Origin: Modestobacter italicus
Lineage (GTDB): Bacteria > Actinomycetota > Actinomycetes > Mycobacteriales > Geodermatophilaceae
Length of the DNA stretch: 64,000 nt
Assembly (NCBI RefSeq): GCF_000306785.1
Contig: NC_017955.1
Span: 5,332,001-5,396,000 of the forward strand
Direction of reading: 5' to 3'
Of the stretch, positions 1 through 64,000 are shown one piece after another. The position numbers and the translations under genes were made by a program. Under the pieces are notes generated by a model, which saw nothing but the letters and a program-made list of their open reading frames with translations, was not told the DNA's origin and did not search any database. Within the stretch, counting starts at the first letter, position 1; every line of letters starts with the position of its first letter.

Positions 1-1189
1 CCAGGAAGACGCCGTCCCGGGTGAGCCCGGTGACCAGCAGCGTCTGCGGGTCGACCTCGCGGATGTACCAGAGCGTGGTCAGCAGCAGCCCGCGCTCGGT
101 GCGGGCGATCATCTCGGCCGGCGACGCGGTCGCCGTCCGGTCCTCGAGGACGAGGTTGTCCACCGCCGCGGTCGCCGGAGCACCCGTCCGCTGCGCCCAG
201 GCCCGCGGCCGGACCAGGTTGGTGAGCACGCCCTCGGAGATCCACTCGACCGCCGGGGTGGCCATGCCGTTGTCGAACACCGAGGCGCTGCCCGAGGAGC
301 CGCCGACCGCCTGGAACGGCGCGGTCTCCAGGCCGGGCGCCGCCGGGTCGCTGCGCAGGGTCAGCGGCAGCCGGGCCAGCCGGTCGCCGATCCGGTTGCC
401 GCCGCCGGGCCGGGCGAAGACGCTGCGCCCCTCGTCGGCGTCGCGGGCCCCCATCGACCAGTAGGCGACGACCATCAGGTCGCTGACCGTCGAGGGCGGC
501 AGCAGCGTCTCGTAGCGGCCGGCCGGCAGGTCGACCCGCCGCTGCGACCAGGCCATCTTCTGCTGCACCTCGGCGGCCAGGTCGGCGACCGAGACGTCGG
601 TGAAGTCGCGGGTGCCCACCCCGGCCCAGACCGACCGGCCGAAGTCGGTGCTCTTGCCGTTGAGCTCCACCCGGCCGGTGGGCTGGTCGTGCCGCAGCCG
701 CAGGCCGGTCGAGGTGCCCAGGTAGGTGGTCGCCAGCTGGTGCTCGGCGAACCCGAACAGCAGCTCCTCCCGGCCGCGGGCCTCGCCAAAGGCCTGGCCG
801 AGGGCGGGGGCGAACTCGGCGAAGACGTCGATCGAGGTCTCCGCCGCGTCGGCGTCCCAGTCACCGGCGCCCGGCGGCACCTCGCTGACCAGCGCCACGG
901 CGTCCTCGGCCGGCCCGGCGTCGCGGGCGGCCTGCTCGCTGGCCGCCACCAGCTCCGCGACGTCCGGGGTGCCGGTGCGGGCCACGGTGCCGGTGGCCAT
1001 CCCGGCGCCGCCGTCGACGAAGGAGATGACGACGACCTGCCGGGACCGCATCGCACCGTTGGTGGTCAGGCTGTTGCCGGCCCAGCGGAGGTTGGCCTCC
1101 GAGCTCTCGGTGACGTAGGTGACCTGCCCGTCGACGGTCGACGCGGCCAGCGCCCGCTCGACGATCTCCTGGGGTCGCAGCTGGGTCAT
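1..1189 (-). CDS. TldE/PmbA-type metalloprotease subunit (3' end outside window)
   Basis: Reading on the minus strand from the ATG at 1189 gives 396 codons without a stop up to the window edge, so the C-terminus is missing. The product starts MTQLRPQEIVERAL and continues with the TldD/PmbA fold. It lacks the HExxxH zinc motif, as expected for TldE (PmbA), the non-catalytic partner of TldD in a heterodimeric protease that degrades unfolded peptides and matures some ribosomal peptides. Its ATG overlaps the tldD stop (ATGA), so the two are translationally coupled in the order tldD-tldE. The family call rests on gene order and overall resemblance. The partnership is family knowledge. Confidence 0.85.
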   Translation of the reverse strand, partial: MTQLRPQEIVERALAASTVDGQVTYVTESSEANLRWAGNSLTTNGAMRSRQVVVISFVDGGAGMATGTVARTGTPDVAELVAASEQAARDAGPAEDAVALVSEVPPGAGDWDADAAETSIDVFAEFAPALGQAFGEARGREELLFGFAEHQLATTYLGTSTGLRLRHDQPTGRVELNGKSTDFGRSVWAGVGTRDFTDVSVADLAAEVQQKMAWSQRRVDLPAGRYETLLPPSTVSDLMVVAYWSMGARDADEGRSVFARPGGGNRIGDRLARLPLTLRSDPAAPGLETAPFQAVGGSSGSASVFDNGMATPAVEWISEGVLTNLVRPRAWAQRTGAPATAAVDNLVLEDRTATASPAEMIARTERGLLLTTLWYIREVDPQTLLVTGLTRDGVFL

Positions 1190-2709
1190 CGCCCACCCTC
1201 CTGCTTGGTGTTGAGGATGCTGATGCCCTCGAACAGCGCGGTCGGGCAGCCGTGACTGACCGGTGCGACCTGGCCGGGCTGGGCCTTGCCGCAGTTGAAC
1301 GCCCCGCCGAGCACGTAGGTCTGCGGGCCGCCGACCGCGGTCATCGAGCCCCAGAAGTCCGTCGTGGTCGCCTGGTAGGCGACGTCCCGGAGCTGACCGG
1401 TCAGCCGGCCGCCCTCGATTCGGTGGAACCGCTGCCCGGTGAACTGGAAGTTGTACCGCTGCATGTCGATCGACCAGCTGTTGTCCCCGACGACGTAGAT
1501 GCCGCGCTCGACCCCGGCGATGACCTCCTCGGTCGAGGGGCCGTCGGGCGTCGGCTGCAGCGACACGTTGGCCATCCGCTGCACCGGCACGTGCGCGGCC
1601 GAGTCGGCGAAGGAGCAGCCGTTGGACCGGGCCGACCCCGACTTCGAGGCCGTGTTCCGGTCGACCTGGTAGCCGACCAGCACGCCGTCGCGGACCAGGT
1701 CCCACTGCTGGGCCTCGACGCCCTCGTCGTCCCAGCCGACGGTGGACAGGCCGTGCTCGGCGGTGCGGTCACCGGTGACGTGCATCAGCGGCGAGCCGTA
1801 CTGCAGGGTGCCCAGCTTGTCGGGGGTGGCGAAGGAGGTGCCGGCGTAGGCCGCCTCGTAGCCCAGCGCCCGGTCCAGCTCGGTGGCGTGGCCGATGGAC
1901 TCGTGGATGGTCAGCCACAGGTTCGAGGGGTCGACGACCAGGTCGTACCGGCCGGCCTCGACCGAGGGGGCGGCGACCTTCTCCCGCAGCAGCTCCGGGA
2001 TCTCGGCGAGCTCGCCGCGCCAGTCCCAGCCGCCGTCGGCCGCGGACCCGGTCAGGAACTCCCAGCCCCGGCCGACCGGTGGGGCGAGCGTGCGCATCGA
2101 CTCGAAGGTGCCGGTGGCCCGGTCGACGGTGAGCGCGGTGAACTCCGGGTGCACCCGCACCCGCTGCTGGCGGGTCCGGGTGCCGGCCGTGTCGGCGTAG
2201 AACTTCTGCTCCTTGACCGCCATGAAGCTGGTCTGCACGTGCTCCACGCCGTCGGCGGCCAGCAGCTGCTCGGACAGCTCGGTGAGCAGGCCGGTCTTCT
2301 CCGCGTCCGGGACGGCGAACGGGTCGACGTCGTAGGCAGACACCCACTGCCCGTCGTGCACCGGCTCGGGGGCCAGCTCGACGCGGTCGGTGTTCATCGC
2401 GGCCGACACCTGCGCGACGGCGACCGCCTCCTCGGCGAGCCGGACCGCCTCCGCCGCGGTGAGCACGACGCCGGCGGCGAACCCCCAGGTGCCCTCGTGG
2501 ACGACGCGGACGGCGAGCCCGAGGTCCTCCCCGTCGCCCAGCGCCTCCAGCCGCGCGTCGCGCAGCCGGACGCTCTGCGTGCGGATCCGCTCGACCCGCA
2601 GGTCGGCGTGCTCGCACCCCAGGTCGACCGCCCGGGTCAGCGCCGCGTCGGCGAGCGCGGAGAGCGGGAGGGCGAGGAAGGACTCGTCGACGGAACGGGT
2701 CTGTGCCAC
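1186..2709 (-). CDS. tldD: TldD family zinc metalloprotease
   Basis: This 507-residue protein is of normal length for TldD. The zinc-binding HESIGH motif lies at about residues 269-274, followed by the conserved region around TELDRALGYEAAYAG, and conserved Cys residues occur near the C-terminus (FNCGKAQPGQ). TldD is the catalytic subunit of the cytosolic TldD/TldE protease. It is first in a two-gene unit with tldE. Overlapping long ORFs on the opposite strand and in other frames are shadows. A role in maturing the mycofactocin peptide of this window is conceivable only as speculation, since MftE is the recognised peptidase of that pathway. Confidence 0.93.
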   Translation of the reverse strand: MAQTRSVDESFLALPLSALADAALTRAVDLGCEHADLRVERIRTQSVRLRDARLEALGDGEDLGLAVRVVHEGTWGFAAGVVLTAAEAVRLAEEAVAVAQVSAAMNTDRVELAPEPVHDGQWVSAYDVDPFAVPDAEKTGLLTELSEQLLAADGVEHVQTSFMAVKEQKFYADTAGTRTRQQRVRVHPEFTALTVDRATGTFESMRTLAPPVGRGWEFLTGSAADGGWDWRGELAEIPELLREKVAAPSVEAGRYDLVVDPSNLWLTIHESIGHATELDRALGYEAAYAGTSFATPDKLGTLQYGSPLMHVTGDRTAEHGLSTVGWDDEGVEAQQWDLVRDGVLVGYQVDRNTASKSGSARSNGCSFADSAAHVPVQRMANVSLQPTPDGPSTEEVIAGVERGIYVVGDNSWSIDMQRYNFQFTGQRFHRIEGGRLTGQLRDVAYQATTTDFWGSMTAVGGPQTYVLGGAFNCGKAQPGQVAPVSHGCPTALFEGISILNTKQEGGR

Positions 2710-2828
2710 GCCCCATGTCTACCAGGCACCCCCCGATGACGGCGACGCCGTTGCTGAGCCCGGCTACAGACCGACGACCGGACGCCGACGGGCGGCGGAG
2801 CCGGGCGCGGGTCAGGCAGGCGCTCGGG

Positions 2829-4697
2829 CTAGCCGAGCTCGCTGTCGATCCAGCACCAGCGCCAAGCCTCGTCCGGCTCGGCGCTGACGACGACCGGGTG
2901 CCCCTCCGCGCCGAAGTGCGCGCGGGAGTGCCGGCGCGGCGAGGAGTCGCAGCAGCCGACGTGGCCGCAGGTCAGGCAGGTGCGCAAGTGCACCCAGGTC
3001 GTCCCCTCACGCAGGCAGTCCTCGCAGGCCTGCTCGGGGTGCGCGACCCCCACCGGCGCCAGCCGCAGGTGCGCGCAGCGCTCGTCGCTGGGCCGGGGGG
3101 CCAGCGGGCGCTCGCGGTCCAGCGACTCCAGCTCCTCGTGCCGGTCGAGCAGCGACTCCTCGACGTCGATGGCGTTGAGCGCGGCCTCCAGCACCTCCGC
3201 CGGGGCGGTGCCGGCGTCGCGGGCGCGCACCACGACGTCCCGCTCGGCGGCGAGCATCGCCATCCGCAGCCGCGCGTAGATGCTCGACGGCGTCTGCTGG
3301 TCGGCCAGCGGCCGGCCCAGCCGCTCCCAGGTGGCGTGCGAGCGCGCGATGGACCGGTCGCGCAGCCGGTCGACGACGCCCTCGGGCTCCTCGCCGGTGG
3401 TCAGCTCGCCCAGCCGCTGCAGCCCGGCGGCGTTGGCGGCGTCGCCGATCACCGCAGCCTGCAGCGCGTCCTCGGCCGGGTCCGGCGGCGGCAGGCCGAC
3501 CCGGCGGACCAGCCAGGGCAGCGTCGAGCCCTGCACCAGCAGGCTGCCGACGACGACGGTGAACGCCGCGAGCAGCAGCACCTCCCGGTTCGGCAGGTCC
3601 TCGGGCAGCACCTGGGCCGCGGCGAGGGTGACCACGCCGCGCATGCCCGCCCAGGAGACCAGCCCGGCGACCGCGGGGCTCCACGCCTGGCGGCGCATCG
3701 CGGGCGTCCCGACGGAGAGGGCGCCGGCCAGCCCGAAGACGAACGCGAAGCGCACCACCACGGTGGCCACCAGCACCCCGGCGCAGACCAGGGCGATCCG
3801 GCCCGCGCCCAGGCCGCTGTCCGAGGCGCCGGAGAGCAGGCCGGGCAGCTGCAGGCCGATGAGCAGGAACACGCTGTTCTCCAGCACGAAGGCGACGGTG
3901 CGCCAGGTGACCGCCTCGGTGACCCGCGCGGTCGCCGTCTGCACCTTCGGGGAGACGTGCGCCAGCGCCAGGCCGGTGACGACCGTGGCCAGCACCCCCG
4001 ACGCGTGCACCTCTTCCGCGGCCAGGAACGCCAGGTAGGGGGCGACGAAGGAGACCAGGGTGTCCAGCACCGGGTCCTGCACCCGGGCCCGGACGACGGC
4101 GAGCACCGCGGCGACCACGCCGCCGACGAGCACCGCGCCCACGACCGCCCAGACGAACTCGCCGGCGACCTCCAGCGGCGAGGGCTCCGAGGTCAGCGCG
4201 GAGACCGCGACGCTCAGCGCGATCAGCGCCGCGGCGTCGTTGACCAGGCTCTCGTGCTCCAGCAGGGTCGCCACCCGCCGGGGCAGACCCAGCCGGCGGC
4301 CGATCGCCGAGGCCGCGATCGCGTCCGGTGGCGCGACGACCGCGCCCAGCGCCAGGGCGGCCGCGAGGGCCACGCCGGGCAGCAGCAACCAGGTGACCCA
4401 GCCGACGAACAGCGTGGTGACGACGACGAGCACCACCGACATCGAGAAGATGCTGGCCTTGTTGTGCTTGAAGTCGAACAGCGACGTCCGGGCCGTCGTG
4501 GCGTACAGCAGCGGCGGGAGCAGCGCGAAGAGCACCACGTCCGGGTCCAGCTGCACGTCCGGCACGTGCGGCAGGTACGACGCCGCGGCGCCGGCCACCA
4601 CGAGCACCAGCGGGGTCGGCCAGCCGAACCGGTTGCACAGGCCGGCGACCACGCCGACGGCGATCACCAGCGCGACCAGCTCGGCGGTCAGCTCCAC
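2829..4697 (-). CDS. CPA1-type Na+/H+ antiporter with C-terminal UBP zinc finger
   Basis: The protein has 622 residues. About the first 400 form a dozen hydrophobic segments of the monovalent cation:proton antiporter-1 (NhaP-like) fold, including APPDAIAASAIG and the conserved LLEHESLVNDAAALI. A charged helical region of about 120 residues follows. The last 80 or so residues carry a UBP-type zinc finger (CxxC pairs in EQACEDC and CLTCGHVGCCDSS, with HSRAH and GH further on). The antiporter part should exchange Na+ for H+ at the cytoplasmic membrane for pH and salt homeostasis. The zinc finger is probably cytosolic and regulatory; its ligand in bacteria is unknown. A closely similar stand-alone finger is encoded just upstream. 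Confidence 0.92.
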   Translation of the reverse strand: MELTAELVALVIAVGVVAGLCNRFGWPTPLVLVVAGAAASYLPHVPDVQLDPDVVLFALLPPLLYATTARTSLFDFKHNKASIFSMSVVLVVVTTLFVGWVTWLLLPGVALAAALALGAVVAPPDAIAASAIGRRLGLPRRVATLLEHESLVNDAAALIALSVAVSALTSEPSPLEVAGEFVWAVVGAVLVGGVVAAVLAVVRARVQDPVLDTLVSFVAPYLAFLAAEEVHASGVLATVVTGLALAHVSPKVQTATARVTEAVTWRTVAFVLENSVFLLIGLQLPGLLSGASDSGLGAGRIALVCAGVLVATVVVRFAFVFGLAGALSVGTPAMRRQAWSPAVAGLVSWAGMRGVVTLAAAQVLPEDLPNREVLLLAAFTVVVGSLLVQGSTLPWLVRRVGLPPPDPAEDALQAAVIGDAANAAGLQRLGELTTGEEPEGVVDRLRDRSIARSHATWERLGRPLADQQTPSSIYARLRMAMLAAERDVVVRARDAGTAPAEVLEAALNAIDVEESLLDRHEELESLDRERPLAPRPSDERCAHLRLAPVGVAHPEQACEDCLREGTTWVHLRTCLTCGHVGCCDSSPRRHSRAHFGAEGHPVVVSAEPDEAWRWCWIDSELG

Positions 4698-4728
4698 GGC
4701 TGCGTCGTCCCCACGGACGCCGATCCTG

Positions 4729-5067
4729 TCAGTGCAGGTGCCTCGCCCAGTCGGCAGGCACCCGGCCGGCGGGGCCCGGCACCGGCTGCGCCGCCGGGTG
4801 TGCGGTCGGGGCGGCGAGCTCCGGCCCGTCGGCGAACTCGCCGGCCACGTAGTCCCAGAACCAACCCTCCCCGGGCTCGAAGCTCTGCACGACCCGGTGC
4901 CCGGAGGCGTGCGCGTGCGCGGTCGCGTGCTGGTTGGGCGAGGAGTCGCAGCAGCCGACGTGCCCGCAGGCCGCGCACCGGCGCAGGTGCAGCCACCACG
5001 CGCCGCTGGCCTCGCACTCGACGCACCCGGTCCCGCTGGGTGGGACGGTCGGGTCGATCTGGTCCAT
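4729..5067 (-). CDS. Stand-alone UBP-type zinc finger protein
   Basis: This is a 112-residue soluble protein made almost entirely of one UBP-type zinc finger: CVECEASGAWWLHLRRCAACGHVGCCDSS, then H..AHAHASGHRVVQSFEPGE. The Cys/His pattern closely matches the C-terminal domain of the neighbouring antiporter. The ATG at 5067 was chosen because AGGAGG stands a few bases upstream; an in-frame start at 5109 lacks such a site. The gene ends 31 bases before the antiporter start, so the two are likely co-transcribed. In eukaryotes such fingers bind the ubiquitin C-terminus. The bacterial role is unknown, and a regulatory role for the antiporter is inference. Confidence 0.85.
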   Translation of the reverse strand: MDQIDPTVPPSGTGCVECEASGAWWLHLRRCAACGHVGCCDSSPNQHATAHAHASGHRVVQSFEPGEGWFWDYVAGEFADGPELAAPTAHPAAQPVPGPAGRVPADWARHLH

Positions 5068-5135
5068 GGGTGCTCCTCCTGGGTCGATGCGCGCCGCCGT
5101 GAGTCTCACCCAGCGGCGGCTCCTGGCGGAAGCGG

Positions 5136-5885
5136 TCAGGCCTGGTCCTCGCCGCCGTCGAGCACCAGCTCGTTGCCGGTCATGAAGCTGCTCTGGTCCG
5201 AGGCGAGGAACAACGCGCCGGCCGCGATCTCCGACGTGTGCGCGACCCGCTTCAGCGGGATGCCGGCGGCCATCCCCTGCAGCATCTGCTGGGCCGCGGC
5301 CGAGTCGGGGGCGAGCGCGACCAGCCCCGGCGTCTCGGTCGGGCCGGGGACCAGGGTGTTGACCCGGATGCCGCGGCCGGCGAGCTCCACCGCCCAGGTC
5401 TTGGTGAACGAGTGCAGGGCGGCCTTGGAGGCCCCGTAGACGCTGAAGGACGGCGTCCCGTGCAGGGTGGCGGTGGACCCGGCGAGCACGATCGAGGCGC
5501 CGTCGTTGAGCAGCGGCAGCGCCCCCTGCACGGTGAACAGGGTGCCGCGGACGTTGGTGTCGAAGGTGTCGGCGTAGTGCTCCGGGGTGATCTCGCCGAG
5601 CGCGGCGAACTCGCCGCCGCCGGCGTTGGCGAAGACGACGTCCAGGCCGCGGCCGGCCGCCGCGATCTCCGCGAACAACCGGTCGAGGTCGGCCAGGTCG
5701 CTGACGTCGCTCTGCACGCCCACCGCGCCGGAGCCGATCGCGGCGACCGCCTCGTCGAGGGCGTCCTTGCGGCGCCCGGTCACGAACACGTGCGCGCCCT
5801 CCGCGGCGAACCGCTGCGCCGCGGCCAGCCCGATCCCGGAGGTCGCGCCGGTCACCAGTGCCGTCTTGCCGTCGAGCTGTCCCAT
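5136..5885 (-). CDS. SDR family oxidoreductase
   Basis: This is a 249-residue classical short-chain dehydrogenase. The cofactor motif TGATSGIG is near residue 14, NAGGG near residue 85, a catalytic Ser in the AGSTATLHG segment, and YGASK as the active-site Tyr/Lys pair. It ends with the usual TGNELVLDGG. The start at 5885 has GAGGAG upstream; reading further upstream would run into the operator palindrome at 5944. Substrate unknown. The gene lies downstream of the alpha/beta hydrolase and SnoaL-like genes but has its own copy of the TGACATGTCA palindrome 59 bases before its start, so it is probably controlled by the MarR protein encoded at 7411. Confidence 0.9.
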   Translation of the reverse strand: MGQLDGKTALVTGATSGIGLAAAQRFAAEGAHVFVTGRRKDALDEAVAAIGSGAVGVQSDVSDLADLDRLFAEIAAAGRGLDVVFANAGGGEFAALGEITPEHYADTFDTNVRGTLFTVQGALPLLNDGASIVLAGSTATLHGTPSFSVYGASKAALHSFTKTWAVELAGRGIRVNTLVPGPTETPGLVALAPDSAAAQQMLQGMAAGIPLKRVAHTSEIAAGALFLASDQSSFMTGNELVLDGGEDQA

Positions 5886-5943
5886 CGTGGGCTCCTCAGC
5901 CTCCGGCGGTGCTCGGTCACACCGCTCGGTGGCTACAACAGAA

Positions 5944-5953
5944 TGACATGTCA
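5944..5953. promoter_or_regulatory. Candidate MarR operator, copy 1
   Basis: A perfect 10-bp palindrome TGACATGTCA lies 59 bases upstream of the SDR start. The identical sequence with the same flanking CG recurs at 7407-7416, where it overlaps the start codon of the MarR gene. Two identical palindromes in front of co-located genes are typical of an autoregulated local repressor. The assignment to this MarR protein is inference. Confidence 0.6.
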
Positions 5954-6011
5954 CGTATTCCAGGTCGGGACGACGGCGGCGGGGACGCAGGTCAGCGCCC
6001 CCGCCGCGGCG

Positions 6012-6365
6012 TCACGCGTCGAGCGCGGTCCAGAGCCGGGCGATCCGGCCGTCGACGACCTGGGCGACGTCCAGGCCGCCGAGCACCGGCTCGCCGCCGG
6101 GCGGCCCAAGCCGCTAGGACCGCATGCCCAGGTCGCCCACCCCGCGGAAGGAACCGACCGGCGTGAAGACCAGCCCCGGCCCCTGCGCCAGCAGCCCGGT
6201 CACCGTGGCCGCCAGCTCCTCCCGGCCGTGCACCTCGTGCTCGGCGTCGACGAACACGACGTCGGGGGCGAACACCTCGTCGATCGCGGCGGCCCGCCGG
6301 CCGGCGTCCGGCTCGTTGAAGACCTCGGCGACCATCCGGGCCAGCAGCTCCTCGGGGCCGGCCAT
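6012..6365 (-). pseudogene. SnoaL-like polyketide cyclase-fold gene interrupted by an in-frame amber codon
   Basis: The reading frame from the ATG at 6365 encodes a SnoaL-like (NTF2-fold) protein for 83 codons and then meets TAG at 6114-6116. The same frame continues for another 33 codons to TGA at 6012 and reads like the normal end of the family: RLGPPGGEP, then GGLDVAQVVDGRIARLWTALD. One base change (TGG to TAG) explains the break, so the ancestral protein would be 117 residues. The start overlaps the stop of the upstream hydrolase (TGATG). It may be a recent pseudogene or a sequencing error; a functional 83-residue product is unlikely because the last strand of the fold is lost. Confidence 0.8.
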
Positions 6366-7330
6366 CAGTCGGTCCCGAGCACGCCGCGCAGGAACGCGAT
6401 GCCCTGGTTGATCGCGGCCTCGGCGGCGAAGGTGTGCCGCAGCGGCTGGAGGCCGACGAAGTCGTGGATGATCCCGCCGTAGCGGACCGCCGTCACCGGC
6501 ACGCCGGCGGCGCGCAGCTTGGCGGCGTAGGCCTCACCCTCGTCGCGCAGCACGTCGGCCTCGCCCACGACGACCAGCGCCTGCGGCAGCCCGGCGAGCT
6601 CGTCGGTGGTGGCCCGCAGCGGGGAGGCGGTGATCTCGGCCCGCTGGGCCTCGTCGGTCGTGTACTGGTCCCAGAACCACTGCATGCCCTCGCGGGCGAG
6701 GAAGTAGCCGGTGGCGAACTGCTCGTAGGAGCCGGTGTCGAACGCGGCGTTCGTGACCGGGTAGTAGAGCAGCTGGCCCTGGAACTCCACACCGCCGCGC
6801 TGCTTGGCCAGGATCGTGGTGACGGTGGCCATGTTGCCGCCGACCGAGTCGCCGGCCACGGCCAGCCGCGCCGGGTCCAGGCCGTTCTCGGGGCCGTTCA
6901 TCGCGATCCAGTCGGCGACCGCCCAGACCTGCTCGACCTGGGTCGGGTACTGGTGCTCCGGGGCGAGGTCGTAGTCGGGGAAGACCACGGCGGCCTGCGT
7001 GCCGACGGCGATCTCGCGGACCAGCCGGTCGTGGGTGACCGGGCCGCCGAACACCCAGCCCAGGCCGTGGACGTAGAGCACGACCGGCAGCGGGCCGGTG
7101 GCGCCCTTCGGCCGGACGATGCGCACCCGCACCTCACCGGTCGGGCCACCGGGGACGACGAGGTCCTCGACGTCGGCGGCCAGCAGCACCGGCGGCGGGT
7201 CGGTCTGCACCCCGATCGCGACCTCGCGGCCCTTCTCGGGGGTGAGCTGGTACAGGAACGGCGGGGTGGAGTTCGCGTCGGCGAAGGCCTGCGCGGCCTC
7301 CTCCAGCACGGGGCGGACGGGTTCGGACAC
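6365..7330 (-). CDS. Alpha/beta hydrolase of the HSL-like (esterase/lipase) family
   Basis: This 321-residue hydrolase shows the nucleophile elbow GDSVGGN, a catalytic Asp in the VVVGEADVLRDEG region and a His in IIHDFVG. The oxyanion-hole motif, usually HGGG, reads HGLGWVFGG here, an unusual form. Such enzymes cleave short-chain esters or carboxylic esters of xenobiotics in the cytosol. The GTG at 7330 was chosen because GGGAGG precedes it; the longer in-frame ATG start at 7417 lies inside the operator palindrome. It is first in a unit with the SnoaL-like gene and is divergent from marR. Confidence 0.88.
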   Translation of the reverse strand: MSEPVRPVLEEAAQAFADANSTPPFLYQLTPEKGREVAIGVQTDPPPVLLAADVEDLVVPGGPTGEVRVRIVRPKGATGPLPVVLYVHGLGWVFGGPVTHDRLVREIAVGTQAAVVFPDYDLAPEHQYPTQVEQVWAVADWIAMNGPENGLDPARLAVAGDSVGGNMATVTTILAKQRGGVEFQGQLLYYPVTNAAFDTGSYEQFATGYFLAREGMQWFWDQYTTDEAQRAEITASPLRATTDELAGLPQALVVVGEADVLRDEGEAYAAKLRAAGVPVTAVRYGGIIHDFVGLQPLRHTFAAEAAINQGIAFLRGVLGTD

Positions 7331-7406
7331 GGGTGCCTCCCGGCTCGGTTTCGACTGGACGGCGGCCGCGGTCGACACTGACGGGACCGTCGCAGAGGAA
7401 GCTACA

Positions 7407-7416
7407 TGACATGTCA
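7407..7416. promoter_or_regulatory. Candidate MarR operator, copy 2 (overlaps the marR start)
   Basis: The second copy of TGACATGTCA. The marR ATG at 7411 is inside the palindrome, and the divergent hydrolase starts 77 bases away on the other strand. A repressor bound here could block both transcription units and give autoregulation. Confidence 0.6.
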
Positions 7417-7944
7417 CGCACTCCGGACCGCCCTCCCGCCCCGCTCAGCCCCGAGCAGCAGGAGACCTGGTTCGCGTACATGCGGGTGATGCTGCGGCTG
7501 GGCTACGAGATGAACCGGCAGCTGCAGACCGACAGCGAGCTGTCCCTGCCGGACTACGACGTGCTCAACGCGCTGGCCGACTCCCCGGACGGCCGGCTGC
7601 AGCTCACCGCGCTGGCCACCCGGCTGGCCTGGGAGCGCAGCCGGCTGTCCCACCACCTGCAGCGGATGAGCGCCCGCGGACTGGTCGAGCGCAGCCCGTC
7701 GGCCACCGACCGGCGGGCCACCGACGCCGTCCTCACCGCCGCGGGCCGGGCGGCGCTGGCCGAGGCCACCCCCGGCCACGCGGACCTGGTCCGGCGGATG
7801 TTCTTCGACGGCCTGGACCCGGCCCTGCTCCCCCCGCTGCGGGCCGCGCTGGAGCAGGTGCACGAGCAGGTGCTCACCCACGGCACGCTGCCGCGCCCCG
7901 GTCAGCCGCAGCGGCGGCTGCCGGGGTTGGCGGCCGCGGACTGA
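7411..7944 (+). CDS. MarR family transcriptional regulator
   Basis: This is a 177-residue winged-helix regulator. The recognition region is LQLTALATRLAWERSRLSHHLQRM at roughly residues 63-86, followed by the MarR wing signature GLVERSPSATDRRATDAVLTAAGRAAL. MarR dimers bind palindromes and are usually released by phenolic or other small ligands. The start at 7411 is supported by GAGGA about 13 bases upstream. It is divergent from the hydrolase operon, and the shared palindromes suggest it controls that operon, the SDR gene and itself. The ligand cannot be told from sequence. Confidence 0.92.
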   Translation: MSRTPDRPPAPLSPEQQETWFAYMRVMLRLGYEMNRQLQTDSELSLPDYDVLNALADSPDGRLQLTALATRLAWERSRLSHHLQRMSARGLVERSPSATDRRATDAVLTAAGRAALAEATPGHADLVRRMFFDGLDPALLPPLRAALEQVHEQVLTHGTLPRPGQPQRRLPGLAAAD

Positions 7945-7961
7945 GGGGTACCCGCCGCGGC

Positions 7962-8765
7962 ATGGCCGGCGACGAGCACGACGTCACGCTCACCTTCGGT
8001 GGCAACGCGACGACCCTGCTGCGGCTGGGGCCGTTCACGCTGCTGACCGACCCCAACTTCCTGCACCGGGGCCAGCGCGCCTACCTGGGCTACGGGCTGT
8101 TCACCAAGCGGCTCACCGAACCCGCGCTGCAGCCCACCCAGCTGCCGGCGCTCGACGCCGTCCTGCTGTCCCACCTGCACGGCGACCACTGGGACGCGAT
8201 CGCCACCCGCTCGCTGCCCAAGGAGACGCCGGTGGTGACCACGCCGGCGGCCGCGCGCGAGCTGGCGCAGAAGGGCTTCCACGCGACCAGCGACCTCACC
8301 GACTGGCAGACCCACGAGCTGGTCTCCGGGACGACGACGTTGCGGATCACCTCGGTGCCCGGGGTGCACGGCCCGGGCCTGCTCGGCAGGCTGCTGCCGC
8401 CGGTGATGGGCAGCGTGCTCGAGCTGGTGCAGGACGGCGCGGTCACCTGGCGGGGCTACATCAGCGGCGACACGCTCTTCCGCCGGGACATCGGCGAGGT
8501 GCTGCAGCGCTGCGGCCCGCTGGACGTGCTGGTCCCGCACCTGGGCGGCACCCAGGCGTTCGGGTTCACCGTGACGATGGACGGCCGGCAGGGCGCCGAC
8601 CTGGTCGAGCTGCTCTCGCCGTCCGTCGTCGTCCCGGTGCACTACGACGACTACACGGTCTTCCGCAGCCCGCTCGGCGACTTCGTCGCCGAGGTCGCCG
8701 CCCGCCGCGCCCCGGGCGAGATCCGCACCGTGGGCCGCGGCCAGACCATCTCGCTGAGAGCCTGA
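7962..8765 (+). CDS. Metallo-beta-lactamase fold hydrolase (UlaG-like)
   Basis: This 267-residue protein has the metal-binding motif HLHGDHWD at about residues 67-74, a further His in VPGVHGPG, an Asp in YISGDTLF and a terminal His in VPVHYDDY. This arrangement fits the UlaG/RomA-like branch of the metallo-beta-lactamase superfamily, which includes lactonases and phosphodiesterases. No signal peptide is seen, so it should be cytosolic. The substrate is unknown. It starts 17 bases after marR and may be transcribed with it. A strong hairpin follows the stop codon. Confidence 0.88.
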   Translation: MAGDEHDVTLTFGGNATTLLRLGPFTLLTDPNFLHRGQRAYLGYGLFTKRLTEPALQPTQLPALDAVLLSHLHGDHWDAIATRSLPKETPVVTTPAAARELAQKGFHATSDLTDWQTHELVSGTTTLRITSVPGVHGPGLLGRLLPPVMGSVLELVQDGAVTWRGYISGDTLFRRDIGEVLQRCGPLDVLVPHLGGTQAFGFTVTMDGRQGADLVELLSPSVVVPVHYDDYTVFRSPLGDFVAEVAARRAPGEIRTVGRGQTISLRA

Positions 8766-8767
8766 GT

Positions 8768-8805
8768 GGAGTGCCACGGGCGCGGAAACCGCGCCGTGGC
8801 ACTCC
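8768..8805. terminator. Bidirectional terminator hairpin
   Basis: The arms at 8768-8785 and 8789-8805 pair over 17 bp with one bulged base around an AAA loop. The hairpin lies between the convergent metallo-beta-lactamase and amidohydrolase genes. Confidence 0.75.
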
Positions 8806-8807
8806 GC

Positions 8808-10103
8808 TCAGCGGCCGGCGAGGCGCATCGCGCGGGTCTGCACGTCGGCGCGCAGCGCGGCCTCGTCGACCGTCGTGCTGACGCCGTCGCGCACCAGCTG
8901 CCGGCCGGCGACCCAGGTGTCGCGGACGTGCCGGGAGCCCACCGACCAGACCAGGTGGGTGAGCAGGTCGGTGACGTCGCCGACCGGGGTGAACGCGATG
9001 TCCTCGGTGTCCACGTGCACCAGGTCCGCCCGCCGGCCGGCGGTCAGCTGACCCAGGTCGTCGCGCCCGACCGCCGCGGCCGCCGCCCCGGTGGCCAGCC
9101 AGAACGCCTCCGGCGCGGTGAGCGCGGTCGCGTCCCGCTCACGCAGCCGGGCCAGCTGCGCGGCCAGCCGGAGGTCCTCGAACAGGTCCAGGTTGTCGTT
9201 GGACGCCGGCCCGTCGGTGCCCATGCCGACCCGGATGCCCAGGTCGAGCATGTCCCGCAGCCGCGCCGTACCGCTGGCCAGCTTTGTGTTGCTGCCCGGG
9301 CAGTGGGCCACCGCGACGTCGTACTCGCGCCACAGCTCCAGGTCGCCGTCGTCCATGTGCACGCAGTGCGCGCCGAGCACCCGGCCGCCGAGCACGTCGT
9401 GCGCGGCGAGCAGCGCCGGCACGCTCGACCCGTGCTGGGCGAGCAGCTCGTCGCCCTCCGTGGCGGTCTCCGCGACGTGGACGGTGAGGAGCATGCCGTG
9501 CTCCCGCGCGGCGACGGCGGCGTCGCGCAGCACCGGCAGCGGCACCGTGTACGCCGAGTGCGGGCCGATGCCGAACTCGACCTGGGCGTCGCTGCGCCCG
9601 GCCAACCCGACCGCGGTGGCCAGCTGCTCGTCGAAGGTGCCGAACCCGGGCAGCCCGATGAGCGGGTTGGCCACCACCGCCCGGGCACCGGTCGCCCGCA
9701 CCGCCGCGGCGATCCGCTCGGGCTGGAAGTACATCTCCACGCTGGTGGTCACCCCGTGCCGGAGCATCTCCGCCGACGCCGCGGTCATCGCCACCTCGAC
9801 GTCCTCGGGAGTGAGCCTCGCCTCACGCGGCCACATGACCTCGCGCAGCCAGCGGTCCAGCGGCAGCCCCTCGCCCTGCCCCCGGAAGAGCACCATCGGG
9901 GCGTGCGAGTGGGTGTTCACCATGCCCGGCACGAGCACCCCCGGAAGGCTCCTGACCTCGGCGTCCTCGGTCAGCGGCGGGGCGTCGGCGGCCGGGCCGA
10001 CCCAGCCGATCACACCGTCGACGACGTCGAGCACGGCATCGGGGACGACGGTGCCGGCACGGTCACCGACGACGACGGCGCGGGCGGCGAAGCGCTGCAG
10101 CAT
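8808..10103 (-). CDS. Amidohydrolase of the MTA/SAH deaminase - chlorohydrolase (TrzA/AtzA) group
   Basis: The 431-residue protein has the metal-dependent amidohydrolase pattern: NTHSHAPM near residue 65, HVAE in the middle, AHCVHMDD, CPGSNTKLASG and the metal-ligand Asp in GMGTDGPASND. This group deaminates S-adenosylhomocysteine, methylthioadenosine, 8-oxoguanine, guanine and related compounds in the cytosol; which substrate applies cannot be decided. The ATG at 10103 was taken as start because the sequence before it is Ala-rich and unlike the family, although an in-frame start at 10130 is possible. It appears monocistronic. Confidence 0.88.
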   Translation of the reverse strand: MLQRFAARAVVVGDRAGTVVPDAVLDVVDGVIGWVGPAADAPPLTEDAEVRSLPGVLVPGMVNTHSHAPMVLFRGQGEGLPLDRWLREVMWPREARLTPEDVEVAMTAASAEMLRHGVTTSVEMYFQPERIAAAVRATGARAVVANPLIGLPGFGTFDEQLATAVGLAGRSDAQVEFGIGPHSAYTVPLPVLRDAAVAAREHGMLLTVHVAETATEGDELLAQHGSSVPALLAAHDVLGGRVLGAHCVHMDDGDLELWREYDVAVAHCPGSNTKLASGTARLRDMLDLGIRVGMGTDGPASNDNLDLFEDLRLAAQLARLRERDATALTAPEAFWLATGAAAAAVGRDDLGQLTAGRRADLVHVDTEDIAFTPVGDVTDLLTHLVWSVGSRHVRDTWVAGRQLVRDGVSTTVDEAALRADVQTRAMRLAGR

Positions 10104-10174
10104 GGACGCTGAACCTACTGGCGCAGCCACGGCGGGGCCCGGCGACGCACGGGGACCGCCGATACCGTGGGCCC

Positions 10175-10852
10175 ATGCCGATCCTCGCCGCCGCCTCGTC
10201 CGACCAAGGGGGGATCACCGGGTTCCTGCTCGATCTCGTCGACAAGCTGGGCGCGGTCGGTGTCGGCCTCACGATCCTGATCGAGACCGTCATCCCGCCG
10301 ATCCCCAGCGAGGCGGTGCTCGGCGCCGCCGGGGTGCTGATCAACGACGGCCGACTCTCCGTCGTCCCGGTCGTCCTGTTCGCCACCCTCGGCTCGGTGG
10401 TCGGGGCGCTGGTGCTCTACTGGGTCGGCCGGGCCCTGGGCCCACGCCGCTCGCACGCGTTCCTCGACCGGCTCCCGCTGGTCGCCACCGACGACGTCGA
10501 CCGGACCTTCGACTGGTTCGAGCGCCACGGGCGGTCCGCGGTCTTCTTCGGCCGCATGGTCCCGATCGTGCGCAGCTTCGTGTCCGTGCCGGCCGGTGTG
10601 GTGAAGATGCCGCTGCCGCAGTTCCTGGCGTTCACCACCGCCGGCAGCCTGATCTGGAACAGCGTGCTGATCGGGCTCGGCGTCGCCGCCGGCGACTTCG
10701 TCGAGGCCAACCTGCACTACCTGGACTACGCCGTCGTCGCCGCAGTGGTCCTGGGCGTGGGCTGGTTCGTCTACAAGAAGGTGACCGGCGGGTTCAGCCG
10801 TCCCGCGGACGCCGGCGCCGACCTGCCGGTCGACGAGCGGGACGAGGCCTGA
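10175..10852 (+). CDS. DedA family membrane protein
   Basis: A 225-residue protein with about five hydrophobic segments and the DedA/SNARE-associated signatures IPPIPSEAVLGAAG near the N-terminus and FFGRMVPIVRSFVSVPAG in the middle. DedA proteins are thought to be phospholipid flippases or proton-coupled transporters needed for envelope homeostasis. It is followed 4 bases later by the HAD gene, so the two are probably one transcription unit with the next hydrolase. Confidence 0.92.
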   Translation: MPILAAASSDQGGITGFLLDLVDKLGAVGVGLTILIETVIPPIPSEAVLGAAGVLINDGRLSVVPVVLFATLGSVVGALVLYWVGRALGPRRSHAFLDRLPLVATDDVDRTFDWFERHGRSAVFFGRMVPIVRSFVSVPAGVVKMPLPQFLAFTTAGSLIWNSVLIGLGVAAGDFVEANLHYLDYAVVAAVVLGVGWFVYKKVTGGFSRPADAGADLPVDERDEA

Positions 10853-10856
10853 TCCG

Positions 10857-11528
10857 GTGCGCACCCGCCCGGACGTCGTCGCCTTCGACGTCAACGAGAC
10901 CCTGCTGGACCTCGCGCCCGTCGGCGCCGCGCTGGTCGAGCACGGCCAGTCCGAGCAGCTGCTGCCCAGCGTCTTCTCCCGGACCCTGCTCACCGGGTTC
11001 GCCGGCGCGGCCCTGGGCACCTGGTTCCCGTTCCGGGCCGCCTTCGAGACCTCCGTGGCCCAGCTGACCGGGTTGCCGCCGGCCGCCTGCGCGGCGGTCG
11101 CCGACGCGTTCGGTGAGCTGTCCCCCCACCCGGACGTCGAGCCCGCGCTGCGGCTGCTCACCGAGGCCGGCGTCCGGGCGGTGACGCTCAGCCACGGGTC
11201 GCCGGGGGTGGCCGAGGCGGGCCTGTCCCGCGGCGGGGTCGCCGCGCTGGTCGAGCAGACCCTGACCTCGGAGTCGATCCGCGCCTGGAAGCCCGCCCGC
11301 GAGGCCTACCTGTGGGCGGCGGGGACCTGCGGCGTCGCCCCGGACCGGATGGCCCTGGTGGCCGCCCACTCCTGGGACGTCGCCGGGGCCCGCCGGGCGG
11401 GGCTGACGGCGGCCTTCACCACCAACCGGGCCGAGCGGGTGTACGCCGGCGTCCTCGAGCCGCCGCACGTGCAGGGCGGCTCGCTCGTCGAGGCGGTCGA
11501 GGCGCTGCTCGCCCTCCCCCGCGCGTGA
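10857..11528 (+). CDS. Haloacid dehalogenase type II-like HAD hydrolase
   Basis: This 223-residue HAD-superfamily protein shows motif I as FDVNETLLD at residues 9-17 (nucleophile Asp), a Ser in TLSHGSP (motif II), the Lys in IRAWKPAREAY (motif III) and AAHSWDVAGARRAG in the motif IV position. This is the pattern of 2-haloacid dehalogenase type II and related phosphatases. It starts with GTG, and its stop overlaps the GTG of the next gene (GTGA). Confidence 0.87.
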   Translation: MRTRPDVVAFDVNETLLDLAPVGAALVEHGQSEQLLPSVFSRTLLTGFAGAALGTWFPFRAAFETSVAQLTGLPPAACAAVADAFGELSPHPDVEPALRLLTEAGVRAVTLSHGSPGVAEAGLSRGGVAALVEQTLTSESIRAWKPAREAYLWAAGTCGVAPDRMALVAAHSWDVAGARRAGLTAAFTTNRAERVYAGVLEPPHVQGGSLVEAVEALLALPRA

Positions 11529-12172
11529 GCGCCCGCGAGGTGCCCACCCCGCTGGGCCCGGCGCGGGTGCACCGCACCGAGCCGGCGGGGGACGTCGCCG
11601 GCACCCTCGTGCTCGGCCACGGTGCCGGCGGCGGCGTGGACTCCGCCGACCTGCGCGCCGTCGCCGGGGCCGGCGCGCAGGCCGGGTGGCGGGTGCTGCT
11701 GGTCGAGCAGCCCTGGCGGGTCGCCGGGAAGCGGATCGCGCCGGCACCGCCGCGGCTGGACGAGGCCTGGACGGCGGTGCTGGCGCAGGTGCGCGACCTG
11801 GTCGACGGCCCCCTGGTGCTCGGTGGCCGCAGCGCCGGGGCGCGGGTGGCCTGCCGGACGGCGCCCGCGCAGGGTGCGGCGGGCGTGCTCGCCCTGGCCT
11901 TCCCGCTGCACCCGCCCGGCCGGCCGGAGAAGAGCCGCGCCGCGGAGCTGCGCGGCGTCGGCGTCCCGCTGGTCGTCGTGCAGGGCGAGACCGACGCCTT
12001 CGGACGCCCGGCCGAGGTCGAGGCGGCGCTGGCCGGGCACGCCGGCACCGTCCGCCCCGTCCCCGGCGACCACGCGCTGGGCAGGGACCCCGCCGCGGTC
12101 GCCGCCGCCGTCACCGACTGGCTGGCGGCGGCGTACCCGCGGCGTCAGGTCAGCGGCGCAGGCGCCGGATGA
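11525..12172 (+). CDS. Alpha/beta hydrolase, KANL3/Tex30-like
   Basis: This is a 215-residue alpha/beta-hydrolase. It has LVLGHGAGGGVDSADL near the N-terminus, a nucleophile Ser in LGGRSAGARVA and a C-terminal His in PGDHALG. The length and the G-H-G-A-G motif fit the small KANL3/Tex30-like hydrolases of actinobacteria, whose substrate is unknown. It is coupled to the HAD gene by a GTGA overlap. Its 3' end overlaps the convergent coxG gene by 23 bp. Confidence 0.82.
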   Translation: MSAREVPTPLGPARVHRTEPAGDVAGTLVLGHGAGGGVDSADLRAVAGAGAQAGWRVLLVEQPWRVAGKRIAPAPPRLDEAWTAVLAQVRDLVDGPLVLGGRSAGARVACRTAPAQGAAGVLALAFPLHPPGRPEKSRAAELRGVGVPLVVVQGETDAFGRPAEVEAALAGHAGTVRPVPGDHALGRDPAAVAAAVTDWLAAAYPRRQVSGAGAG

Positions 12173-13211
12173 CCAGCAGCAGGAGCACCAGGACCGCCGC
12201 GCCGCCGGCCGCGGGGGCCGCGTAGCGGGTGAACGCGGCGCCGCCGGCCACCTCGAGCAGGTCGATCGGCTCGGGCTCGGTCGGGGTGAGCTGCCGCGGT
12301 GCGGAGCTCGGGGTGCTCTTGGCCGGGCCACCGCCCGCGGGCCGGTTCGGCGGCGCGGTGGTGCCGGTCGGCGGCTTGCTGGGTGCCTTCCGCGCCGCGC
12401 CGATCGGGGTCGGCGCGGCCGCGTCGGCCGGCGCGTCGATGACGGCGGCGGGCGCCGTGTCCTCCGCGGCGGGGGCGGTGTCCGGCACCGCGGCGGAGGT
12501 GGCCTTCGCCGGGGTCGCCTTCGCCGGGGTGGCCTTCGCCGGCGCGGTGGCCGCGGGAGCGGTGCTGTCCGCGGCGGCGGCCGCGGTCTTCTTGGCGGCG
12601 GCGGCGGCCTTCTTCGCCGGCCCACCGGCGCCCTCGGCGGAGGCGGCGACCTCCTCGACGACCCCGGCGGTGGTCGCGGCGGCCGTGGCCGCGGCGGTGG
12701 TGACCGTCTTGGCGACGGTCGGCTCCTGCGACTGCTCGGCCGCGGCCTGGTCGACCAGGCCGGCGTCGCCGCTGGCCAGCTGGGCGGACAGCTTGTCGGC
12801 GAACTGGCCGAGCAGCTTGTTGCCCACGTCGGTCATCACGCCGCGGCCGAACTGCGCGGGGCGGCCGGTGATGTTCAGGTCGGTCAGCACGTCGACCCGG
12901 GTGACGCTGCCCTCGGCGGCCAGGGTGGCGGTGACGATCGCCGCAGCGGTGCCGTTGCCGCGCTGGTCCTTGCCGCGGGCGTCGATCACGGCCTTGTGCG
13001 TGGTCTCGTCCTTCTCGATGAAGGACCCCTTGCCCTGGTAGGTCAGGTTGATCGGCCCCAGCTTGACCTTCACCCGGCCGGTGAAGTCGTCCCCGGTGAC
13101 CGAGTCGAGCGCCGCCCCGGGCATGCACGGGGCGATCCGGTCGATGTCCAACAGCACCCGCCACGCCTCGTCGACGGGCAGGGGCACGGTGAACGAGTTC
13201 TCCAGCTGCAC
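12150..13211 (-). CDS. coxG: CoxG-like SRPBCC protein with a C-terminal membrane anchor
   Basis: About the first 150 residues of this 353-residue protein form the CoxG (CO dehydrogenase subunit G, SRPBCC) domain: LENSFTVPLPVDEAWRVLLD, CMPGAALDSV and ADLNITG-type strands. A long Ala/Pro/Lys/Thr-rich linker with short PAKAT repeats follows, then a hydrophobic helix (AAVLVLLLLVIRR) at the very end, suitable as a tail anchor. CoxG proteins are thought to tether CODH to the membrane or pass electrons to quinone. The GTG at 13211 has GGAGG upstream. It lies downstream of coxM in the same direction, separated by 229 bp with a hairpin, so it may have its own promoter. Confidence 0.87.
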   Translation of the reverse strand: MQLENSFTVPLPVDEAWRVLLDIDRIAPCMPGAALDSVTGDDFTGRVKVKLGPINLTYQGKGSFIEKDETTHKAVIDARGKDQRGNGTAAAIVTATLAAEGSVTRVDVLTDLNITGRPAQFGRGVMTDVGNKLLGQFADKLSAQLASGDAGLVDQAAAEQSQEPTVAKTVTTAAATAAATTAGVVEEVAASAEGAGGPAKKAAAAAKKTAAAAADSTAPAATAPAKATPAKATPAKATSAAVPDTAPAAEDTAPAAVIDAPADAAAPTPIGAARKAPSKPPTGTTAPPNRPAGGGPAKSTPSSAPRQLTPTEPEPIDLLEVAGGAAFTRYAAPAAGGAAVLVLLLLVIRRLRR

Positions 13212-13392
13212 TGCAGGACCTCCGAGGATGTGCGGCCCGGCGCCGTCGGGGGAGACGGCGACACCGGCGGCGAGCCGAGCCGGGACGTGCAGGGTCAGGG
13301 ACGAGACGGCGACGCTACCGCGCTCCGCACGTCCCTCCCGCACATCCGACCACGGGCGGGACGACGGCGCAGGCGGGAACGGCGGCGGCGCG

Positions 13393-13428
13393 CCGGACCG
13401 GCCCGCCCGGGGAGGACGGACCGGTCCG
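13393..13428 (-). terminator. Hairpin after coxM
   Basis: Inverted arms CGGACCGG and CCGGTCCG, flanked by complementary GC-rich bases, lie a few bases past the coxM stop on the minus strand. It could terminate the coxSLM transcript before coxG. The remaining bases of the 229-bp gap (13212-13440) hold the coxG ribosome site and otherwise nothing I recognise. Confidence 0.45.
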
Positions 13429-13440
13429 ACGCGCTGCGTG

Positions 13441-14304
13441 CTACAGGCCTGCGGCCGCGGCCAGGGCGCGCCGGGTGAGCACCTGCGCGAGGTGCTGCCG
13501 GTAGTCGGCCTGGGCGTTGAGGTCGTTGCTCGGGCTGGTGCCCTCGGCGGCCTGGGCGGCGGCAGCGGTGACCGTCTCCAGGCTCACGTCGACCCCGACC
13601 AGGGCGGCCTCGGTGGCGCCGGCCCGCAACGGGGTCGGCCCCATGTTGGTCAGCCCGATGCGCGCCTCGGTGATCCGGCCGCCCTCCCGCCGGACCGCCG
13701 CCGCGACCGCCACGATCGACCAGGCCTGGGCGACCCGGTTGAACTTCTCGTAGCGGGTGCCCCAGCCGTCGGCCGCGGAGAGCTTGGGGAGCCGGATCTC
13801 GACGAGCAGCTCCCCCTCCTCCAGCGCGGTGGTCAGGTAGTCGACGAAGAACTCCGACGCGGGGACCGTCCGGCGTCCGGCCGGGCCGGCGACGACGAAC
13901 TCGGCGTCCAGCGCCAGCGCCACCGCCGGCAGGTCACCGGCCGGGTCGGCGTGCGCCAGGGCGCCGCCGAAGGTGCCCCGCCGGCGCACCTGCCGGTCGG
14001 CCACCGTCTCGGTGGCCTGGACCACCAGCTGGGCGTACTGCGCCAGCAGCGGGTCGCTGAGCACGTCGGCGTGCGTGGTCATCGCGCCGACGACCAGCTG
14101 GTCGCCCTCCTCCCGCACCCCGCGCAGCTCCTCGACCCGGGTGAGGTCGACGACGAGCTCCGGCGCGGCCAGCCGCAGCCGCATCACCGGGATGAGCGAC
14201 TGCCCGCCGGCGAGGACCTTGACGTCGTCCCCGCCCTCGGCGATGACCCGCAGCGCCTCCTCGACGGTGGTGGGCCGGGCGTACGCGAACGCTGCGGGGA
14301 TCAC
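13441..14304 (-). CDS. coxM: CODH-type FAD-binding medium subunit
   Basis: This 287-residue protein is a molybdopterin-dehydrogenase FAD subunit. It starts MIPAAFAYARPTTVEEAL and shows the FAD-binding loops AGGQSLIPVMRLRL (about 32-45) and RRGTFGGALAHADPAGDLP (about 107-125). It transfers electrons from the iron-sulfur subunit to FAD. The GTG at 14304 has AAGGAG upstream and overlaps the coxL stop (GTGA). Gene order coxS-coxL-coxM is unusual compared with the classical coxMSL order but common for form II clusters. Confidence 0.9.
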   Translation of the reverse strand: MIPAAFAYARPTTVEEALRVIAEGGDDVKVLAGGQSLIPVMRLRLAAPELVVDLTRVEELRGVREEGDQLVVGAMTTHADVLSDPLLAQYAQLVVQATETVADRQVRRRGTFGGALAHADPAGDLPAVALALDAEFVVAGPAGRRTVPASEFFVDYLTTALEEGELLVEIRLPKLSAADGWGTRYEKFNRVAQAWSIVAVAAAVRREGGRITEARIGLTNMGPTPLRAGATEAALVGVDVSLETVTAAAAQAAEGTSPSNDLNAQADYRQHLAQVLTRRALAAAAGL

Positions 14305-16799
14305 TGCAGGTCTCCTTCGGTGGCAGAAGCGGTGGCCGCCTCGCTGGAGGAGACGCTGTGCGCGTTGGTGCCCGCGGTGGCCCGGTCGCCGCCGTCCCCG
14401 CCCTCGTGGAGAGCCCGCCAGACCCGTTCCGGGGTCAGCGGCATCCGCAGCTCGCTGACGCCCAGGTGCCGGACGGCGTCGATGGCGGCGTTGACCACCG
14501 CCGGGGTGCTGGCGATGCAGCCGGCCTCCCCGACGCCCTTGGCACCCAGCGGGTTGCTGGTCGCCTCGTGCACGGTGTTGCCGGTGTCGAAGTGCGGCAG
14601 GTCGGCGGCCGAGGGGATCAGGTAGTCCACGAAGCTGCCGGTGGTCAGGTTGCCCTCGGCGTCGTAGATCGCCTCCTCGAACATGGCCTGGGCGATGCCC
14701 TGGGCCAGGCCGCCGTGCACCTGCCCCTCGACGATCAGCGGGTTCACGATCGTCCCGACGTCGTCCACGCAGGCGTACTTGCGGATCTTGGCGAACCCGG
14801 TCTCGGTGTCGATCTCCATCGCGCAGATGTGCGTGCCGTGCGGGAAGGAGAAGTTCTCCGGGTCGAAGGTCGCCTCGGAGTCGATCGAGGGCTCGATCCC
14901 CTCCGGGTAGTCGTGCGCGGCGAAGATGGCCAGGGCCACCTCCTGGATGCCGATGGAGGCGCCCGGTGTCCCCTTGACGGAGAACTTCCCGCCGGTGAAC
15001 TCCAGGTCGTCCTCGCTGGCCTCCAGCAGGTGCGCGGCGATCGCCCGCGCCTTCTGCACGACCTTCTCCGCCGCCTTGACCACCGCGGTGCCACCGACCA
15101 CCAGGGAGCGGGAGCCGTAGGTGTCCAGGCCGCGGGAGGAGATCGCGGTGTCGCCGTGCAGCACCTCGACGTCCTCGAAGGGCACACCGAGCTGGTCGGC
15201 GACGATCTGGCTCCAGGCCGTCTCGTGGCCCTGCCCGTGCGGCGTCGAGCCGGTGACGACCTCGACCTTGCCGGTGGGCAGCATCCGGATCGAGGCCGAC
15301 TCCCAGCCACCCGCGCCGAAGGAGAGCGACCCGAGCACCCGGGAGGGCGCCAGCCCGCACATCTCGGTGAAGGTGGAGAAGCCGATGCCCAGCTGGACCG
15401 GGTCGTTCGACTCCCGGCGCCGCTTCTGCTCGGCCCGCAGCTCGTCGTAGCCCAGCAGCTCCAGCGCCTGCTGGGTGGCCTGCGCGTAGTCGCCGCTGTC
15501 GTACTGCAGGCCGGCGACCGTGGTGAACGGGAACTCGTCGGCGTTGATCCAGTTCTTGCGGCGCAGCTCCAGCGGGTCCATGCCCAGCTCGACGGCGAGC
15601 TCGTCCATGATCCGCTCGATCGCGAACGTCGCCTCGGGCCGGCCGGCGCCGCGGTAGGCGTCGGTGGGCACCTTGTTGGTGAACACCCCGTCGCACTCGA
15701 AGCGGTAGGCCGGGAACTTGTAGATGCCCGGGAACATGAACGCGCCCAGCGCCGGCACGCCCGGGGTGATCAGCCGCAGGTAGGCGCCCATGTCGGCGAG
15801 CAGCCGGACCCGCAGCGCCTTGACGGTGCCGTCGCGGTCGGCGGCGACGTCGACGAACTGGACCTGGTCGCGGCCGTGGTGGGCGGTCATCAGCGACTCG
15901 CCCCGGGTCTCGGTCCACTTGATCGGCTTGCCCAGCCGGCGGGCGACCAGCAGGGCCAGGATCTCCTCCGGGTTGACCTGCAGCTTGCCGCCGAAACCGC
16001 CGCCGACGTCGGGGGCGATGACCCGCAGCTTGTGCTCCGGGATGCCGGTGACGCTGGCCGCCATCACCCGCAGGATGTGCGGGATCTGGGTCGCCGACCA
16101 CATCGTGTAGCTGTCCCGGGTGGGCTGGACGACGACCGACCGGGGCTCCATGAACGCCGGGATCAGCCGCTGCTGGACGAACCGGCGGCTGACGGTGACC
16201 TCGGCATCGGCGAAGGCCTGCTCGGTGTCCGAGCCGGTGCCGGCCTCGCCGGCGTCGAAGACGAAGTGGTAGCTGGTGTTCGACGAGGTCGAGTCGTGGA
16301 CCAGCGGCGAGCCGTCCTGGACGGCCGTCTCCATGTCCAGCACGACGGGCAGCGGCTCGTAGTCGACGTCGATCGCCTCGAGGGCGTCCGCGGCCGCGGT
16401 GCGGGTGCGGGCGACGACGATCGCGACCGCCTCACCGACGTGGTTGACCTGGTCGACGGCGATCGAGGGGTGCCCGGGGTTGACCATGTCCGGGGTCACC
16501 GGCCAGGCGCAGGGGATCGAGCCCTGCTCCTCGGCGAGGTCGGCCCCGGTGTAGACGGCGACGACGTTCGGCCGGTCCTTGGCCGCGCTGACGTCGAGGT
16601 GGGTGATCCGCCCGTGGGCGACCGGGCTGCGCAGCATCGCCATGTGCAGCATGCCCGGCAGCACGATGTTGTCGGTCCACTGCGTCTCGCCGGTGATGAG
16701 GCGGGCGTCCTCCTTGCGCAGCCGCGCCTGCCCGATCTCCTTGGCCGGGGCCAGCTCGACGGGGGTCTCCGGGGCGGCCGGGTCCTCGACGGCGGTCAC
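14301..16799 (-). CDS. coxL: CODH-like molybdopterin large subunit, form II type
   Basis: This is an 832-residue xanthine-oxidase-family catalytic subunit. It has the molybdopterin-binding loops DVGGGFGGKLQVNPEE (about 264-279), HGQGHETAWSQ and GAKGVGEAGCI. The active-site loop at residues 381-387 reads AYRGAGR, which is the form II signature; genuine CO oxidisers of form I carry AYRCSFR with the copper-binding Cys. So the enzyme is best called CODH-like, and CO oxidation is doubtful; it may oxidise an aldehyde or heterocycle. The GTG at 16799 has GAGGAGG upstream. Coupled to coxM by GTGA. Confidence 0.9.
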   Translation of the reverse strand: MTAVEDPAAPETPVELAPAKEIGQARLRKEDARLITGETQWTDNIVLPGMLHMAMLRSPVAHGRITHLDVSAAKDRPNVVAVYTGADLAEEQGSIPCAWPVTPDMVNPGHPSIAVDQVNHVGEAVAIVVARTRTAAADALEAIDVDYEPLPVVLDMETAVQDGSPLVHDSTSSNTSYHFVFDAGEAGTGSDTEQAFADAEVTVSRRFVQQRLIPAFMEPRSVVVQPTRDSYTMWSATQIPHILRVMAASVTGIPEHKLRVIAPDVGGGFGGKLQVNPEEILALLVARRLGKPIKWTETRGESLMTAHHGRDQVQFVDVAADRDGTVKALRVRLLADMGAYLRLITPGVPALGAFMFPGIYKFPAYRFECDGVFTNKVPTDAYRGAGRPEATFAIERIMDELAVELGMDPLELRRKNWINADEFPFTTVAGLQYDSGDYAQATQQALELLGYDELRAEQKRRRESNDPVQLGIGFSTFTEMCGLAPSRVLGSLSFGAGGWESASIRMLPTGKVEVVTGSTPHGQGHETAWSQIVADQLGVPFEDVEVLHGDTAISSRGLDTYGSRSLVVGGTAVVKAAEKVVQKARAIAAHLLEASEDDLEFTGGKFSVKGTPGASIGIQEVALAIFAAHDYPEGIEPSIDSEATFDPENFSFPHGTHICAMEIDTETGFAKIRKYACVDDVGTIVNPLIVEGQVHGGLAQGIAQAMFEEAIYDAEGNLTTGSFVDYLIPSAADLPHFDTGNTVHEATSNPLGAKGVGEAGCIASTPAVVNAAIDAVRHLGVSELRMPLTPERVWRALHEGGDGGDRATAGTNAHSVSSSEAATASATEGDLQ

Positions 16800-16876
16800 G
16801 ACGCCTCCTCGCTGGCGCTCGTCGGGGCCGTGCCCGAAGGTGCTGTGCTGGATGATGACCTCGCAAGCTCGGTCAT
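16796..16876 (-). CDS. Possible 26-residue ORF bridging coxS and coxL
   Basis: In the 73-bp space between coxS and coxL there is a short ORF. Its ATG overlaps the coxS stop (ATGA) and its TGA overlaps the coxL GTG (GTGA). The product would be rich in Ser, Thr and Ala, with no motif. The double overlap would keep ribosomes coupled from coxS into coxL. Third-position GC is lower than in the neighbours, so it may be chance. I do not recognise it. Confidence 0.3.
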
Positions 16877-17424
16877 GACTGCGCCACCACGTGCTCCGAG
16901 GCGGCGGTGTCCACCGCGGCCGGCGAGGAGCCCGGGTCACCGGGTGCCTCGCCCCGCATCTCCTGCGCCGCGTGCTGCACGGCCTTGACGATGTTCTGGT
17001 AGCCGGTGCAGCGGCAGAGGTTGCCCTCGATGCCCTCGCGCACCTCGGTCTCGCTCGGGTCCGGGTTCTCCTTGAGCAGGTCGATCGAGGCCATGATCAT
17101 CCCCGGCGTGCAGAAGCCGCACTGCAGCCCGTGCATCTCGTGGAAGGCCCGCTGGACCGGGTGCAGGGTGCCGCCGATGCCCTCCCCGGCGATCCCCTCG
17201 ATGGTGGTGACCTGGCTGCCGTCGGCCTGCACGGCCAGCACGGTGCACGACTTCACGGCCTGCCCGTCCAGGTGGACGGTGCACGCGCCGCAGTTGCTGG
17301 TGTCACAGCCCACGACCGTGCCGACCTTGCCGATCTGTTCCCTGAGGTAGTGCACCAGCAGGGTCCGCGGCTCGACGTCGTCCGTGTAGGACTCCCCGTC
17401 GACCCGCACGTTGATCTGCGTCAC
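16873..17424 (-). CDS. coxS: CODH-type 2Fe-2S small subunit
   Basis: This 183-residue iron-sulfur subunit has both clusters. The plant-type ferredoxin Cys set is at residues 40, 45, 48 and 60 ([12 protein letters not shown]), and the second cluster is at 102, 105, 137 and 139 (CGFC and CRC). It passes electrons from the molybdenum site to FAD. A C-terminal extension of about 30 residues is Ala/Pro-rich. The GTG at 17424 has GGAGG upstream. It is first gene of the coxSLM unit; the 230-bp region before it carries GTTGCAC-type repeats that may be regulatory. Confidence 0.92.
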
Positions 17425-17623
17425 GTGTCCTCCGCTTCGTTGCATCGGCTCTGCACCGCGGTCGTCCCGCGGGTCCTGCGGCAGTGTGACAACCGACACG
17501 TGCACGAGTCCACACCCGCGGCCGCCGGCCGGGACCCCGGTTCCGCGGATGCGGCTGCTCAACGGCCGAGGCGGCTCAACTGCGGGAGACACCTCGCGCG
17601 CTGCCCCGCAGGACGCCCCCCGG

Positions 17624-17645
17624 GCAACGTTGCACCGGGTTGCAG
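17624..17645. promoter_or_regulatory. GTTGCAC motif cluster upstream of coxS
   Basis: The palindrome GCAACGTTGC at 17624-17633 runs into GTTGCACCG and is followed by a second TTGCA half-site. CGTTGCAC also occurs twice in front of the NDMA-type alcohol dehydrogenase (52712-52740). It lies about 200 bases upstream of the coxS start, between coxS and the GAF-domain regulator gene. Binding by that regulator is a guess. Confidence 0.35.
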
Positions 17646-17656
17646 TCGACCGACCG

Positions 17657-18979
17657 TCAGCGGCGGAGCGGACCGCGCGGCCCGCCGCGCAGCCGCTGCA
17701 CGTGCCCGGCCGCCGCGGTGCGCCGCGCCCCGGGCGGGAGCACGGCCAGGCACGCCTGCCAGGTGCCCAGGTCGTCGGCCGCCTCGGCCAGCTCGCTGTA
17801 GCGGACCAGCAGGTCCGGGCGCCCGCTGCCGAGCACCGCCGTCCGGACCTCGTCGGCGAGGCGGGCGCGGGCGGCCCGCACGCCCGGTGCCGTCGACCCC
17901 GGCAGCAGCGGCCCCCGGTAGCGGTCCAGCGCCGAGCCCACCGCCCCCTGCGCGATGAGGCCGCGCACCTCCTCGGCGTCGGTGCGCACCGACCCGAGCA
18001 GCCGGTAGGGCCGCGAGCCGACCAGGTGGTCGCCCACCAGCCGGCGGAGCCGGGACAGCTCGGCGCGCACGGTGACCGCGGCCGCCTCGCCGGCGTGGCA
18101 CTCGGCGGCCAGCTGCTCCGCCGTCCGCCCGGTGCCCGCTGCGGCGGCCTCGGCGAGCAGCACCACCAGCTCGGAGTGCCGCAGCGAGAGCTCCTGCACC
18201 CCGGCGGCGGTGCGCAGCCGGGCGCGGTCGCGGCCCAGCACCTCGAGGGTCGGGACGGCGGGCCGCTGGCCGGCGGCCAGCCGGTCAGCGCGCAGCCCGC
18301 GGTCCCGGCCGAGCCAGCGGAGCTCGGACTCCGCGGCGGCCGCGGTGGCCCGCACCAGCGTCAGCACGTGCGGGCTGGCCACGTGGTCGCCGCCGGTGAC
18401 GTCGATGGCGCCGAGCAGGGCACCGGTGAGCGGGTCGTGCACCGGGGCCGCCGAGCAGCTCCACGGCTGGACCGGACGGCGGTAGTGCTCGCTGCCGTAG
18501 ATCTGGACGGCGTGGTCGAGGGCGAGGGCGGTGCCCGGCGCGTTGGTCCCGGCGCTGCTCTCGCCCCACGAGGCGCCCTCGACGAAGTGCACCCCGGCCG
18601 CCCGGTCCCGCAGCCGCGAGTCGCCCTCCACCCAGAGCATCCGGCCGGCCGCGTCGGTCACCGCGACGATCATCTGGTCCACCTCGGCGTCGGCGACGAG
18701 CAGCCGGCGGATCACCGGCATGACCGCGGCCAGCGGGTGCGCCGCCCGGTAGGCGGCCAGGTCGTCGTCGAGCAGGTCCACCGGGGGCGGCGCCCCGTCG
18801 GGGTCGACGCCGCTGCGCAGCGACCGCCGCCAGGAGTCCCACACGACCGCGCGCACCTGGTCCCGCGCGGGTGTGCCGACCTGCGTGACGAGGGCCTCGT
18901 GCGCGGCCCGGAGCCGCCGGGTGAGCACCGGGCCGGGGTCCCCGTCGGGGAGGGCCAGCCACGGGTTCACGGTCGTCAC
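17657..18979 (-). CDS. GAF-domain transcriptional regulator (AcoR-like sensor part, winged-helix output)
   Basis: The protein has 440 residues. The N-terminal half (about 70-230) is a GAF-type sensor as in AcoR-like regulators, with [37 protein letters not shown]. No AAA+ or sigma-54 module follows. The C-terminal half instead has a winged-helix-like segment ([15 protein letters not shown], then [15 protein letters not shown]) and a helical region resembling a BTAD tail. This combination is common in actinobacteria near alcohol or aldehyde oxidation genes. Its position directly upstream of coxSLM on the same strand suggests it controls that cluster. The GTG at 18979 was chosen; a GTG nine bases further in is also possible. 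Confidence 0.8.
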
Positions 18980-19136
18980 GGCGCGGGGTCCCCGGGGCTG
19001 AGGGTCATGGTCGCCCCATCGTGACCGCTGCTCCCCGATCGCGCCAGGGACGCGGACGGGCGGTGCGGACCGACCGCCCTGCGCCACCGCGGGTCCACCA
19101 TCGTCCCGGTGGGGGCGGAGCGGCCGAGGAGGTCCC

Positions 19137-19604
19137 GTGGCGCGGTGGTCGGAGATCGAGCAGGAGGCGCCTGAGCTCGCGGCGACGGCGCGGCAGTTCC
19201 TGGACGCCGGGGCGCACAAGACCCTGGCGACGCTGCGGCGGGACGGGTCGCCCCGGATCAGCGGCACCGAGATCGAGATCCGCGACGGCGATCTCTGGTT
19301 CGGCGGCATGTGGCAGTCGGTCAAGGCCCTGGACCTGCTGCGCGATCCACGCTTCGCGCTGCACGGCCCGTCGGTCAGCCCACCGGAGTGGCGCGGCGAC
19401 GCGAAGCTCGCCGGCCGGGCGGAGGAGGTCACCGACCCCGCCGTCATGGCGCGGATGACCGGGGGCGCGCCACCGGGGCCCTCGCACCTGTTCCGGGCCG
19501 ACGTCACCGAGCTGAGCGTGGTGCGGCTCGCGGAGAGCGGCGACTCGCTGGTCATCGAGTCGTGGCACGCCGGCCGCGGGACGAGCCGGGTGGAACGCCG
19601 CTGA
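19137..19604 (+). CDS. Pyridoxamine 5'-phosphate oxidase-fold protein
   Basis: The 155-residue protein has the split-barrel flavin/F420-binding fold of the PPOX-like superfamily: LATLRRDGSPRISGTEIEI, then DLWFGGMWQSVKALDLLRDPRFALH. Members bind FMN, F420 or heme and act as oxidoreductases or stress proteins; the cofactor is not evident. The GTG at 19137 has GAGGAGG upstream. It is divergent from the GAF-domain regulator. Confidence 0.82.
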   Translation: MARWSEIEQEAPELAATARQFLDAGAHKTLATLRRDGSPRISGTEIEIRDGDLWFGGMWQSVKALDLLRDPRFALHGPSVSPPEWRGDAKLAGRAEEVTDPAVMARMTGGAPPGPSHLFRADVTELSVVRLAESGDSLVIESWHAGRGTSRVERR

Positions 19605-19650
19605 CCGGCCGGCGGTCCGCTCGGGGACGGCCTCCGATCGCCGCCGCAGA

Positions 19651-20901
19651 TCAGATCGCGGCGAGCTCCCGGCGGCGCAGCACGGCCGAGGCGGCGAGGA
19701 AACCGAGCCCGAGCACGGCCAGCCCGGTGCCGACCAGGCTCGGCGCCCGGTAGCCGAAGCCGGCGGCGATGACCAGGCCGCCCAGCCACGCGCCCAGCGC
19801 GTTGGCCAGGTTGAGCGCGGAGTGGTTGAGCGCCGCGCCGAGCATCTGGGCGTCCCCGGCGACCTCCATCAGCCGCAGCTGCAGGCAGACGGCGAGGACC
19901 GAGCTGGCCGCGGCGGTGAGGAACACCGCGACCAGCAGGGCGCCGGCGCTCCCGGCGAGCAGCGCCACGGCGAGCAGGAAGACGCCGAGGGCGACCACCG
20001 CGCCCAGCAGCGAGGGGAACAGCGCGCGGTCGGCCAGCCGGCCGCCGAGCGCGGTGCCGACGATCATGCCGACGCCGAAGACCAGCAGCGCGACCGGGAC
20101 GAAGCCCGCCGAGGCCCCGGCGACGTCGGTGAGCAGCGGCGCGATGTAGCTGTACAGGGCGAACATGCCGCCGAAGCCGACGACCCCGAACAGCAGGGTC
20201 AGCACCACCTGCGGCCGGCGCAGCGCGCCCAGCTCGGACCGGATCGTCGCCTCGGCCCGGCCGGGGACGGCGGGGACGACCAGCAGGACGGCGAGCACGG
20301 TCAGCGCCCCGAGCAGCACGACCGCCCAGTAGGCCGAGCGCCAGCCCATCGCCTGGCCGAGCCAGGTCGCCGCGGGGACGCCGGCCACGTTGGCGACCGC
20401 CAGCCCGAGCATCACCGAGCTGACCGCCCGGCCGCGCAGCCGGTCGGGCACCAGCGAGGCGGCGATGAGCGAGGCGACCCCGAAGAAGGCGCCGTGCGGC
20501 AGCCCGGCGACGAACCGGGCGAGCAGCAGGGTCCCGTAGCCGGGGGCCAGCGCGCTCAGCGCGTTGCCGGCGACGAACGCCGCCATCAGGCCGACGGCCA
20601 GCCCGCGCCGGGGCAGCCGGGCGCCGAGGGCGGCGATCACCGGCGCGCCGACGACCACGCCGAGGGCGTAGGCGGAGATGAGGTGGCCGGCCGAGGGGAT
20701 GCTCGCGTCGACGCCGGCGGCGATGTCGGGCAGCAGGCCCATCGTCACGAACTCGGTGGTGCCGATGGCGAAGGCGCCGACGGCCAGCGCGCCGATGGCG
20801 AGGACGGCGGTGCGGGGGGCGGGGACGGTCGGGGCCGGCGTCGTCTCGACGGCGGGGGCGGCGCTCACAGGTCCAGCCAAGACCACCGCCCCGGCCGGCA
20901 T
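19651..20901 (-). CDS. MFS transporter, DHA1 (AraJ/CmlR-like) efflux family
   Basis: This 416-residue protein has 12 predicted membrane segments and the DHA1 efflux features: a motif resembling FVTMGLLPDIAAGVDASIPSAGHL near the first helix, LGARLPRRG in the 2-3 loop and GLPHGAFFGVASLIAASLVP. It is likely a proton-coupled exporter of drugs or sugars. The start is either ATG 20901 or GTG 20868; neither has a strong ribosome site. Confidence 0.86.
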   Translation of the reverse strand: MPAGAVVLAGPVSAAPAVETTPAPTVPAPRTAVLAIGALAVGAFAIGTTEFVTMGLLPDIAAGVDASIPSAGHLISAYALGVVVGAPVIAALGARLPRRGLAVGLMAAFVAGNALSALAPGYGTLLLARFVAGLPHGAFFGVASLIAASLVPDRLRGRAVSSVMLGLAVANVAGVPAATWLGQAMGWRSAYWAVVLLGALTVLAVLLVVPAVPGRAEATIRSELGALRRPQVVLTLLFGVVGFGGMFALYSYIAPLLTDVAGASAGFVPVALLVFGVGMIVGTALGGRLADRALFPSLLGAVVALGVFLLAVALLAGSAGALLVAVFLTAAASSVLAVCLQLRLMEVAGDAQMLGAALNHSALNLANALGAWLGGLVIAAGFGYRAPSLVGTGLAVLGLGFLAASAVLRRRELAAI

Positions 20902-20974
20902 TCCCGCACCCCGTTGGTCTCAAGGAGCCCCCCGCGGATGCCGATGACCGACCGAGGACCGGGAGGGGGCTGCG

Positions 20975-21727
20975 ATGGCCGAGCAGAGACGCCGCACACC
21001 GAGGAAGGCCGTGCGCCGCGCGCCGCGGAGGCGCGTCCGCCGCGCGCCCAGGAGCGGCGGGCTGACGCGCTGGCTGACCCCGGTGCTGGCGCTGGCCGCC
21101 GGCGGGCTGTTCGCCGCGTCCCAGCTGACCCCGGTGCTGGTCGACCTCACGGCGTCCAGCACCATCACCGACGAGGGGGTCACCGTGGGCGGCAGCTCCG
21201 CCCCCGCGCTCGGGGACGGCCTGCTCTCCTGGTCCACCGGCACCCCGGCCGGCGACTCGAACGGCGCGACGGTGACCGACGGCGACGCGGTCGGCGGGCT
21301 CGTGGTCCCCCAGCCGCCCCGGCCGAACGGCATCACGCTGCAGCCCTGGGCCGCCCGGGGCGTCGCCCCCACGCTGACCCCGCTGGAGCCCGCCTGCGGC
21401 GGGTACAGCACACCGAAGCGGATCACCCCGGGCGTGGTCGCCGGCACCGGCTCGGCCACCGTCACCTGGATGTCCGACGCCCGCGGCGAGGTGCAGTCCT
21501 ACCGGGTCTCCGCGGTCGCCCAGCGGCCGGTGAGCGGGGTCCAGCCCGCACCGCTGACCGCCGCCGCGGCGCAGCCCGAGGGGTGCCAGCAGGTCTCGGC
21601 GACGGTCACCGGGCTGGTGTCCGGCGAGTACTACGTGTTCTGGCTGGAGGAGCAGGTCGTCAGCGCGACCACCGGGCGGACCCGGCTGGACCAGGTCGGC
21701 AGCTCGGCCCCGGTGCTGGTCGGCTGA
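20975..21727 (+). CDS. Membrane-anchored exported protein of unknown function
   Basis: The 250-residue protein begins with a very basic stretch (about 25 residues, mostly Arg and Pro), then one hydrophobic segment (WLTPVLALAAGGLFAA, about 33-48), then a Ser/Thr/Gly-rich extracellular part. The last 100 residues (TPKRITPGVV..SATVTWMSDARGEVQSYRVSAVAQ.. to YYVFWLEEQVVS) look like one fibronectin type III-like beta sandwich. The likely topology is N-in with the domain outside the membrane. I do not recognise a family. The ATG has GGGAGGGG upstream. It is divergent from the MFS gene and convergent with the LysR gene. Confidence 0.7.
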   Translation: MAEQRRRTPRKAVRRAPRRRVRRAPRSGGLTRWLTPVLALAAGGLFAASQLTPVLVDLTASSTITDEGVTVGGSSAPALGDGLLSWSTGTPAGDSNGATVTDGDAVGGLVVPQPPRPNGITLQPWAARGVAPTLTPLEPACGGYSTPKRITPGVVAGTGSATVTWMSDARGEVQSYRVSAVAQRPVSGVQPAPLTAAAAQPEGCQQVSATVTGLVSGEYYVFWLEEQVVSATTGRTRLDQVGSSAPVLVG

Positions 21728-21740
21728 GCCGCCCGCCGGG

Positions 21741-22634
21741 TCAGAGCCCGGCGGCGAGGTCGACCAGCTCGTCGAGCACCCGCCGCACGACCAGCCGTTC
21801 GGCGTGGTCCGGGCGGACCAGGGCGTCGATCCGGCGGCCGGCCCGCACCCCGGCCAGCGGCACCAGCCGCACGCCCGGCCGCCGCCCGGCGGTGTGGCGC
21901 GGCAGCAGGGCGATGCCGTGCCCGCCGGCGACCAGCGCCTCGACGACGCCGAAGTCGTTGATCCGGTGGGCGACGTGCGGCTGGGCGCCGGAGCCGGCCG
22001 CCACGGCGTCGAGCAGCTCGGCGACCGGGAACCCGACCTTGACCGCGATCCAGTCCTCGTCGACCAGGTCGGCCGGGCGCACCTCGGCCCGGCCGGCCAG
22101 CCGGTGCCCGGCGGGGACGGCGACGTCCAGCGGCTCGCGGAGCAGCGGGACCACCCGCAGGCCGGTGTCCCGCCAGCCGGCGTCGTCGTCGGGCCGGTGG
22201 GCGATGACGACGTCGACCCGGTCGGTCAGCGCCGGGAAGTCCGCCTGCGCCACGTCCTCGTCGGAGCACTCGACGGTCACGCCGGCCAGGCCGGCGACGC
22301 GGTCCAGCAGGCCGGGCAGCAGCAGGTGCGCGGCGCTCTGGAAGGCCGAGACCCGCACCGTGCCGACCGGCCGGTCGGCGAAGGCCGCGCAGGCGGCCCG
22401 GGCCCGTTCCACCGCCACCGCGACGTCGACGGCCGCCTCCGCCAGCGCCTGACCGGCGAGGGTGAGCCGCAGCCCCCGGCCGACCCGCTCGGTCAGCGGG
22501 ACGCCCATCTCCCGGGAGAGCGCGGCCAGCTGCTGGGAGACCGCCGACGGCGTGAGGTGCAGCACCGCGGCGGCCGCGGTGACCCCGCCCTGGCGGCCCA
22601 CCGCCCGCAGGGTCTCCAGTGCGCGGACGTCCAT
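21741..22634 (-). CDS. LysR family transcriptional regulator
   Basis: This is a 297-residue LysR protein with the N-terminal helix-turn-helix (GGVTAAAAVLHLTPSAVSQQLAALSREMGVPL, about 16-47) and a periplasmic-binding-protein-like effector domain (VRVSAFQSAAHLLLPGLL onward). It is divergent from the EamA transporter gene with 71 bp between starts, the usual arrangement for a LysR protein controlling its neighbour. The effector is unknown. Confidence 0.92.
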   Translation of the reverse strand: MDVRALETLRAVGRQGGVTAAAAVLHLTPSAVSQQLAALSREMGVPLTERVGRGLRLTLAGQALAEAAVDVAVAVERARAACAAFADRPVGTVRVSAFQSAAHLLLPGLLDRVAGLAGVTVECSDEDVAQADFPALTDRVDVVIAHRPDDDAGWRDTGLRVVPLLREPLDVAVPAGHRLAGRAEVRPADLVDEDWIAVKVGFPVAELLDAVAAGSGAQPHVAHRINDFGVVEALVAGGHGIALLPRHTAGRRPGVRLVPLAGVRAGRRIDALVRPDHAERLVVRRVLDELVDLAAGL

Positions 22635-22705
22635 GAAGCGACGCTACAAGGTCGCGGTGCGAACGATCGATGGTGCTGGACCGTCAGCGACCGCAGAGTG
22701 GGTCC

Positions 22706-23626
22706 ATGCCACCCCGCGACCGGCTGCTCGCCGGGCTCGTCGCCCTCGTCTGGGGCCTGAACTTCCCGGCGATCCACCTGTCCCTGGAGCAGTTCCCGCC
22801 GTTCTTCCTGGTGGCCCTCCGGTTCGCCGTGCTGGCGGTGCCGACCCTGCTGTTCGTGCCGCGGCCGGGGGTGCCCTGGCGCTGGGTGCTCGGCTACGGC
22901 ACCGGCTTCGGGGTGCTCCAGTTCCTCTTCCTGTACCTGGCCATGGTCAACGGGATGCCCTCGGGCCTGGCCTCGCTGGTGCTGCAGTCCTCCGCCCCGT
23001 TCACCGTGGTGCTGGCGGCGGCGCTGCTGCGCGAGCGGCTCGGCGGCCGGCAGGCCCTCGGCGTCGCGCTGGCGGTGGGCGGGCTGGCGGGGATCGCCGT
23101 GCACCGGGCCGGCCTGGCCGGGGGCGCGTACCTGCTGCCCGTCGTCCTCACCCTCTGCGGCGGGCTGGGCTGGGCGCTGGGCAACCTGGCCAGCCGGCAG
23201 GCGCGGGCGCCGCAGCCGCTGCGCCTCACGCTGTGGATGACCGTCGTGCCGCCGCTGCCGATGCTGGTGGTGTCGCTGCTGACGGAGGGCCCGCAGCGGA
23301 TCGGCACCTCGCTCAGCACGCTCGACTCCACCCGCGGGGCGCTGGCCCTCGCCGGGCTGGCCTTCACCGTGCTGGTCGCCACCGTGCTCGGCTCGGGCAT
23401 CTGGACGACGCTGCTGAGCCGGCACCCGTCGAGCACGGTGGCACCGTTCTCCATGCTGGTGCCGGTGGTCGGGGTGGGGGCGTCCTGGCTGGCCTTCGGC
23501 GAGCGGGTCTACCTGGTCGAGCTCGCCTGCGGCGCCGTCGTGGTCGCCGGGGTGCTGCTCAGCAGCTCCGGCCGGCGGACCGCGAGCACCCCCGCCGCAC
23601 CCCCGCTGGTGCCCGCCGCGACCTGA
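22706..23626 (+). CDS. EamA/DMT family transporter
   Basis: The 306-residue protein has ten hydrophobic segments in two EamA repeats (ALVWGLNFPAIHLSL at the start, and TLCGGLGWALGNLASRQ opening the second). It resembles RhaT/YdcZ-like drug/metabolite exporters such as the amino acid exporter EamA. It is likely controlled by the divergent LysR protein. The ATG at 22706 was taken, removing a 12-residue non-hydrophobic extension. Confidence 0.88.
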   Translation: MPPRDRLLAGLVALVWGLNFPAIHLSLEQFPPFFLVALRFAVLAVPTLLFVPRPGVPWRWVLGYGTGFGVLQFLFLYLAMVNGMPSGLASLVLQSSAPFTVVLAAALLRERLGGRQALGVALAVGGLAGIAVHRAGLAGGAYLLPVVLTLCGGLGWALGNLASRQARAPQPLRLTLWMTVVPPLPMLVVSLLTEGPQRIGTSLSTLDSTRGALALAGLAFTVLVATVLGSGIWTTLLSRHPSSTVAPFSMLVPVVGVGASWLAFGERVYLVELACGAVVVAGVLLSSSGRRTASTPAAPPLVPAAT

Positions 23627-23632
23627 CGGCCG

Positions 23633-24937
23633 TCAGTGGACGGCGACCGGCGCGGCCTCCGGGTCGGGGTCCGCCAGCTGCCAGGGGCGGACGACGACCA
23701 CCAGCACCACGATCGCCAGCACCAGCGAGGCGACGACGACCGTGCCCATCGCGACGGCGTCGTTGCCGAGCAGGCCGACCAGCGGCGAGACCGCGGCACC
23801 GACGCCGAACTGGACGGCGCCCAGCAGCGCGGCGGCGGTGCCGGCGGCGTCGCCGTGCCGGGACAGCGCCAGCGCCGGGGCGTTGGGCAGCGCCAGGCCG
23901 CAGGAGAACAGCACCGCCCACAGCGGGAGGACGACGGCGAACAGCCCGCCGGTCGCGGTGGCGGCCAGCACCAGCAGCACGACCCCGGCGACGGCGCCCG
24001 CGACGGTGCCGGCGACCAGCACCTGGGCCGGGGAGAACCAGCGCAGCAGCACCGGGTTGAGCTGGGTCGCGGCGATCAGCCAGACCGCGCCGGCGCCGAA
24101 GAGCAGCCCGAACTGCTGCTCGTCGAGGCCGAACTCGTCCTGGTAGACGAACGAGGACCCGGAGACGTAGGCGAACAGCCCGGCCATGGTCAGCCCGGCG
24201 ACGAGGACGAGGCCGACGTAGGCGCGGTCGCGGAACAGCGAGCCGTAGCTGCGCAGCGTGCCGGCGACACCGCTGCTGCTGCGGCGCTCGGGCGGCAGCG
24301 TCTCGCGGACGGCGAAGAAGCCCATCACGACCAGCAGGACGCCGTAGAGGGCCAGCAGCGCGAAGACACCGCGCCAGGAGGTGAACCGGAGCAGCTCGCC
24401 GCCGATGGTCGGGGCGAGCACCGGCGCGACGCCGAGCACCAGGAAGAGCCGGGAGAGCATGGTCGCGGCGGCGCGGCCGTCGAACAGGTCGCGGACGACG
24501 GCGATGGCGATGACCGCCCCGGCCGCCGCCCCGACGCCCTGCAGCACCCGGAGCGCGCCGAGCACGGCGACGTTCGGCGCGAGCAGCACCAGCAGCGACG
24601 CCAGCACGTGCACCGCCGTCCCGACCAGCAGCGGGCGGCGGCGGCCGAGGGCGTCCGACAGCGGGCCGAGCACCAGCTGGCCGAGCGCGAGACCGACCAG
24701 GGTGCCGGTGAGCGTGAGCTGCACCGCCGAGGAGGTGGTCCCCAGCTCGTCGGTGATGGTCGGCAGGGCCGGCAGGTACATGTCGATGGTGAGCGGGCCG
24801 AGCGCGACGAAGGCGCCCAGGGTCAGCGCGGTGCGCGCGGTCCTCGGCTTCGCGGGGCGCGGGTCGGGCAGCGCGACCCCGGTCGGCGACGGGCCGGTGC
24901 TCCGGTGTGCGGTGGTGCGGTCCTGCGTGGCGGTCAT
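23633..24937 (-). CDS. Bcr/CflA family multidrug efflux MFS transporter
   Basis: The 434-residue protein has a 35-residue hydrophilic N-terminus and 12 membrane segments. The Bcr/CflA signatures are GPLTIDMYLPALPTITDELGT, LGPLSDALGRRRPLL (2-3 loop motif A) and RVLQGVGAAAGAVIAIAVVRDLF. It should export drugs such as bicyclomycin or chloramphenicol by proton antiport. The ATG at 24937 has AGGGGGA upstream. It ends 7 bases from the convergent EamA gene and is divergent from the RibD-like gene. Confidence 0.92.
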   Translation of the reverse strand: MTATQDRTTAHRSTGPSPTGVALPDPRPAKPRTARTALTLGAFVALGPLTIDMYLPALPTITDELGTTSSAVQLTLTGTLVGLALGQLVLGPLSDALGRRRPLLVGTAVHVLASLLVLLAPNVAVLGALRVLQGVGAAAGAVIAIAVVRDLFDGRAAATMLSRLFLVLGVAPVLAPTIGGELLRFTSWRGVFALLALYGVLLVVMGFFAVRETLPPERRSSSGVAGTLRSYGSLFRDRAYVGLVLVAGLTMAGLFAYVSGSSFVYQDEFGLDEQQFGLLFGAGAVWLIAATQLNPVLLRWFSPAQVLVAGTVAGAVAGVVLLVLAATATGGLFAVVLPLWAVLFSCGLALPNAPALALSRHGDAAGTAAALLGAVQFGVGAAVSPLVGLLGNDAVAMGTVVVASLVLAIVVLVVVVRPWQLADPDPEAAPVAVH

Positions 24938-25070
24938 GGGTCCCCCTGGTGGTGCGGTGTCGCGGGGCCTCCGTTGGCCGGAACGCGGGTACTCCGGCGA
25001 CAGCACCGCACAGCTCCGGCACATTCCGCGCGACCGATGAACAGCGCGTGCCGCGGCGGTCTGGACGGGC

Positions 25071-25676
25071 ATGAGCCGCACGACCTGCCACGTGACCCTC
25101 TCCCTCGACGGCTTCCTGGCCGGCCCGCACCAGACCCGGGAGGACCCGCTCGGCCGGGGCGGGGAACGGCTGCACGAGTGGATGTTCGCCGCCGAGCCGC
25201 TGCCGGAGGCCGACGCAGCCGCCCGCGCGGACCTGCTGCGGCCCCGCGGCGCGTTTGTGATGGGCCGCAACATGTTCGGCCCGGTCCGCGGCGGGTGGGA
25301 CGAGGACTGGCGCGGCTGGTGGGGCGACGAGCCGCCGTACCACGCACCGGTGTTCGTGCTCACCCACCACGCGCGCGACCCGGTGGAGATGGCCGGCGGG
25401 ACGACGTTCGTGTTCGTGACCGAGGGCTTCGACGCCGCGTTCGCGCAGGCCCGCGCCGCGGCCGGCGACGCCGAGGTGACCGTGGCCGGCGGCGCGTCCA
25501 CGGTGCGCCAGGCCCTGGCGGCGGGGGTGGTCGACGAGCTGGTGCTCGACGTCGCACCGGTCCTGCTGGGCGGCGGCGAGCGCCTGTTCGACGGCGTCGC
25601 CGACCCCGGGCTCACCCAGCTGGAGGTCACGTCCTCGCCGCGGGTGACCCACGTCCGCTACCGCGTCGGGCCCTGA
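25071..25676 (+). CDS. Dihydrofolate reductase-like (RibD C-terminal) protein
   Basis: The 201-residue protein has the DHFR/RibD-C fold: TTCHVTLSLDGFLAGP at the start, GAFVMGRNMFGPVRGGW, FVLTHHARDPVEM and VAGGASTVRQALAAGVVDELVLDVAPVLLGGGERLF. Members are NADPH-dependent reductases of uncertain substrate, not true DHFR. Its end overlaps the convergent mftF gene by 19 bp. Confidence 0.87.
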   Translation: MSRTTCHVTLSLDGFLAGPHQTREDPLGRGGERLHEWMFAAEPLPEADAAARADLLRPRGAFVMGRNMFGPVRGGWDEDWRGWWGDEPPYHAPVFVLTHHARDPVEMAGGTTFVFVTEGFDAAFAQARAAAGDAEVTVAGGASTVRQALAAGVVDELVLDVAPVLLGGGERLFDGVADPGLTQLEVTSSPRVTHVRYRVGP

Positions 25677-27121
25677 CCCGTCCTCGCCGGGGGCGGACCG
25701 ACCGGGGGCGGCGCGGCGGGCAGCAGCGCCCGGACGTCCTTTGCGCGCAGCGCGCCGAGCCAGAGCCCGGCGCCGTAGGCGAGGTCCTCGAGGCGGCGTC
25801 CCGCGGCGGCGGTGGGCAGGTCGACCTCGTGCCGGTGCGGCCACCAGCCGTCGACGGCGTCGGCCACCGCGACCCCGGCGACCAGCCACCGGGCGCGGCG
25901 GCTGACCAGCGCGGCCGCGACCGCGAGCGGCCAGTGGTGCCGGGTGACCGCGCGGGCCAGGGTCCGGCCGGACGCTGCCGTCCCGCGCAGCACCAGCCCG
26001 GCCGCCAGCCGCAGCGGCAGCGGGTCGCCGGGCGCGGCGAGCCGGCGGGCCAGCTGCTCCGACGCCCGGCCGAGCACCCCGGCGGCGGCCAGCACGCCCA
26101 GCGGCGACCCGGTGAGCGCCAGGGCCCAGGCCGCGGCCGACCACGGCGAGATCACCACCGGGGCGACCGCCGCGCCGTGCCGCTGGGCCAGCAGCGCCGC
26201 CCCGGTGCCGTAGAACGCGCGGCGGCGCAGCCAGTCGGCCGGCGCCACCCGGTGGTCGTGCGCCACCCGGGCCGCCGGCTCGTAGCGCACCCGCCAGCCG
26301 GCCCCGGCCAGCCGCCAGACCAGGTCGACGTCCTCGGCGACCCGCATCGTCTCGTCGAACCCGGCGCCCAGCGCCGCCCGCCGGGCCAGCAGCGCGGCGC
26401 TGGGCACGTAGGAGACCACCGTCAGCGGCGCGACCCGCGCCGCCGCCGTCCCCATGTCCAGCGCACTGCTCACCCCCTCGTACCGCGCCACCCACGCGGA
26501 GGCCCTCGCACCGCCGAGGGCGGTGATCCGGGGGGCGACCAGGGCCAGCCGGGGGTCGGCCAGGTGCCGGGCCAGCTGCTCCAGCCAGCCGGGCTCCGGC
26601 ACGCAGTCGGAGTCGACGAAGGCGACCAGCGGGGTGCCGGCGGCACGCAGGCCGGCGTTGCGGGCGGCGGCCGGGCCGCGGGCCTCCTCGTGGCGGAGCA
26701 GCCGGGCGCCGGCCGCCACCGCGGCGACCTCGGACGGTTCCGCGGAACCGTCGTCGACCACGACCACGGGGCAACCCGCCGTCCCCGGGTCGGCGCGGAG
26801 GGCGGCCAGCAGCCGGGCCAGCCCGTCGGTGCGGTCCCGGACCGGGACGACGACGGTCACCGCGGGGAGCGGCGCCGGCGGCAGGTCGGGGTCGGCGACG
26901 CCGGTGTCCAGCAGCCGCGCGGCCAGCGCCGCGGTGCGGGCGTCGGTCACCTCGAGCCGGTCGCCGTCCAGCAGGGTCCGGGCGGCGGGCGCGAGCCGCA
27001 GCATCCGGAACGGGGACCCGCCGAGCAGCGTCGTCCCGCCGTCCCGGCGCTGGGTCCCCGGTGCCAGCCGGACGGCGAACCCGTCGGGCAGCCGGTCCGG
27101 GGGCGGCGCGGGGACCGTCAT
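25658..27121 (-). CDS. mftF: Mycofactocin glycosyltransferase MftF
   Basis: This 487-residue protein matches MftF. A roughly 80-residue N-terminal part precedes a GT2 glycosyltransferase domain (VTVVVPVRDRTDGLARLLAAL, VVVDDGS, ARNAGLRAAGTPLVAFVDSDCVPEPGWL as DxD region, EDVDLVWRLAGAGWRVRYEP), and hydrophobic segments near the C-terminus probably anchor it in the membrane. MftF adds beta-1,4-glucose units to the mycofactocin core. Its ATG overlaps the stop of the isochorismatase-like gene (ATGA), so it is third in an operon after an NCS1 permease. It is 6 kb away from mftE, unlike the contiguous mycobacterial cluster. Confidence 0.92.
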   Translation of the reverse strand: MTVPAPPPDRLPDGFAVRLAPGTQRRDGGTTLLGGSPFRMLRLAPAARTLLDGDRLEVTDARTAALAARLLDTGVADPDLPPAPLPAVTVVVPVRDRTDGLARLLAALRADPGTAGCPVVVVDDGSAEPSEVAAVAAGARLLRHEEARGPAAARNAGLRAAGTPLVAFVDSDCVPEPGWLEQLARHLADPRLALVAPRITALGGARASAWVARYEGVSSALDMGTAAARVAPLTVVSYVPSAALLARRAALGAGFDETMRVAEDVDLVWRLAGAGWRVRYEPAARVAHDHRVAPADWLRRRAFYGTGAALLAQRHGAAVAPVVISPWSAAAWALALTGSPLGVLAAAGVLGRASEQLARRLAAPGDPLPLRLAAGLVLRGTAASGRTLARAVTRHHWPLAVAAALVSRRARWLVAGVAVADAVDGWWPHRHEVDLPTAAAGRRLEDLAYGAGLWLGALRAKDVRALLPAAPPPVGPPPARTGQGPTR

Positions 27122-27654
27122 CGCCCGGCGAGCACCGCGTCGGTCGTGGTGAGGGTGATCAGCGGGGCGTAGAGGGCCATCGCCGCGAGCGCCCGGCCGT
27201 GGTCGGCGTCGCTGGCCCCGGCGCAGGCGTCGGTGACCACCTGCACCGGCACCCCGGCGTCCGCGGCCGGCAGCGCGGTGGAGAGCACGCAGCAGTCGGT
27301 CGACACGCCGGCCAGCAGCACCGGCCCGTCGCCGACGAGCGCGGCGAGCTCGGGGCCCCACTTGCCGAAGGTGGGCGCGTCCAGCACCGGGGCGCCGCCG
27401 GGGTCGTCGACCAGGGCGTACAGCGCTGCGTCGGGGGGCTGCAGCGCGAAGGGGAACTGCTCGTAGTAGGGCACCCACGCGCCGGTGGGCTCGGCCGGGG
27501 CGACGAACCGGGTGTGCACCACGCGGCCGGGGAAGGCGGCGGTCAGCCGGCGGATGGCCGGGTGCACCTCCGCGAACCGGGGCGCACCCCACGGGGAGCC
27601 GGCGTCGGCGAAGACGTGCTGCACGTCGACCACGACGAGCACGCCGTCGGTCAC
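27118..27654 (-). CDS. Isochorismatase-family cysteine hydrolase
   Basis: The 178-residue protein has the catalytic triad pattern of the isochorismatase-like hydrolases: Asp in VVVDVQHVF, Lys in TFGKWGPEL and Cys in GVSTDCCVLSTA. Relatives hydrolyse nicotinamide, carbamoylsarcosine, ureidoacrylate and biuret-like amides. It sits between a cytosine/purine-type permease and mftF with GTGA and ATGA overlaps at its two ends, so a role in processing an imported amide or nucleobase product is plausible. The GTG at 27654 follows from the overlap. Confidence 0.87.
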   Translation of the reverse strand: MTDGVLVVVDVQHVFADAGSPWGAPRFAEVHPAIRRLTAAFPGRVVHTRFVAPAEPTGAWVPYYEQFPFALQPPDAALYALVDDPGGAPVLDAPTFGKWGPELAALVGDGPVLLAGVSTDCCVLSTALPAADAGVPVQVVTDACAGASDADHGRALAAMALYAPLITLTTTDAVLAGR

Positions 27655-29135
27655 CTCGCCTCCTGCGGTGCCAGCGCCTCCTGCCGGCGCACCGCGCCGC
27701 GGCGGAGCAGCAGCGTGCCGGCGAACCCGACGACGAGGGCGACCAGCACGCCCAGGTTGGCGAAGGCCCAGGTCCCGTCCTTGCCGCCCAGGCCGAGGGG
27801 CTCGAGCAGGTAGCCCTGCCAGGTCAGCCAGCTGGCGTAGCCGTTGGTGACCAGGCCCCAGCCGAGCACCGTGCCGAGCACGAGCAGCGCCAGCGGCACC
27901 GGCGGGACGGCGCCGTACCGGCCGCGGGGGTCGTAGAGGTCGGCCTCGGCGTAGTCGCGGTGGCGCAGCAGCAGGTCGGCCAGCACGATCCCGCACCAGG
28001 CGGCGACCGGGACGCCGAGGGTGATCAGGAAGCCCTGGAACTGCACGAAGAAGTCGCCCTCGGCGAGGAAGACGACCCAGATGGCGCCGAGCACCATCAG
28101 CACGCCGTCGATCGAGGCGGCGACCGGCCGGGGGATCCGCACGCCCGCCGCCAGCAGCGCCAGGCCGGAGGAGTAGATGTCCAGCAGCGCCCCGCCGACC
28201 AGGCCCAGGACGGCGACCAGCGCGAACGGGACGAGGAACCAGGTGGGCAGCAGGGTGGCCAGCGCACCGATCGGGTCCGCGCCGATGGCGGTGGCCAGGT
28301 CGGCCGAGGAGCCCGCCAGCAGCAGACCGACCACCAGCAGCACGACCGGCGCCAGCGCCGAGCCGAACGTCGTCCAGCCGACGACGCCGCGGGTCGAGGC
28401 CGAGCGCGGCAGGTAGCGGGAGTAGTCCGCGGCGGCGTTCACCCAGCCGAAGCCGTAGCCGGTCATCACGAAGACGAGCGCACCGATGAACGCCTGGGTG
28501 GAGCCCGACGGCAGCCCGCTGACGGTGCCCCAGTCGATCTCGTCGGCCACCAGGACCAGGTAGACGACGGTCAGCACGCCGGTGACCACGGTGATGACCG
28601 CCTGCATGCGCATGATCAGGTCGAAGCCGAGCACCCCGCCGACGACGACCAGCCCGGCGACCACCAGCAGCGCGACGACCTGGGTGGCCGTGCCGCCGCC
28701 CCAGCCCAGCTCGGTGAAGACGGTCGCGGTGGCCAGCGTGGCCAACGAGGTGAGCACGGTCTCCCAGCCGACCGTGAGCACCCAGGCCAGGACGGCGGGG
28801 ACCTTGCCGCCGGTGACGCCGAAGGCCGCCCGGCTGAGCACCAGGGTGGGGGCCGAGCCGCGCTTGCCGGCGATGGCGATGAACCCGCAGAGCAGGAAGC
28901 TGACCACGATGCCGACGACGCCGGCCACGACCGCCTGCCAGAAGGAGATGCCGAAGCCGAGCGTGAAGGCGCCGTAGGCCAGGCCGAGCACGCTGACGTT
29001 CGCGCCGAACCAGGGCCAGAACAGCTGGCGGGGCGTGCCCTTGCGCTCGGACTCGGAGATCACGTTGATGCCGTTGGTCTCCACCGCCACGCGTGCCGTG
29101 GAGGCAGCCGGCTCCCCGGTCACCTGGTGCGCCAT
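27651..29135 (-). CDS. NCS1 family cytosine/purine/hydantoin permease
   Basis: The 494-residue transporter has 12 membrane segments. Features are the N-terminal cytosolic VISESERKGTPRQLFWPWFGANVSVL, then SRAAFGVTGGKVPAVLAWVLTVGWE and WVNAAADYSRYLPR, typical of CodB-like NCS1 permeases. It imports a nucleobase or related compound by cation symport. It leads an overlapping operon with the isochorismatase-like hydrolase and mftF. The ATG at 29135 was preferred over a start six codons earlier because CGGAG precedes it. Confidence 0.9.
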   Translation of the reverse strand: MAHQVTGEPAASTARVAVETNGINVISESERKGTPRQLFWPWFGANVSVLGLAYGAFTLGFGISFWQAVVAGVVGIVVSFLLCGFIAIAGKRGSAPTLVLSRAAFGVTGGKVPAVLAWVLTVGWETVLTSLATLATATVFTELGWGGGTATQVVALLVVAGLVVVGGVLGFDLIMRMQAVITVVTGVLTVVYLVLVADEIDWGTVSGLPSGSTQAFIGALVFVMTGYGFGWVNAAADYSRYLPRSASTRGVVGWTTFGSALAPVVLLVVGLLLAGSSADLATAIGADPIGALATLLPTWFLVPFALVAVLGLVGGALLDIYSSGLALLAAGVRIPRPVAASIDGVLMVLGAIWVVFLAEGDFFVQFQGFLITLGVPVAAWCGIVLADLLLRHRDYAEADLYDPRGRYGAVPPVPLALLVLGTVLGWGLVTNGYASWLTWQGYLLEPLGLGGKDGTWAFANLGVLVALVVGFAGTLLLRRGAVRRQEALAPQEAR

Positions 29136-29213
29136 CGCGTGCTCCGTCCTCACCGGCGGGTCCGTCCCCGCTCCCGGGCCGAGACCCTAACCGCGCGGTC
29201 GGCCCCGGACGCA

Positions 29214-29262
29214 CGACGACGCCGCCGGCCGGTCCGGGGAGGACCTGCCGGCGGCGTCGTCG
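29214..29262. terminator. Strong hairpin terminator after rpmE2
   Basis: Perfect 16-bp arms at 29214-29229 and 29247-29262 with a 17-base loop lie 16 bases past the L31 stop codon on the minus strand. Confidence 0.8.
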
Positions 29263-29277
29263 GGGAGTGCCGCGGGG

Positions 29278-29535
29278 TCAGCTGCGGGTGCGGTTCCGCG
29301 CGCCGTAGCGCTGGTTGAACTTCTCGACCCGGCCGGCGGTGTCCAGCACGCGCTGGTTGCCGGTCCAGAACGGGTGGGACGACGCGCTGATCTCGACCGG
29401 GACCACCGGCAGGGTCTCGCCGTCGAGCTCGATCGTCCGGCTCGTCTGCACCGTCGAACGGGTCCGGAACGTCGCACCCGTCGAGGTGTCCTGGAAGACG
29501 ACGGTGCGGTACTCGGGGTGGATGCCGTTGCGCAT
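29278..29535 (-). CDS. rpmE2: 50S ribosomal protein L31 type B
   Basis: This is an 85-residue protein of the L31 family: [18 protein letters not shown], then [34 protein letters not shown]. The zinc-binding CxxC of type A L31 is absent, so it is the zinc-independent type B paralogue, which in many bacteria replaces the zinc form under zinc starvation via Zur. I see no recognisable Zur box in the 130 bp upstream, only an imperfect inverted repeat at 29600-29628 (GGACAACAAACCG and CGGTTGTTCC). GAGAGGA precedes the ATG. Confidence 0.95.
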
Positions 29536-29664
29536 GGCTGGTCCTCTCGGTCTGCGCGGGACGTCCGCCCCCGTTGGGGCGGGCTGATCGCGTCGGTACG
29601 GACAACAAACCGACGCCGCGGTTGTTCCCGGCCCGCGGCTCGTCGCCGCCGTCACGGCCTCCCG

Positions 29665-31086
29665 CTACGCGGTGCTGGCCACCGACCCCAGCTCGGGCCG
29701 CAGCGCCTCGACGAGCTCGCGGCGCGGTGGTGCGGCCGGCGCGCCCGGGGCACCGCTCGGCGTCCCGGGCGGGGCGCTCGCCGCCGCCCCGGGCACCGGC
29801 CGTCCCGGCAGCCACCCCGCGGCCAGCAGGTCGGCCACCCGGGGGCGCACCTCCGCCAGTGCCTCGGGCGGGTCCACCAGGTGCATGTGCCGCAGCACCG
29901 CCCGGCCGACCGTGCGGTCGGCACCGGCGGCCGCCAGCACCAGCAGGTGCGGGACCTCCGGACCGGCGGGCGGCCTGCCGACCGCCGGGCCCCCGCCGTC
30001 GCGCACCGCGCGCCACATCGCGGCGCGCGCCTCGTCGGTGCGCCGCGCGTCGTCGAACCAGGCCCGCAGCTCCCCCCGGCTCCAGGCGTCCAGCTCCGCG
30101 CGCCAGGAGCGGGCGTCGGCCGGCGCGGCGGCGACCGCGCCGGCGAGGCGGAGCGCGTGGGAGACGGCGAGCGAGGTGCCCCGGCCGAAGTGCGGGTTGG
30201 TCGTGCACACGGCGTCGGCGAGCGGCTGCAACCCGAGCGGGGCCGACCCGGCCAGCTCCCGGAAGGTGTTGCGCAGCCCGCCCATGACCACCACGTCCGA
30301 GACCGGTTCGGCCCGGTCGGCGTCGGTCCAGGTGGCGGCCAGCGGGACCAGCCGGGTGGCCGCCTCGAACGCCGCGGTCTCGCGCAGCCCGGTCAGCCCG
30401 GGGTCGTCGGGCAGCCGGGTGAAGCAGACGGTGAACACGTCCGCGTCGTGCGGGAACACCAGCAGCGTGTAGCCGTCGCCCTCGGCCACGGAGATGACCC
30501 CGCGGTTCACCGGCCCGAAGGAGGCGCCGGGCCGGAGGCGGTAGCGGCGCGAGGTGTAGACCTCGTCGGCCGGGGAGTCGACGACCTCCTGCAGCCAGGG
30601 GCGGGACACCCGTCCGCGGCGCCCGGTGGCGTCGACCACCAGGTCGGCGGGCAGCACCCGCCCGTCGGCCAGCTCCACCCCGGTGACCGCACCGCCGTCG
30701 ACCCGCACCTCGCGGACCGCGGCGTAGACCATCGCCACGCCCGGCTCGGCCTCGGCCGTGCCGCGCAGCACCCACTCCAGCGTGCTGCGCCGGCACCACA
30801 TCGCCCGCAGGCCGTCGACCAGCTCGACCTGCGGCACGCCGATCGCCCGCAGGCTGTCCAGCACGTCGGGGAGCCCGCGCTCCAGCTCGTGGAACAGCCG
30901 GGCCAGGAAGGCGTGCGGCTGCTGGAACTGCGCCACCCCGCGCCGCGGCCACGCGGCCGCGCCGGCCACGTCCGCCGGCCGGGGTGAGTCGTCCCGGTCG
31001 ACGACCTGCACCCGGTGCCCCTGGCGGGCCAGGGCCAGGGCTGCGGTCAGCCCGGCCACGCCGCCCCCTGCGATCACGACCTGCAT
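29665..31086 (-). CDS. FAD-dependent oxidoreductase/monooxygenase
   Basis: The 473-residue flavoprotein has an N-terminal dinucleotide-binding motif (VVIAGGGVAGLTAALALARQG), GRR-containing mid-region (LVVDATGRRGRVSRPW) and a motif-3 region (GRGTSLAVSHALRLAGAV) in place of the usual GDAAH. It resembles FAD-dependent hydroxylases and halogenase-like enzymes; the substrate is unknown. The C-terminal 35 residues are Pro/Ala-rich. The ATG at 31086 marks the dinucleotide fold start; a much longer in-frame ORF upstream is not protein-like. It is divergent from the iron-siderophore binding genes, and the iron box lies between them. Confidence 0.82.
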   Translation of the reverse strand: MQVVIAGGGVAGLTAALALARQGHRVQVVDRDDSPRPADVAGAAAWPRRGVAQFQQPHAFLARLFHELERGLPDVLDSLRAIGVPQVELVDGLRAMWCRRSTLEWVLRGTAEAEPGVAMVYAAVREVRVDGGAVTGVELADGRVLPADLVVDATGRRGRVSRPWLQEVVDSPADEVYTSRRYRLRPGASFGPVNRGVISVAEGDGYTLLVFPHDADVFTVCFTRLPDDPGLTGLRETAAFEAATRLVPLAATWTDADRAEPVSDVVVMGGLRNTFRELAGSAPLGLQPLADAVCTTNPHFGRGTSLAVSHALRLAGAVAAAPADARSWRAELDAWSRGELRAWFDDARRTDEARAAMWRAVRDGGGPAVGRPPAGPEVPHLLVLAAAGADRTVGRAVLRHMHLVDPPEALAEVRPRVADLLAAGWLPGRPVPGAAASAPPGTPSGAPGAPAAPPRRELVEALRPELGSVASTA

Positions 31087-31223
31087 CGACGTCGTCCGTT
31101 CCCCGTCTCGACCGGGTGGCCCCGTGCCTGGTCGGTGGAAGCTACAACCAACGATCGGGTCGCACCAGCGCCACGCACGCCGGCCGGACGACGCCCGGTG
31201 ACCCGTTCGTGATCCCCGGCTGG

Positions 31224-31242
31224 TTAGGTGAGCCTCACCTGA
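31224..31242. promoter_or_regulatory. IdeR/DtxR iron box
   Basis: TTAGGTGAGCCTCACCTGA matches the 19-bp DtxR/IdeR consensus TTAGGTTAGSCTAACCTAA at 16 positions and has a perfect 7-bp inverted repeat core. It lies 20 bases before the start of the first siderophore-binding protein, so the two binding-protein genes should be repressed by iron-loaded IdeR/DtxR. Confidence 0.85.
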
Positions 31243-31261
31243 CCGACCCGAGGAGTCCTCC

Positions 31262-32266
31262 GTGCACCACCGCACCACCCTGGCCGGCACCGCCCTGCTC
31301 GCGGCCGCACTCGTCCTGACCGGCTGCAGCTCCGGGGCGGAGGAGGCCACCGCAGCCGCGCCGAGCAGCTCCTCGGCGGCCTTCCCGGTCACGCTGGAGC
31401 ACGCGTTCGGGGAGACGACGATCGCCGAGGAGCCGCAGCGGGTGGTGACCTGGGGCTTCGGCAGCACCGACGCCGCCCTCGCGCTGGGCGTCGTCCCGGT
31501 CGCCATCCCGTTCCAGGCCTACGGCGGGGACGCCGAGGGCGTGCTGCCGTGGATCGCCGAGGAGCTCGACGCGCTGGGCGCCGAGACGCCGACCGTCCTC
31601 CCCGACACCGAGGAGGTGCCCTTCGAGGCGATCGCGGCCGCCGACCCCGACGTCGTCCTGGCCAACTACTCCGGCATCACGCAGGAGGACTACGAGAAGC
31701 TGTCGGCGCTGGCCCCGACGGTCGCCTACCCGGGCGAGGCCTGGACGACGCCGTGGCGCGAGGTCGTCACCACGGTGGGCCGGGCGCTGGGCCGGGCCGA
31801 GGACGCCGAGCAGCTCGTCGCCGACACCGAGCAGGCGGTCGCCGAGGCGGCCGCCGAGCACCCCGAGCTGCAGGGCCGGAGCGTCGCCGCGGTGTGGGAC
31901 GTGCCGCCGACCCTCTACGTCTACGCGGCCGCCGACCCCCGGGTCGAGTTCCTCACCGACCTGGGCCTGACCGTGGCCCCGAGCGTGACCGCGCTGTCGA
32001 CCGGGGACTCGACCTTCTACTCCACGCTGAGCTACGAGCGGGCGGCAGAGCTGGACAGCGACATCCTGCTCAGCTACGCCTCCAGCCAGGCCGAGGCCGA
32101 CGCCTTCGCGGCGCAGCCGTACACCGCGACCATCCCGGCGGTCGCCGCCGGGCACCACGCCACCCTCGTCGGCGACGAGCTCATCGCCGCCGTCTCCCCG
32201 CCCACGGTGCTGTCGATGACCTGGGACCTGGACGACTACCTGACCGCGCTCTCCGCCGCCGCCTGA
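31262..32266 (+). CDS. Iron-siderophore ABC transporter substrate-binding lipoprotein 1
   Basis: The 334-residue protein begins with a lipoprotein signal peptide ending LVLTGCSS (Cys about residue 21) followed by a Ser/Ala-rich spacer and a FecB/BtuF-type periplasmic binding domain (VTLEHAFGETTIAEEPQRVVTWGFGSTDAALALGVVPVAIP, then IAAADPDVVLANYSGITQEDYEKLSALAPTVAYP). It should capture ferric siderophore at the outer face of the membrane. The start is GTG with GAGGAG upstream, just after the iron box. No permease or ATPase gene is adjacent. Confidence 0.93.
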   Translation: MHHRTTLAGTALLAAALVLTGCSSGAEEATAAAPSSSSAAFPVTLEHAFGETTIAEEPQRVVTWGFGSTDAALALGVVPVAIPFQAYGGDAEGVLPWIAEELDALGAETPTVLPDTEEVPFEAIAAADPDVVLANYSGITQEDYEKLSALAPTVAYPGEAWTTPWREVVTTVGRALGRAEDAEQLVADTEQAVAEAAAEHPELQGRSVAAVWDVPPTLYVYAAADPRVEFLTDLGLTVAPSVTALSTGDSTFYSTLSYERAAELDSDILLSYASSQAEADAFAAQPYTATIPAVAAGHHATLVGDELIAAVSPPTVLSMTWDLDDYLTALSAAA

Positions 32267-32292
32267 CCCCCACCCCTGACCTGGAGCCCCGC

Positions 32293-33291
32293 ATGCCCTC
32301 CCGCCTCGCCCTCCGCGGCGCCACCCTGCTGGCCGTCGCCCTCGCCGTCACCAGCTGCAGCTCCGACTCGGGCGGGGACACCCCCGACGCGGGCAGCAGC
32401 GCCGGCAGCAGCTCCTCCGGCGCCTTCCCGGTGACCGTCGGCACCGCCTTCGGCGACGTCACCGTCGACGAGGAGCCCACCCGCGTGGTCGCCCTGGGCT
32501 GGGGGGACGCCGAGACGGCGCTCGCGCTCGGCGTGCAGCCGGTCGGGGCCAGCGACTGGCTGGCCTTCGGCGGCGAGGGCGTCGGCCCGTGGGCCGCCGG
32601 GGAGTACGACGAGGCGCCGGAGCTCATCGACACCCTCGAGCCGAGCTACGAGGCGATCGCGGCGCTGCAGCCGGACCTGATCCTGGACACCAAGTCCCCG
32701 GCCACCCAGGACCGCTTCGACAAGCTCAGCGCGATCGCGCCGACCATCAGCCAGCCGGAGGGGGCCGACCCGTACCTGACCTCCTCGGCCGACCAGCTGG
32801 CGATGATCGGCGAGGCGCTGGGGAAGACCGACGAGGCGACCGCGCTGCAGGAGCAGGTCGACCAGGCCTTCACCGACGCGGCGGCGGCGCACCCGGAGTT
32901 CGCCGGCACCTCGGTGGCGGTGGCCGCCTACAGCTCCGAGGGCTTCGGCGCCTACGTGGAGGGCGACGCCCGGGTCGACTTCATGGAGCAGCTCGGCTTC
33001 ACGCTCAAGCCGGAGATCCAGGCGCTGGCCACCGACAGCTTCTTCGTGTCGGTCAGCGAGGAGCAGCTGCCGCTGCTCGACGCCGGCCTGACCGTGGCGT
33101 TCCCGATCTTCGTCGACGCCGCGCAGATCACCGGCAACCCGCTGTGGCAGGCGATCCCGTCGGTGCAGGCCGGGCACGCGGTGGTGCTGGAGGACGAGAC
33201 GCTGACCAGCGCCTTCTCGATCGGCACGCCGCAGGGCATCCAGTACGCCCTGGACAACGCCGTCCCGCTGTTCGCCGACGCGCTGAGCTGA
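32293..33291 (+). CDS. Iron-siderophore ABC transporter substrate-binding lipoprotein 2
   Basis: The 332-residue paralogue of the preceding gene has a lipobox VTSCSS (Cys about 20), a Ser/Gly spacer and the same FecB-type domain (VTVGTAFGDVTVDEEPTRVVALGWGDAETALALGVQPVGAS, then IAALQPDLILDTKSPATQDRFDKLSAIAPTISQP). It lies 26 bases downstream and so is in the same iron-regulated unit. Divergence between the two suggests different ferric ligands. The permease and ATPase must be encoded elsewhere. Confidence 0.93.
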   Translation: MPSRLALRGATLLAVALAVTSCSSDSGGDTPDAGSSAGSSSSGAFPVTVGTAFGDVTVDEEPTRVVALGWGDAETALALGVQPVGASDWLAFGGEGVGPWAAGEYDEAPELIDTLEPSYEAIAALQPDLILDTKSPATQDRFDKLSAIAPTISQPEGADPYLTSSADQLAMIGEALGKTDEATALQEQVDQAFTDAAAAHPEFAGTSVAVAAYSSEGFGAYVEGDARVDFMEQLGFTLKPEIQALATDSFFVSVSEEQLPLLDAGLTVAFPIFVDAAQITGNPLWQAIPSVQAGHAVVLEDETLTSAFSIGTPQGIQYALDNAVPLFADALS

Positions 33292-33295
33292 GCCG

Positions 33296-33332
33296 CCGGG
33301 CGGCTCCCGGGGTCAGCCCCGGAGCCGCCCGG
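33296..33332. terminator. Bidirectional terminator between the siderophore genes and mftE
   Basis: Arms 33296-33312 and 33317-33332 pair almost perfectly (one bulged C) around a TCAG loop. The right arm is inside the last codons of mftE. Confidence 0.7.
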
Positions 33333-34005
33333 TCTCGTCCACCGTCCAGCCCGCCACCGCGGCGGTCATCCGGTCGCCGAGGGCCGCCAGCAGCTCCGCC
33401 CCCTCCGCCGCCGACGCGCCGGTCGGGTCCCCGAGGACGCCGTCCGGGCTCACCGCCCGCACCCCCTCGGCCCGCAGCCGGGGCAGCAGCTCGCTGATCG
33501 GCGCCGTCTCCCCCGCCGCGGCCAGCGCCTCGCGCACCGCTCCCGGTTCCACGTGCAACAGCAGGGACGTCTCGGTCCGCCCGGCGTGCGCGTCCCCGCC
33601 GGGCACGCCGCACGGGAACCAGGCGACGTCCCGGCCCTCGGCCCGCAGCAGCGGCACCGCGGTGCGCAGCGCGTCGAGGTTGCCGCCGTGCCCGTTGACC
33701 ACCAGCAGCCGGCCGGCCCAGCGCCCGGCCGAGCGGCCGTACTCGACCAGCAGCGCGCTCAGCGCCTCGGTCCCGATCGAGATCGTGCCGGGGAAGCCCT
33801 CGTGCTCGCCGCTGGCGCCGTAGGCGAGGGCCGGGGCCAGCACCGCGTCGTCCAGCCGGGGGACGACGGCCTCCGCGACGGCCTGCGCCACGACGGTGTC
33901 GGTGGCCATCGGCAGGTGCCGGCCGTGCTGCTCCACCGACCCCAGCGGGACGACGACCAGCGGTGCGCCGGCGACCTCGGGCCAGGTGGCGTGGGTCAGC
34001 CTCAC
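33313..34005 (-). CDS. mftE: Mycofactocin peptidase MftE (creatininase family)
   Basis: The 230-residue protein has creatininase-fold metal motifs: VPLGSVEQHGRHLPMATD (Glu, His and Asp ligands, about 20-37), NGHGGNLD and HAGRTETS. MftE removes the last two residues (Val-Tyr) from the MftC-modified precursor, releasing the AHDP core. The GTG at 34005 begins VRLTHATWPEV. In mycobacteria mftE follows mftD on the same strand; here it is on the opposite strand, alone, separated from mftD by a PPOX-like gene. Confidence 0.93.
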   Translation of the reverse strand: MRLTHATWPEVAGAPLVVVPLGSVEQHGRHLPMATDTVVAQAVAEAVVPRLDDAVLAPALAYGASGEHEGFPGTISIGTEALSALLVEYGRSAGRWAGRLLVVNGHGGNLDALRTAVPLLRAEGRDVAWFPCGVPGGDAHAGRTETSLLLHVEPGAVREALAAAGETAPISELLPRLRAEGVRAVSPDGVLGDPTGASAAEGAELLAALGDRMTAAVAGWTVDETGRLRG

Positions 34006-34065
34006 GACCGCGACCCTGCCAGACCCGGTGTGTGGCCCCCCACCCGCTGGGGCACCACCGACCCC

Positions 34066-34548
34066 ATGACGACGACCGACGAGACCCGCAAGGTGGCCGA
34101 CCTGCTGAAGGACGAGCGGATCGCCGTGTTCACCACCACCGCACCCGACGGCACGCTGATGAGCCGGCCGATGGCCCTGCAGGAGGTCGAGTTCGACGGC
34201 GACCTGTGGTTCTTCGCCTCCCGCGACTCGCGCAAGGTCACCCACGTCACCGCGAACCCGCAGGTGAACGTGGCCACCGCCGGGAGCGACAGCTGGGTGT
34301 CGCTGACCGGGCACGCCGTGGTGGTCGACGACCTCGCGAAGAAGCGGGAGCTGTGGAACTCCGGCGTCGCGGCCTGGTTCCCCGACGGCCCGGACGACGC
34401 CGGCATCGTGCTGCTCCGCGTCGACGCCGCCTCGGCGGAGTACTGGGACAACCCCGGCGGGAAGATCGCCACCGCGCTCAGCTTCGCCAAGGCCAAGGTG
34501 ACCGGGAAGCCGTACTCCGGCGGGGAGAACGAGACCGTCGACCTCTGA
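34066..34548 (+). CDS. Pyridoxamine 5'-phosphate oxidase-fold general stress protein
   Basis: The 160-residue protein belongs to the general stress protein 26 branch of the PPOX-like split-barrel family: VADLLKDERIAVFTTTAPDGTLMSRPMALQEVEFDGDLWFFASRDSRK, ending with the tail YWDNPGGKIATALSFAKAKVTGK. It probably binds FMN or another flavin; its role is unknown. It lies between mftE and mftD and is divergent from mftE. Confidence 0.85.
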   Translation: MTTTDETRKVADLLKDERIAVFTTTAPDGTLMSRPMALQEVEFDGDLWFFASRDSRKVTHVTANPQVNVATAGSDSWVSLTGHAVVVDDLAKKRELWNSGVAAWFPDGPDDAGIVLLRVDAASAEYWDNPGGKIATALSFAKAKVTGKPYSGGENETVDL

Positions 34549-34589
34549 CCTCGAGCGAGGATCGTGATCCACGCCACGACGCGGTAACG

Positions 34590-34604
34590 TGGCACTCAGT
34601 GCCA
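34590..34604. promoter_or_regulatory. Candidate MftR operator upstream of mftD
   Basis: The perfect inverted repeat TGGCACTCAGTGCCA lies 63 bases before the mftD start and is followed at once by GCGTCGGCC. A near copy followed by the same GCGTCGGCC is in front of mftA (41779-41793). MftR is the obvious candidate binder. Confidence 0.6.
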
Positions 34605-34666
34605 GCGTCGGCCGCGCGAGCGTCCGGTGGCGGCCGGCCGACGTCGTCGAGGAGCAGGAGCACCCA

Positions 34667-35890
34667 GTGGCCAACCCGTGGTTCGAGTCCGTGGCAGAAG
34701 CGCAGCGCCGGGCGAAGAAGCGGCTGCCCAAGGGCGTGTACGGCGCACTGGTGGCCGGCTCCGAGCGCGGGCTGACCGTCGACGACAACACCGCCGCCTT
34801 CGGTGAGCTCGGCTTCGCCCCGCACACCGCCGGGCTGGCCAACGACAAGCAGATGGCGACCCGGGTCATGGGCCAGGACATCGCGCTCCCGGTGCTGATC
34901 AGCCCCACCGGCGTGCAGGCCGTGCACCCCGACGGCGAGGTGGCCGTCGCCCGCGCCGCCGCCGCCCGCGGCACCGCGATGGGCCTGTCGTCGATGGCGA
35001 GCAAGCCGATGGAGGAGGTCATCGCGGCCAACCCGAAGACGTTCTTCCAGCTGTACTGGGTCGGCGACCGCGACGTCATGGCCGCCAAGGTCGAGCGCGC
35101 CCGCAACGCCGGCGCCGCCGGGCTGATCGCCACCCTGGACTGGTCGTTCTCCTACGGCCGCGACTGGGGCAGCCCGTTCATCCCGGAGCGGATCAACCTG
35201 GAGGCGGTGCGCCGGTACGCCCCCCAGGTGGCCCTCAAGCCCAGCTGGCTGTGGGACTTCGCCAAGACCAAGAAGCTGCCCGACCTCACCGTGCCGAACA
35301 TGGTCGCCACCCCCGGCGACAAGGCCCCCACCTTCTTCGAGGCCTACGGCCAGTGGATGCAGTCCCCGATGCCGAGCTGGGACGACGTCGCCTGGCTGCG
35401 CGAGCTGTGGGGCGCCGACCGGCCGTTCATGCTCAAGGGCGTCATGCGGGTCGACGACGCGCACCGCGCCGTCGACGCCGGGGTCACCGCGATCTCGGTG
35501 TCCAACCACGGCGGCAACAACCTCGACGGGACCCCGGCCTCGATCCGGGCCCTGCCGGCGGTGGCCGCGGCCGTCGGCGACCAGGTCGAGGTGCTGCTGG
35601 ACGGCGGCATCCGCCGCGGCAGCGACGTCGCGAAGGCCCTGGCGCTGGGCGCCAAGGCGGTCATGATCGGCCGCGCCTACCTGTGGGGCCTCGCCGCCAA
35701 CGGCCAGGCCGGGGTGGAGAACGTGCTCGACCTGCTGCGCGACGGCCTGGGCTCGGCGCTGATCGGCCTCGGCCACACCTCCATCGACCAGTTCGGCCCC
35801 GGCGACCTGGTCATCCCGCCGGGCTTCGAGCGCCACCTGGGCACCGCCGGCGCCGACGCCCCCCTCGGCAACCCCGCCTCCAGCGCCTGA
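34667..35890 (+). CDS. mftD: Pre-mycofactocin synthase MftD (FMN-dependent alpha-hydroxyacid oxidase family)
   Basis: The 407-residue protein starts MANPWFESVAEAQRRAKKRLPKGVYGALVAGSERG, the characteristic MftD beginning, and follows the lactate-oxidase/FMN-dependent dehydrogenase fold: LISPTGVQAVHPDGEVAVARAAA, VSNHGGNNLDGTPASIRALP with the active-site His, and LLDGGIRRGSDVAKALALGAKAVMIGRAYLWG (phosphate-binding). MftD oxidatively deaminates AHDP to give the redox-active alpha-keto amide. The GTG at 34667 has a GGAG upstream; the longer in-frame ORF would include the operator. It is monocistronic between the operator and a strong terminator. Confidence 0.94.
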   Translation: MANPWFESVAEAQRRAKKRLPKGVYGALVAGSERGLTVDDNTAAFGELGFAPHTAGLANDKQMATRVMGQDIALPVLISPTGVQAVHPDGEVAVARAAAARGTAMGLSSMASKPMEEVIAANPKTFFQLYWVGDRDVMAAKVERARNAGAAGLIATLDWSFSYGRDWGSPFIPERINLEAVRRYAPQVALKPSWLWDFAKTKKLPDLTVPNMVATPGDKAPTFFEAYGQWMQSPMPSWDDVAWLRELWGADRPFMLKGVMRVDDAHRAVDAGVTAISVSNHGGNNLDGTPASIRALPAVAAAVGDQVEVLLDGGIRRGSDVAKALALGAKAVMIGRAYLWGLAANGQAGVENVLDLLRDGLGSALIGLGHTSIDQFGPGDLVIPPGFERHLGTAGADAPLGNPASSA

Positions 35891-35896
35891 CCGAGC

Positions 35897-35938
35897 AGCC
35901 CTCTTCCGCCGAGAGCGCGCTCTTGCCGGAAGAGGGCT
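35897..35938. terminator. Bidirectional terminator between mftD and the VWA gene
   Basis: Arms AGCCCTCTTCCG (35897-35908) and CGGAAGAGGGCT (35927-35938) are perfectly complementary, and the space between holds a second palindrome AGAGCGCGCTCT. The stop codon of the convergent VWA gene lies in the right arm. Confidence 0.8.
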
Positions 35939-36869
35939 ACTCCGCGAAGACGGCGGTGAGGGCGGCGGCGACGTCGCGGTGGTCGCGGACCAGCCGCAGC
36001 CGGCCCCGACCGGCGCGGGCCAGGTCGCGGCCCAGCTCGACGTCGTCCTCGCCCGAGGTGTCCAGCAGCACGTCCAGCCGGGGCAGCCGGGCCGCGGTGA
36101 GCCGCGGGTCGGGCCCGGCGTTGTGCACGCAGTCGCTGAGCAGCAGCACCCGCGCGTCCCGGGCCGGCACTCCGGCCAGCTGCCGGGCGGCCGTCTCCAG
36201 CGCGAAGGTCACGTTGGTCAGCCCCTGCGTCGGCACCCGCAGCAGCAGGTCGAGCACGGCCAGCGGGGCGATCTGCTCCCCGCGCCGCACCAGCACCGCG
36301 GCGTCGGACCAGAAGGCGACGACGGCGAGGGAGTCCCGGGCGAGCTCGCCGGCCAGCGCGCCCACCGTGGCCGCCGCCGTCCGGACCCGCTCCCCCTTCA
36401 TCGACCCGGACACGTCGACCACCAGGACGACGGAGCGCCGCTGGCGGACCCGTTCCCGGACGAGGATCTCGGTCTCCTCCGGGTAGGGGTTGCCGGCCAG
36501 CGCCTCGAGCGTGCGTTCCAGGTCCAGCTCGTCCGATCCGCCGGCCCACGGCAGGGTGGCCAGCTCGCCGACCCCGCGCCGCGACCGCCGGTCCCGTGGC
36601 GGCCGGGGGACCGCGAGCCGGCGGGCGATCTGCCGGGCGCGGGCACGGGTGAGCTGGTCGACCGAGCTCTCGGTCTGCAGGTCGGCCAGCGGGATCAGGT
36701 CGGCCGGCTCGTCCGTCGTCCCCGACGCCGTGCCCCCGGGCCGGGACGGACCGGTCCGGTCCCGCCGGCGGTCACCCGAGGACAGCGCCAGGCCGCCCCC
36801 GCCCCGCGCCGGCTCGTAGAGCGAGGGCTGCTCGGTGAGCTGCTTGGGCCGGCGCCGGAGCGGGCGCAT
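35937..36869 (-). CDS. VWA domain protein paired with a MoxR ATPase
   Basis: The 310-residue protein has a basic, low-complexity N-terminus of about 80 residues and a von Willebrand factor A domain with a complete MIDAS start, VVDVSGSM (about 148-155), later TNVTF and LLLSDC. It is soluble. VWA proteins next to MoxR-type AAA+ ATPases act together as metal-insertion or assembly chaperones, as in the CoxD/CoxE and RavA/ViaA pairs. It lies downstream of the MoxR gene inside the mycofactocin region; a shifted paralogue of it lies at 55040-55979. Confidence 0.85.
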   Translation of the reverse strand: MRPLRRRPKQLTEQPSLYEPARGGGGLALSSGDRRRDRTGPSRPGGTASGTTDEPADLIPLADLQTESSVDQLTRARARQIARRLAVPRPPRDRRSRRGVGELATLPWAGGSDELDLERTLEALAGNPYPEETEILVRERVRQRRSVVLVVDVSGSMKGERVRTAAATVGALAGELARDSLAVVAFWSDAAVLVRRGEQIAPLAVLDLLLRVPTQGLTNVTFALETAARQLAGVPARDARVLLLSDCVHNAGPDPRLTAARLPRLDVLLDTSGEDDVELGRDLARAGRGRLRLVRDHRDVAAALTAVFAE

Positions 36870-36929
36870 CCCCCGGGGCGCCCCGGTGCGGTCGCGCCGG
36901 GTGAGCGGGGAGTCGGCCTCGACGGCTCT

Positions 36930-37847
36930 TCAACCGGGCTCGGCCGCGGCCGGCTGGAGCAGGAAGTGGTCCTCCCAGATCTCCCGGAGCACCGCCTCCG
37001 GGCTGGACTCGAGCGTCTCGTCGAGGAAGATCCGCCCGGACAGCGCCAGCAGGACGGCGTCCAGCACCACGTCGGTGTACTCCTCCGGCAGCCCGCGCGG
37101 CGGGGCGACCGACGGCTCGTCGGGCAGCGGCACCCCCCGCATCGCGGCCAGCTGGGCGGCGACCAGCGCGGTGTCGATGGCGCCGCGGACGCTGCTGCCC
37201 TGCCGGACGTCGTCGCGCTCGCGGGTCGCCCGGGTCAGCGCGACGGCGTCGGCGACCAGCCGCGGCGACTCCACGCCGGTGCGCCGGCCGACGATGCCGC
37301 GCTCGGCCTCGGCGTCCTGGTAGCCGATCGCCAGCCGGCACAGCCGGTCGTGCACCGAGGTCGACAGCCGCGTCGTCCCGACGTTGTCGTAGGGGTTCAT
37401 CGAGGCGATCACCCGGAAGCTGGGCAGCGCCTCGACGACACCGACCCGGGGCACCGCGATCCGGCGCTCGGCCATGGCGGTGAGCAGCGTGTTCAGGGTG
37501 TCCTCGGGCGCCCGGTTGAACTCCTCGACGTAGAGGAACCCGCCCGCGCGCATCGCCTCGACCAGCGGGCCGGGGACGAAGTTGTCCGGGGAGTAGTCCT
37601 CGCGGAGCACCCGCGCCGGGTCGTGGTGCCCGACCAGCCGGGTGGGCGTGAGGTCGGCGTTGCCCTCGACGAAGACCAGCGGGATGCCCCACTCCGCGGT
37701 GATCGAGCGCAGCAGCGTGGACTTGGAGGTGCCCGGCGGCCCCTCGAGCAGGACGTCGCGGCCGGCGGCGACCGCGGCCAGCAGCAGGTCCAGCTCCCGG
37801 GCGCGGCCCACCAGGTGGCGGGCGACCCGGGCGCGGACGGCGCGCAC
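36930..37847 (-). CDS. MoxR-like AAA+ ATPase
   Basis: A 305-residue AAA+ protein. The Walker A is GPPGTSKST (about 36-44), Walker B GFLYVEEFNRAPEDTLNTLL, sensor 1 VIASMNPYDNVGT and the arginine-finger region DRLCRLAIGY. It is a MoxR-type chaperone ATPase that probably acts with the downstream VWA protein. The start is uncertain: the GTG at 37847 has no ribosome site, while GAGGAGGG stands 4 bases before an in-frame CTG at 37926-37928 with no ATG, GTG or TTG between. The true start may be that CTG, adding 27 residues. Confidence 0.88.
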   Translation of the reverse strand: MRAVRARVARHLVGRARELDLLLAAVAAGRDVLLEGPPGTSKSTLLRSITAEWGIPLVFVEGNADLTPTRLVGHHDPARVLREDYSPDNFVPGPLVEAMRAGGFLYVEEFNRAPEDTLNTLLTAMAERRIAVPRVGVVEALPSFRVIASMNPYDNVGTTRLSTSVHDRLCRLAIGYQDAEAERGIVGRRTGVESPRLVADAVALTRATRERDDVRQGSSVRGAIDTALVAAQLAAMRGVPLPDEPSVAPPRGLPEEYTDVVLDAVLLALSGRIFLDETLESSPEAVLREIWEDHFLLQPAAAEPG

Positions 37848-37940
37848 CGAGTCGCCGTCGTCGCCGGTGACCCGGCTGCCGGTGACCAGCGGGTCGTCGC
37901 CGGTGGAGTGCGAGATGTGCTCGTTCAGGACGCCCTCCTC

Positions 37941-37985
37941 GGGCTCTCGGTACCGAGTGCACCGTGCTCCCGGTACCGAGAGCCC
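37941..37985. terminator. Perfect 15-bp hairpin between the SDR and moxR genes
   Basis: GGGCTCTCGGTACCG (37941-37955) and CGGTACCGAGAGCCC (37971-37985) are exact inverted copies around a 15-base loop containing GTGCAC. It begins 10 bases after the SDR stop on the minus strand and ends just before the GAGGAGG ribosome site of moxR. It could be a terminator, an attenuator or an operator. Confidence 0.65.
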
Positions 37986-37994
37986 GGGGGTCGG

Positions 37995-38831
37995 CTACTT
38001 GACGGTGTACCCGGCGTCGACGGGGAGCGTCACGCCGGTGATGTAGCGCGCCTCGTCGGAGACGAGGAACAGGATCGCGTTGGAGATGTCGACCGGCTCC
38101 ACCCACGGCACCGGCAGCGCGTTGGTCGACTGGAAGATCGGCTCGGCCTTCTCCCGGCTGGGTGCCGGGTCGTCGGGCGCGAACAGCCCCCAGGTCTTCT
38201 GGTTCTGGATCATCACCGTGTCGACCCCGGTCGGGTGCACGGAGTTGACCCGGATCGAGTGCCCGGCGAACTCGTTGGCCAGGGTGCGCATGATCCCCAC
38301 GACGCCGTGCTTGGCCGCCGTGTAGTGGATGGTGTTCGGCGTCCCCTTGAGCCCCGCCGTGGAGCTGGTGAGCACGATCGCCCCACCCCGGCCGCCCTCG
38401 ATCAGGTGCGGCAGCGCGACCTTGCAGGTGTTCCAGACGCCGGTGAGGTTGATGTCGATCATCTCCCGCCAGGCGTCGTCGGTGACCTCCAGCGCCGGCT
38501 GGATCTCGAAGACCCCGGCGTTGCCCAGCACGATGTCCAGCCGGCCGAGCTGGGCGACCCCCTCGTCGACGGCGGCCTGGAGCGCGGCGGTGTCCCGGAC
38601 GTCGGCCTTGGTGGCGACGATCCGCCGGTCCAGCGCCTCGACCTGGCGCACCGTCTCGGCCAGGTCGTCCTCGGTGGCCGGCGGGTACATCTCGATCGAC
38701 TCGACCGGTCCGGCGATGTCGACGGCGATGATGTCGGCGCCCTCCTGCGCCAGCCGCAGCGCGTGGCTGCGGCCCTGGCTCCGGGCGGCACCGGTGATGA
38801 GGGCGACCTTGCCCTCGACCCGCCCGGTCAT
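37995..38831 (-). CDS. Mycofactocin-coupled SDR family oxidoreductase 2
   Basis: The 278-residue protein has the signature of mycofactocin-coupled SDRs: [37 protein letters not shown], a long insertion before [20 protein letters not shown], then [14 protein letters not shown] and [10 protein letters not shown] (catalytic Tyr/Lys). These enzymes keep NAD(H) bound and need mycofactocin to re-oxidise it, so they are expected to oxidise alcohols in vivo. Its ATG overlaps the stop of the paralogous upstream SDR (ATGA). A 15-bp hairpin follows. Confidence 0.92.
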
Positions 38832-39649
38832 CGGACGGTGAAGCCGGCGTCGACCGGCAGTGTCACGCCGGTGACGTACCGGCCCTCGTCGCTGACCAGG
38901 AAGGCGATCGCGTTGGAGATGTCGACCGCCTCGATGATCTCGACCGGCATCAGGTTCGCCAGCATCGACGCGGCGTCCGGGTTGGCCTCGATCCACGTCC
39001 CGATCACCTCGTTCAGGACCATCGGCGTCGAGACCCCCGTGGGATGGACGGTGTTGACCCGGATGTTGTGCGGCGCCAGCCAGTGGGCGAAGCTGCGCAT
39101 CAGCCCGACGACGCCGTGCTTGGCCGCCGCGTACCCCGAGGTGGCCCCGCTGCCGTCACCACCACGGCCGGTCAGGCCCTGGGTCGAGCTGGTCAGCACG
39201 ATCGCGCCGCCGTCCCCCTGCTCGATCATGCGCGGCGCGGCGACGTGCACGGTGTTGTAGACGCCGGTGAGGTTGACCCCGATGACCTCGTCCCAGGTCT
39301 TGTAGGTGTCCGGCTCCGGGCCGCCCTGCTGGGCGATGCCGGCGTTGGCCAGCACGATGTCCACCCGACCGAGCTCGGCGACGCCCGCGTCGAGCGCGGC
39401 CTGCATCGCGGCGGCGTCCCGGACGTCGGCCTGGCTGGTCACGATCCGCCGGTCGAGCGCCTCGACCTGCCGCGCCGTCTCCGCCAGGTCCTCCGGTGTC
39501 GCCATCGGGTAGGCGACCGTCTCCAGCTGCGCACACAGGTCCAGCGCGATGATGTCGGCGCCCTCCTGCGCCAACCGGACGGCGTGGCTGCGGCCCTGAC
39601 CGCGGGCCGCACCGGTGATGAAGGCGACCTTGCCCTCGAGCTTGCCCAT
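38828..39649 (-). CDS. Mycofactocin-coupled SDR family oxidoreductase 1
   Basis: The 273-residue paralogue of the next gene has [70 protein letters not shown] and [13 protein letters not shown]. The SQGRSH/GQGRSH loop and insertion are hallmarks of the mycofactocin-coupled SDR subfamily. The two genes are translationally coupled. The 167 bp upstream (39650-39816) hold two small hairpins (39680-39700, 39705-39728) and a TCACGTGA palindrome. Confidence 0.92.
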
Positions 39650-39679
39650 GACCTTCTCCTCGCTGGGACATCACGTGAT

Positions 39680-39728
39680 GGCGCACAGGGGTGGTGCGCC
39701 CCAGCAGCCCTGGCGCCGGGCAGGGCTG
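39680..39728. terminator. Pair of small hairpins after the mftC-side transcript
   Basis: GGCGCAC/GTGCGCC (39680-39700) and CAGCCCT/AGGGCTG (39705-39728) lie downstream of the 47-residue ORF on the minus strand and upstream of the SDR operon. They probably end the mftABC transcript. Confidence 0.5.
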
Positions 39729-39816
39729 ATGGGGACGGGTCAGCGGACCGGGAGCGCGCGTGCTGTTCCTGCGGTCCCGCTGCGGACGTGCCTGGACGCG
39801 GCCGGACCACCCGGGG

Positions 39817-39960
39817 TCAGACCGTCGGGGCCCCTTCCGGGGCGGCGGCCGCCGGCCGCCCGGCTGGCGGGTGCCAGGCCGCCGGGCCGCGCAGGTACCA
39901 GGGGCGGGACAGCTGGAGGGAGACCAGGGCGGGGAGCACGATGCAGTCGACGACGGTCAC
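39817..39960 (-). CDS. Unrecognised 47-residue protein downstream of mftC
   Basis: The GTG at 39960 is preceded by GGGAGGGGAG, one of the strongest ribosome sites in the region, and lies 50 bases after the mftC stop on the same strand. The product begins VTVVDCIVLPALVSLQLSR with one Cys and a mildly hydrophobic stretch, then PWYLRGPAAWHPP and a Pro/Ala-rich tail. I do not recognise it, and it is not one of the named Mft proteins. It could be a small accessory of the mycofactocin operon or a remnant. Confidence 0.5.
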   Translation of the reverse strand: MTVVDCIVLPALVSLQLSRPWYLRGPAAWHPPAGRPAAAAPEGAPTV

Positions 39961-40010
39961 GTGCTCCCCTCCCTGGTCCGGTCGGTCGGTGGGTCGGCGG
40001 GTCGGTGGGC

Positions 40011-41237
40011 TCAGCTCAGCTGCAGGCCGGCCAGCGGCGACTCGTCGCAGATCTTGGCCGGGATGGCCGGCATGCCCAGCAGCGTCGGCTGGCCGCGGAC
40101 CGGGCCCTTGTGCGAGTGGTCGATGTGGCTCTTCGGGGTGACCAGCTCCAGGTCGCGGGCGGCCAGGGCGGTCTCCCCGTAGCCCTGCACGCACTCCGGG
40201 TCCGGTCCGTCCAGCGGCAGGCCGGTGAAGAACTTGGCCGCCATGCAGCCACCGCGGCAGGAGTCGAAGTGCTGGCACTTCGTGCAGGCGCCACCGGTCT
40301 GCGGGTTGCGCAGGTCGGCGAACAGCTCGCTGTGCTGCCACACCTGCTGGAAGCCGCCGGGCGAGCGCACGTTGCCGGCGAGGAACTGCTCGTGGATGGC
40401 GAACGGGCAGGCGTAGACGTCGCCGACCGGGTCGATCAGGCACACCACCCGGCCGGCGCCGCACAGGTTCAGCCCGGGCAGGGCCTCGCCGAGGGCGGAC
40501 AGGTGGAAGAACGAGTCGCCGGTGAGCACCTGGTCGCCGTTGGCCAGCAGCCACTGGTAGAGGTCGCGCTGCTGCGCCTGGGTCGGGTGCAGCCGGTCCC
40601 AGACGTCGGCGCCGCGGCCGGACGGGCGGAACCGGGTGATCCGCAGCTGGGCGCCGTAGCGGTCGGTGAGCGCCTTGAACTCGTCGAGCTGCCCGGCGTT
40701 CTCCCGGGTGACGACGACGGAGACCTTGAAGTCCTTCATCCCGGCCTCGGCCAGGTTCTCCAATGCGCGGGTGGCGGTGGCGAACGACCCGGTGCCGCGG
40801 ACGGCGTCGTTCACCTCGGCGGTGGCGCCGTCCAGGGAGATCTGCACGTCGACGTAGTCGGTGCGGGCCAGCTGCTGGGCGCGGGCCCGGTCCAGCTTGA
40901 TCCCGTTGGTGGAGAACTTGACCCCGACGTCGTGGCCGATCGCGTAGTCCAGCAGGTGCCAGAAGTCCGGCCGGACGGTCGGCTCACCGCCACCGACGTT
41001 GACGTAGAAGACCTGCATCCGCTGCAGCTCGTCGATGACCGCCTCGGCCTCGGCGGTGCTCAGCTCGCGCGGGTCCCGCCGTCCGGAGGAGGACAGGCAG
41101 TGCACGCAGGCGAGGTTGCAGGCGTAGGTGAGCTCCCAGGTCAGGCAGATGGGTGCGTCCAGGCCGTACTCGAACTGGTCGATGAGCTTCCCGCCGGTGG
41201 GGCGCTCGGTGGGGCGGGAGGGCAGGACGGCGGTCAC
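40011..41237 (-). CDS. mftC: Mycofactocin radical SAM maturase MftC
   Basis: The 408-residue protein has the radical SAM Cys motif at residues 40, 44 and 47 (CNLACVHC), the GGEPTVRPDF SAM-binding motif and a C-terminal SPASM domain with Cys residues for auxiliary clusters (CGAGRVVCLIDPVGDVYACPF, then CTKCQHFDSCRGGC). MftC decarboxylates the C-terminal Tyr of MftA and then cross-links it to Val. The GTG at 41237 overlaps the mftB stop (GTGA). The length is near that of mycobacterial MftC. Confidence 0.96.
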   Translation of the reverse strand: MTAVLPSRPTERPTGGKLIDQFEYGLDAPICLTWELTYACNLACVHCLSSSGRRDPRELSTAEAEAVIDELQRMQVFYVNVGGGEPTVRPDFWHLLDYAIGHDVGVKFSTNGIKLDRARAQQLARTDYVDVQISLDGATAEVNDAVRGTGSFATATRALENLAEAGMKDFKVSVVVTRENAGQLDEFKALTDRYGAQLRITRFRPSGRGADVWDRLHPTQAQQRDLYQWLLANGDQVLTGDSFFHLSALGEALPGLNLCGAGRVVCLIDPVGDVYACPFAIHEQFLAGNVRSPGGFQQVWQHSELFADLRNPQTGGACTKCQHFDSCRGGCMAAKFFTGLPLDGPDPECVQGYGETALAARDLELVTPKSHIDHSHKGPVRGQPTLLGMPAIPAKICDESPLAGLQLS

Positions 41238-41626
41238 GCTGACTCCTCGGTGCGGCGTTGGATCATCTGCGAGCGGGCGAGCGTGGCCAGTGCGGTGACG
41301 TACGCCGGGTGCTGCGCCTCGGGCACCGCGCAGGCGACCAGGGTGCTCGGCACGTCGGGGTGGGCCTCGAGGGCCGTCACGACCGCGACCAGCGGCTTGG
41401 ACTTCAGGAACGACAGCTTCCGGTTGCCGAAGTGGTAGACGAGCGCGCCGAACGGCTCCGGGCGCAGCGCCACCGACGGGGACTTCCGCCAGGGCAGCGA
41501 CGGGTCGAAGGGCACCTCGTCAGCGGGGATGTCGGCCGGGACGGTCACCGCTCCCGCGGCCGGCTGCCCGGCCGCGGGAGCGGGAGCGGGGTCGGTCAAC
41601 GGAGCGTCGCTCAGTAGACGCCGCAC
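41234..41626 (-). CDS. mftB: Mycofactocin chaperone MftB
   Basis: The 130-residue ORF ends in the MftB domain (PWRKSPSVALRPEPFGALVYHFGNRKLSFLKSKPLVAVVTAL, then YVTALATLARSQMIQRR). MftB is a PqqD-like peptide-binding protein that presents MftA to MftC. The GTG at 41626 overlaps the end of mftA by 16 bp; in-frame GTGs at 41548 (with GGGAG nearby) and 41512 would remove the Ala/Pro-rich first part, which is not conserved in the family. The exact start is therefore open. Confidence 0.93.
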   Translation of the reverse strand: MRRLLSDAPLTDPAPAPAAGQPAAGAVTVPADIPADEVPFDPSLPWRKSPSVALRPEPFGALVYHFGNRKLSFLKSKPLVAVVTALEAHPDVPSTLVACAVPEAQHPAYVTALATLARSQMIQRRTEESA

Positions 41627-41730
41627 ATGCCGTCGATGGAGACCTCCTCGACCAGCGAGTCCTCGACGAGCACCTCCTCGGTGGCGGCCGGGGTCTCGGT
41701 GCGGGTCTCGTCCTGCGTCGTCTCGGGCAC
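41611..41730 (-). CDS. mftA: Mycofactocin precursor peptide MftA
   Basis: The 39-residue peptide begins VPETTQDETRTETP and ends with the invariant tail IDGMCGVY; the final Val-Tyr is the part converted into the cofactor core. The acidic middle (EEVLVEDSLVEEVS) is the leader recognised by MftB and MftC. The GTG at 41730 has GGAGG six bases upstream. It is first in the mftABC unit. Confidence 0.95.
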   Translation of the reverse strand: MPETTQDETRTETPAATEEVLVEDSLVEEVSIDGMCGVY

Positions 41731-41771
41731 GGTGCCTCCGGAGTGATCTGGTTCACGAACGGACGAGGCCG

Positions 41772-41800
41772 ACGCTAGTGACACCGAGTGCCACCGGCAA
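41772..41800 (-). promoter_or_regulatory. mftA promoter with the candidate MftR operator in its spacer
   Basis: On the minus strand TTGCCG (41795-41800) and TAGCGT (41772-41777) are spaced by exactly 17 bp and resemble -35 and -10 boxes. The spacer contains the near-palindrome TGGCACTCGGTGTCA (41779-41793), matching the mftD element at 34590-34604. Repressor binding there would block the polymerase. The -10 lies about 41 bases before the mftA start. Confidence 0.6.
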
Positions 41801-41904
41801 GAGGGAGTTCCGGACGTCCAGGACCTGCACAGCGAGCACCCCGGCCGCTCCCAGACCGGCAGCCGATGCTCGGTCGGGCACCCACCAGACCCGGAGGTCC
41901 CCGT

Positions 41905-42009
41905 GCTCACCGTCGCCGTGCTCGTCGTCTTCTTCGCCCTGCTCACCGTCGCCGACGTGCTCCCCGGCCAGGCCGGCGCACCGGGGCTGGTGGCGCCGGT
42001 CCGCTGAGC
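41905..42009 (+). CDS. 34-residue single-membrane-segment protein between mftA and mftR
   Basis: The GTG at 41905 follows a perfect GGAGG with normal spacing. The product starts VLTVAVLVVFFALLTVADVL, one hydrophobic helix, and ends with a short Gly/Ala/Pro tail. It is on the mftR strand, 71 bases before the mftR ATG, so the two may share a transcript. Third codon positions are nearly all G or C, as in real genes of this genome. I recognise no family. It fills much of the otherwise 350-bp mftA-mftR gap; the rest (41801-41904) holds nothing else I can name. Confidence 0.6.
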
Positions 42010-42080
42010 CCGCCCGCCCCGCGCCCCGTGTCGTCGTCCGACCGCGGCTCCGGCGGCCGGGCGCAGGGCAGACTGGGGTC

Positions 42081-42719
42081 ATGACCCAGACAGTGGTCGC
42101 CCCCGACGCGCGCGAGGAGACCCGCGCCCGGATCGAGCAGGCCGCCCTCGACCTCTTCACCGACCAGGGCTTCGAGCAGGTGACCATCGACGAGATCGCC
42201 GAGGCCGCCGGCATCAGCCGCCGGACGTTCTTCCGCTACGTGAGCGCCAAGGCCGACGCCGTGTGGGGAGACTTCGACGCCCACGTCGTCCGGCTGGAGG
42301 GGATGCTCGCCGCCACGGCCAACGACCAGTCGGTGCTGGCCTCGATCTGCGCGGCGTACGTCGAGGTGAACGACTACGCGCTCGAGGACCTGCCGATGCT
42401 GCGGCAGCGGATGCGGCTGATCCTCACCGAGCCGGCGCTGCAGGCGCACTCCCAGGTCCGGTACGCCGCCGTCGACCGGGTCGTCGCCGCGCACGTCGCC
42501 CGCCGCACCGGGGTCACCCCGGACGCGCTCGTCCCGCGGCTGGTGGCCACCAGCACCCGCGCGGCGGCGACGACGGCCTTCGAGGTCTGGCTGGCCGACG
42601 GGCAGAGCTCGCTGGGCACGGTGCTGCACCAGGCCTTCGACGAGCTGGCCGCCGGGTTCCCGTCGCTGCGGGGGCAGCCCGGGGGCGCGACCGGTCTCCC
42701 GGCCGCGCCCCCGGGCTGA
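42081..42719 (+). CDS. mftR: Mycofactocin system TetR family regulator MftR
   Basis: The 212-residue TetR protein has the helix-turn-helix VTIDEIAEAAGISRRTFFRYVSAKADAVW (about 34-62), where RTFFRYV is typical of MftR. It is divergent from mftABC, the usual place of mftR. Characterised MftR represses the mft operon and is released by long-chain acyl-CoA. Candidate operators are the palindromes upstream of mftA and mftD. The C-terminal codons are part of a terminator hairpin. Confidence 0.92.
   Translation: MTQTVVAPDAREETRARIEQAALDLFTDQGFEQVTIDEIAEAAGISRRTFFRYVSAKADAVWGDFDAHVVRLEGMLAATANDQSVLASICAAYVEVNDYALEDLPMLRQRMRLILTEPALQAHSQVRYAAVDRVVAAHVARRTGVTPDALVPRLVATSTRAAATTAFEVWLADGQSSLGTVLHQAFDELAAGFPSLRGQPGGATGLPAAPPG
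42675..42718. terminator. Terminator hairpin built into the 3' end of mftR
   Basis: Perfect 15-bp arms CAGCCCGGGGGCGCG (42675-42689) and CGCGCCCCCGGGCTG (42704-42718) end at the mftR stop codon and separate it from the convergent membrane protein gene. Confidence 0.7.
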
Positions 42720-42722
42720 GGG

Positions 42723-43277
42723 TCAGACGGTCGTGCTGCTCTTCTCCGAGATGCCGCGCAGCACCTCGGAGGGGCGCTGCTGCTCACCGGCGTAGGAGCT
42801 GATGACCACGAGGGTCCCGGTGAGGGCCGGGATGACCCACTGCAGCTGGTCGAGCTTGTTCTGCGCGGCGGCGATGTCGGCGCGGGCCCGCCGCGAGGGC
42901 TTGGTGCCCCGCCTCGAGGGCGTCGCGCCGCCCTGCTTCACGACGTTGCCCAGGACCCGGCTGTAGGCCGTCACGCCGAGCGCGGCGGCGGTGAGCAGGG
43001 TCTTGGCGGCCGACATGCCGCCGACGCCCTTCTGCTGGGCGACCCGGTCCTTGTTGGCGCCGAGCTGGCCGATGCTGCCGACCAGGTGCGCGCCGATGGC
43101 GGCGGCGTTGACCGGGGTCCACCGGTTCCAGCCGGCGTTGGCGACGGCGCCGGTGGACTTGGCGCTGCCGGCCTCGCCGGCCGCCGCGTTGAGCGCGACG
43201 GCGTTGGCGAGCGTGCCGCCGAACCAGGCGGCGAGGCCGACGTCGTGCAGGGAGCGGGACAGGGTGTTGGTGGCCAT
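42723..43277 (-). CDS. Conserved-looking membrane protein of unknown function
   Basis: The 184-residue protein has about three hydrophobic segments (LHDVGLAAWFGGTLANAVALNAAA, AAIGAHLVGSIGQLGA, and ALGVTAYSRVLGNVV) and a fourth near WVIPALTGTLVVISSYAG, with a basic stretch between. No motif gives a function. The ATG at 43277 has GAGGAG upstream. The 204 bp upstream (43278-43481) contain a 9-bp inverted repeat CGGGTCACC/GGTGACCCG (43409-43417, 43449-43457) and nothing else I recognise. Confidence 0.75.
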   Translation of the reverse strand: MATNTLSRSLHDVGLAAWFGGTLANAVALNAAAGEAGSAKSTGAVANAGWNRWTPVNAAAIGAHLVGSIGQLGANKDRVAQQKGVGGMSAAKTLLTAAALGVTAYSRVLGNVVKQGGATPSRRGTKPSRRARADIAAAQNKLDQLQWVIPALTGTLVVISSYAGEQQRPSEVLRGISEKSSTTV

Positions 43278-43481
43278 TGCGGGCTCCTCGTGTCGGGGGG
43301 TGTGTGGAACCGGCGATCGCAGAGGCCGTGGGGCCTCCGCTCGCATGGGGTTCCGTTACCCGCCCGTTTCCGTTGCACCCGTCCGATCTCCTGCTGTCTG
43401 CCAGACCGCGGGTCACCGATGAGCCGGCCGCGCGCGCCCGGTCTCTCTGGTGACCCGACCGCTACGCAGGAGGACCGTGCG

Positions 43482-43853
43482 ATGACCACACCCCGCGAGA
43501 CCGCCGAGGCCTTCTCCGGCCACCGCTTCGCCGACGCCTACCCCGCGCTGGCGCCCGACGTGCGGTGGACGAACGTCGGGCAGGGGACGCTCACCGGCCG
43601 GCAGTCCGTGGTCGACGCGTGCGAGGCCACGCTGGCCGAGCTGGCGACCACGACGACGGAGTTCACCCGTCTCGTCGTCGTCGCCGACGGCGACGTTGCC
43701 GCGGTGGACGCCGTGGGCCGGTACGTGGGCGCCGACGGGGCGGTCTCGGTGGTGTCCTCCTGCGACGTCTACGAGTTCACCGGCGGGCTGCTGACCACGA
43801 TCACCAGCTACACCGTGGAGCTGGACCCGGCGGCGGGCGCGGACCGGACCTAG
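43482..43853 (+). CDS. SnoaL-like (NTF2-fold) protein
   Basis: The 123-residue protein has the SnoaL-like pattern: MTTPRETAEAFSGHRFADAYPALAPDVRWTNVGQGTLTGRQSVVDACEATLAEL, ending YEFTGGLLTTITSYTVELDP. Such small alpha+beta barrels bind hydrophobic ligands, and many have no known activity. The ATG has AGGAGGA upstream. It lies one base before the nitroreductase-like gene and is likely co-transcribed with it. Confidence 0.82.
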   Translation: MTTPRETAEAFSGHRFADAYPALAPDVRWTNVGQGTLTGRQSVVDACEATLAELATTTTEFTRLVVVADGDVAAVDAVGRYVGADGAVSVVSSCDVYEFTGGLLTTITSYTVELDPAAGADRT

Positions 43854-43854
43854 C

Positions 43855-44580
43855 GTGAACGGCGTGGCCGACCTCCACTTCTACTTCGACCCGGTGTGCC
43901 CCTTCGCCTGGATGACCAGCAGGTGGGTGCGGCTGGTGCAGGCGCAGCGGGACTACGCGGTGGACTGGCGGTTCATCTCGCTGCGGCTGGTCAACGCCGC
44001 CGTGGACTACGACGCGCAGTTCCCGCCGGACTACGAGGCCGGGCACACCGCCGGGCTGCGGCTGCTCCGGGTGGCCGCCCGGACCCGCGAGGAGCACGGC
44101 CGGGAGGCGGTGGGCAGGCTGTACGAGGCGCTGGGGCAGCGCATCTTCGACTCCCCGCCCGACCCCGACGACAGCGCCGCGCGCCGCGGCACCCGGGCGT
44201 TCGTGGCGCCGGTGCTGGCCGCGGTCGGGCTGCCCGTGACCCTGGCCGACGCGCTGGACGACGCCTCGCTGGACACCGTCGTGCAGGCCGAGACCGACGA
44301 GGCGCTCGCGCTCACCGGCCGGGACGTGGGGACCCCGATCATCCACGTCCAGCCGCCCGCCGGGGTGGCGTTCTTCGGGCCGGTGATCAGCCGGCTGCCC
44401 AGCGAGGCCGACGCCGTCCGGTTGTGGGACCACGTCGTCGGCCTGGCCTCGTTCCCAGGCTTCGCCGAGCTCAAGCGGAGCCTGCGGGAGCTGCCGCAGC
44501 TGCGCGGCCTGGGCGTCGAACCGGACGAGGTGGGCGTGCAGGAGGACTGGCACGGCGGGAGCCGCCGGCAGCGCACGTGA
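43855..44580 (+). CDS. Mycothiol-dependent nitroreductase (Rv2466c) family protein
   Basis: The 241-residue thioredoxin-fold protein of the DsbA/FrnE group resembles Rv2466c throughout: LHFYFDPVCPFAWMTSRWVRLV at the start, DVGTPIIHV, then VAFFGPVISRLPSEADAVRLWDHVVGLASFPGFAELKRSLRELPQ. Rv2466c reduces nitro compounds with mycothiol. The active-site motif is CPFA here, while Rv2466c has CPWC, so the resolving Cys is lacking and a monothiol mechanism would be needed. The GTG at 43855 was taken; a GTG at 43864 is also possible. Confidence 0.85.
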   Translation: MNGVADLHFYFDPVCPFAWMTSRWVRLVQAQRDYAVDWRFISLRLVNAAVDYDAQFPPDYEAGHTAGLRLLRVAARTREEHGREAVGRLYEALGQRIFDSPPDPDDSAARRGTRAFVAPVLAAVGLPVTLADALDDASLDTVVQAETDEALALTGRDVGTPIIHVQPPAGVAFFGPVISRLPSEADAVRLWDHVVGLASFPGFAELKRSLRELPQLRGLGVEPDEVGVQEDWHGGSRRQRT

Positions 44581-45056
44581 AGACTGCGGCCATGGAGTCC
44601 CGCACCCACGCCGGGTCGATCGTCGTCGCGACCACCCCGGAGGAGCTCTACGACCTGGTGTCCGACGTGACCCGCACCGGCGAGTGGAGCCCGGTCTGCA
44701 CCGCCTGCTGGTGGGACGAGGGCGCGACCGGGCAGGTGGGCGACTGGTTCACCGGGCACAACGAGACCCCTGACCGCACCTGGGAGACCCGCAGCCAGGT
44801 CGCCGCCGCCGAGCGCGGCCGCGAGTTCGCCTGGCTGGTCGGCGGGAAGCTGGCGCGCTGGGGGTTCGTCCTGGAGCCCGTGGACGGCGGCACCCGGCTG
44901 ACCGAGACCTGGGAGTTCCTGCCGGCGGGGCAGGAGATGTTCGTCGAGCGCTACGGCGAGGACGCCCCCCGCCAGGTCGAGGAGCGCACCCGCGCCGCGC
45001 ACGCCGGCATCCCGGTCACGCTCGCGGCCGTCAAGCGCATCGCCGAGGCCGGCTGA
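44577..45056 (+). CDS. SRPBCC family protein (polyketide cyclase/dehydrase-like)
   Basis: The 159-residue protein has the SRPBCC lipid-binding fold: HAGSIVVATTPEELYDLVSDVTRTGEWSPVCTACWWDEGATGQVGDWFTGHNE, then FVLEPVDGGTRLTETWEFLP. Actinobacterial homologues are of unknown role. The GTG at 44577 overlaps the stop of the preceding gene (GTGA); an ATG at 44592 is an alternative start. Third in a unit with the SnoaL-like and nitroreductase-like genes. Confidence 0.83.
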   Translation: MKTAAMESRTHAGSIVVATTPEELYDLVSDVTRTGEWSPVCTACWWDEGATGQVGDWFTGHNETPDRTWETRSQVAAAERGREFAWLVGGKLARWGFVLEPVDGGTRLTETWEFLPAGQEMFVERYGEDAPRQVEERTRAAHAGIPVTLAAVKRIAEAG

Positions 45057-45093
45057 GCAGCCCGGCTCTCGCGGGGCCTCCAGCGGCCGAGGT

Positions 45094-45909
45094 CTACGCG
45101 CGGCGGTTGTACGCCCGCAACGACAGCGGGGCGAGGAGCACGACGACGGCGGCCATCCACAGGACGGTGTCCAGGACGGGTTCGGCCACCGGCCCCCCGG
45201 TCAGGAGACCCCGCTCGGCGTCGACGAGATGGCTGACGGGGTTGGCAGCCGCGACGCCCTGCACCCAGCTCGGCATGGTCTCGATCGGCACGAAGAGGTT
45301 GCTGACGAAGGCCAGCGGGAAGATCGTCACCGCCGCGAGGCCCTGGACGGCCTGGGTCTCCTCGACCGCGAGCGCGAGCAGCACCCACGCCCACGACAGT
45401 GCGAGGGCGAAGCCCAGGGCCAGTGCACACCCGGCGAGGACCGACCCGACACCCGCGTCCAAGCGGACCCCGAGCACGAGGCCGACACCGATGAGTGCGG
45501 TCAGGGAGACCACCTGGCGGAGGACGTCGGACCCGATGTAGCCGACCAGGGGTGCGATGCGGGCGATCGGCAGGCTCCGGAAGCGGTCGAACACGCCCGC
45601 GGACAGGTCGCTGCTCAGCGACACCCCGACGCCCATGGTCGCGAACAGGGTCACCATCGCCAGGATCCCGGGGAAGACGTACTGGAGATAACTCTGCGCG
45701 TCCCCCGCGATCGCTCCGCCGAACACGAGACCGAACAGCACGAGGAAGATCGCAGGCCCGATGACCACATCGGCCAGGCTCATCGGGTTGCGCCGGATCT
45801 TGACGATCCCGCGCCAGGCCAGCGTCGCGCTCTGGGTCAGGACCTGTGCCGGGCTGGGGTGCCGGCTCAGCACCTCGGGAGTCGTCAGGTCGAGGCTCCG
45901 GGCGGTCAT
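45094..45909 (-). CDS. ABC-2 type exporter permease (DrrB-like)
   Basis: The 271-residue protein has six hydrophobic segments and the ABC-2 pattern of DrrB-type permeases: ATLAWRGIVKIRRNPMSLADVVIGPAIFLVLFGLVFGGAIAGD, then YVFPGILAMVTLFATMGVGVSLSSDLSAGVFDRFRSLPIARIAPLVG. It forms an exporter with the upstream ATPase. The ATG at 45909 was chosen for spacing from GAGGAGG; it overlaps the ATPase stop by one base. The substrate is probably a drug or lipid-like compound. Confidence 0.9.
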   Translation of the reverse strand: MTARSLDLTTPEVLSRHPSPAQVLTQSATLAWRGIVKIRRNPMSLADVVIGPAIFLVLFGLVFGGAIAGDAQSYLQYVFPGILAMVTLFATMGVGVSLSSDLSAGVFDRFRSLPIARIAPLVGYIGSDVLRQVVSLTALIGVGLVLGVRLDAGVGSVLAGCALALGFALALSWAWVLLALAVEETQAVQGLAAVTIFPLAFVSNLFVPIETMPSWVQGVAAANPVSHLVDAERGLLTGGPVAEPVLDTVLWMAAVVVLLAPLSLRAYNRRA

Positions 45910-46907
45910 CACGCCTCCTCCGTGCTCGCGCCCGGCGACACGCCAGGAGCGGGGGCCGGGGTGGCCCGATGGCCGGTGAGGGCCAGGAAGACGTCGTCCA
46001 GGCTGGGCAGTCGCAGCGCCAGCTCGCTGACCTCGACGCCGGCCTGGTCCAGGCTGCGCACGATGGCGGGCATGGCCTGCCCATCGGCCACCGCAGCACT
46101 CAGCCGGCTCGTCGGGACGTCGACGACCGGATCGGTCCCGACGACGTGCGCGACGCGGCTGACAGCTTCCCGGAGCCGGCCGGGGTCGGTGACCTGCACG
46201 TCCAGGGTCTGGCGGCCCAGCCGTCGTTTCAGCTCATCGGGTGTGCCGCGGGCGGCCACCCGACCCGCGTTCATCACGACGATGTCGTCGGCGAGGTGGT
46301 CGGCCTCGTCCAGGTACTGCGTCGTCAGCACGACCGTGGAGCCCTGGGCCACGAGCGTGCGGACCACGGCCCAGGTCTCGCCACGTCGGGCGGGGTCCAG
46401 ACCCGTGGTGGGCTCGTCGAGGAACACGACAGCAGGGCGGTGCACCAGGCTCGCCGCGAGGTCGAGCCGGCGCCGCATGCCGCCGGAGTAGGTCGTAGCG
46501 GGTCGGTCAGCGGCCTCCCGCAGTCCCGCGTCGTCGATGAGCTCCGCTGCACGCACCCGGGCCTGCGCCCTGGACAGCCCGAGCAGGCGTCCGATCATGA
46601 TCAGGTTCTGCGTGCCGGTCAGGTCCTCGTCCACCGAGGCCTGCTGCCCGGTCAGGCCGATCAGCTGCCGGACCTGGTGGGCGTCGCGGCCGACGTCGTA
46701 GCCGCACACCTGGGCCGAGCCTCCGTCCTGCCGGAGCAGGGTGGCCAGGATCCGGATCACGGTGGTCTTGCCCGCGCCGTTCGGTCCCAGCAGCCCCAGC
46801 ACCGAGCCACGACCGACCACCAGGTCGATCCCGTCGACTGCGGCTGTGTCGCCGAACCGCTTGACGAGGCCGGCGACCTCGACGGCGGGCCCGCCATGTA
46901 CATCCAC
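45909..46907 (-). CDS. ABC exporter ATP-binding protein (DrrA-like)
   Basis: The 332-residue ATPase has Walker A GPNGAGKTT (about 42-50), signature TYSGGMRRRLDLA, Walker B AVVFLDEPTTGLDP and an H-loop position replaced by Gln in LTTQYLDEAD, as is usual for DrrA. The C-terminal 80 residues are the DrrA-type extension. It powers the permease encoded downstream; together they resemble daunorubicin-resistance exporters. The GTG at 46907 has GGAGGAGG upstream. It is divergent from the TetR gene. Confidence 0.93.
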   Translation of the reverse strand: MDVHGGPAVEVAGLVKRFGDTAAVDGIDLVVGRGSVLGLLGPNGAGKTTVIRILATLLRQDGGSAQVCGYDVGRDAHQVRQLIGLTGQQASVDEDLTGTQNLIMIGRLLGLSRAQARVRAAELIDDAGLREAADRPATTYSGGMRRRLDLAASLVHRPAVVFLDEPTTGLDPARRGETWAVVRTLVAQGSTVVLTTQYLDEADHLADDIVVMNAGRVAARGTPDELKRRLGRQTLDVQVTDPGRLREAVSRVAHVVGTDPVVDVPTSRLSAAVADGQAMPAIVRSLDQAGVEVSELALRLPSLDDVFLALTGHRATPAPAPGVSPGASTEEA

Positions 46908-46922
46908 TGACGCCTCCTCCTG

Positions 46923-46987
46923 TTTCACATTACGAGTGCAACGTAACAGCGGGAAGCGTTCCTCGGCAATGCAGTCGCAATGTGAAA
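46923..46987. promoter_or_regulatory. Inverted pair of TetR operator-like elements
   Basis: Between the divergent exporter and TetR genes, the 17-bp element TTTCACATTACGAGTGC (46923-46939) recurs in inverted orientation at 46971-46987 with 15 of 17 bases identical, 31 bp apart. The paired sites suit a TetR protein controlling both directions. Confidence 0.55.
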
Positions 46988-46997
46988 TCCTGGCGGG

Positions 46998-47606
46998 GTG
47001 CCGAAGCAGGTCGACCACCACGAGCGTCGTGAGCAGATCGCGGCGGCCCTCATGCGCGTGGCAGCGACCCAGGGGCTCGCCGCGGTGAGCCTGCGCCATG
47101 TGGCGGCCGAGGCCGGCGTCACGTCGGGGATGGTCCAGCACTACTTCCCGACCAAGGACTCGATGATGGACTTCGCGATGCGGTCGGCCGGCGCGCGCTA
47201 CGAGGCCCGGATGAACGACGCGATCGCCGGTCTCGGCGAACGGCCGTCGGCCCGGGAGCTGGTCGGCGCCCTGCTCATGGTCCTGCTGCCGCTGGACGAG
47301 ACGCAGCAGGCGGACGCGCGCGTCGCCCTGGCCTTCCAGTCCTACGCGGCGACCAAGCTGTCCGCGGCCGAGGACCTCGGAGGGGGCAACGCCGAACTGC
47401 GCTCGTTCCTCGCCGACCAGATCCGGTCCGCACAGTCCACCGGTGCTGCACCCGGCGGCGTCGATCCCCTGCACGCCGCCACGGGCCTGTTCGCCATGGC
47501 CGAGGGCCTCGGTCTCCAGGTGCTGAGCGCCGGCCTGTCCACCGACGCCGCCATCGCGGCACTCGACGCACAGCTCGACATCACCCTCGGCCCGCCGCCC
47601 CGATGA
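46998..47606 (+). CDS. TetR family regulator of the adjacent ABC exporter
   Basis: The 202-residue TetR/AcrR protein has the N-terminal helix-turn-helix LAAVSLRHVAAEAGVTSGMVQHYFPTKDSMMDFAM (about 27-61). The body is a ligand-binding helical domain. The arrangement, divergent from a DrrAB-like exporter with inverted repeats between, indicates a local repressor released by the exported compound. The start is GTG at 46998. Confidence 0.92.
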   Translation: MPKQVDHHERREQIAAALMRVAATQGLAAVSLRHVAAEAGVTSGMVQHYFPTKDSMMDFAMRSAGARYEARMNDAIAGLGERPSARELVGALLMVLLPLDETQQADARVALAFQSYAATKLSAAEDLGGGNAELRSFLADQIRSAQSTGAAPGGVDPLHAATGLFAMAEGLGLQVLSAGLSTDAAIAALDAQLDITLGPPPR

Positions 47607-47663
47607 CCTGCCTCCGCCTCAACGGCGGACAGCCTGCCGCACAGCAGGTCAGGGCAGCACGGC

Positions 47664-49124
47664 CTAGAAGGGCGGCGGGTCGTCCGCTGGTGGCGGTGGT
47701 TGGGGTGCTGTCTCCGCTGGTGGTGGTCGCATGCCCGGTGGTCGGGTGGTGCGGGTGACGCCCGACGGCGTGGTCACGGTGAGCACCCCGTCGTCGGTCA
47801 TCGCGAACCGCCAACCCGGGGCGAAGGTCTTCAGGCGGTGGTGGGAGCGGCACAGGCAGCAGAGGTTGGCGCAGTCGGTGGCTCCGCCGCAGGCGGCGGG
47901 AATGACGTGGTCGAGGTCGGCCCAGCCGACGCGTTGCCCGCAGTTGGGGAACCGGCACCGCCGGTCCCGGGTCGTCACGAAAGCCCGTTGGCGATCGGTG
48001 GGCTCGTAGGCCTCGGTCTCCGGCGGCGGCCCGGTCACTGGGCAGCTGCACTCGCTGTCGGGATGGGTGGTGCAGCCGCGGCGGGCCAGCCGGTCGAGGT
48101 CGGCCGGGGTGAGGGTGGCCAGCAGCTCCCCGTCCGGGCCGGTGACCGCGAAGCTCAGCGTCCCACCCTCAGGGGTGGTGAGGCCGAGCGCGCCGACCCG
48201 GGCGAGGAGTTCACGGACGTGGGTCGCGGTGATCGGCAGCCCGTTCACCTCACCGGCCGCGCCGCTGGTCCCGCCCAGGGAGTCCAGGTCCGCGGTCACT
48301 CGCACGTCGGCGGAGACGGACGGCAGGCCGTTGTCCGCGGGTCGGCGGATGAGCAGGGACAGCACGTGCGCCCGCAGCGCCCCGATCCGCCGCGGGTCAC
48401 CGTCGGCCTTCAGGATCTTCGCCAGCTGGTCGACGATGTCGGCGCACTCCACCGCCTCATCGGTGGGCAGGTCCGCAGCCAGCGTCGACCGGCCGTCGAC
48501 CGCTGAGGGGTGGACGTGCACGTCGGCGGTCTTCTCCGCGTCCTTGCGGCGCTCATCAGCCGCGGCGGCGTCCAACTCGACCATCAGCTCGGTCGCCCGG
48601 TTGCGGAGTCTGTGGACCGACAGCTCGGTGGCTTCCGGGAGCAGCGCGTCCTCGACCTGCCCGGCGACGTCGGCGTTGGTGTGCTGCAGGACGTCAGCCA
48701 GCTCGCTGGCCCGCCGCTCGTCCAGCTCCCCGGCCGCCAGCGCCGCCAAGGTCCGCGGCAGCTTCCTCGCCCAGGTGGAGGCGCGGGCGTAACGGTGCCC
48801 GGCGGTCCGCCGACCCAGGTTGAGCACCATCGACAGCTCGGCGGTGAAGAACTCACTCACCCCGGCGTAGCCCTCGTCCACCGCCCAGCCGGACCGACGG
48901 GCACCCGGCGTGCCCGGCGCCGGGTCGTCCTTCGCCGGGCGCTCACCCGCCATCCCCAGGATCAGCTCCGCCTCGTAAGCGGTGTCCGCGGCCCGGCGCT
49001 GCTGCACCCGCTGCAGCTCGACCGCCTGCTCCTCAGCCGTCAGGCAGGACACCGGCAACCGAGGCGGGGGCAGGTGCGGCCCCCACACCAGGTCGACCAC
49101 GAAGCTGCTCGGATGTCCCGCCAC
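47664..49124 (-). CDS. DUF222/13E12 repeat family HNH endonuclease
   Basis: The 486-residue protein has a DUF222 domain (ELILGMAGERPA.. to LGRRTAGHRYARASTWARKLPRTLAALAAGELDERRASELADVLQ) and a C-terminal HNH nuclease fold (CRFPNCGQRVGWADLDHVIPAACGGATDCANLCCLCRSHHRLKT with Cys pairs and the DxDHV core). The end is Pro-rich. Such 13E12-type genes are multi-copy in many actinobacteria and behave like mobile elements; no flanking repeats are visible here. The GTG at 49124 lacks a clear ribosome site. A partial LexA-like sequence is just upstream. Confidence 0.9.
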   Translation of the reverse strand: MAGHPSSFVVDLVWGPHLPPPRLPVSCLTAEEQAVELQRVQQRRAADTAYEAELILGMAGERPAKDDPAPGTPGARRSGWAVDEGYAGVSEFFTAELSMVLNLGRRTAGHRYARASTWARKLPRTLAALAAGELDERRASELADVLQHTNADVAGQVEDALLPEATELSVHRLRNRATELMVELDAAAADERRKDAEKTADVHVHPSAVDGRSTLAADLPTDEAVECADIVDQLAKILKADGDPRRIGALRAHVLSLLIRRPADNGLPSVSADVRVTADLDSLGGTSGAAGEVNGLPITATHVRELLARVGALGLTTPEGGTLSFAVTGPDGELLATLTPADLDRLARRGCTTHPDSECSCPVTGPPPETEAYEPTDRQRAFVTTRDRRCRFPNCGQRVGWADLDHVIPAACGGATDCANLCCLCRSHHRLKTFAPGWRFAMTDDGVLTVTTPSGVTRTTRPPGMRPPPAETAPQPPPPADDPPPF

Positions 49125-49128
49125 GGAT

Positions 49129-49143
49129 CGAACATACGTACGG
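49129..49143. promoter_or_regulatory. Imperfect LexA/SOS-like box
   Basis: TCGAACATACGTACG keeps the left half (TCGAAC) of the actinobacterial SOS box with a degenerate right half. 13E12-type genes of mycobacteria are linked to LexA control. It is a weak match. Confidence 0.3.
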
Positions 49144-49189
49144 GGTACGACAGTTTCCGCAGGCCCAGACCCCAGCGCCGGGACGGGCG

Positions 49190-50392
49190 TCAGTTCCCGA
49201 TGAACTCTCGGAGGCCGGCGAGCAGCCGGTCGACGTCGGCGTCGTCGTTGTAGGGCGCGAGCCCGACCCGCAGGCCGCCGGTGTCGCCCAGGCCCAGGTG
49301 CCGGGAGGCCTCCAGCGCGTAGAACGACCCCGCGGGGGCGTTGACCCCGCGCCCGGCGAGGAACCGGTAGGCGTCGGCGGCGTCCCGGCCGGCGAAGGTG
49401 AGCAGCAGGGTCGGCGTCCGGTGGGCGGCGCGGGACCACACCGTCACGCCCGGGAGCTCGCGCACGCCCTCCTCGATCCGCTCGCGCAGCCGGTCCTCGT
49501 GCTCCTCCAACGCCGCCATCGACGCCGTCAACCGGGCCCGCCGCTCACCCTCGGGGCCGGCCAGGCCGGCGAGGAAGTCGATCGCCGCGGTGGTGCCGGC
49601 CAGCTGCTCATAGGGCAGCGTGCCCAGCTCGAACCGCTCCGGGACGGCGTCGGTCGAGGGCAGCAGCTTGTCCGGGTGCAGCGTCTCCAGCAGCGCCGGC
49701 GCCGCCACCAGGCAGCCGCAGTGCGGGCCGAGGAACTTGTACGGGGAGCAGACGTAGAAGTCCGCGCCGAGCGCCGCCACGTCCACCGGCGCGTGCGCGG
49801 TGAGGTGCACGCCGTCCACCCAGGTCAGGGCGCCGACCCGGTGCGCGAGCGCGGTGATCGCGGCGACGTCGGGGCGCGTGCCGATCAGGTTGGAGGCGCC
49901 GGTGACGGCGACCAGCCGGGTGCGCTCGGACAGCAGCGCACCGACGGTCGCCGGGTCCAGCTCACCGGTCGCGGGGTCGAAGTCGGCCCAGCGCACGGTC
50001 GCACCGTGGGCGGCCGCGGCCTGCACCCAGGGCCGGATGTTGGCGTCGTGGTCCAGCCGGGTCACCACCACCTCGTCGTCCGGCCCCCAGCCGGCCGACA
50101 GCACCCGGGACAGCTCGTAGGTCAGCGTCGTGGCGCTGCGCCCGAACACCACCCCGCCGGGATCGCCCCCGGTGAGGTCGGCGACCGCCTGCCGGGCCCC
50201 GCGGACGACGGCGTCGGCGTTGCGCTCGGCCTCGGTGACCGAGCCGCGGTTGGCGATCGGCGCGGTGAGGGTCGCGGCGACCGCCTGCGCGACGACGTCG
50301 GGGGTCTGCGAGCCGCCCGGGCCGTCGAAGTGGGCGTAGCCGGCGGTCAGGGCGGGGAAGGAGGCGCGGACGGCCGCGACGTCGAGAGTCAT
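49190..50392 (-). CDS. Class V aminotransferase, cysteine desulfurase-like
   Basis: The 400-residue PLP enzyme has DGPGGSQTPDVVAQAV near the N-terminus, DHDANIRPW, WVDGVHLTAHAPVDVAALGADFYVCSPYKFLGPHCG with the PLP-binding Lys, and GLGDTGGLRVGLAPYN near the end. It fits the cysteine desulfurase-like branch (SufS/CsdA relatives) that lacks the usual active-site Cys loop; the substrate is unknown. It lies 12 bases after the FAD monooxygenase gene in the same direction, so the two probably form a unit. Confidence 0.88.
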   Translation of the reverse strand: MTLDVAAVRASFPALTAGYAHFDGPGGSQTPDVVAQAVAATLTAPIANRGSVTEAERNADAVVRGARQAVADLTGGDPGGVVFGRSATTLTYELSRVLSAGWGPDDEVVVTRLDHDANIRPWVQAAAAHGATVRWADFDPATGELDPATVGALLSERTRLVAVTGASNLIGTRPDVAAITALAHRVGALTWVDGVHLTAHAPVDVAALGADFYVCSPYKFLGPHCGCLVAAPALLETLHPDKLLPSTDAVPERFELGTLPYEQLAGTTAAIDFLAGLAGPEGERRARLTASMAALEEHEDRLRERIEEGVRELPGVTVWSRAAHRTPTLLLTFAGRDAADAYRFLAGRGVNAPAGSFYALEASRHLGLGDTGGLRVGLAPYNDDADVDRLLAGLREFIGN

Positions 50393-50404
50393 CGACTGCG
50401 CACG

Positions 50405-51808
50405 TTAGCGCCGCACCGCGGCGGCCACGATCCGGTCCGGGCGCACCAGCACCGACCGGCCGCGCAGCCAGCGCACCAGCTCCGGCGAGCCCAGCCCGTC
50501 GGCCCGCACCACCGGCCCGGGCCAGTCCGCCGGGACCGGCCCACCGCAGGTCAGCGCCGCCCAGCCGGACCCGAGGACGTCGTCCAGCCGGCCCGGCCCG
50601 TCGACGGGCGGCTGCGGCAGCAGCCCACCGACCGGGGACGGCGCCAACCGGGGACGGCGGACCAGCGGGCCGGGCCGCAGCGGCGGGGTGCGGCTGGACG
50701 CCGCGAAGGCGGCCAGCCGCGGCACCCGGCGCACCCCGGTGAGCACCGCCCGGCGCACCAGCGCGGCCCGCTCGCCACCGCCGGTCATCAGCCGACCCAG
50801 CAGCACCGCCAGCCGGACCAGCGAGCGGGCGTGCGGCGCCCGCTCGGCCTGGTGGGTGTCCAGCAGCGCCTCGTCGGCCCCGTCGAGGACGGCGGCGAGC
50901 TTCCAGGCCAGCTGGTGCACGTCGCGCAGCCCGAGCCCCAGCCCCTGGCCGATGAACGGCGGGGTGAGGTGCGCGGCGTCCCCGCAGAGCAGCACCCGGC
51001 CCTGCCGCCAGCGGTCGGCGACCTGCGCGGCGTAGCGGTACTCGGCCGACCGGACGACGGTGCACCCGGCGGCACCGAAACGGCCCAGCAGCCCGGCGAG
51101 GTCCAGGTCGGCCACCGCCTCGCCGTCGTGCAGCCGGAACTCGGCGCGGTACCGGGCGCCGGCGACCGGCATGAAGGTGGCCGGCCGGACGGCGTCGCAG
51201 ACCTGCTGCACGCCCGCCCACACCGGCAGCGGGGCATCGGCCACCAGGTCGACCACCAGCCACCGCTCCCCCGGCCCCAGGTCGCGCATCCGGGCGCCGA
51301 TCTGCCGGCGCACCGTGCTGTGCGCCCCGTCGCAGCCGAGCACGGCGTCGGCGACCAGCTGTGCCTCGACCCCGGTGACCCGGTCGCGGACGGTGAGACG
51401 GACGGGTCCGGCCGGGTGTTCCACGTGCAACACCTCCACCCCGCCCCGCAGCCGGGCGCGCGGCTCGGCCGCGAGCGCCTCGCGCAGCACCCGCTCCAGG
51501 TCGGGCTGGCTGAACATCGAGCCCTGCGGCCAGCCGTGCTCGCCGGCGCCGCGGGGGAACTCGGCCAGCGTGCGGCCGCCGCCGTCCAGCAGCCGCAGGC
51601 CCGCCATCGGCCGGCTGACCGCGGCGAAGGCGTCGGCGACCCCGGCCGCCTGCAGCACCCGCAGCGACTCGTCGTCCAGGTGCACCGCCCGCGGCAGCGG
51701 GTGGGCCCCGGCGTGCCGGTCGAGCACCAGGACGTCGAGACCGCGGCGGGCCAGCAGCAGCGCGGCGGTCACGCCGACCGGCCCGGCGCCGACCACCACC
51801 ACCGTCAC
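50405..51808 (-). CDS. FAD-dependent aromatic hydroxylase (MhpA/PheA-like)
   Basis: The 467-residue protein starts MTVVVVGAGPVGVTAALLLARRG (FAD GxGxxG), then GCDGAHSTVRRQIG (DG motif) and LLCGDAAHLTPPFIGQGLGLGLRDVHQLAWKLAAVL (GD motif), the pattern of class A flavoprotein monooxygenases such as 3-(3-hydroxyphenyl)propionate hydroxylase. A C-terminal thioredoxin-like part is degenerate. It uses NAD(P)H and O2 to hydroxylate an aromatic ring. The GTG at 51808 was chosen; the upstream in-frame extension is Arg-rich and not protein-like. Confidence 0.87.
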   Translation of the reverse strand: MTVVVVGAGPVGVTAALLLARRGLDVLVLDRHAGAHPLPRAVHLDDESLRVLQAAGVADAFAAVSRPMAGLRLLDGGGRTLAEFPRGAGEHGWPQGSMFSQPDLERVLREALAAEPRARLRGGVEVLHVEHPAGPVRLTVRDRVTGVEAQLVADAVLGCDGAHSTVRRQIGARMRDLGPGERWLVVDLVADAPLPVWAGVQQVCDAVRPATFMPVAGARYRAEFRLHDGEAVADLDLAGLLGRFGAAGCTVVRSAEYRYAAQVADRWRQGRVLLCGDAAHLTPPFIGQGLGLGLRDVHQLAWKLAAVLDGADEALLDTHQAERAPHARSLVRLAVLLGRLMTGGGERAALVRRAVLTGVRRVPRLAAFAASSRTPPLRPGPLVRRPRLAPSPVGGLLPQPPVDGPGRLDDVLGSGWAALTCGGPVPADWPGPVVRADGLGSPELVRWLRGRSVLVRPDRIVAAAVRR

Positions 51809-51873
51809 GGCGCCGAGTCTGCCTGTCGGGTTCCTGCACGACAGGAGGGCGGTCGACCGGGCAGTCTCCCCGC

Positions 51874-52269
51874 GTGGACCTGCACCTGGACACCCCGTTC
51901 TCCCTCGACACCTGGGACGGCGTCGCCGACCCCGCCCCGGCCGACCCCGACGCGCCACCGACCGCGCGGGTGGTGCTGGCCAAGACCTACACCGGCGACC
52001 AGCTCACCGGCTCCGCCACCGGTCACGCGCTCACCACGAACGGCCCGCGCGGCGCCTCCTACGTGGCGCAGGAGCGGATCACCGGCACGCTGGCCGGGCG
52101 CACCGGGAGCTTCGTGCTCGAGCACGGCGCCTCGATGGGCGAGGGCGCGCCGACCGCCCAGTGGGCGCGGGTGGTCGCCGGCTCCGGCACCGGCGAGCTC
52201 ACCGGCCTGCAGGGCACCGGCGTCGTCGCCCACCAGCTGCTCACCCTGGACGTCGTCCTGCCGGACTGA
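51874..52269 (+). CDS. DUF3224 family protein
   Basis: The 131-residue protein fits the DUF3224 beta-barrel family: VVLAKTYTGDQLTGSATGHALT, then GASYVAQERITGTLAGRTGSFVLEHGASM and GTGELTGLQGTG. Such proteins are small allene-oxide-cyclase-like barrels with no known activity. The GTG at 51874 is 66 bases from the divergent hydroxylase start. Confidence 0.83.
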   Translation: MDLHLDTPFSLDTWDGVADPAPADPDAPPTARVVLAKTYTGDQLTGSATGHALTTNGPRGASYVAQERITGTLAGRTGSFVLEHGASMGEGAPTAQWARVVAGSGTGELTGLQGTGVVAHQLLTLDVVLPD

Positions 52270-52277
52270 CGCCGCGG

Positions 52278-52640
52278 TCAGCGGCCGGCGCGCTCGTCGA
52301 GCACGTCGGCCAGCAGCGCCACCGCCCCCCAGGTCGCGGCCGCGAGGGCGACCACCGGGGCGCGCGCCGTCCGGCCGGCCAGCCCGGCGCCGAAGGCCGC
52401 GGCGTCCCCGAGGTCGGCGACCACCCGGCCGGCGGTGGCCAGCCGGCGGGGCCGGCCGGGCGGGGCGGCGAGCAGCGCCAGCCCCATCACGACGTCTCGG
52501 ACGCCGAGGGAGCGGGTGAGCAGCCGGGTGTCCGGGGTCTCCGGCACGCCGGCGGGTCGGAGCAGGACCGCCGGCGTGGCGACCAGGACCGCCCCGTAGC
52601 CGGCCGTCGCGGCACCGACGAGCGAGGTCAGGGAGGGCAC
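52278..52640 (-). CDS. Small membrane protein of unknown function
   Basis: The 120-residue protein has four weakly hydrophobic segments (SLVGAATAGYGAVLVATPAVLL, LGVRDVVMGLALLAA, ADLGDAAAFGAGLAG and APVVALAAATWGAVALLADVL). The LGVRD.V.G..L segment resembles small DUF4267-like proteins, but I am not certain. The GTG at 52640 has AAGGAG upstream. Confidence 0.7.
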   Translation of the reverse strand: MPSLTSLVGAATAGYGAVLVATPAVLLRPAGVPETPDTRLLTRSLGVRDVVMGLALLAAPPGRPRRLATAGRVVADLGDAAAFGAGLAGRTARAPVVALAAATWGAVALLADVLDERAGR

Positions 52641-52711
52641 GGCAGCTCCTTGCGCACCAGGGGGAGGCGGTGTCCATCGGAGCAGCGCGCGCCCGCGCCC
52701 GCCACCGGGGA

Positions 52712-52740
52712 CCGTTGCACCGCCTGTCCACAACGTTGCA
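52712..52740. promoter_or_regulatory. CGTTGCAC direct repeats upstream of the alcohol dehydrogenase
   Basis: CGTTGCAC occurs at 52712-52719 and 52733-52740, 21 bp apart start to start (two helical turns), about 105 bases before the dehydrogenase start. The same octamer is upstream of coxS at 17628-17635. Confidence 0.4.
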
Positions 52741-52843
52741 CAGCCCTTCCTCCGGCTGTGACCTGTGCCATAACGTGCGACGGGACTGCGCAGCTGCGCA
52801 CGCCACCGAGGCCCTCATCGTGGAGGGCGACGAGGAGGACCCT

Positions 52844-53974
52844 GTGCCTGTCAACACCCGCGGCGCGATCATGCGTTCGGCCCCCGGCCAGTGGGAGGTC
52901 ACCGACCTGGTCGTCGACGACCCCCAGGCCGGCGAGCTCCAGGTCAAGCTGGCCGCCTCCGGGCTCTGCCACTCCGACGACCACATCGCCACCGGCGACA
53001 TGCAGGTGGGCAAGTACCCCTTCCTCGGCGGCCACGAGGGTGCCGGTGTGGTCACCAAGGTCGGCCCGGGCGTGAAGGGGTTCGAGGAGGGCGACCACGT
53101 CGTCTTCTCGTTCCTGCCCGGCTGCGGCCGGTGCCGCTACTGCGCCAACGGCCAGCAGTACATCTGCGACTCGGGCGCCAACCTGCTGGTCGGCTCGCGG
53201 TGGGACGACGCGTCGAGCTTCCGGGTCAAGACCGCCGACGGCGAGGACGTCGGGCAGATGTGCGGGCTGGGCACCTTCGCCGAGATCACCACGGTGGACA
53301 TCCGCTCGACCGTCAAGATCGACAAGAGCATCCCACTCGAGGTCGCCTGCCTCGTCGGCTGCGGCGTCGGCACCGGCTGGGGCACCGCCGTCCAGGCCGG
53401 CGAGGTCCGGGCCGGTGACACGGTCATCGTGATGGGCATCGGCGGGATCGGCATCAACGCCGTCCAGGGTGCGGCCCACGCCGGGGCCAGCCACGTCATC
53501 GCCGTCGACCCGGTGCCCTTCAAGCTGGAGAAGGCCCGCGAGCTCGGCGCCACCGAGACCTTCGCGAGCATCGAGGAGGCCGCCGACTTCGCCCGCAGCG
53601 TCACCAACGGGCAGGGCGCGGACAAGGCGCTGGTGACCGTCGGCGTGCTCAAGGGCGAGCACATCGCCCAGGCGTTCGACGCGATCGGCAAGGGCGGGCG
53701 GGTGGTCGTCACCGGCCTCGGCGACCTCACCGACGTCGGCATCCCGATCAACCCCAGCATGCTGGCGCTCTTCACCAAGGAGATCCGGGGCGCCCTGTTC
53801 GGTGACCAGAACCCGAGCTCGGACATGCAGAAGATGCTGCGCCTCTACCAGGAGGGCAACATCAAGCTCGACGAGCTGATCACCACGCGCTACTCGCTGG
53901 ACGACATCAACCAGGGCTACGCGGACCTGCACGACGGCAAGAACATCCGCGGCGTCATCGTCTACGACTCCTGA
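52844..53974 (+). CDS. NDMA-dependent (mycofactocin-linked) zinc alcohol dehydrogenase
   Basis: The 376-residue medium-chain dehydrogenase has catalytic zinc ligands Cys42 (GLCHSDDH) and His64-Glu65 (GGHEGAG), structural zinc Cys at 94, 97, 100 and 108, and NAD-binding GIGGIGINAVQGAAHAGA. The sequence matches the NDMA-dependent alcohol dehydrogenase family, whose bound NADH is re-oxidised by an external acceptor (mycofactocin in vivo). It would oxidise alcohols to aldehydes. The GTG at 52844 has GAGGAGGA upstream. It is followed by a strong terminator and a MoxR/VWA pair. Confidence 0.93.
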   Translation: MPVNTRGAIMRSAPGQWEVTDLVVDDPQAGELQVKLAASGLCHSDDHIATGDMQVGKYPFLGGHEGAGVVTKVGPGVKGFEEGDHVVFSFLPGCGRCRYCANGQQYICDSGANLLVGSRWDDASSFRVKTADGEDVGQMCGLGTFAEITTVDIRSTVKIDKSIPLEVACLVGCGVGTGWGTAVQAGEVRAGDTVIVMGIGGIGINAVQGAAHAGASHVIAVDPVPFKLEKARELGATETFASIEEAADFARSVTNGQGADKALVTVGVLKGEHIAQAFDAIGKGGRVVVTGLGDLTDVGIPINPSMLALFTKEIRGALFGDQNPSSDMQKMLRLYQEGNIKLDELITTRYSLDDINQGYADLHDGKNIRGVIVYDS

Positions 53975-53979
53975 GGCGC

Positions 53980-54009
53980 GCCCGGGGGCCGGTCGGCCGG
54001 CCCCCGGGC
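53980..54009. terminator. Terminator after the alcohol dehydrogenase
   Basis: Perfect 13-bp arms GCCCGGGGGCCGG (53980-53992) and CCGGCCCCCGGGC (53997-54009) with a 4-base loop, six bases past the stop. Confidence 0.85.
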
Positions 54010-54083
54010 ACACTCCCGTCCCGCCCACCGAGGAGCCCGTCATCACCGCGCCTGCCCGACACGACGCTGCCCGGCTGGACGCG

Positions 54084-54941
54084 GTGGGGATGGTCCGCAC
54101 CGCCCAGGAGCGGGTCGTCGCCCGGGTGCGGGAGGCCGAGGTGGTCGCCGCGGCGCTGTCGGCCGGGCGGAACGTCGTCCTCGAGGGCCCGCCGGGCACC
54201 GGCAAGACGACGCTGCTCCGCGCGCTGGCCGACGGCACCGGCGTGCCGCTCGTGCTGGTCGAGGGCAACGCCGAGCTGACCCCGACCCGGCTGGTCGGCC
54301 ACCACGACGCCTCCCGGGTGCTCAGCGAGGACTACCGCCCGGAGAACTTCGTGCCGGGCCCGCTCACCCGGGCGATGACCGAGGGGGCGCTCCTCTACGT
54401 CGAGGAGTTCAACCGGGTGCCCGAGGAGACGATGAACGTGCTGCTCGGCGTGCTGTCCGAGCGCGAGATGCACATCCCGCGGTACGGCCGGGTGCCGGCG
54501 CGCCCGACGTTCCGGCTGGTCGCGGCGATGAACCCGTTCGACGCCGTCGGCACCGCCCGGATCACCCCGGCGCTGTACGACCGGTCCTGCCGGGTGGCCA
54601 TGGGCTACCAGGACGAGGACGCCGAGCGCGCCGTCGTCACCGCGGCCACCGGCAGCCCCGACCCGCTGGTGCACCGCGCCGTGCGGGCGGTCCGGATCAC
54701 CCGCGACCACCCCGAGCTGCGGATCGGGTCCTCGGTGCGCGGCGCGATCGACACCGTGCTGATCGCCACCGAGCTCGCCGTCGTCCGCGGCAGCACCGAG
54801 GTCGACGAGCGCACCGGCGCGGACGCCGCGCTGGCCGCGCTCACCGGCAAGGTCACCGTCGCCGACGGGCTGACCCGGCCGGTCGAGGACGTCGTCTCCG
54901 ACATCTGGCGACGGGCCGGTGAGGAGCTGGGAAAACCCTGA
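54084..54941 (+). CDS. MoxR-like AAA+ ATPase, second copy
   Basis: The 285-residue paralogue of the ATPase at 36930 has Walker A GPPGTGKTT (about 35-43), VEGNAELTPTRLVGHHD, YVEEFNRVPEETMNVLLGVLSEREMHIPRYGRVPA and sensor 1 VAAMNPFDAVGT. It should act with the following VWA protein. As in the first copy, the start is odd: GAGGAG lies before GTC-ATC at 54039-54044 with no ATG, GTG or TTG start near it, while the annotated GTG at 54084 lacks a ribosome site. The real start may be upstream and non-canonical. Confidence 0.88.
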   Translation: MGMVRTAQERVVARVREAEVVAAALSAGRNVVLEGPPGTGKTTLLRALADGTGVPLVLVEGNAELTPTRLVGHHDASRVLSEDYRPENFVPGPLTRAMTEGALLYVEEFNRVPEETMNVLLGVLSEREMHIPRYGRVPARPTFRLVAAMNPFDAVGTARITPALYDRSCRVAMGYQDEDAERAVVTAATGSPDPLVHRAVRAVRITRDHPELRIGSSVRGAIDTVLIATELAVVRGSTEVDERTGADAALAALTGKVTVADGLTRPVEDVVSDIWRRAGEELGKP

Positions 54942-55039
54942 CCCCCGAGGCGGACGAGCCCCGGGGAGACCAACCGGGGCCCGGGTCGCCGCCCCCGCCG
55001 AGCGCCGCCCCGCCGGGCGCGCTCCAGGGCCCGCCGTCG

Positions 55040-55979
55040 GTGGTGGAGGACCCCGACCAGGTCGCCGACCTGCTCCGCCGCCAGGGCGCGCGGGGCGCCA
55101 GCCGCGACGAGCTCGCCCGCACGCACGCCGAGTTCACCCAGGTCAGCCCGGAGGCCGGCCAGCTGGACGAGGAGGCGCTGGCCGACCTGGCCGGCCGGGA
55201 CCCCGACGCGGCGGCCCGGCTGGTGGCCGCGCTGGGGCGTGCCTTCGACCCCCGGCTGCGCGCCGCCGCCCGCACGCTGGCCGCCCGGCTGCCGGGTGAC
55301 CGTGCCGCGCACCGGCGTCCCCGACCGGACCGGCAGCCGGCGGGTGGTCACCCGCCGCGACCCGACCGGCGCCGACATCGACCTGGACGCCACCCTCGCC
55401 GCGCGGGGCGCCGAGCCGCACTGGCGGGCCGAGCACCTGCACACCCGCAGCTGGCGGGCCGCCGGCCGGGCGTGCGTGCTCGTCGTCGACGCGTCGGGCT
55501 CGGTCGCCGGGGACGAGCTGGCGGCCGCCGTGCTGACGGCGTCGGCGCTGGCCCAGCGGATGCGGCCGGGCGACGAGCTGGCGGTGGTGGCGTTCTGGTC
55601 CACCGCGGTGGTGCTGCAGCCGCTGACGGCCGGCGCGCGCCCGGAGGTCGTCATCGACCGGCTGTTCGACCTGCGCGGCGGCGGGACGACGAACCTGGAC
55701 CTGGCGCTCCGGACGGCCGGCCAGCAGCTCGCCCGGACCCGCACCGCGGCGCGCGACGTGCTGCTGCTGTCCGACGGCATGCCCACCGACAGCCCCGACC
55801 CGGTCCCGGCGGCGGCGGCTCTGGCCCGCGCGGGCGCGCGGCTGCACGTGCTCGCGCTGTCCGGTGAGCCGGGCTCGGCGGAGGCCTGCGCGGCGCTGGC
55901 CGCGGCCGGCGGCGGCCGGACGGCGCCGCTGCACCGCCCCTCGCAGGCACCGGCCGCCGTGCGGACCCTGCTCGACTGA
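55040..55979 (+). pseudogene. VWA domain gene with a frameshift (partner of the second MoxR)
   Basis: Two overlapping frames are needed to recover one protein. From GTG 55040 (or a CTG at 54938 overlapping the moxR stop) the frame reads EDPDQVADLLRRQGARGAS.. to AARTLAARL at about 55291. From about 55293 the next frame continues VTVPRTGVPDRTGSRRVV.. IDLDATL.. CVLVVDASGSVAGDEL (MIDAS) to the stop at 55979. The junction aligns with RARQIARRLAVPRPPRDRRSRRG of the intact VWA paralogue at 35937-36869. Third-position GC switches frame at the same point. So there is one extra base, or a sequencing error or recoding. Confidence 0.75.
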
Positions 55980-55990
55980 GGGAGGCAACC

Positions 55991-56320
55991 GTGCTCCTGC
56001 TCGACCTGATCGTCCTGGCGCTGCTGGTCGCGCTGCTGGTGGTGGCGGCGCAGACCTGGCTCGGCCGGCCGGCCCGGCAGTGGCCGGCCGCCGAGGCGGC
56101 CGCCCGCTGGGAGGACGCCCACGAGGCCGTCGGGGGCGTGACCCGGGTCGTCGTCCGGAAGGTCGCCCGGCTGCCCACCGGGGAGACCCGGGTGCTCGGC
56201 GAGTCGGTCATCGAGGAGATCCCGGACGGCGCGCCGGACTGGCACGAGCGGTTCAGCGCGGCCCGGCAGGTCGCCTACGACCGGGCCATCGACCTCAACG
56301 GACCCTCGCTCTCGGGCTGA
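55991..56320 (+). CDS. Small single-segment membrane protein of unknown function
   Basis: The 109-residue protein begins with a membrane helix (MLLLDLIVLALLVALLVVAAQTWL), then a soluble part rich in Ala, Arg and Val with RVVVRKVARLPTGETRVLGESVIEEIPDGAPDWHERFSAARQVAYDRAIDLN. No family recognised. The GTG at 55991 has GGAGG upstream. It starts 11 bases after the VWA gene, so it likely belongs to the MoxR/VWA unit. Confidence 0.72.
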   Translation: MLLLDLIVLALLVALLVVAAQTWLGRPARQWPAAEAAARWEDAHEAVGGVTRVVVRKVARLPTGETRVLGESVIEEIPDGAPDWHERFSAARQVAYDRAIDLNGPSLSG

Positions 56321-56355
56321 CCCGTCGTCCGGCTGAGCAGGGCAGGATCCGGTCC

Positions 56356-56838
56356 GTGCGCATCGAGGAGCGACTGGCCGAGCTCGGCCTCACCCTGCCG
56401 GCGGCCCCGGCCCCACCGGCCACGGGATCGCTGCCACCAGACTGGGTGCGGGTCGTGGGCCGCCGGGTCCTCGTCTCCGGTCACGGGCCGCTGCTCCCCG
56501 ACGGCCGGCCGGCCGGGCCGTTCGGCCGGGTCCCCGACGAGGTGCCGCTGGAGTCCGCCCAGCAGTCGGCCCGGTTGGCCGCCCTCGGCGTGATCGGCAC
56601 GGTGCAGCGGGCCGTCGGCGACCTGGACCGGATCGCCGCATGGGTGACCGTCAGCGGGTTCGTGTTCGCCGAGCCCGGCTACCGGCACACCACCGCGGTG
56701 CTCAACGCCTTCTCCGCGCTGGTGCACGACGTCTTCGGCCGGGAGGTGGGCGCGCACGCGCGGACGGCGATCGGCGCGGCGACCCTGCCGCTCGGCGTGC
56801 CGGTGGTCGTGGCGGCCGAGCTCGAGCTGCGGAGCTGA
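56356..56838 (+). CDS. RidA/YjgF family protein
   Basis: The 160-residue protein has the RidA-type chorismate-mutase-like fold: LVSGHGPLLPDG, ESAQQSARLAALGVIGTVQRAVGDLDRIAAWVTVSGFV, then GREVGAHARTAIGAATLPLGVPVVVAAELEL. The catalytic Arg of true RidA (in the RT/RS-AIG position) is present as HARTAIG. Members remove reactive enamine/imine intermediates; many act elsewhere. The GTG at 56356 was taken. Confidence 0.85.
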   Translation: MRIEERLAELGLTLPAAPAPPATGSLPPDWVRVVGRRVLVSGHGPLLPDGRPAGPFGRVPDEVPLESAQQSARLAALGVIGTVQRAVGDLDRIAAWVTVSGFVFAEPGYRHTTAVLNAFSALVHDVFGREVGAHARTAIGAATLPLGVPVVVAAELELRS

Positions 56839-56845
56839 CCGGCGC

Positions 56846-57406
56846 TCAGGTCCGCGCGGTCCGGCGGACCGCCTCGCCGGCACGCGCAGGGTCCAGCGGG
56901 ACGGCGGAGCGCAGCACCGCCGGGCCGAGGCGCAGGACGCCGTCCGTACGGGCCGCGCAGCGGATCCCCGCGCGGCCCCGCAGGCCGCGGTGCGCGCCCG
57001 GGGTCAGCGCGAGGTCCAGCCACGCGCACGGGTTCGCCGGGCGGCCACCGGCGAGCAGGACGTCGTCCAGCCGGAACGGCCGGCCGCGCAGCGCCTCGAC
57101 CTCGGCGCCGCGCAGGACGACGTTGCGCCGGGTGGCCAGCGGGTCCAGCGGGCCGCTCCCCAGCTCGCCGGCCAGCGCCTCGAGGGCCTCGACGGCGATC
57201 ACCGTGACCTGCGCGTCCCGGTGCGCGGGCCGGCCGGCGTAGCGGTCGCCCTCGATCCCGTGCCCGGCGCGCACCTCCAGCAGGTCGCGCCGGTCGACGC
57301 CGCCGTCGGCGAGGGCCGCGTCGGGGCGGCCCTCCCAGCGGTGCTCCGGTGCCGCGAGCAGGCCGACCACCTCGACGTCGTACCGGTACGGCAGGTCGTC
57401 GGTCAC
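56846..57406 (-). CDS. MOSC domain protein
   Basis: The 186-residue protein matches the MOSC (molybdenum cofactor sulfurase C-terminal) fold: VRAGHGIEGDRYAGRP, DAQVTVIAVEALEAL, RRNVVLRGAEVEALRGRPFRLDDVLL and NPCAWLD with the conserved Cys. MOSC proteins handle molybdenum cofactor or N-hydroxylated substrates. This may connect to the molybdoenzyme genes of the window. Divergent from the M20 peptidase gene. Confidence 0.87.
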   Translation of the reverse strand: MTDDLPYRYDVEVVGLLAAPEHRWEGRPDAALADGGVDRRDLLEVRAGHGIEGDRYAGRPAHRDAQVTVIAVEALEALAGELGSGPLDPLATRRNVVLRGAEVEALRGRPFRLDDVLLAGGRPANPCAWLDLALTPGAHRGLRGRAGIRCAARTDGVLRLGPAVLRSAVPLDPARAGEAVRRTART

Positions 57407-57462
57407 CCGGCCATCATCCCGCCCGGTTGCCCGCCGGCCCCGGACCCCACACGGTGGACGGC

Positions 57463-58851
57463 GTGGACCGGCAGACCGCTCTCGACCGTGCGACCAGGCA
57501 GTTCGACTCCGGCGCCTTCCTCGCCACCCTGGAGCGCCGGGTCGCCTTCCGCACCGAGAGCGCCGACCCCGGGCGCGCCGGTGACCTGCGGGCCTACCTG
57601 ACCGACGAGCTGGTGCCCGACGTCGAGCGGCTGGGCTTCACCGCGCAGGTGGTGGCCAACCCCGTCTCGCCGGGGCACCCGTTCCTGGTCGCGCACCGGT
57701 CGGAGGGGGCGGGGCGGCGGGTGCTGACCTACGGGCACGGCGACGTCCAGCCGGCCCACCCCGAGCAGTGGCGCGCGGGGCTGGACCCGTGGCGGGTCGT
57801 CGTCGAGGGCGACCGCTGGTACGGCCGCGGCGTCGCCGACAACAAGGGCCAGCACACGGTCAACCTGGTGGCCCTGGAGCAGGTGATCGCCGCCCGCGGC
57901 GGGCGGCTGGGCTACGACGTGACGCTGCTGCTCGACATGGGCGAGGAGTCCGGCTCCCCCGGCCTGGCCGAGCTGTGCGCGCAGCACCGCGACGAGCTCG
58001 CCGCCGACCTGCTGATCGGCTCCGACGGCCCGCGGGTCGCCGCCGACCGGCCCACCGTCTTCCTCGGCACCCGCGGCTCGGTCAACGTGACCTTCCGGGT
58101 GACCGCCCGGGAGACCGCGCACCACTCGGGCAACTGGGGCGGCGTGCTGGTCAACCCGGCCGCCGTCCTGGCCGGCGCGCTGGCCTCGCTCGTCGACGCC
58201 CGCGGCCGGCTGCTGGTCGCCGGGCTCCGGCCGGACGGCGTCCCGGCGCCGGTGCGCGCGGCGCTGCGCGACATCGCCGTCGACCAGGGCCCGGACAGCC
58301 CGCAGCTGGACCCGGGGTGGGGCGAACCCGGCCTCACGCCGGCCGAGCGGCTGTACGCCTGGAACACCCTCGAGGTGCTGGCGATGACCGCCGGCGACCC
58401 GGACGCCCCGGTGAACGCCATCCCGCCGACCGCCCGCGCGCACTGCCAGCTGCGCTTCGTCGTCGGCACCGACCCCGCCCGGGTCGGCGAGGTGCTCCGC
58501 GCGCACCTGGACGCCGCCGGGTTCGGCGCCGTGCAGGTCGAGGTCGAGCACGCGATGGCCGCGACCCGGACCGACCCCGAGGACCCCTGGGTGACCTGGA
58601 CGCTGGCCTCGATCGAGCGCAGCACCGGCGTGGTGCCGGCGCTGCTGCCCAACCTCGGCGGGTCGCTGCCCAACGAGCCGTTCGCGCACGTGCTCGGGCT
58701 GCCGACGGTGTGGGTACCGCACTCCTACCCCGGCTGTGCCCAGCACGCGCCGGACGAGCACCTGCCGACCGCGCTGGTCCGCGAGTCGCTGGCGCTCATG
58801 GCCGGCCTGTGGTGGGACCTCGGCGAACCCGGCGTCCCGTGGCCGTCCTAG
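57463..58851 (+). CDS. M20 family metallopeptidase
   Basis: The 462-residue dizinc peptidase has YGHGDVQPAHPEQWRAGLDPW (His and Asp ligands), GRGVADNKGQHTVNL (bridging Asp) and DMGEESGSPGL (Glu pair). A dimerisation domain follows. M20 enzymes hydrolyse dipeptides, acyl-amino acids or carbamoyl compounds. The GTG at 57463 was taken; a GTG nine bases earlier is in frame. A hairpin follows the stop. Confidence 0.9.
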   Translation: MDRQTALDRATRQFDSGAFLATLERRVAFRTESADPGRAGDLRAYLTDELVPDVERLGFTAQVVANPVSPGHPFLVAHRSEGAGRRVLTYGHGDVQPAHPEQWRAGLDPWRVVVEGDRWYGRGVADNKGQHTVNLVALEQVIAARGGRLGYDVTLLLDMGEESGSPGLAELCAQHRDELAADLLIGSDGPRVAADRPTVFLGTRGSVNVTFRVTARETAHHSGNWGGVLVNPAAVLAGALASLVDARGRLLVAGLRPDGVPAPVRAALRDIAVDQGPDSPQLDPGWGEPGLTPAERLYAWNTLEVLAMTAGDPDAPVNAIPPTARAHCQLRFVVGTDPARVGEVLRAHLDAAGFGAVQVEVEHAMAATRTDPEDPWVTWTLASIERSTGVVPALLPNLGGSLPNEPFAHVLGLPTVWVPHSYPGCAQHAPDEHLPTALVRESLALMAGLWWDLGEPGVPWPS

Positions 58852-58878
58852 GGGCCATGTCGGCCAACATGGCCCTAG
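58848..58878. terminator. Bidirectional terminator between the M20 and xdhC genes
   Basis: Arms CTAGGGGCCATGT (58848-58860) and ACATGGCCCTAG (58867-58878) pair with one bulge; both genes' stop codons lie in the arms. Confidence 0.75.
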
Positions 58879-59996
58879 CGGTCGGCGGTGCGGTGGATGG
58901 GGCCCTCGGCGCCGGTGAGCCGTTCGCCGGAACCGCCCCAGCGGCCGGCGATGATCTCCGCGGCGATCGACACCGCGGTCTCCTCCGGCGTCCGGGCGCC
59001 GAGGTCCAGCCCGATCGGCGAGGAGAGGCGCTCGAGCTCGTCGTCCTTGATGCCCGCCTCGCGCAGCCGGTCCAGCCGCTCGTCGTGGGTGCGCCGCGAT
59101 CCCATCGCGCCGACGTAGGCCACCGGCAGCCGCAGCGCGACCTCCAGCAGCGGGACGTCGAACTTCGGGTCGTGGGTGAGCACGCAGAGCACGGTGCGCT
59201 CGTCGATCCGCCCGGCGTCGGCCTCGGCCTGCAGGTAGCGGTGCGGCCACTCGACGACCACCTCGTCGGCGTCGGGGAAGCGGCGCGCGGTGGCGAACAC
59301 CGGGCGGGCGTCGCAGACGGTGACGCGGTAGCCGAGGAACGAGCCGACCCGGGCGACCGCCGCGGCGAAGTCGATGGCGCCGAAGACGACCATCCGGGCC
59401 GGCGGGGCGAAGGAGGAGACGAACACGGTGATGTCGTCGCCGCGCCGCTCGCCGTCGTGGCCGTAGGTGAGCGTCGCCGTCCGGCCGGCGGCCAGCATGC
59501 CGCGGGCGTCGTCGGCCACGGCGCCGTCGAGGTGCTCCTCGCCGAACGAGCCCGACGCCCGGTCGGGCCACAGCACCATCCGCCGGCCCAGCCGGTCGGG
59601 CGGGCCCTTGACGCAGGTGACCACGGCGACCGGCTCGTGCTCGGCGACCGACGTGGCCACCTCGCCCAGCTCGGGGAAGGACTCCCGGGAGATCGCCTCC
59701 ACGTAGACGTCGAGGATGCCGCCGCAGGTCAGGCCGACGGCGAAGGCGTCGTCGTCGCTGACGCCGTAGCGCTCCAGCGTCGGTTCACCGGAGGCGACGA
59801 CGTCCTTGGCCTCCTCGTAGACCGCGCCCTCGACGCAGCCGCCGGACACGCTGCCGACCGCCGTCCCGTCGGGGCCGACGAGCATCGAGGCACCCGGTGG
59901 GCGCGGCGCCGAGCGCCAGGTGCCCACGACGGTGCCGACCCCCACCGTCTCCCCCGCCTGCCACCAGCCGACCAGGTCGTCCAGGACATCTCTCAT
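58875..59996 (-). CDS. XdhC/CoxF family molybdenum cofactor insertion protein
   Basis: The 373-residue protein has the N-terminal XdhC/CoxI domain ([38 protein letters not shown], then GLTCGGILDVYVE) and the C-terminal Rossmann-like XdhC domain (RMVVFGAIDFAAAVARVGSFLGYRVTVCDARPVFA, ending YVGAMGSRRTHDERL). Such proteins sulfurate and insert Mo cofactor into xanthine-oxidase-family enzymes; CoxF/CoxI are the CODH versions. It lies downstream of the CoxE- and CoxD-like genes and probably serves the CoxL of this window 42 kb away. Confidence 0.9.
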   Translation of the reverse strand: MRDVLDDLVGWWQAGETVGVGTVVGTWRSAPRPPGASMLVGPDGTAVGSVSGGCVEGAVYEEAKDVVASGEPTLERYGVSDDDAFAVGLTCGGILDVYVEAISRESFPELGEVATSVAEHEPVAVVTCVKGPPDRLGRRMVLWPDRASGSFGEEHLDGAVADDARGMLAAGRTATLTYGHDGERRGDDITVFVSSFAPPARMVVFGAIDFAAAVARVGSFLGYRVTVCDARPVFATARRFPDADEVVVEWPHRYLQAEADAGRIDERTVLCVLTHDPKFDVPLLEVALRLPVAYVGAMGSRRTHDERLDRLREAGIKDDELERLSSPIGLDLGARTPEETAVSIAAEIIAGRWGGSGERLTGAEGPIHRTADR

Positions 59997-60068
59997 CCGA
60001 TTGCTCCTTCAGCGGCGTCGTCCAGAGGCTCGTCCCGAGCGTGCGAGGGATGAGGAGGACGAGGTCCT

Positions 60069-61211
60069 TCATGCATGGGTGATCACTCCTGCCAGTTGCT
60101 CGAACGCGGCCAGGCTGTGCCCGGCGACGAAGTGGTCCACGGACGGCAGCGCCGCCACCATGCCCGCGGTCAGCGGCTCGTAGCCGGACCGGCCCTTGTG
60201 CGGGTTCACCCAGACGACGGCGTGCGCGAGCCGTTGCAGCCGACCCATCTGCTCGGCGAGCAGCTCGGCGCCGCCCCGCTCCCAGCCGTCGCTGCAGACC
60301 ACGACGACGGCACCGCGGGCGGTGCCGCGCTGGCCCCAGCGGTCCAGGAAGGCCTTGAGCACCTCGCCGATCCGGGTCCCGCCGGACCAGTCGGGGATGG
60401 CCGAGCCGCTGGCCGCCAGCGCCCGGTCGGGGTCGCGCAGCCGCAGCTCGCGGGTGACCCGGGTCAGCCGGGTGCCGATGGTGAAGACCTCGGTGCTCGC
60501 CGGACGGGCCCGGACGGCGGCGTGCGCGAACCGCAGCAGCGCGTCGGCGTAGGGGCTCATCGAGCCGGAGACGTCGATCAGCAGCACCACCCGGCGCGGG
60601 CGGGGCCGGGCGCGGTGGTGCTGCAGCCGGGTCACCTCGCCGCCGTCGCGCAGCGCCCGCCGCACGGTACGCGCCCGGTGCACCGAGCCGTGCGGCGACG
60701 CGCTGCGCCGCCGGGAGGCGCGCATCGGGGCGGCCGGGACCAGCAGCGCGAACAGCCGGCGCAGCTGGTCGCGCTCGGCGGCGGTCAGCTCGGCGACGTC
60801 TCGGTGCCGGAGCACCTCCTCGCCGCTGGCCCGGGTGGCGAGGTCGCTGGGCTCGCCGCCGTCCTCGCTGCCCTCACCGGGGACCATCGGCGCGGTCTGC
60901 GCCACCCGGGGCTGCTCGGCGCCGGTCGACCGCCGCGGCCGCGGCGCCTCCCCGCCGAAGTAGGCGGCGAAGGCCGCGTCGTAGCGGTCCAGGTCGTCCG
61001 GGCTGCCGCACAGCGTCAGCCGCCCGGCCCAGTAGACGGCGGTCGGGTCCAGGACGTCGAGGTGCGCCGCCGCGGCCAGCATCGCCTCCACCCGGTCGGG
61101 CGAGGCCGCCACGCCGGCGTGCCGGAGCGTGCGGGCGAACCCGAGGACGACCGTGACGACGTCCCGGGTGCCGTTGCCCGCCGCCGCGCCGGCGACCGTG
61201 TCAGCCGCCAC
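60069..61211 (-). CDS. coxE: CoxE-like VWA protein
   Basis: The 380-residue protein has an N-terminal helical part (VVLGFARTLRHAGVAASPDRVEAMLAAAAHLD) and a VWA domain with MIDAS LIDVSGSMSPYADALLRFAHA (about 212-232), then WSGGTRIGEVL and VCSDGWERGG. This is the CoxE/YehP pattern. With the AAA protein encoded upstream it would insert copper/sulfur or otherwise mature the CODH-type enzyme. The GTG at 61211 overlaps the coxD-like gene by 11 bp. Confidence 0.9.
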   Translation of the reverse strand: MAADTVAGAAAGNGTRDVVTVVLGFARTLRHAGVAASPDRVEAMLAAAAHLDVLDPTAVYWAGRLTLCGSPDDLDRYDAAFAAYFGGEAPRPRRSTGAEQPRVAQTAPMVPGEGSEDGGEPSDLATRASGEEVLRHRDVAELTAAERDQLRRLFALLVPAAPMRASRRRSASPHGSVHRARTVRRALRDGGEVTRLQHHRARPRPRRVVLLIDVSGSMSPYADALLRFAHAAVRARPASTEVFTIGTRLTRVTRELRLRDPDRALAASGSAIPDWSGGTRIGEVLKAFLDRWGQRGTARGAVVVVCSDGWERGGAELLAEQMGRLQRLAHAVVWVNPHKGRSGYEPLTAGMVAALPSVDHFVAGHSLAAFEQLAGVITHA

Positions 61212-62103
61212 CGAACAGCGCCCCCCGGGTCAGGGCGTGCACGCGGTCGGTGTCCTCGCGGTACTTGAGCACCGCGCCCAGCGTGCGGGCCGCGGTGTCG
61301 GGGTCGAGCTCGCGGGCGCCGAGGGCGTGCAGCGCGCTCGCCCAGTCCATCGCCTCGGCCACGCCGGGCGGCTTCAGCAGGTCGAGGCTCCGCAGCTTGG
61401 CGGTCGCCCGGGCCACCTGGCGGGCCAGCGAGTCGGTGACGTCGGGGAGCCGGCGCCGCAGGATCGCCACCTCGCGCTCGAAGTCGGGGTGCTCCAGCCA
61501 GTGGTAGAGGCACCGCCGCTTGAGCGCGTCGTGCACCTCGCGGGTCCGGTTGGAGGTCAGCACGACCAGCGGCGGCGTCTCGGCCCGCACCGTGCCCAGC
61601 TCCGGGATGGAGATGGTGAAGTCGCTGAGCACCTCGAGCAGGAACGCCTCGAACTCGTCGTCGGCCCGGTCCACCTCGTCGACGAGCAGCACCGACGGCG
61701 AGTCCTCCAGCGCCTGCAGCAGCGGGCGGGCCAGCAGGAACCGCCGGTCGTAGAGCCCGGCCTCCAGCTCCGCCGGGTCGCCGGCGGCGTTGGCGGCCTC
61801 GGCGGCGCGCAGGTGCAGCAGCTGGCGGCCGAAGTCCCAGTCGTAGAGGGCGTGGCTGGCCTCCAGCCCCTCGTAGCACTGCAGCCGGTAGAGGGGCCGG
61901 CCGGTGACCTCGGCCAGCGCCCGGGCCAGCGCCGTCTTGCCGACCCCGGCCTCGCCCTCCAGGAACAGCGGGCGGTGCATCACCAGCGCCAGGTAGGCCG
62001 CGGTGGCCAGCCCCTCGTCGGGCAGGTAGCCGGTGGCCTCCAGCGCGGTGCCGAGTGCGACGGGGTCAGCGGGGAGGGTGGGCTGGCTCACGCCCAGCAG
62101 CAT
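61201..62103 (-). CDS. coxD: CoxD-like AAA+ ATPase (MoxR type)
   Basis: The 300-residue ATPase has Walker A LEGEAGVGKTALARAL (about 48-63), the characteristic LQCYEGLEASHALYDWDFGRQLLHLR, Walker B VLLVDEVDRADDEFEAFLLEVLSD and sensor 1 VLTSNRTREVHDALKRRCLYHW. This matches CoxD-type MoxR proteins, chaperones of Mo-Cu and related hydroxylases. The start is ATG 62103 or GTG 62091. It leads the coxD-coxE-xdhC unit. Confidence 0.9.
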   Translation of the reverse strand: MLLGVSQPTLPADPVALGTALEATGYLPDEGLATAAYLALVMHRPLFLEGEAGVGKTALARALAEVTGRPLYRLQCYEGLEASHALYDWDFGRQLLHLRAAEAANAAGDPAELEAGLYDRRFLLARPLLQALEDSPSVLLVDEVDRADDEFEAFLLEVLSDFTISIPELGTVRAETPPLVVLTSNRTREVHDALKRRCLYHWLEHPDFEREVAILRRRLPDVTDSLARQVARATAKLRSLDLLKPPGVAEAMDWASALHALGARELDPDTAARTLGAVLKYREDTDRVHALTRGALFGGG

Positions 62104-62130
62104 CCCACCCCGGCGGTGGGTCGTGCGCCG

Positions 62131-62400
62131 TCAGTCGGTGGCCATCGCCTCGAGGTAGTCGTCGTAGCCGGCGATCACGTCCTCCAGGTCCAGGACCTCG
62201 GGGAAGTCGGCCACCTCCTGGTGCTTGCGCAGGAACAGCACCGTCCGCCGGACGACGTCCTCCTCGTCGTCGCTGCCCAGCCGGTCCATCACCTCGGGCG
62301 TCACCGTGACGTAGGTGCGGACGTCCTCCAGCTCGCTGGGCTGCACCACCAGGTAGGAGTTCTCGCCCTGCGCGTCGATCTCGATGTCGTCGTCGGCCAT
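62131..62400 (-). CDS. Small acidic conserved protein of unknown function
   Basis: The 89-residue soluble protein is rich in Asp, Glu and Val: MADDDIEIDAQGENSYLVVQPSE, then TPEVMDRLGSDDEEDVVRRTVLFLRKHQEVADFPEVLDLEDVIAGYDDYL. No function assigned. It lies upstream of the CoxD-like gene on the same strand and downstream of the zinc alcohol dehydrogenase. Confidence 0.75.
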   Translation of the reverse strand: MADDDIEIDAQGENSYLVVQPSELEDVRTYVTVTPEVMDRLGSDDEEDVVRRTVLFLRKHQEVADFPEVLDLEDVIAGYDDYLEAMATD

Positions 62401-62442
62401 GTCCTCCGCCCTACCCGGACCAGCCAGCTGAAACGCGGCCGG

Positions 62443-63489
62443 TCAGCCGGCCATCGTGGCGATGTCGATGACGAACCGGTAGCGGACGTCGCTGGCGACC
62501 ACCCGGTCGTAGGCCTCGTCGATCTGGTCGGCGGAGATGACCTCGACCTCGGCGCCCAGCCCGTGCTCGGCGCAGAAGTCGAGCATCTCCTGGGTCTCCC
62601 GGATGCCGCCGATCATCGAACCGGCCAGGCTGCGCCGGCCCTCGAGCAGCGGGAACGCCGGCACCTGCAGCGGCTCCTCCGGCAGGCCCACGTTGACCAG
62701 CGCGCCGTCCAGCTTCAGCAGGCCCAGGTAGGCGCCCATGTCGACGGAGGCGGAGATGGTGGACACGATCAGGTCGAAGCGGCCGGCCAGCGCCTGGAAG
62801 GTCTCCGGGTCGCCGGTGGCGTGGTAGTGGTCGGCGCCCAGGCGCAGCCCGTCCTCCTGCTTCTTCAGCGACTGGCTGAGCACGGTGACCTCGGCGCCCA
62901 TCGCCTTGGCGAGCCGGACGCCCATGTGGCCGAGCCCGCCGAGACCGACGACGGCCACGTGCTTGCCCGGGCCGGCGCCCCAGTGCCGCAGCGGCGAGTA
63001 GAGCGTGATGCCGGCGCACAGCAGCGGCGCGGCGACGTCGAGGGCGATGCCCTCCGGGATGTGCAGCGTGTACGCCTCGTCGACGACGATCTTCTCGCTG
63101 TAGCCGCCGTCGGTGGGCCGGCCGTCGCGGCCGATCGCGTCGTAGGTGCCGATGTTGCCCTGCTGGCAGTACTGCTCCTCGCCGGCCAGGCAGGGATCGC
63201 ACTCGCGGCAGGAGTCGACCATGCAGCCGACGCCGGCCCGGTCGCCGACCGCGAACCGGGTGACCTCGGAGCCCACGGCCGAGACGACGCCGGCGATCTC
63301 GTGGCCGGGGACGAGCGGGAAGAGGGTGTCGCCCCACTCCCCGCGGGCGGTGTGGATGTCGGAGTGGCAGATGCCGGCGTAGGCGATGTCGATGAGCACG
63401 TCGTGCGGGCCCAGGTCGCGGCGCTCGATGGTCGTCGCCACGAAGGGCGCGCCGGTGCCGGAGGTGGAGCGGGCGTTGACGGTCAGCAC
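62443..63489 (-). CDS. Zinc-dependent NAD(P)+ alcohol dehydrogenase (YahK/cinnamyl-ADH-like)
   Basis: The 348-residue medium-chain dehydrogenase has catalytic Cys41 (GICHSDIH), [10 protein letters not shown], structural zinc Cys in [15 protein letters not shown], and NADP-type [24 protein letters not shown]. It reduces aldehydes or oxidises primary alcohols. It lacks the features of the NDMA-dependent type. The GTG at 63489 has GGGAGA upstream; the longer ORF would begin in a non-protein-like stretch. Divergent from the M18 gene. Confidence 0.92.
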
Positions 63490-63628
63490 GTGGGGGGTCT
63501 CCCGGGGTCCTCGGGCCCGCTCCCTGCCGGCGGCCCGTTCGGCCCCCACAACCTACGGTCCGCAGCGGGAGCCGCCCCCGGCGAGACCGCAGGCTGGGGG
63601 CACCTCGGCGATTGGGCAGGATGGCGGC

Positions 63629-64000
63629 ATGCCGACGCCGGACCGCACGCCGACCGACGAGCTCGCCCTGGGCGACGACCTGCGCGCGTTCGTCGACGCC
63701 TCGCCGTCGCCGTTCCACGCGGTGGCCGAGCTGTCGCGGCGGTTGCGGCCGGCCGGGTTCACCGAGCTGGCCGAGCCGGACGCCTGGTCGCTGACGCCGG
63801 GCGGGGCGCACTTCGTCGTCCGGCACGGCAGCCTCATCGCGTTCCGGGTGGGCAGCGCACCGCTGGCCGAGGCCGGGATGCGGCTGGTCGGCGCGCACAC
63901 CGACTCCCCCACGTTCAAGGTGCGCCCGCACTCCGACGTCCGGCAGGCCGGCTACCGGCTGGTCGGGGTCGAGCCCTACGGCGGCGGCCTCTGGCACACC
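63629..64000 (+). CDS. M18 family aminopeptidase (3' end outside window)
   Basis: The visible 124 codons read MPTPDRTPTDELALGDDLRAFVDASPSPFHAVAELSRRL, then VVRHGSLIAFRVGSAP and RLVGAHTDSPTFKVRP (first zinc His and Asp) and YGGGLWHT, the N-terminal half of the M18 (aspartyl aminopeptidase, ApeB) family. The gene runs off the window. The ATG at 63629 begins the family sequence. Confidence 0.92.
   Translation, partial: MPTPDRTPTDELALGDDLRAFVDASPSPFHAVAELSRRLRPAGFTELAEPDAWSLTPGGAHFVVRHGSLIAFRVGSAPLAEAGMRLVGAHTDSPTFKVRPHSDVRQAGYRLVGVEPYGGGLWHT

Follow-up and report, generated by a model that had tools for sequence, protein, structure and literature searches.

The MftR operator is, as a kind of element, already published: in M. 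smegmatis, MftR is a repressor that responds to acyl-CoA, its footprint (TCCATTCTGGCACTCGATGCCATATAT) spans positions -79 to -53 of mftA, and its overproduction lowers all of the mft biosynthetic transcripts, that of mftD the most, by nearly 80-fold (PMC8728441). One operator, Omft, has been described there for the mft gene cluster, whereas in the window analysed here (a stretch of 64,000 nucleotides from Modestobacter italicus, in whose genome mftD lies apart from mftABC) mftD bears a putative copy of its own. The initial annotation had reported one palindrome before mftD, TGGCACTCAGTGCCA, and another before mftA, TGGCACTCGGTGTCA, and both are present where it had placed them (Table 1). Each of them shares 13 of 15 bases with the core of the footprinted M. 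smegmatis operator, TGGCACTCGATGCCA. As with Omft, there is a site upstream of mftA, about 50–80 bp from the start, in a genome that carries MftR; unlike Omft as described for M. smegmatis, copies here also precede some dehydrogenase genes. The GGCA-N5-TGCC core of Omft is exact at the mftD site and agrees in 7 of 8 bases at the mftA site (TGTC instead of TGCC), and neither site has the T and A that bound the mycobacterial logo T-N2-GGCA-N5-TGCC-N2-A.

Table 1. Features of the M. italicus window considered in this work (positions within the window).
Feature	Position	Strand	Basis or remark
mftF, glycosyltransferase (extent of model match)	25715..27067	-	TIGR03965, 486 bits, cut-off 280; genome coordinates G000:C1:5357715-5359067
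mftE	33313..34020	-	TIGR03964; start codon not fixed
Putative -10 hexamer TAACGT of mftD promoter	34585..34590	+	Register conserved in relatives
Palindrome TGGCACTCAGTGCCA, putative MftR operator of mftD	34590..34604	+	Strict-pattern match
mftD, pre-mycofactocin synthase	34667..35890	+	TIGR03966, 679 bits, cut-off 470.85
vWA-domain protein	35937..36869	-	PF13519
MoxR-like AAA ATPase	36930..37847	-	PF07728
Mycofactocin-coupled SDR	37995..38840	-	TIGR03971; start codon not fixed
Mycofactocin-coupled SDR	38828..39649	-	TIGR03971
mftC, radical SAM maturase	40011..41237	-	TIGR03962
mftB	41234..41614	-	TIGR03967; start codon not fixed
mftA, mycofactocin precursor peptide	41611..41730	-	TIGR03969, 47.5 bits, cut-off 25
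Putative -10 hexamer TAGCGT of mftA promoter	41772..41777	-	TANNNT register in relatives
Palindrome TGGCACTCGGTGTCA, putative MftR operator of mftA	41779..41793	-	Strict-pattern match
Putative -35 hexamer TTGCCG of mftA promoter	41795..41800	-	TTG register in relatives
mftR, TetR-family repressor, proposed binder	42081..42719	+	TIGR03968 and PF17754 (MftR C-terminal domain)

The proposed binder is encoded by the next annotated mft gene, divergent from mftA, and its product passes the TIGR03968 model (246.1 bits, cut-off 224.9). The stretch ISRRTFFRY of its DNA-binding domain, presumably the recognition helix, is close to ISRRTLFRY, IARRTLFRY, and IARRTVFRY in MftR proteins of the same order that we take for mycobacterial. 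FasR is another TetR regulator responsive to acyl-CoA. Such a response is published for M. smegmatis MftR (PMC8728441); the M. italicus MftR matches the FasR model NF053731, a different equivalog, only weakly (35 bits against a cut-off of 330). A gene similar to that of the MoxR-like ATPase has its own copy of the palindrome in one relative (L238).

Both palindromes are placed within putative promoters. TGGCACTCGGTGTCA occupies positions -63 to -49 of the mftA GTG (41730), ending 48 bp ahead of it, and its arms (first and last six bases) pair in 5 of 6 positions; those of TGGCACTCAGTGCCA pair in all 6, and a gap of 62 bp separates its end from the mftD GTG at 34667. The 17-bp spacer between TTGCCG and TAGCGT is indeed filled by the mftA palindrome, as had been described initially, and this arrangement is kept in relatives. 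The fetched loci yielded 72 distinct contexts of an mftA promoter bearing a TGRCACNNNGTGYCA palindrome. In these, TTG is always found at -9 to -4 of the palindrome (exactly at -7 to -5 in 47) and TANNNT always starts 0–2 bp past it, the spacing between the two being 17 or 18 in 71 of them. At mftD the first base of the palindrome is the last T of TAACGT; in the family promoters the mftD palindrome usually abuts the -10, and of 69 mftD promoters with a palindrome, 49 have TANNNT in this register. The central three bases are TCA in 88/99 mftD sites and are more variable at mftA sites. A GCGTCGGCC tail, said to follow both palindromes, did not hold as a shared element: it comes directly after the palindrome at mftD and after CTA at mftA, and is thus out of register, and it was not seen among the relatives' mftD promoters listed, so that the resemblance looks fortuitous.

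The presence of the palindrome upstream of mftA and mftD orthologues, which had been suggested as a check, was confirmed in genomes that we take to belong to the family Geodermatophilaceae. The exact sequence TGRCACYCNGTGYCA was found 17–154 bp ahead of the MftD match in 97 of 115 mftD copies from 112 genomes, and 96 of these genomes have exact sites. MftR, scored as present at an E value of 1e-30 or better (73 genomes score above the curated cut-off; another 15, at 215–224 bits, narrowly miss it), was found in 88 of 108 family genomes, and the mftD site tracks it. All 86 sampled genomes with both MftD and MftR have the mftD site, compared with 3 of 12 in which MftD but not MftR was found, and with none of the six of these that are at least 90% complete; the three exceptions are 70–88% complete. 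Genomes G010, G061, G062, and G096 lay outside the MftR sample and so do not enter this test, and the Fisher p-values overstate independence, as the genomes are related to one another. Of the 18 mftD copies with no exact site, nine are additional to an mftD that does have one, in genomes where MftR is present, and the other nine belong to genomes where MftR was not found.

Outside the family, mftD lies directly behind mftC in 29 of 55 loci from other Actinomycetota, and at none of these 29 was a site detected at 12 or more matches of 14 (one appears at 11). Where mftD is apart from mftC, a site at that same threshold is present at 5 of 26 loci. The 29 loci thus offer no internal copy that would account for the strong effect on mftD in M. 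smegmatis. As mftD occurs both behind mftC and apart from it, the split by rearrangement put forward initially is one possible direction of change. Two of the eight non-family genomes having an mftD site (L340 and L364) lack a good match at mftA, where the best scores are 8 and 10 of 14, respectively.

Sequence, position, promoter register, conservation, and co-occurrence with MftR are thus the evidence obtained. Because near-identical palindromes in both promoters closely match the known MftR site, we infer a common repressor, and very probably both palindromes are MftR operators through which the mftABC-led unit and the separate mftD unit would be repressed together. The initial proposal of an MftR operator co-regulating separate mft units is therefore supported by the near-identity to the footprinted core, by the presence at orthologues and by the tracking of MftR, and one repressor probably controls both units together with some of the enzymes that use the cofactor. 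The likely mechanism is repression by promoter occlusion, with binding, dimer, repression, effector, and the -35 and -10 assignments all inferred. An MftR dimer would bind TGRCAC-NNN-GTGYCA, sitting between -35 and -10 at mftA and across the end of the -10 and the likely start site at mftD; since these positions overlap both promoters, bound MftR would keep RNA polymerase off them. If M. smegmatis is a guide, MftR would be released by long-chain acyl-CoA. Some genes of mycofactocin-coupled dehydrogenases would be under the same operator, including one set in M. italicus beside an MftR paralogue.

A rival reading is that this paralogue, or another TetR repressor, is the main protein acting at the mftD palindrome, so that mftA and mftD would not be under one protein. 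The second TetR (L031, G000:C1:2239573-2240106) falls short of the TIGR03968 cut-off (168.2 against 224.9 bits) and we call it an MftR paralogue, not filed as MftR; it adjoins SDR genes (promoter at G000:C1:2239460) and its own operator copy and has the same ISRRTFFRY stretch as MftR, and the nearly constant TCA of the mftD sites, set against the variable mftA centres, could mark different readers. However, paralogue-like matches (146–197 bits, below the cut-off) occur in only 16 of the 108 genomes, far fewer than MftR, which accompanies the mftD site in 86 genomes, and we consider this explanation improbable. Still less probable is that the sites are real regulatory elements at which MftR activates, or acts otherwise than by repressing: the direction of control in the family is taken by analogy with M. 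smegmatis, but there MftR represses (PMC8728441), and placement in the promoter spacer or at -10/+1 favours occlusion.

As regards the specificity of the pattern, which was picked after both sites had been seen, only its strict form is informative, because the form with up to three mismatches is no commoner than chance (11 matches in the 64-kb window against a shuffle mean of 15.9). A second scan with up to three mismatches gave little excess (342 and 307 matches against 273 and 288 in the controls), and with up to one mismatch the M. italicus genome contains 17 matches per strand, fewer than the 32 per strand of the reversed-pattern control. In contrast, the 5.58-Mb genome contains exact TGRCACNNNGTGYCA at five places, where base composition would predict about 0.9, and four of them precede mycofactocin-related genes, namely mftA, mftD, the SDR pair with the MftR paralogue, and a TIGR03989 NDMA-dependent alcohol dehydrogenase (site at G000:C1:390970; 458 bits, cut-off 440). 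That the palindromes arose by chance in DNA of 75% GC, where the loose pattern is as common as chance, or form an RNA hairpin such as the terminator of the upstream gene, can be practically dismissed given the 233 matches in 108 family genomes against 16 for the reversed pattern, the recurrence of exact sites across the family at mftD and mftA, and their conserved register to -35 and -10.

There are 243 sites in total, 13 of them unclassified (12 outside the fetched loci and the mftA site of the window itself), and 201 of the 230 classified ones lie upstream of mycofactocin genes, among them coupled dehydrogenases, some of which adjoin an MftR paralogue. Seven sites, all in the genus of M. italicus, precede a serine hydrolase gene, whose best-scoring model is AcmB (171 bits, cut-off 550), with no mycofactocin link; TANNNT was found in register at none of them and they were counted as not mycofactocin. 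At 22 further sites a recognised mycofactocin gene was not found. Two of these apparently have the same acyl-CoA dehydrogenase downstream (L218, read by eye, and L295, models below cut-off) and another (L309) an acyl-CoA ligase-like gene, also below cut-off; these are too few to weigh. Finally, TGGCACAAACTGCCA, which occurs twice in the M. italicus genome, 55 bp ahead of a TIGR03971 SDR (L036) and near genes for an MFS transporter and a TetR regulator, as read by eye (L038), was left out as a further operator since its core differs.

What this work adds to the published operator is its family-wide conservation, its tracking of MftR, its promoter register, and the sites at separately placed mftD and at dehydrogenases. 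On balance, we lean towards the view that MftR and its close paralogues govern a genome-wide regulon in Geodermatophilaceae, coupling mftABC and mftD to the dehydrogenases that use mycofactocin, and that in Actinomycetota an mftD apart from mftABC tends to bear its own operator. Little is known of when the redox cofactor mycofactocin is used, and the sites define a candidate regulon that can be tested. Because the site marks a separate biosynthetic gene as well as candidate client dehydrogenases, a sequence search for the motif can point to candidate mycofactocin-dependent enzymes and their regulators.

The M. smegmatis MftR footprint is TCCATTCTGGCACTCGATGCCATATAT, from -79 to -53 of mftA, and a palindrome T-N2-GGCA-N5-TGCC-N2-A has been published from 83 mycobacterial sequences (Mendauletova and Latham, PMC8728441). 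The core of that operator, TGGCACTCGATGCCA (PMC8728441), shares 13 of 15 bases with the palindrome upstream of mftD in the window and likewise with the one upstream of mftA, both of which we found at the positions claimed by the initial annotation when the coordinates were re-read. Judged by their sequence, these putative sites belong among the known MftR operators; their designation as candidate MftR operators was correct and is well supported by this core identity, by conservation in the family and by co-occurrence with MftR. In the window, mftR, mftA, mftB, mftC, mftD, mftE and two mycofactocin-coupled SDRs score over the NCBIfam cut-offs, and the mftD promoter falls within the 118-bp gap that separates mftD from a pyridoxamine-oxidase-like gene. 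We also noticed a 34-codon ORF between mftA and mftR, VLTVAVLVVFFALLTVADVLPGQAGAPGLVAPVR, with copies of 76-91% identity in six loci of the genus around mftA/mftR sites (L137, L294, L297, L300, L301, and L308); its product is probably a small membrane peptide.

Features of the window and strict palindromes of the M. italicus genome
Feature	Position	Strand	Remarks
mftF	25715-27067	-	
Pyridoxamine-oxidase-like gene	end 34548		
TAACGT	34585-34590		immediately 5' of the mftD palindrome; its last base is the first of the palindrome
mftD palindrome	34590-34604	+	TGGCACTCAGTGCCA; two perfect 6-base arms around TCA; strict site 2 of 5
mftD	from 34667		
mftA palindrome	41793-41779	-	TGGCACTCGGTGTCA; 5/6 arm pairs, centre TCG; strict site 1 of 5
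34-codon ORF	41903-42007	+	
Strict site 3 of 5 (L031)			flanked by a TIGR03971 SDR pair on one side and a divergent TetR on the other
Strict site 4 of 5 (L005)			before a TIGR03989 alcohol dehydrogenase (458 bits, cut-off 440)
Strict site 5 of 5 (L003)	G000:C1:318150		TGGCACCCCGTGCCA, before a serine hydrolase

In the 5.58-Mb genome, these five places carry the strict form TGRCACNNNGTGYCA, against ~0.9 expected from base composition. Looser patterns do not stand out: with three mismatches tolerated the window holds 11 matches versus a shuffle mean of 15.9, and with one mismatch the genome total is lower than the reversed-pattern control. The TetR at L031 reaches 168 bits to the MftR model, under the cut-off of 224.9. 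The serine-hydrolase site recurs at the same gene in the genus (seven sites) with no -10 in register, and is perhaps the operator of another TetR. A further palindrome, TGGCACAAACTGCCA, is identical at two places of this genome (position 1501 of both L036 and L038), preceding a mycofactocin-coupled SDR at the former and lying at the latter near what appear to be genes for an MFS transporter and a TetR regulator.

MftD scores over the cut-off in 101 of the 112 genomes of the family, which the closest named MftD loci indicate to be Geodermatophilaceae, with 115 copies. The palindrome preceded mftD in 37 of the 40 loci inspected in a first look at the 114 other loci. Its presence upstream of mftA and mftD orthologues in related genomes, which the initial annotation had named as support, was indeed found: 97 of the 115 mftD copies are preceded by an exact site, at 17-154 bp (median 62) from the start of the MftD match, and 66 of 99 mftD sites read TGGCACTCAGTGCCA. 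In total, 243 exact TGRCACYCNGTGYCA sites were present in 96 of the 112 genomes, and in a 108-genome subset there were 233 matches versus 16 for the reversed pattern. We classified 230 of the 243 sites, 99 mftD sites by coordinates and the others by fetched loci: 100 belong to mftD, 70 to mftA/mftR, 18 to alcohol dehydrogenases, 12 to mycofactocin SDRs or an MftR paralogue and one to moxR (201 in these five mycofactocin-related classes), with seven at the serine hydrolase and 22 elsewhere. In L238 and L251 the moxR or SDR gene has its own site, with 86% and 88% identity to the window counterparts. In two related genomes of the same genus (L218 and L295), an acyl-CoA dehydrogenase-like gene is preceded at 44 bp by an exact site, which deserves attention because the effectors of M. 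smegmatis MftR are long-chain acyl-CoAs (PMC8728441).

The strongest computational sign that MftR reads the putative mftD operator is its co-occurrence with the site. With a threshold of E 1e-30 or better, MftR was present in 88 of 108 family genomes sampled (in 73 it scored above the curated cut-off), and all 88 have an exact site, versus 4 of the 20 in which MftR was not found. Among the 98 genomes with MftD, a site precedes at least one mftD in 86/86 with MftR versus 3/12 without MftR found (Fisher p 1.4e-10, a value that ignores relatedness). Completeness is 70-88% in those three genomes; six of the 12 without MftR found are at least 90% complete, and all six lack an mftD site.

The TTGCCG and TAGCGT elements described around the mftA palindrome, with a 17-bp spacer, were confirmed, and TAACGT at mftD had gone unmentioned. 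The tail GCGTCGGCC, claimed to follow both palindromes, did not hold up as a shared element, since its register differs between the two sites; it was not seen in relatives' mftD promoters among those listed. In 72 distinct mftA promoters, selected for having the palindrome, TTG lies within -9 to -4 of the palindrome in all (exactly -7 to -5 in 47), TANNNT begins 0-2 bp past it in all, and 71 have a spacer of 17 or 18. At mftD, the palindrome starts on the last T of TANNNT in 49 of 69 promoters and not in the other 20. For SDR genes TANNNT lies 0-1 bp past the palindrome in 7/12, 19 bp ahead in three and is missing in two; for alcohol dehydrogenases it lies 17-31 bp past in 9/18, 14-20 bp ahead in six and is missing in three. 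The arrangements at mftA, at mftD and at most SDR genes would fit steric exclusion of the polymerase by a bound repressor, and the remaining ones say less on this point. By eye, TGTGGCG...GTCTC recurs ~15-35 bp 5' of the palindrome in mftD promoters such as L141-L168, upstream of the mftD -10 box; it is not a standard -35 and is possibly an activator site.

Beyond the family, 30 mftC loci were taken from the 53 genomes with MftC among 396 of the phylum. When mftR lies within the 4-kb locus, 14/14 loci (M. italicus included) match at least 11 of 14 bases, at most 1.4 kb upstream of mftC, and without mftR in the locus 2/16 do, both well upstream of mftA. The mftD comparison comprised 55 non-family loci of the 80 kept. 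Where mftD directly follows mftC, none of 29 reaches 12 matches out of 14 and one reaches 11; where it lies apart, 5/26 reach at least 12 and 8/26 at least 11 (Acidiferrimicrobium, two Amycolatopsis, Compostimonas, Pseudonocardia, Desertimonas, Subtercola, and Saccharopolyspora), the Markov null per 200 bp being 0.0018 and 0.018, respectively (2200 resamples). TGACACTCAGTGTCA also lies a short distance 5' of another separate mftD, L093. MftR was over the cut-off in 17 of 20 genomes searched from these 26, in 8/8 with a site and also in 9/12 without one, so the tendency of a separate mftD to carry the putative operator is real but not a rule. Acidiferrimicrobium and Desertimonas have MftR near mftD, and their mftA has no good match (best 8 and 10 of 14). 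The putative mftA operator of Amycolatopsis and Subtercola is flanked by TTCCATT and by TTAT- or TTAG-type elements, closely resembling the M. smegmatis footprint. A Jatrophihabitans MAG that contains MftR has a different palindrome, CGTCAGTCAGTGACG, upstream of mftA (L396, same genome as L386) between TTGTTT and ATAACGT, a possible change of operator specificity.

In M. smegmatis, MftR overproduction lowers all mft biosynthetic transcripts, mftD most (PMC8728441). As cited in the same paper, expression work found nearly 50 genes affected by the M. tuberculosis homologue, and ChIP-seq placed this homologue upstream of mftA, so wider MftR targets may already be on record. Among the matches listed, titles, abstract beginnings and passages of the literature mentioned no MftR operator at mftD or mycofactocin dehydrogenases, and no MftR in Geodermatophilaceae. 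The interest of the finding lies in the extension of this putative MftR operator type to separately placed mftD genes and to client dehydrogenases.
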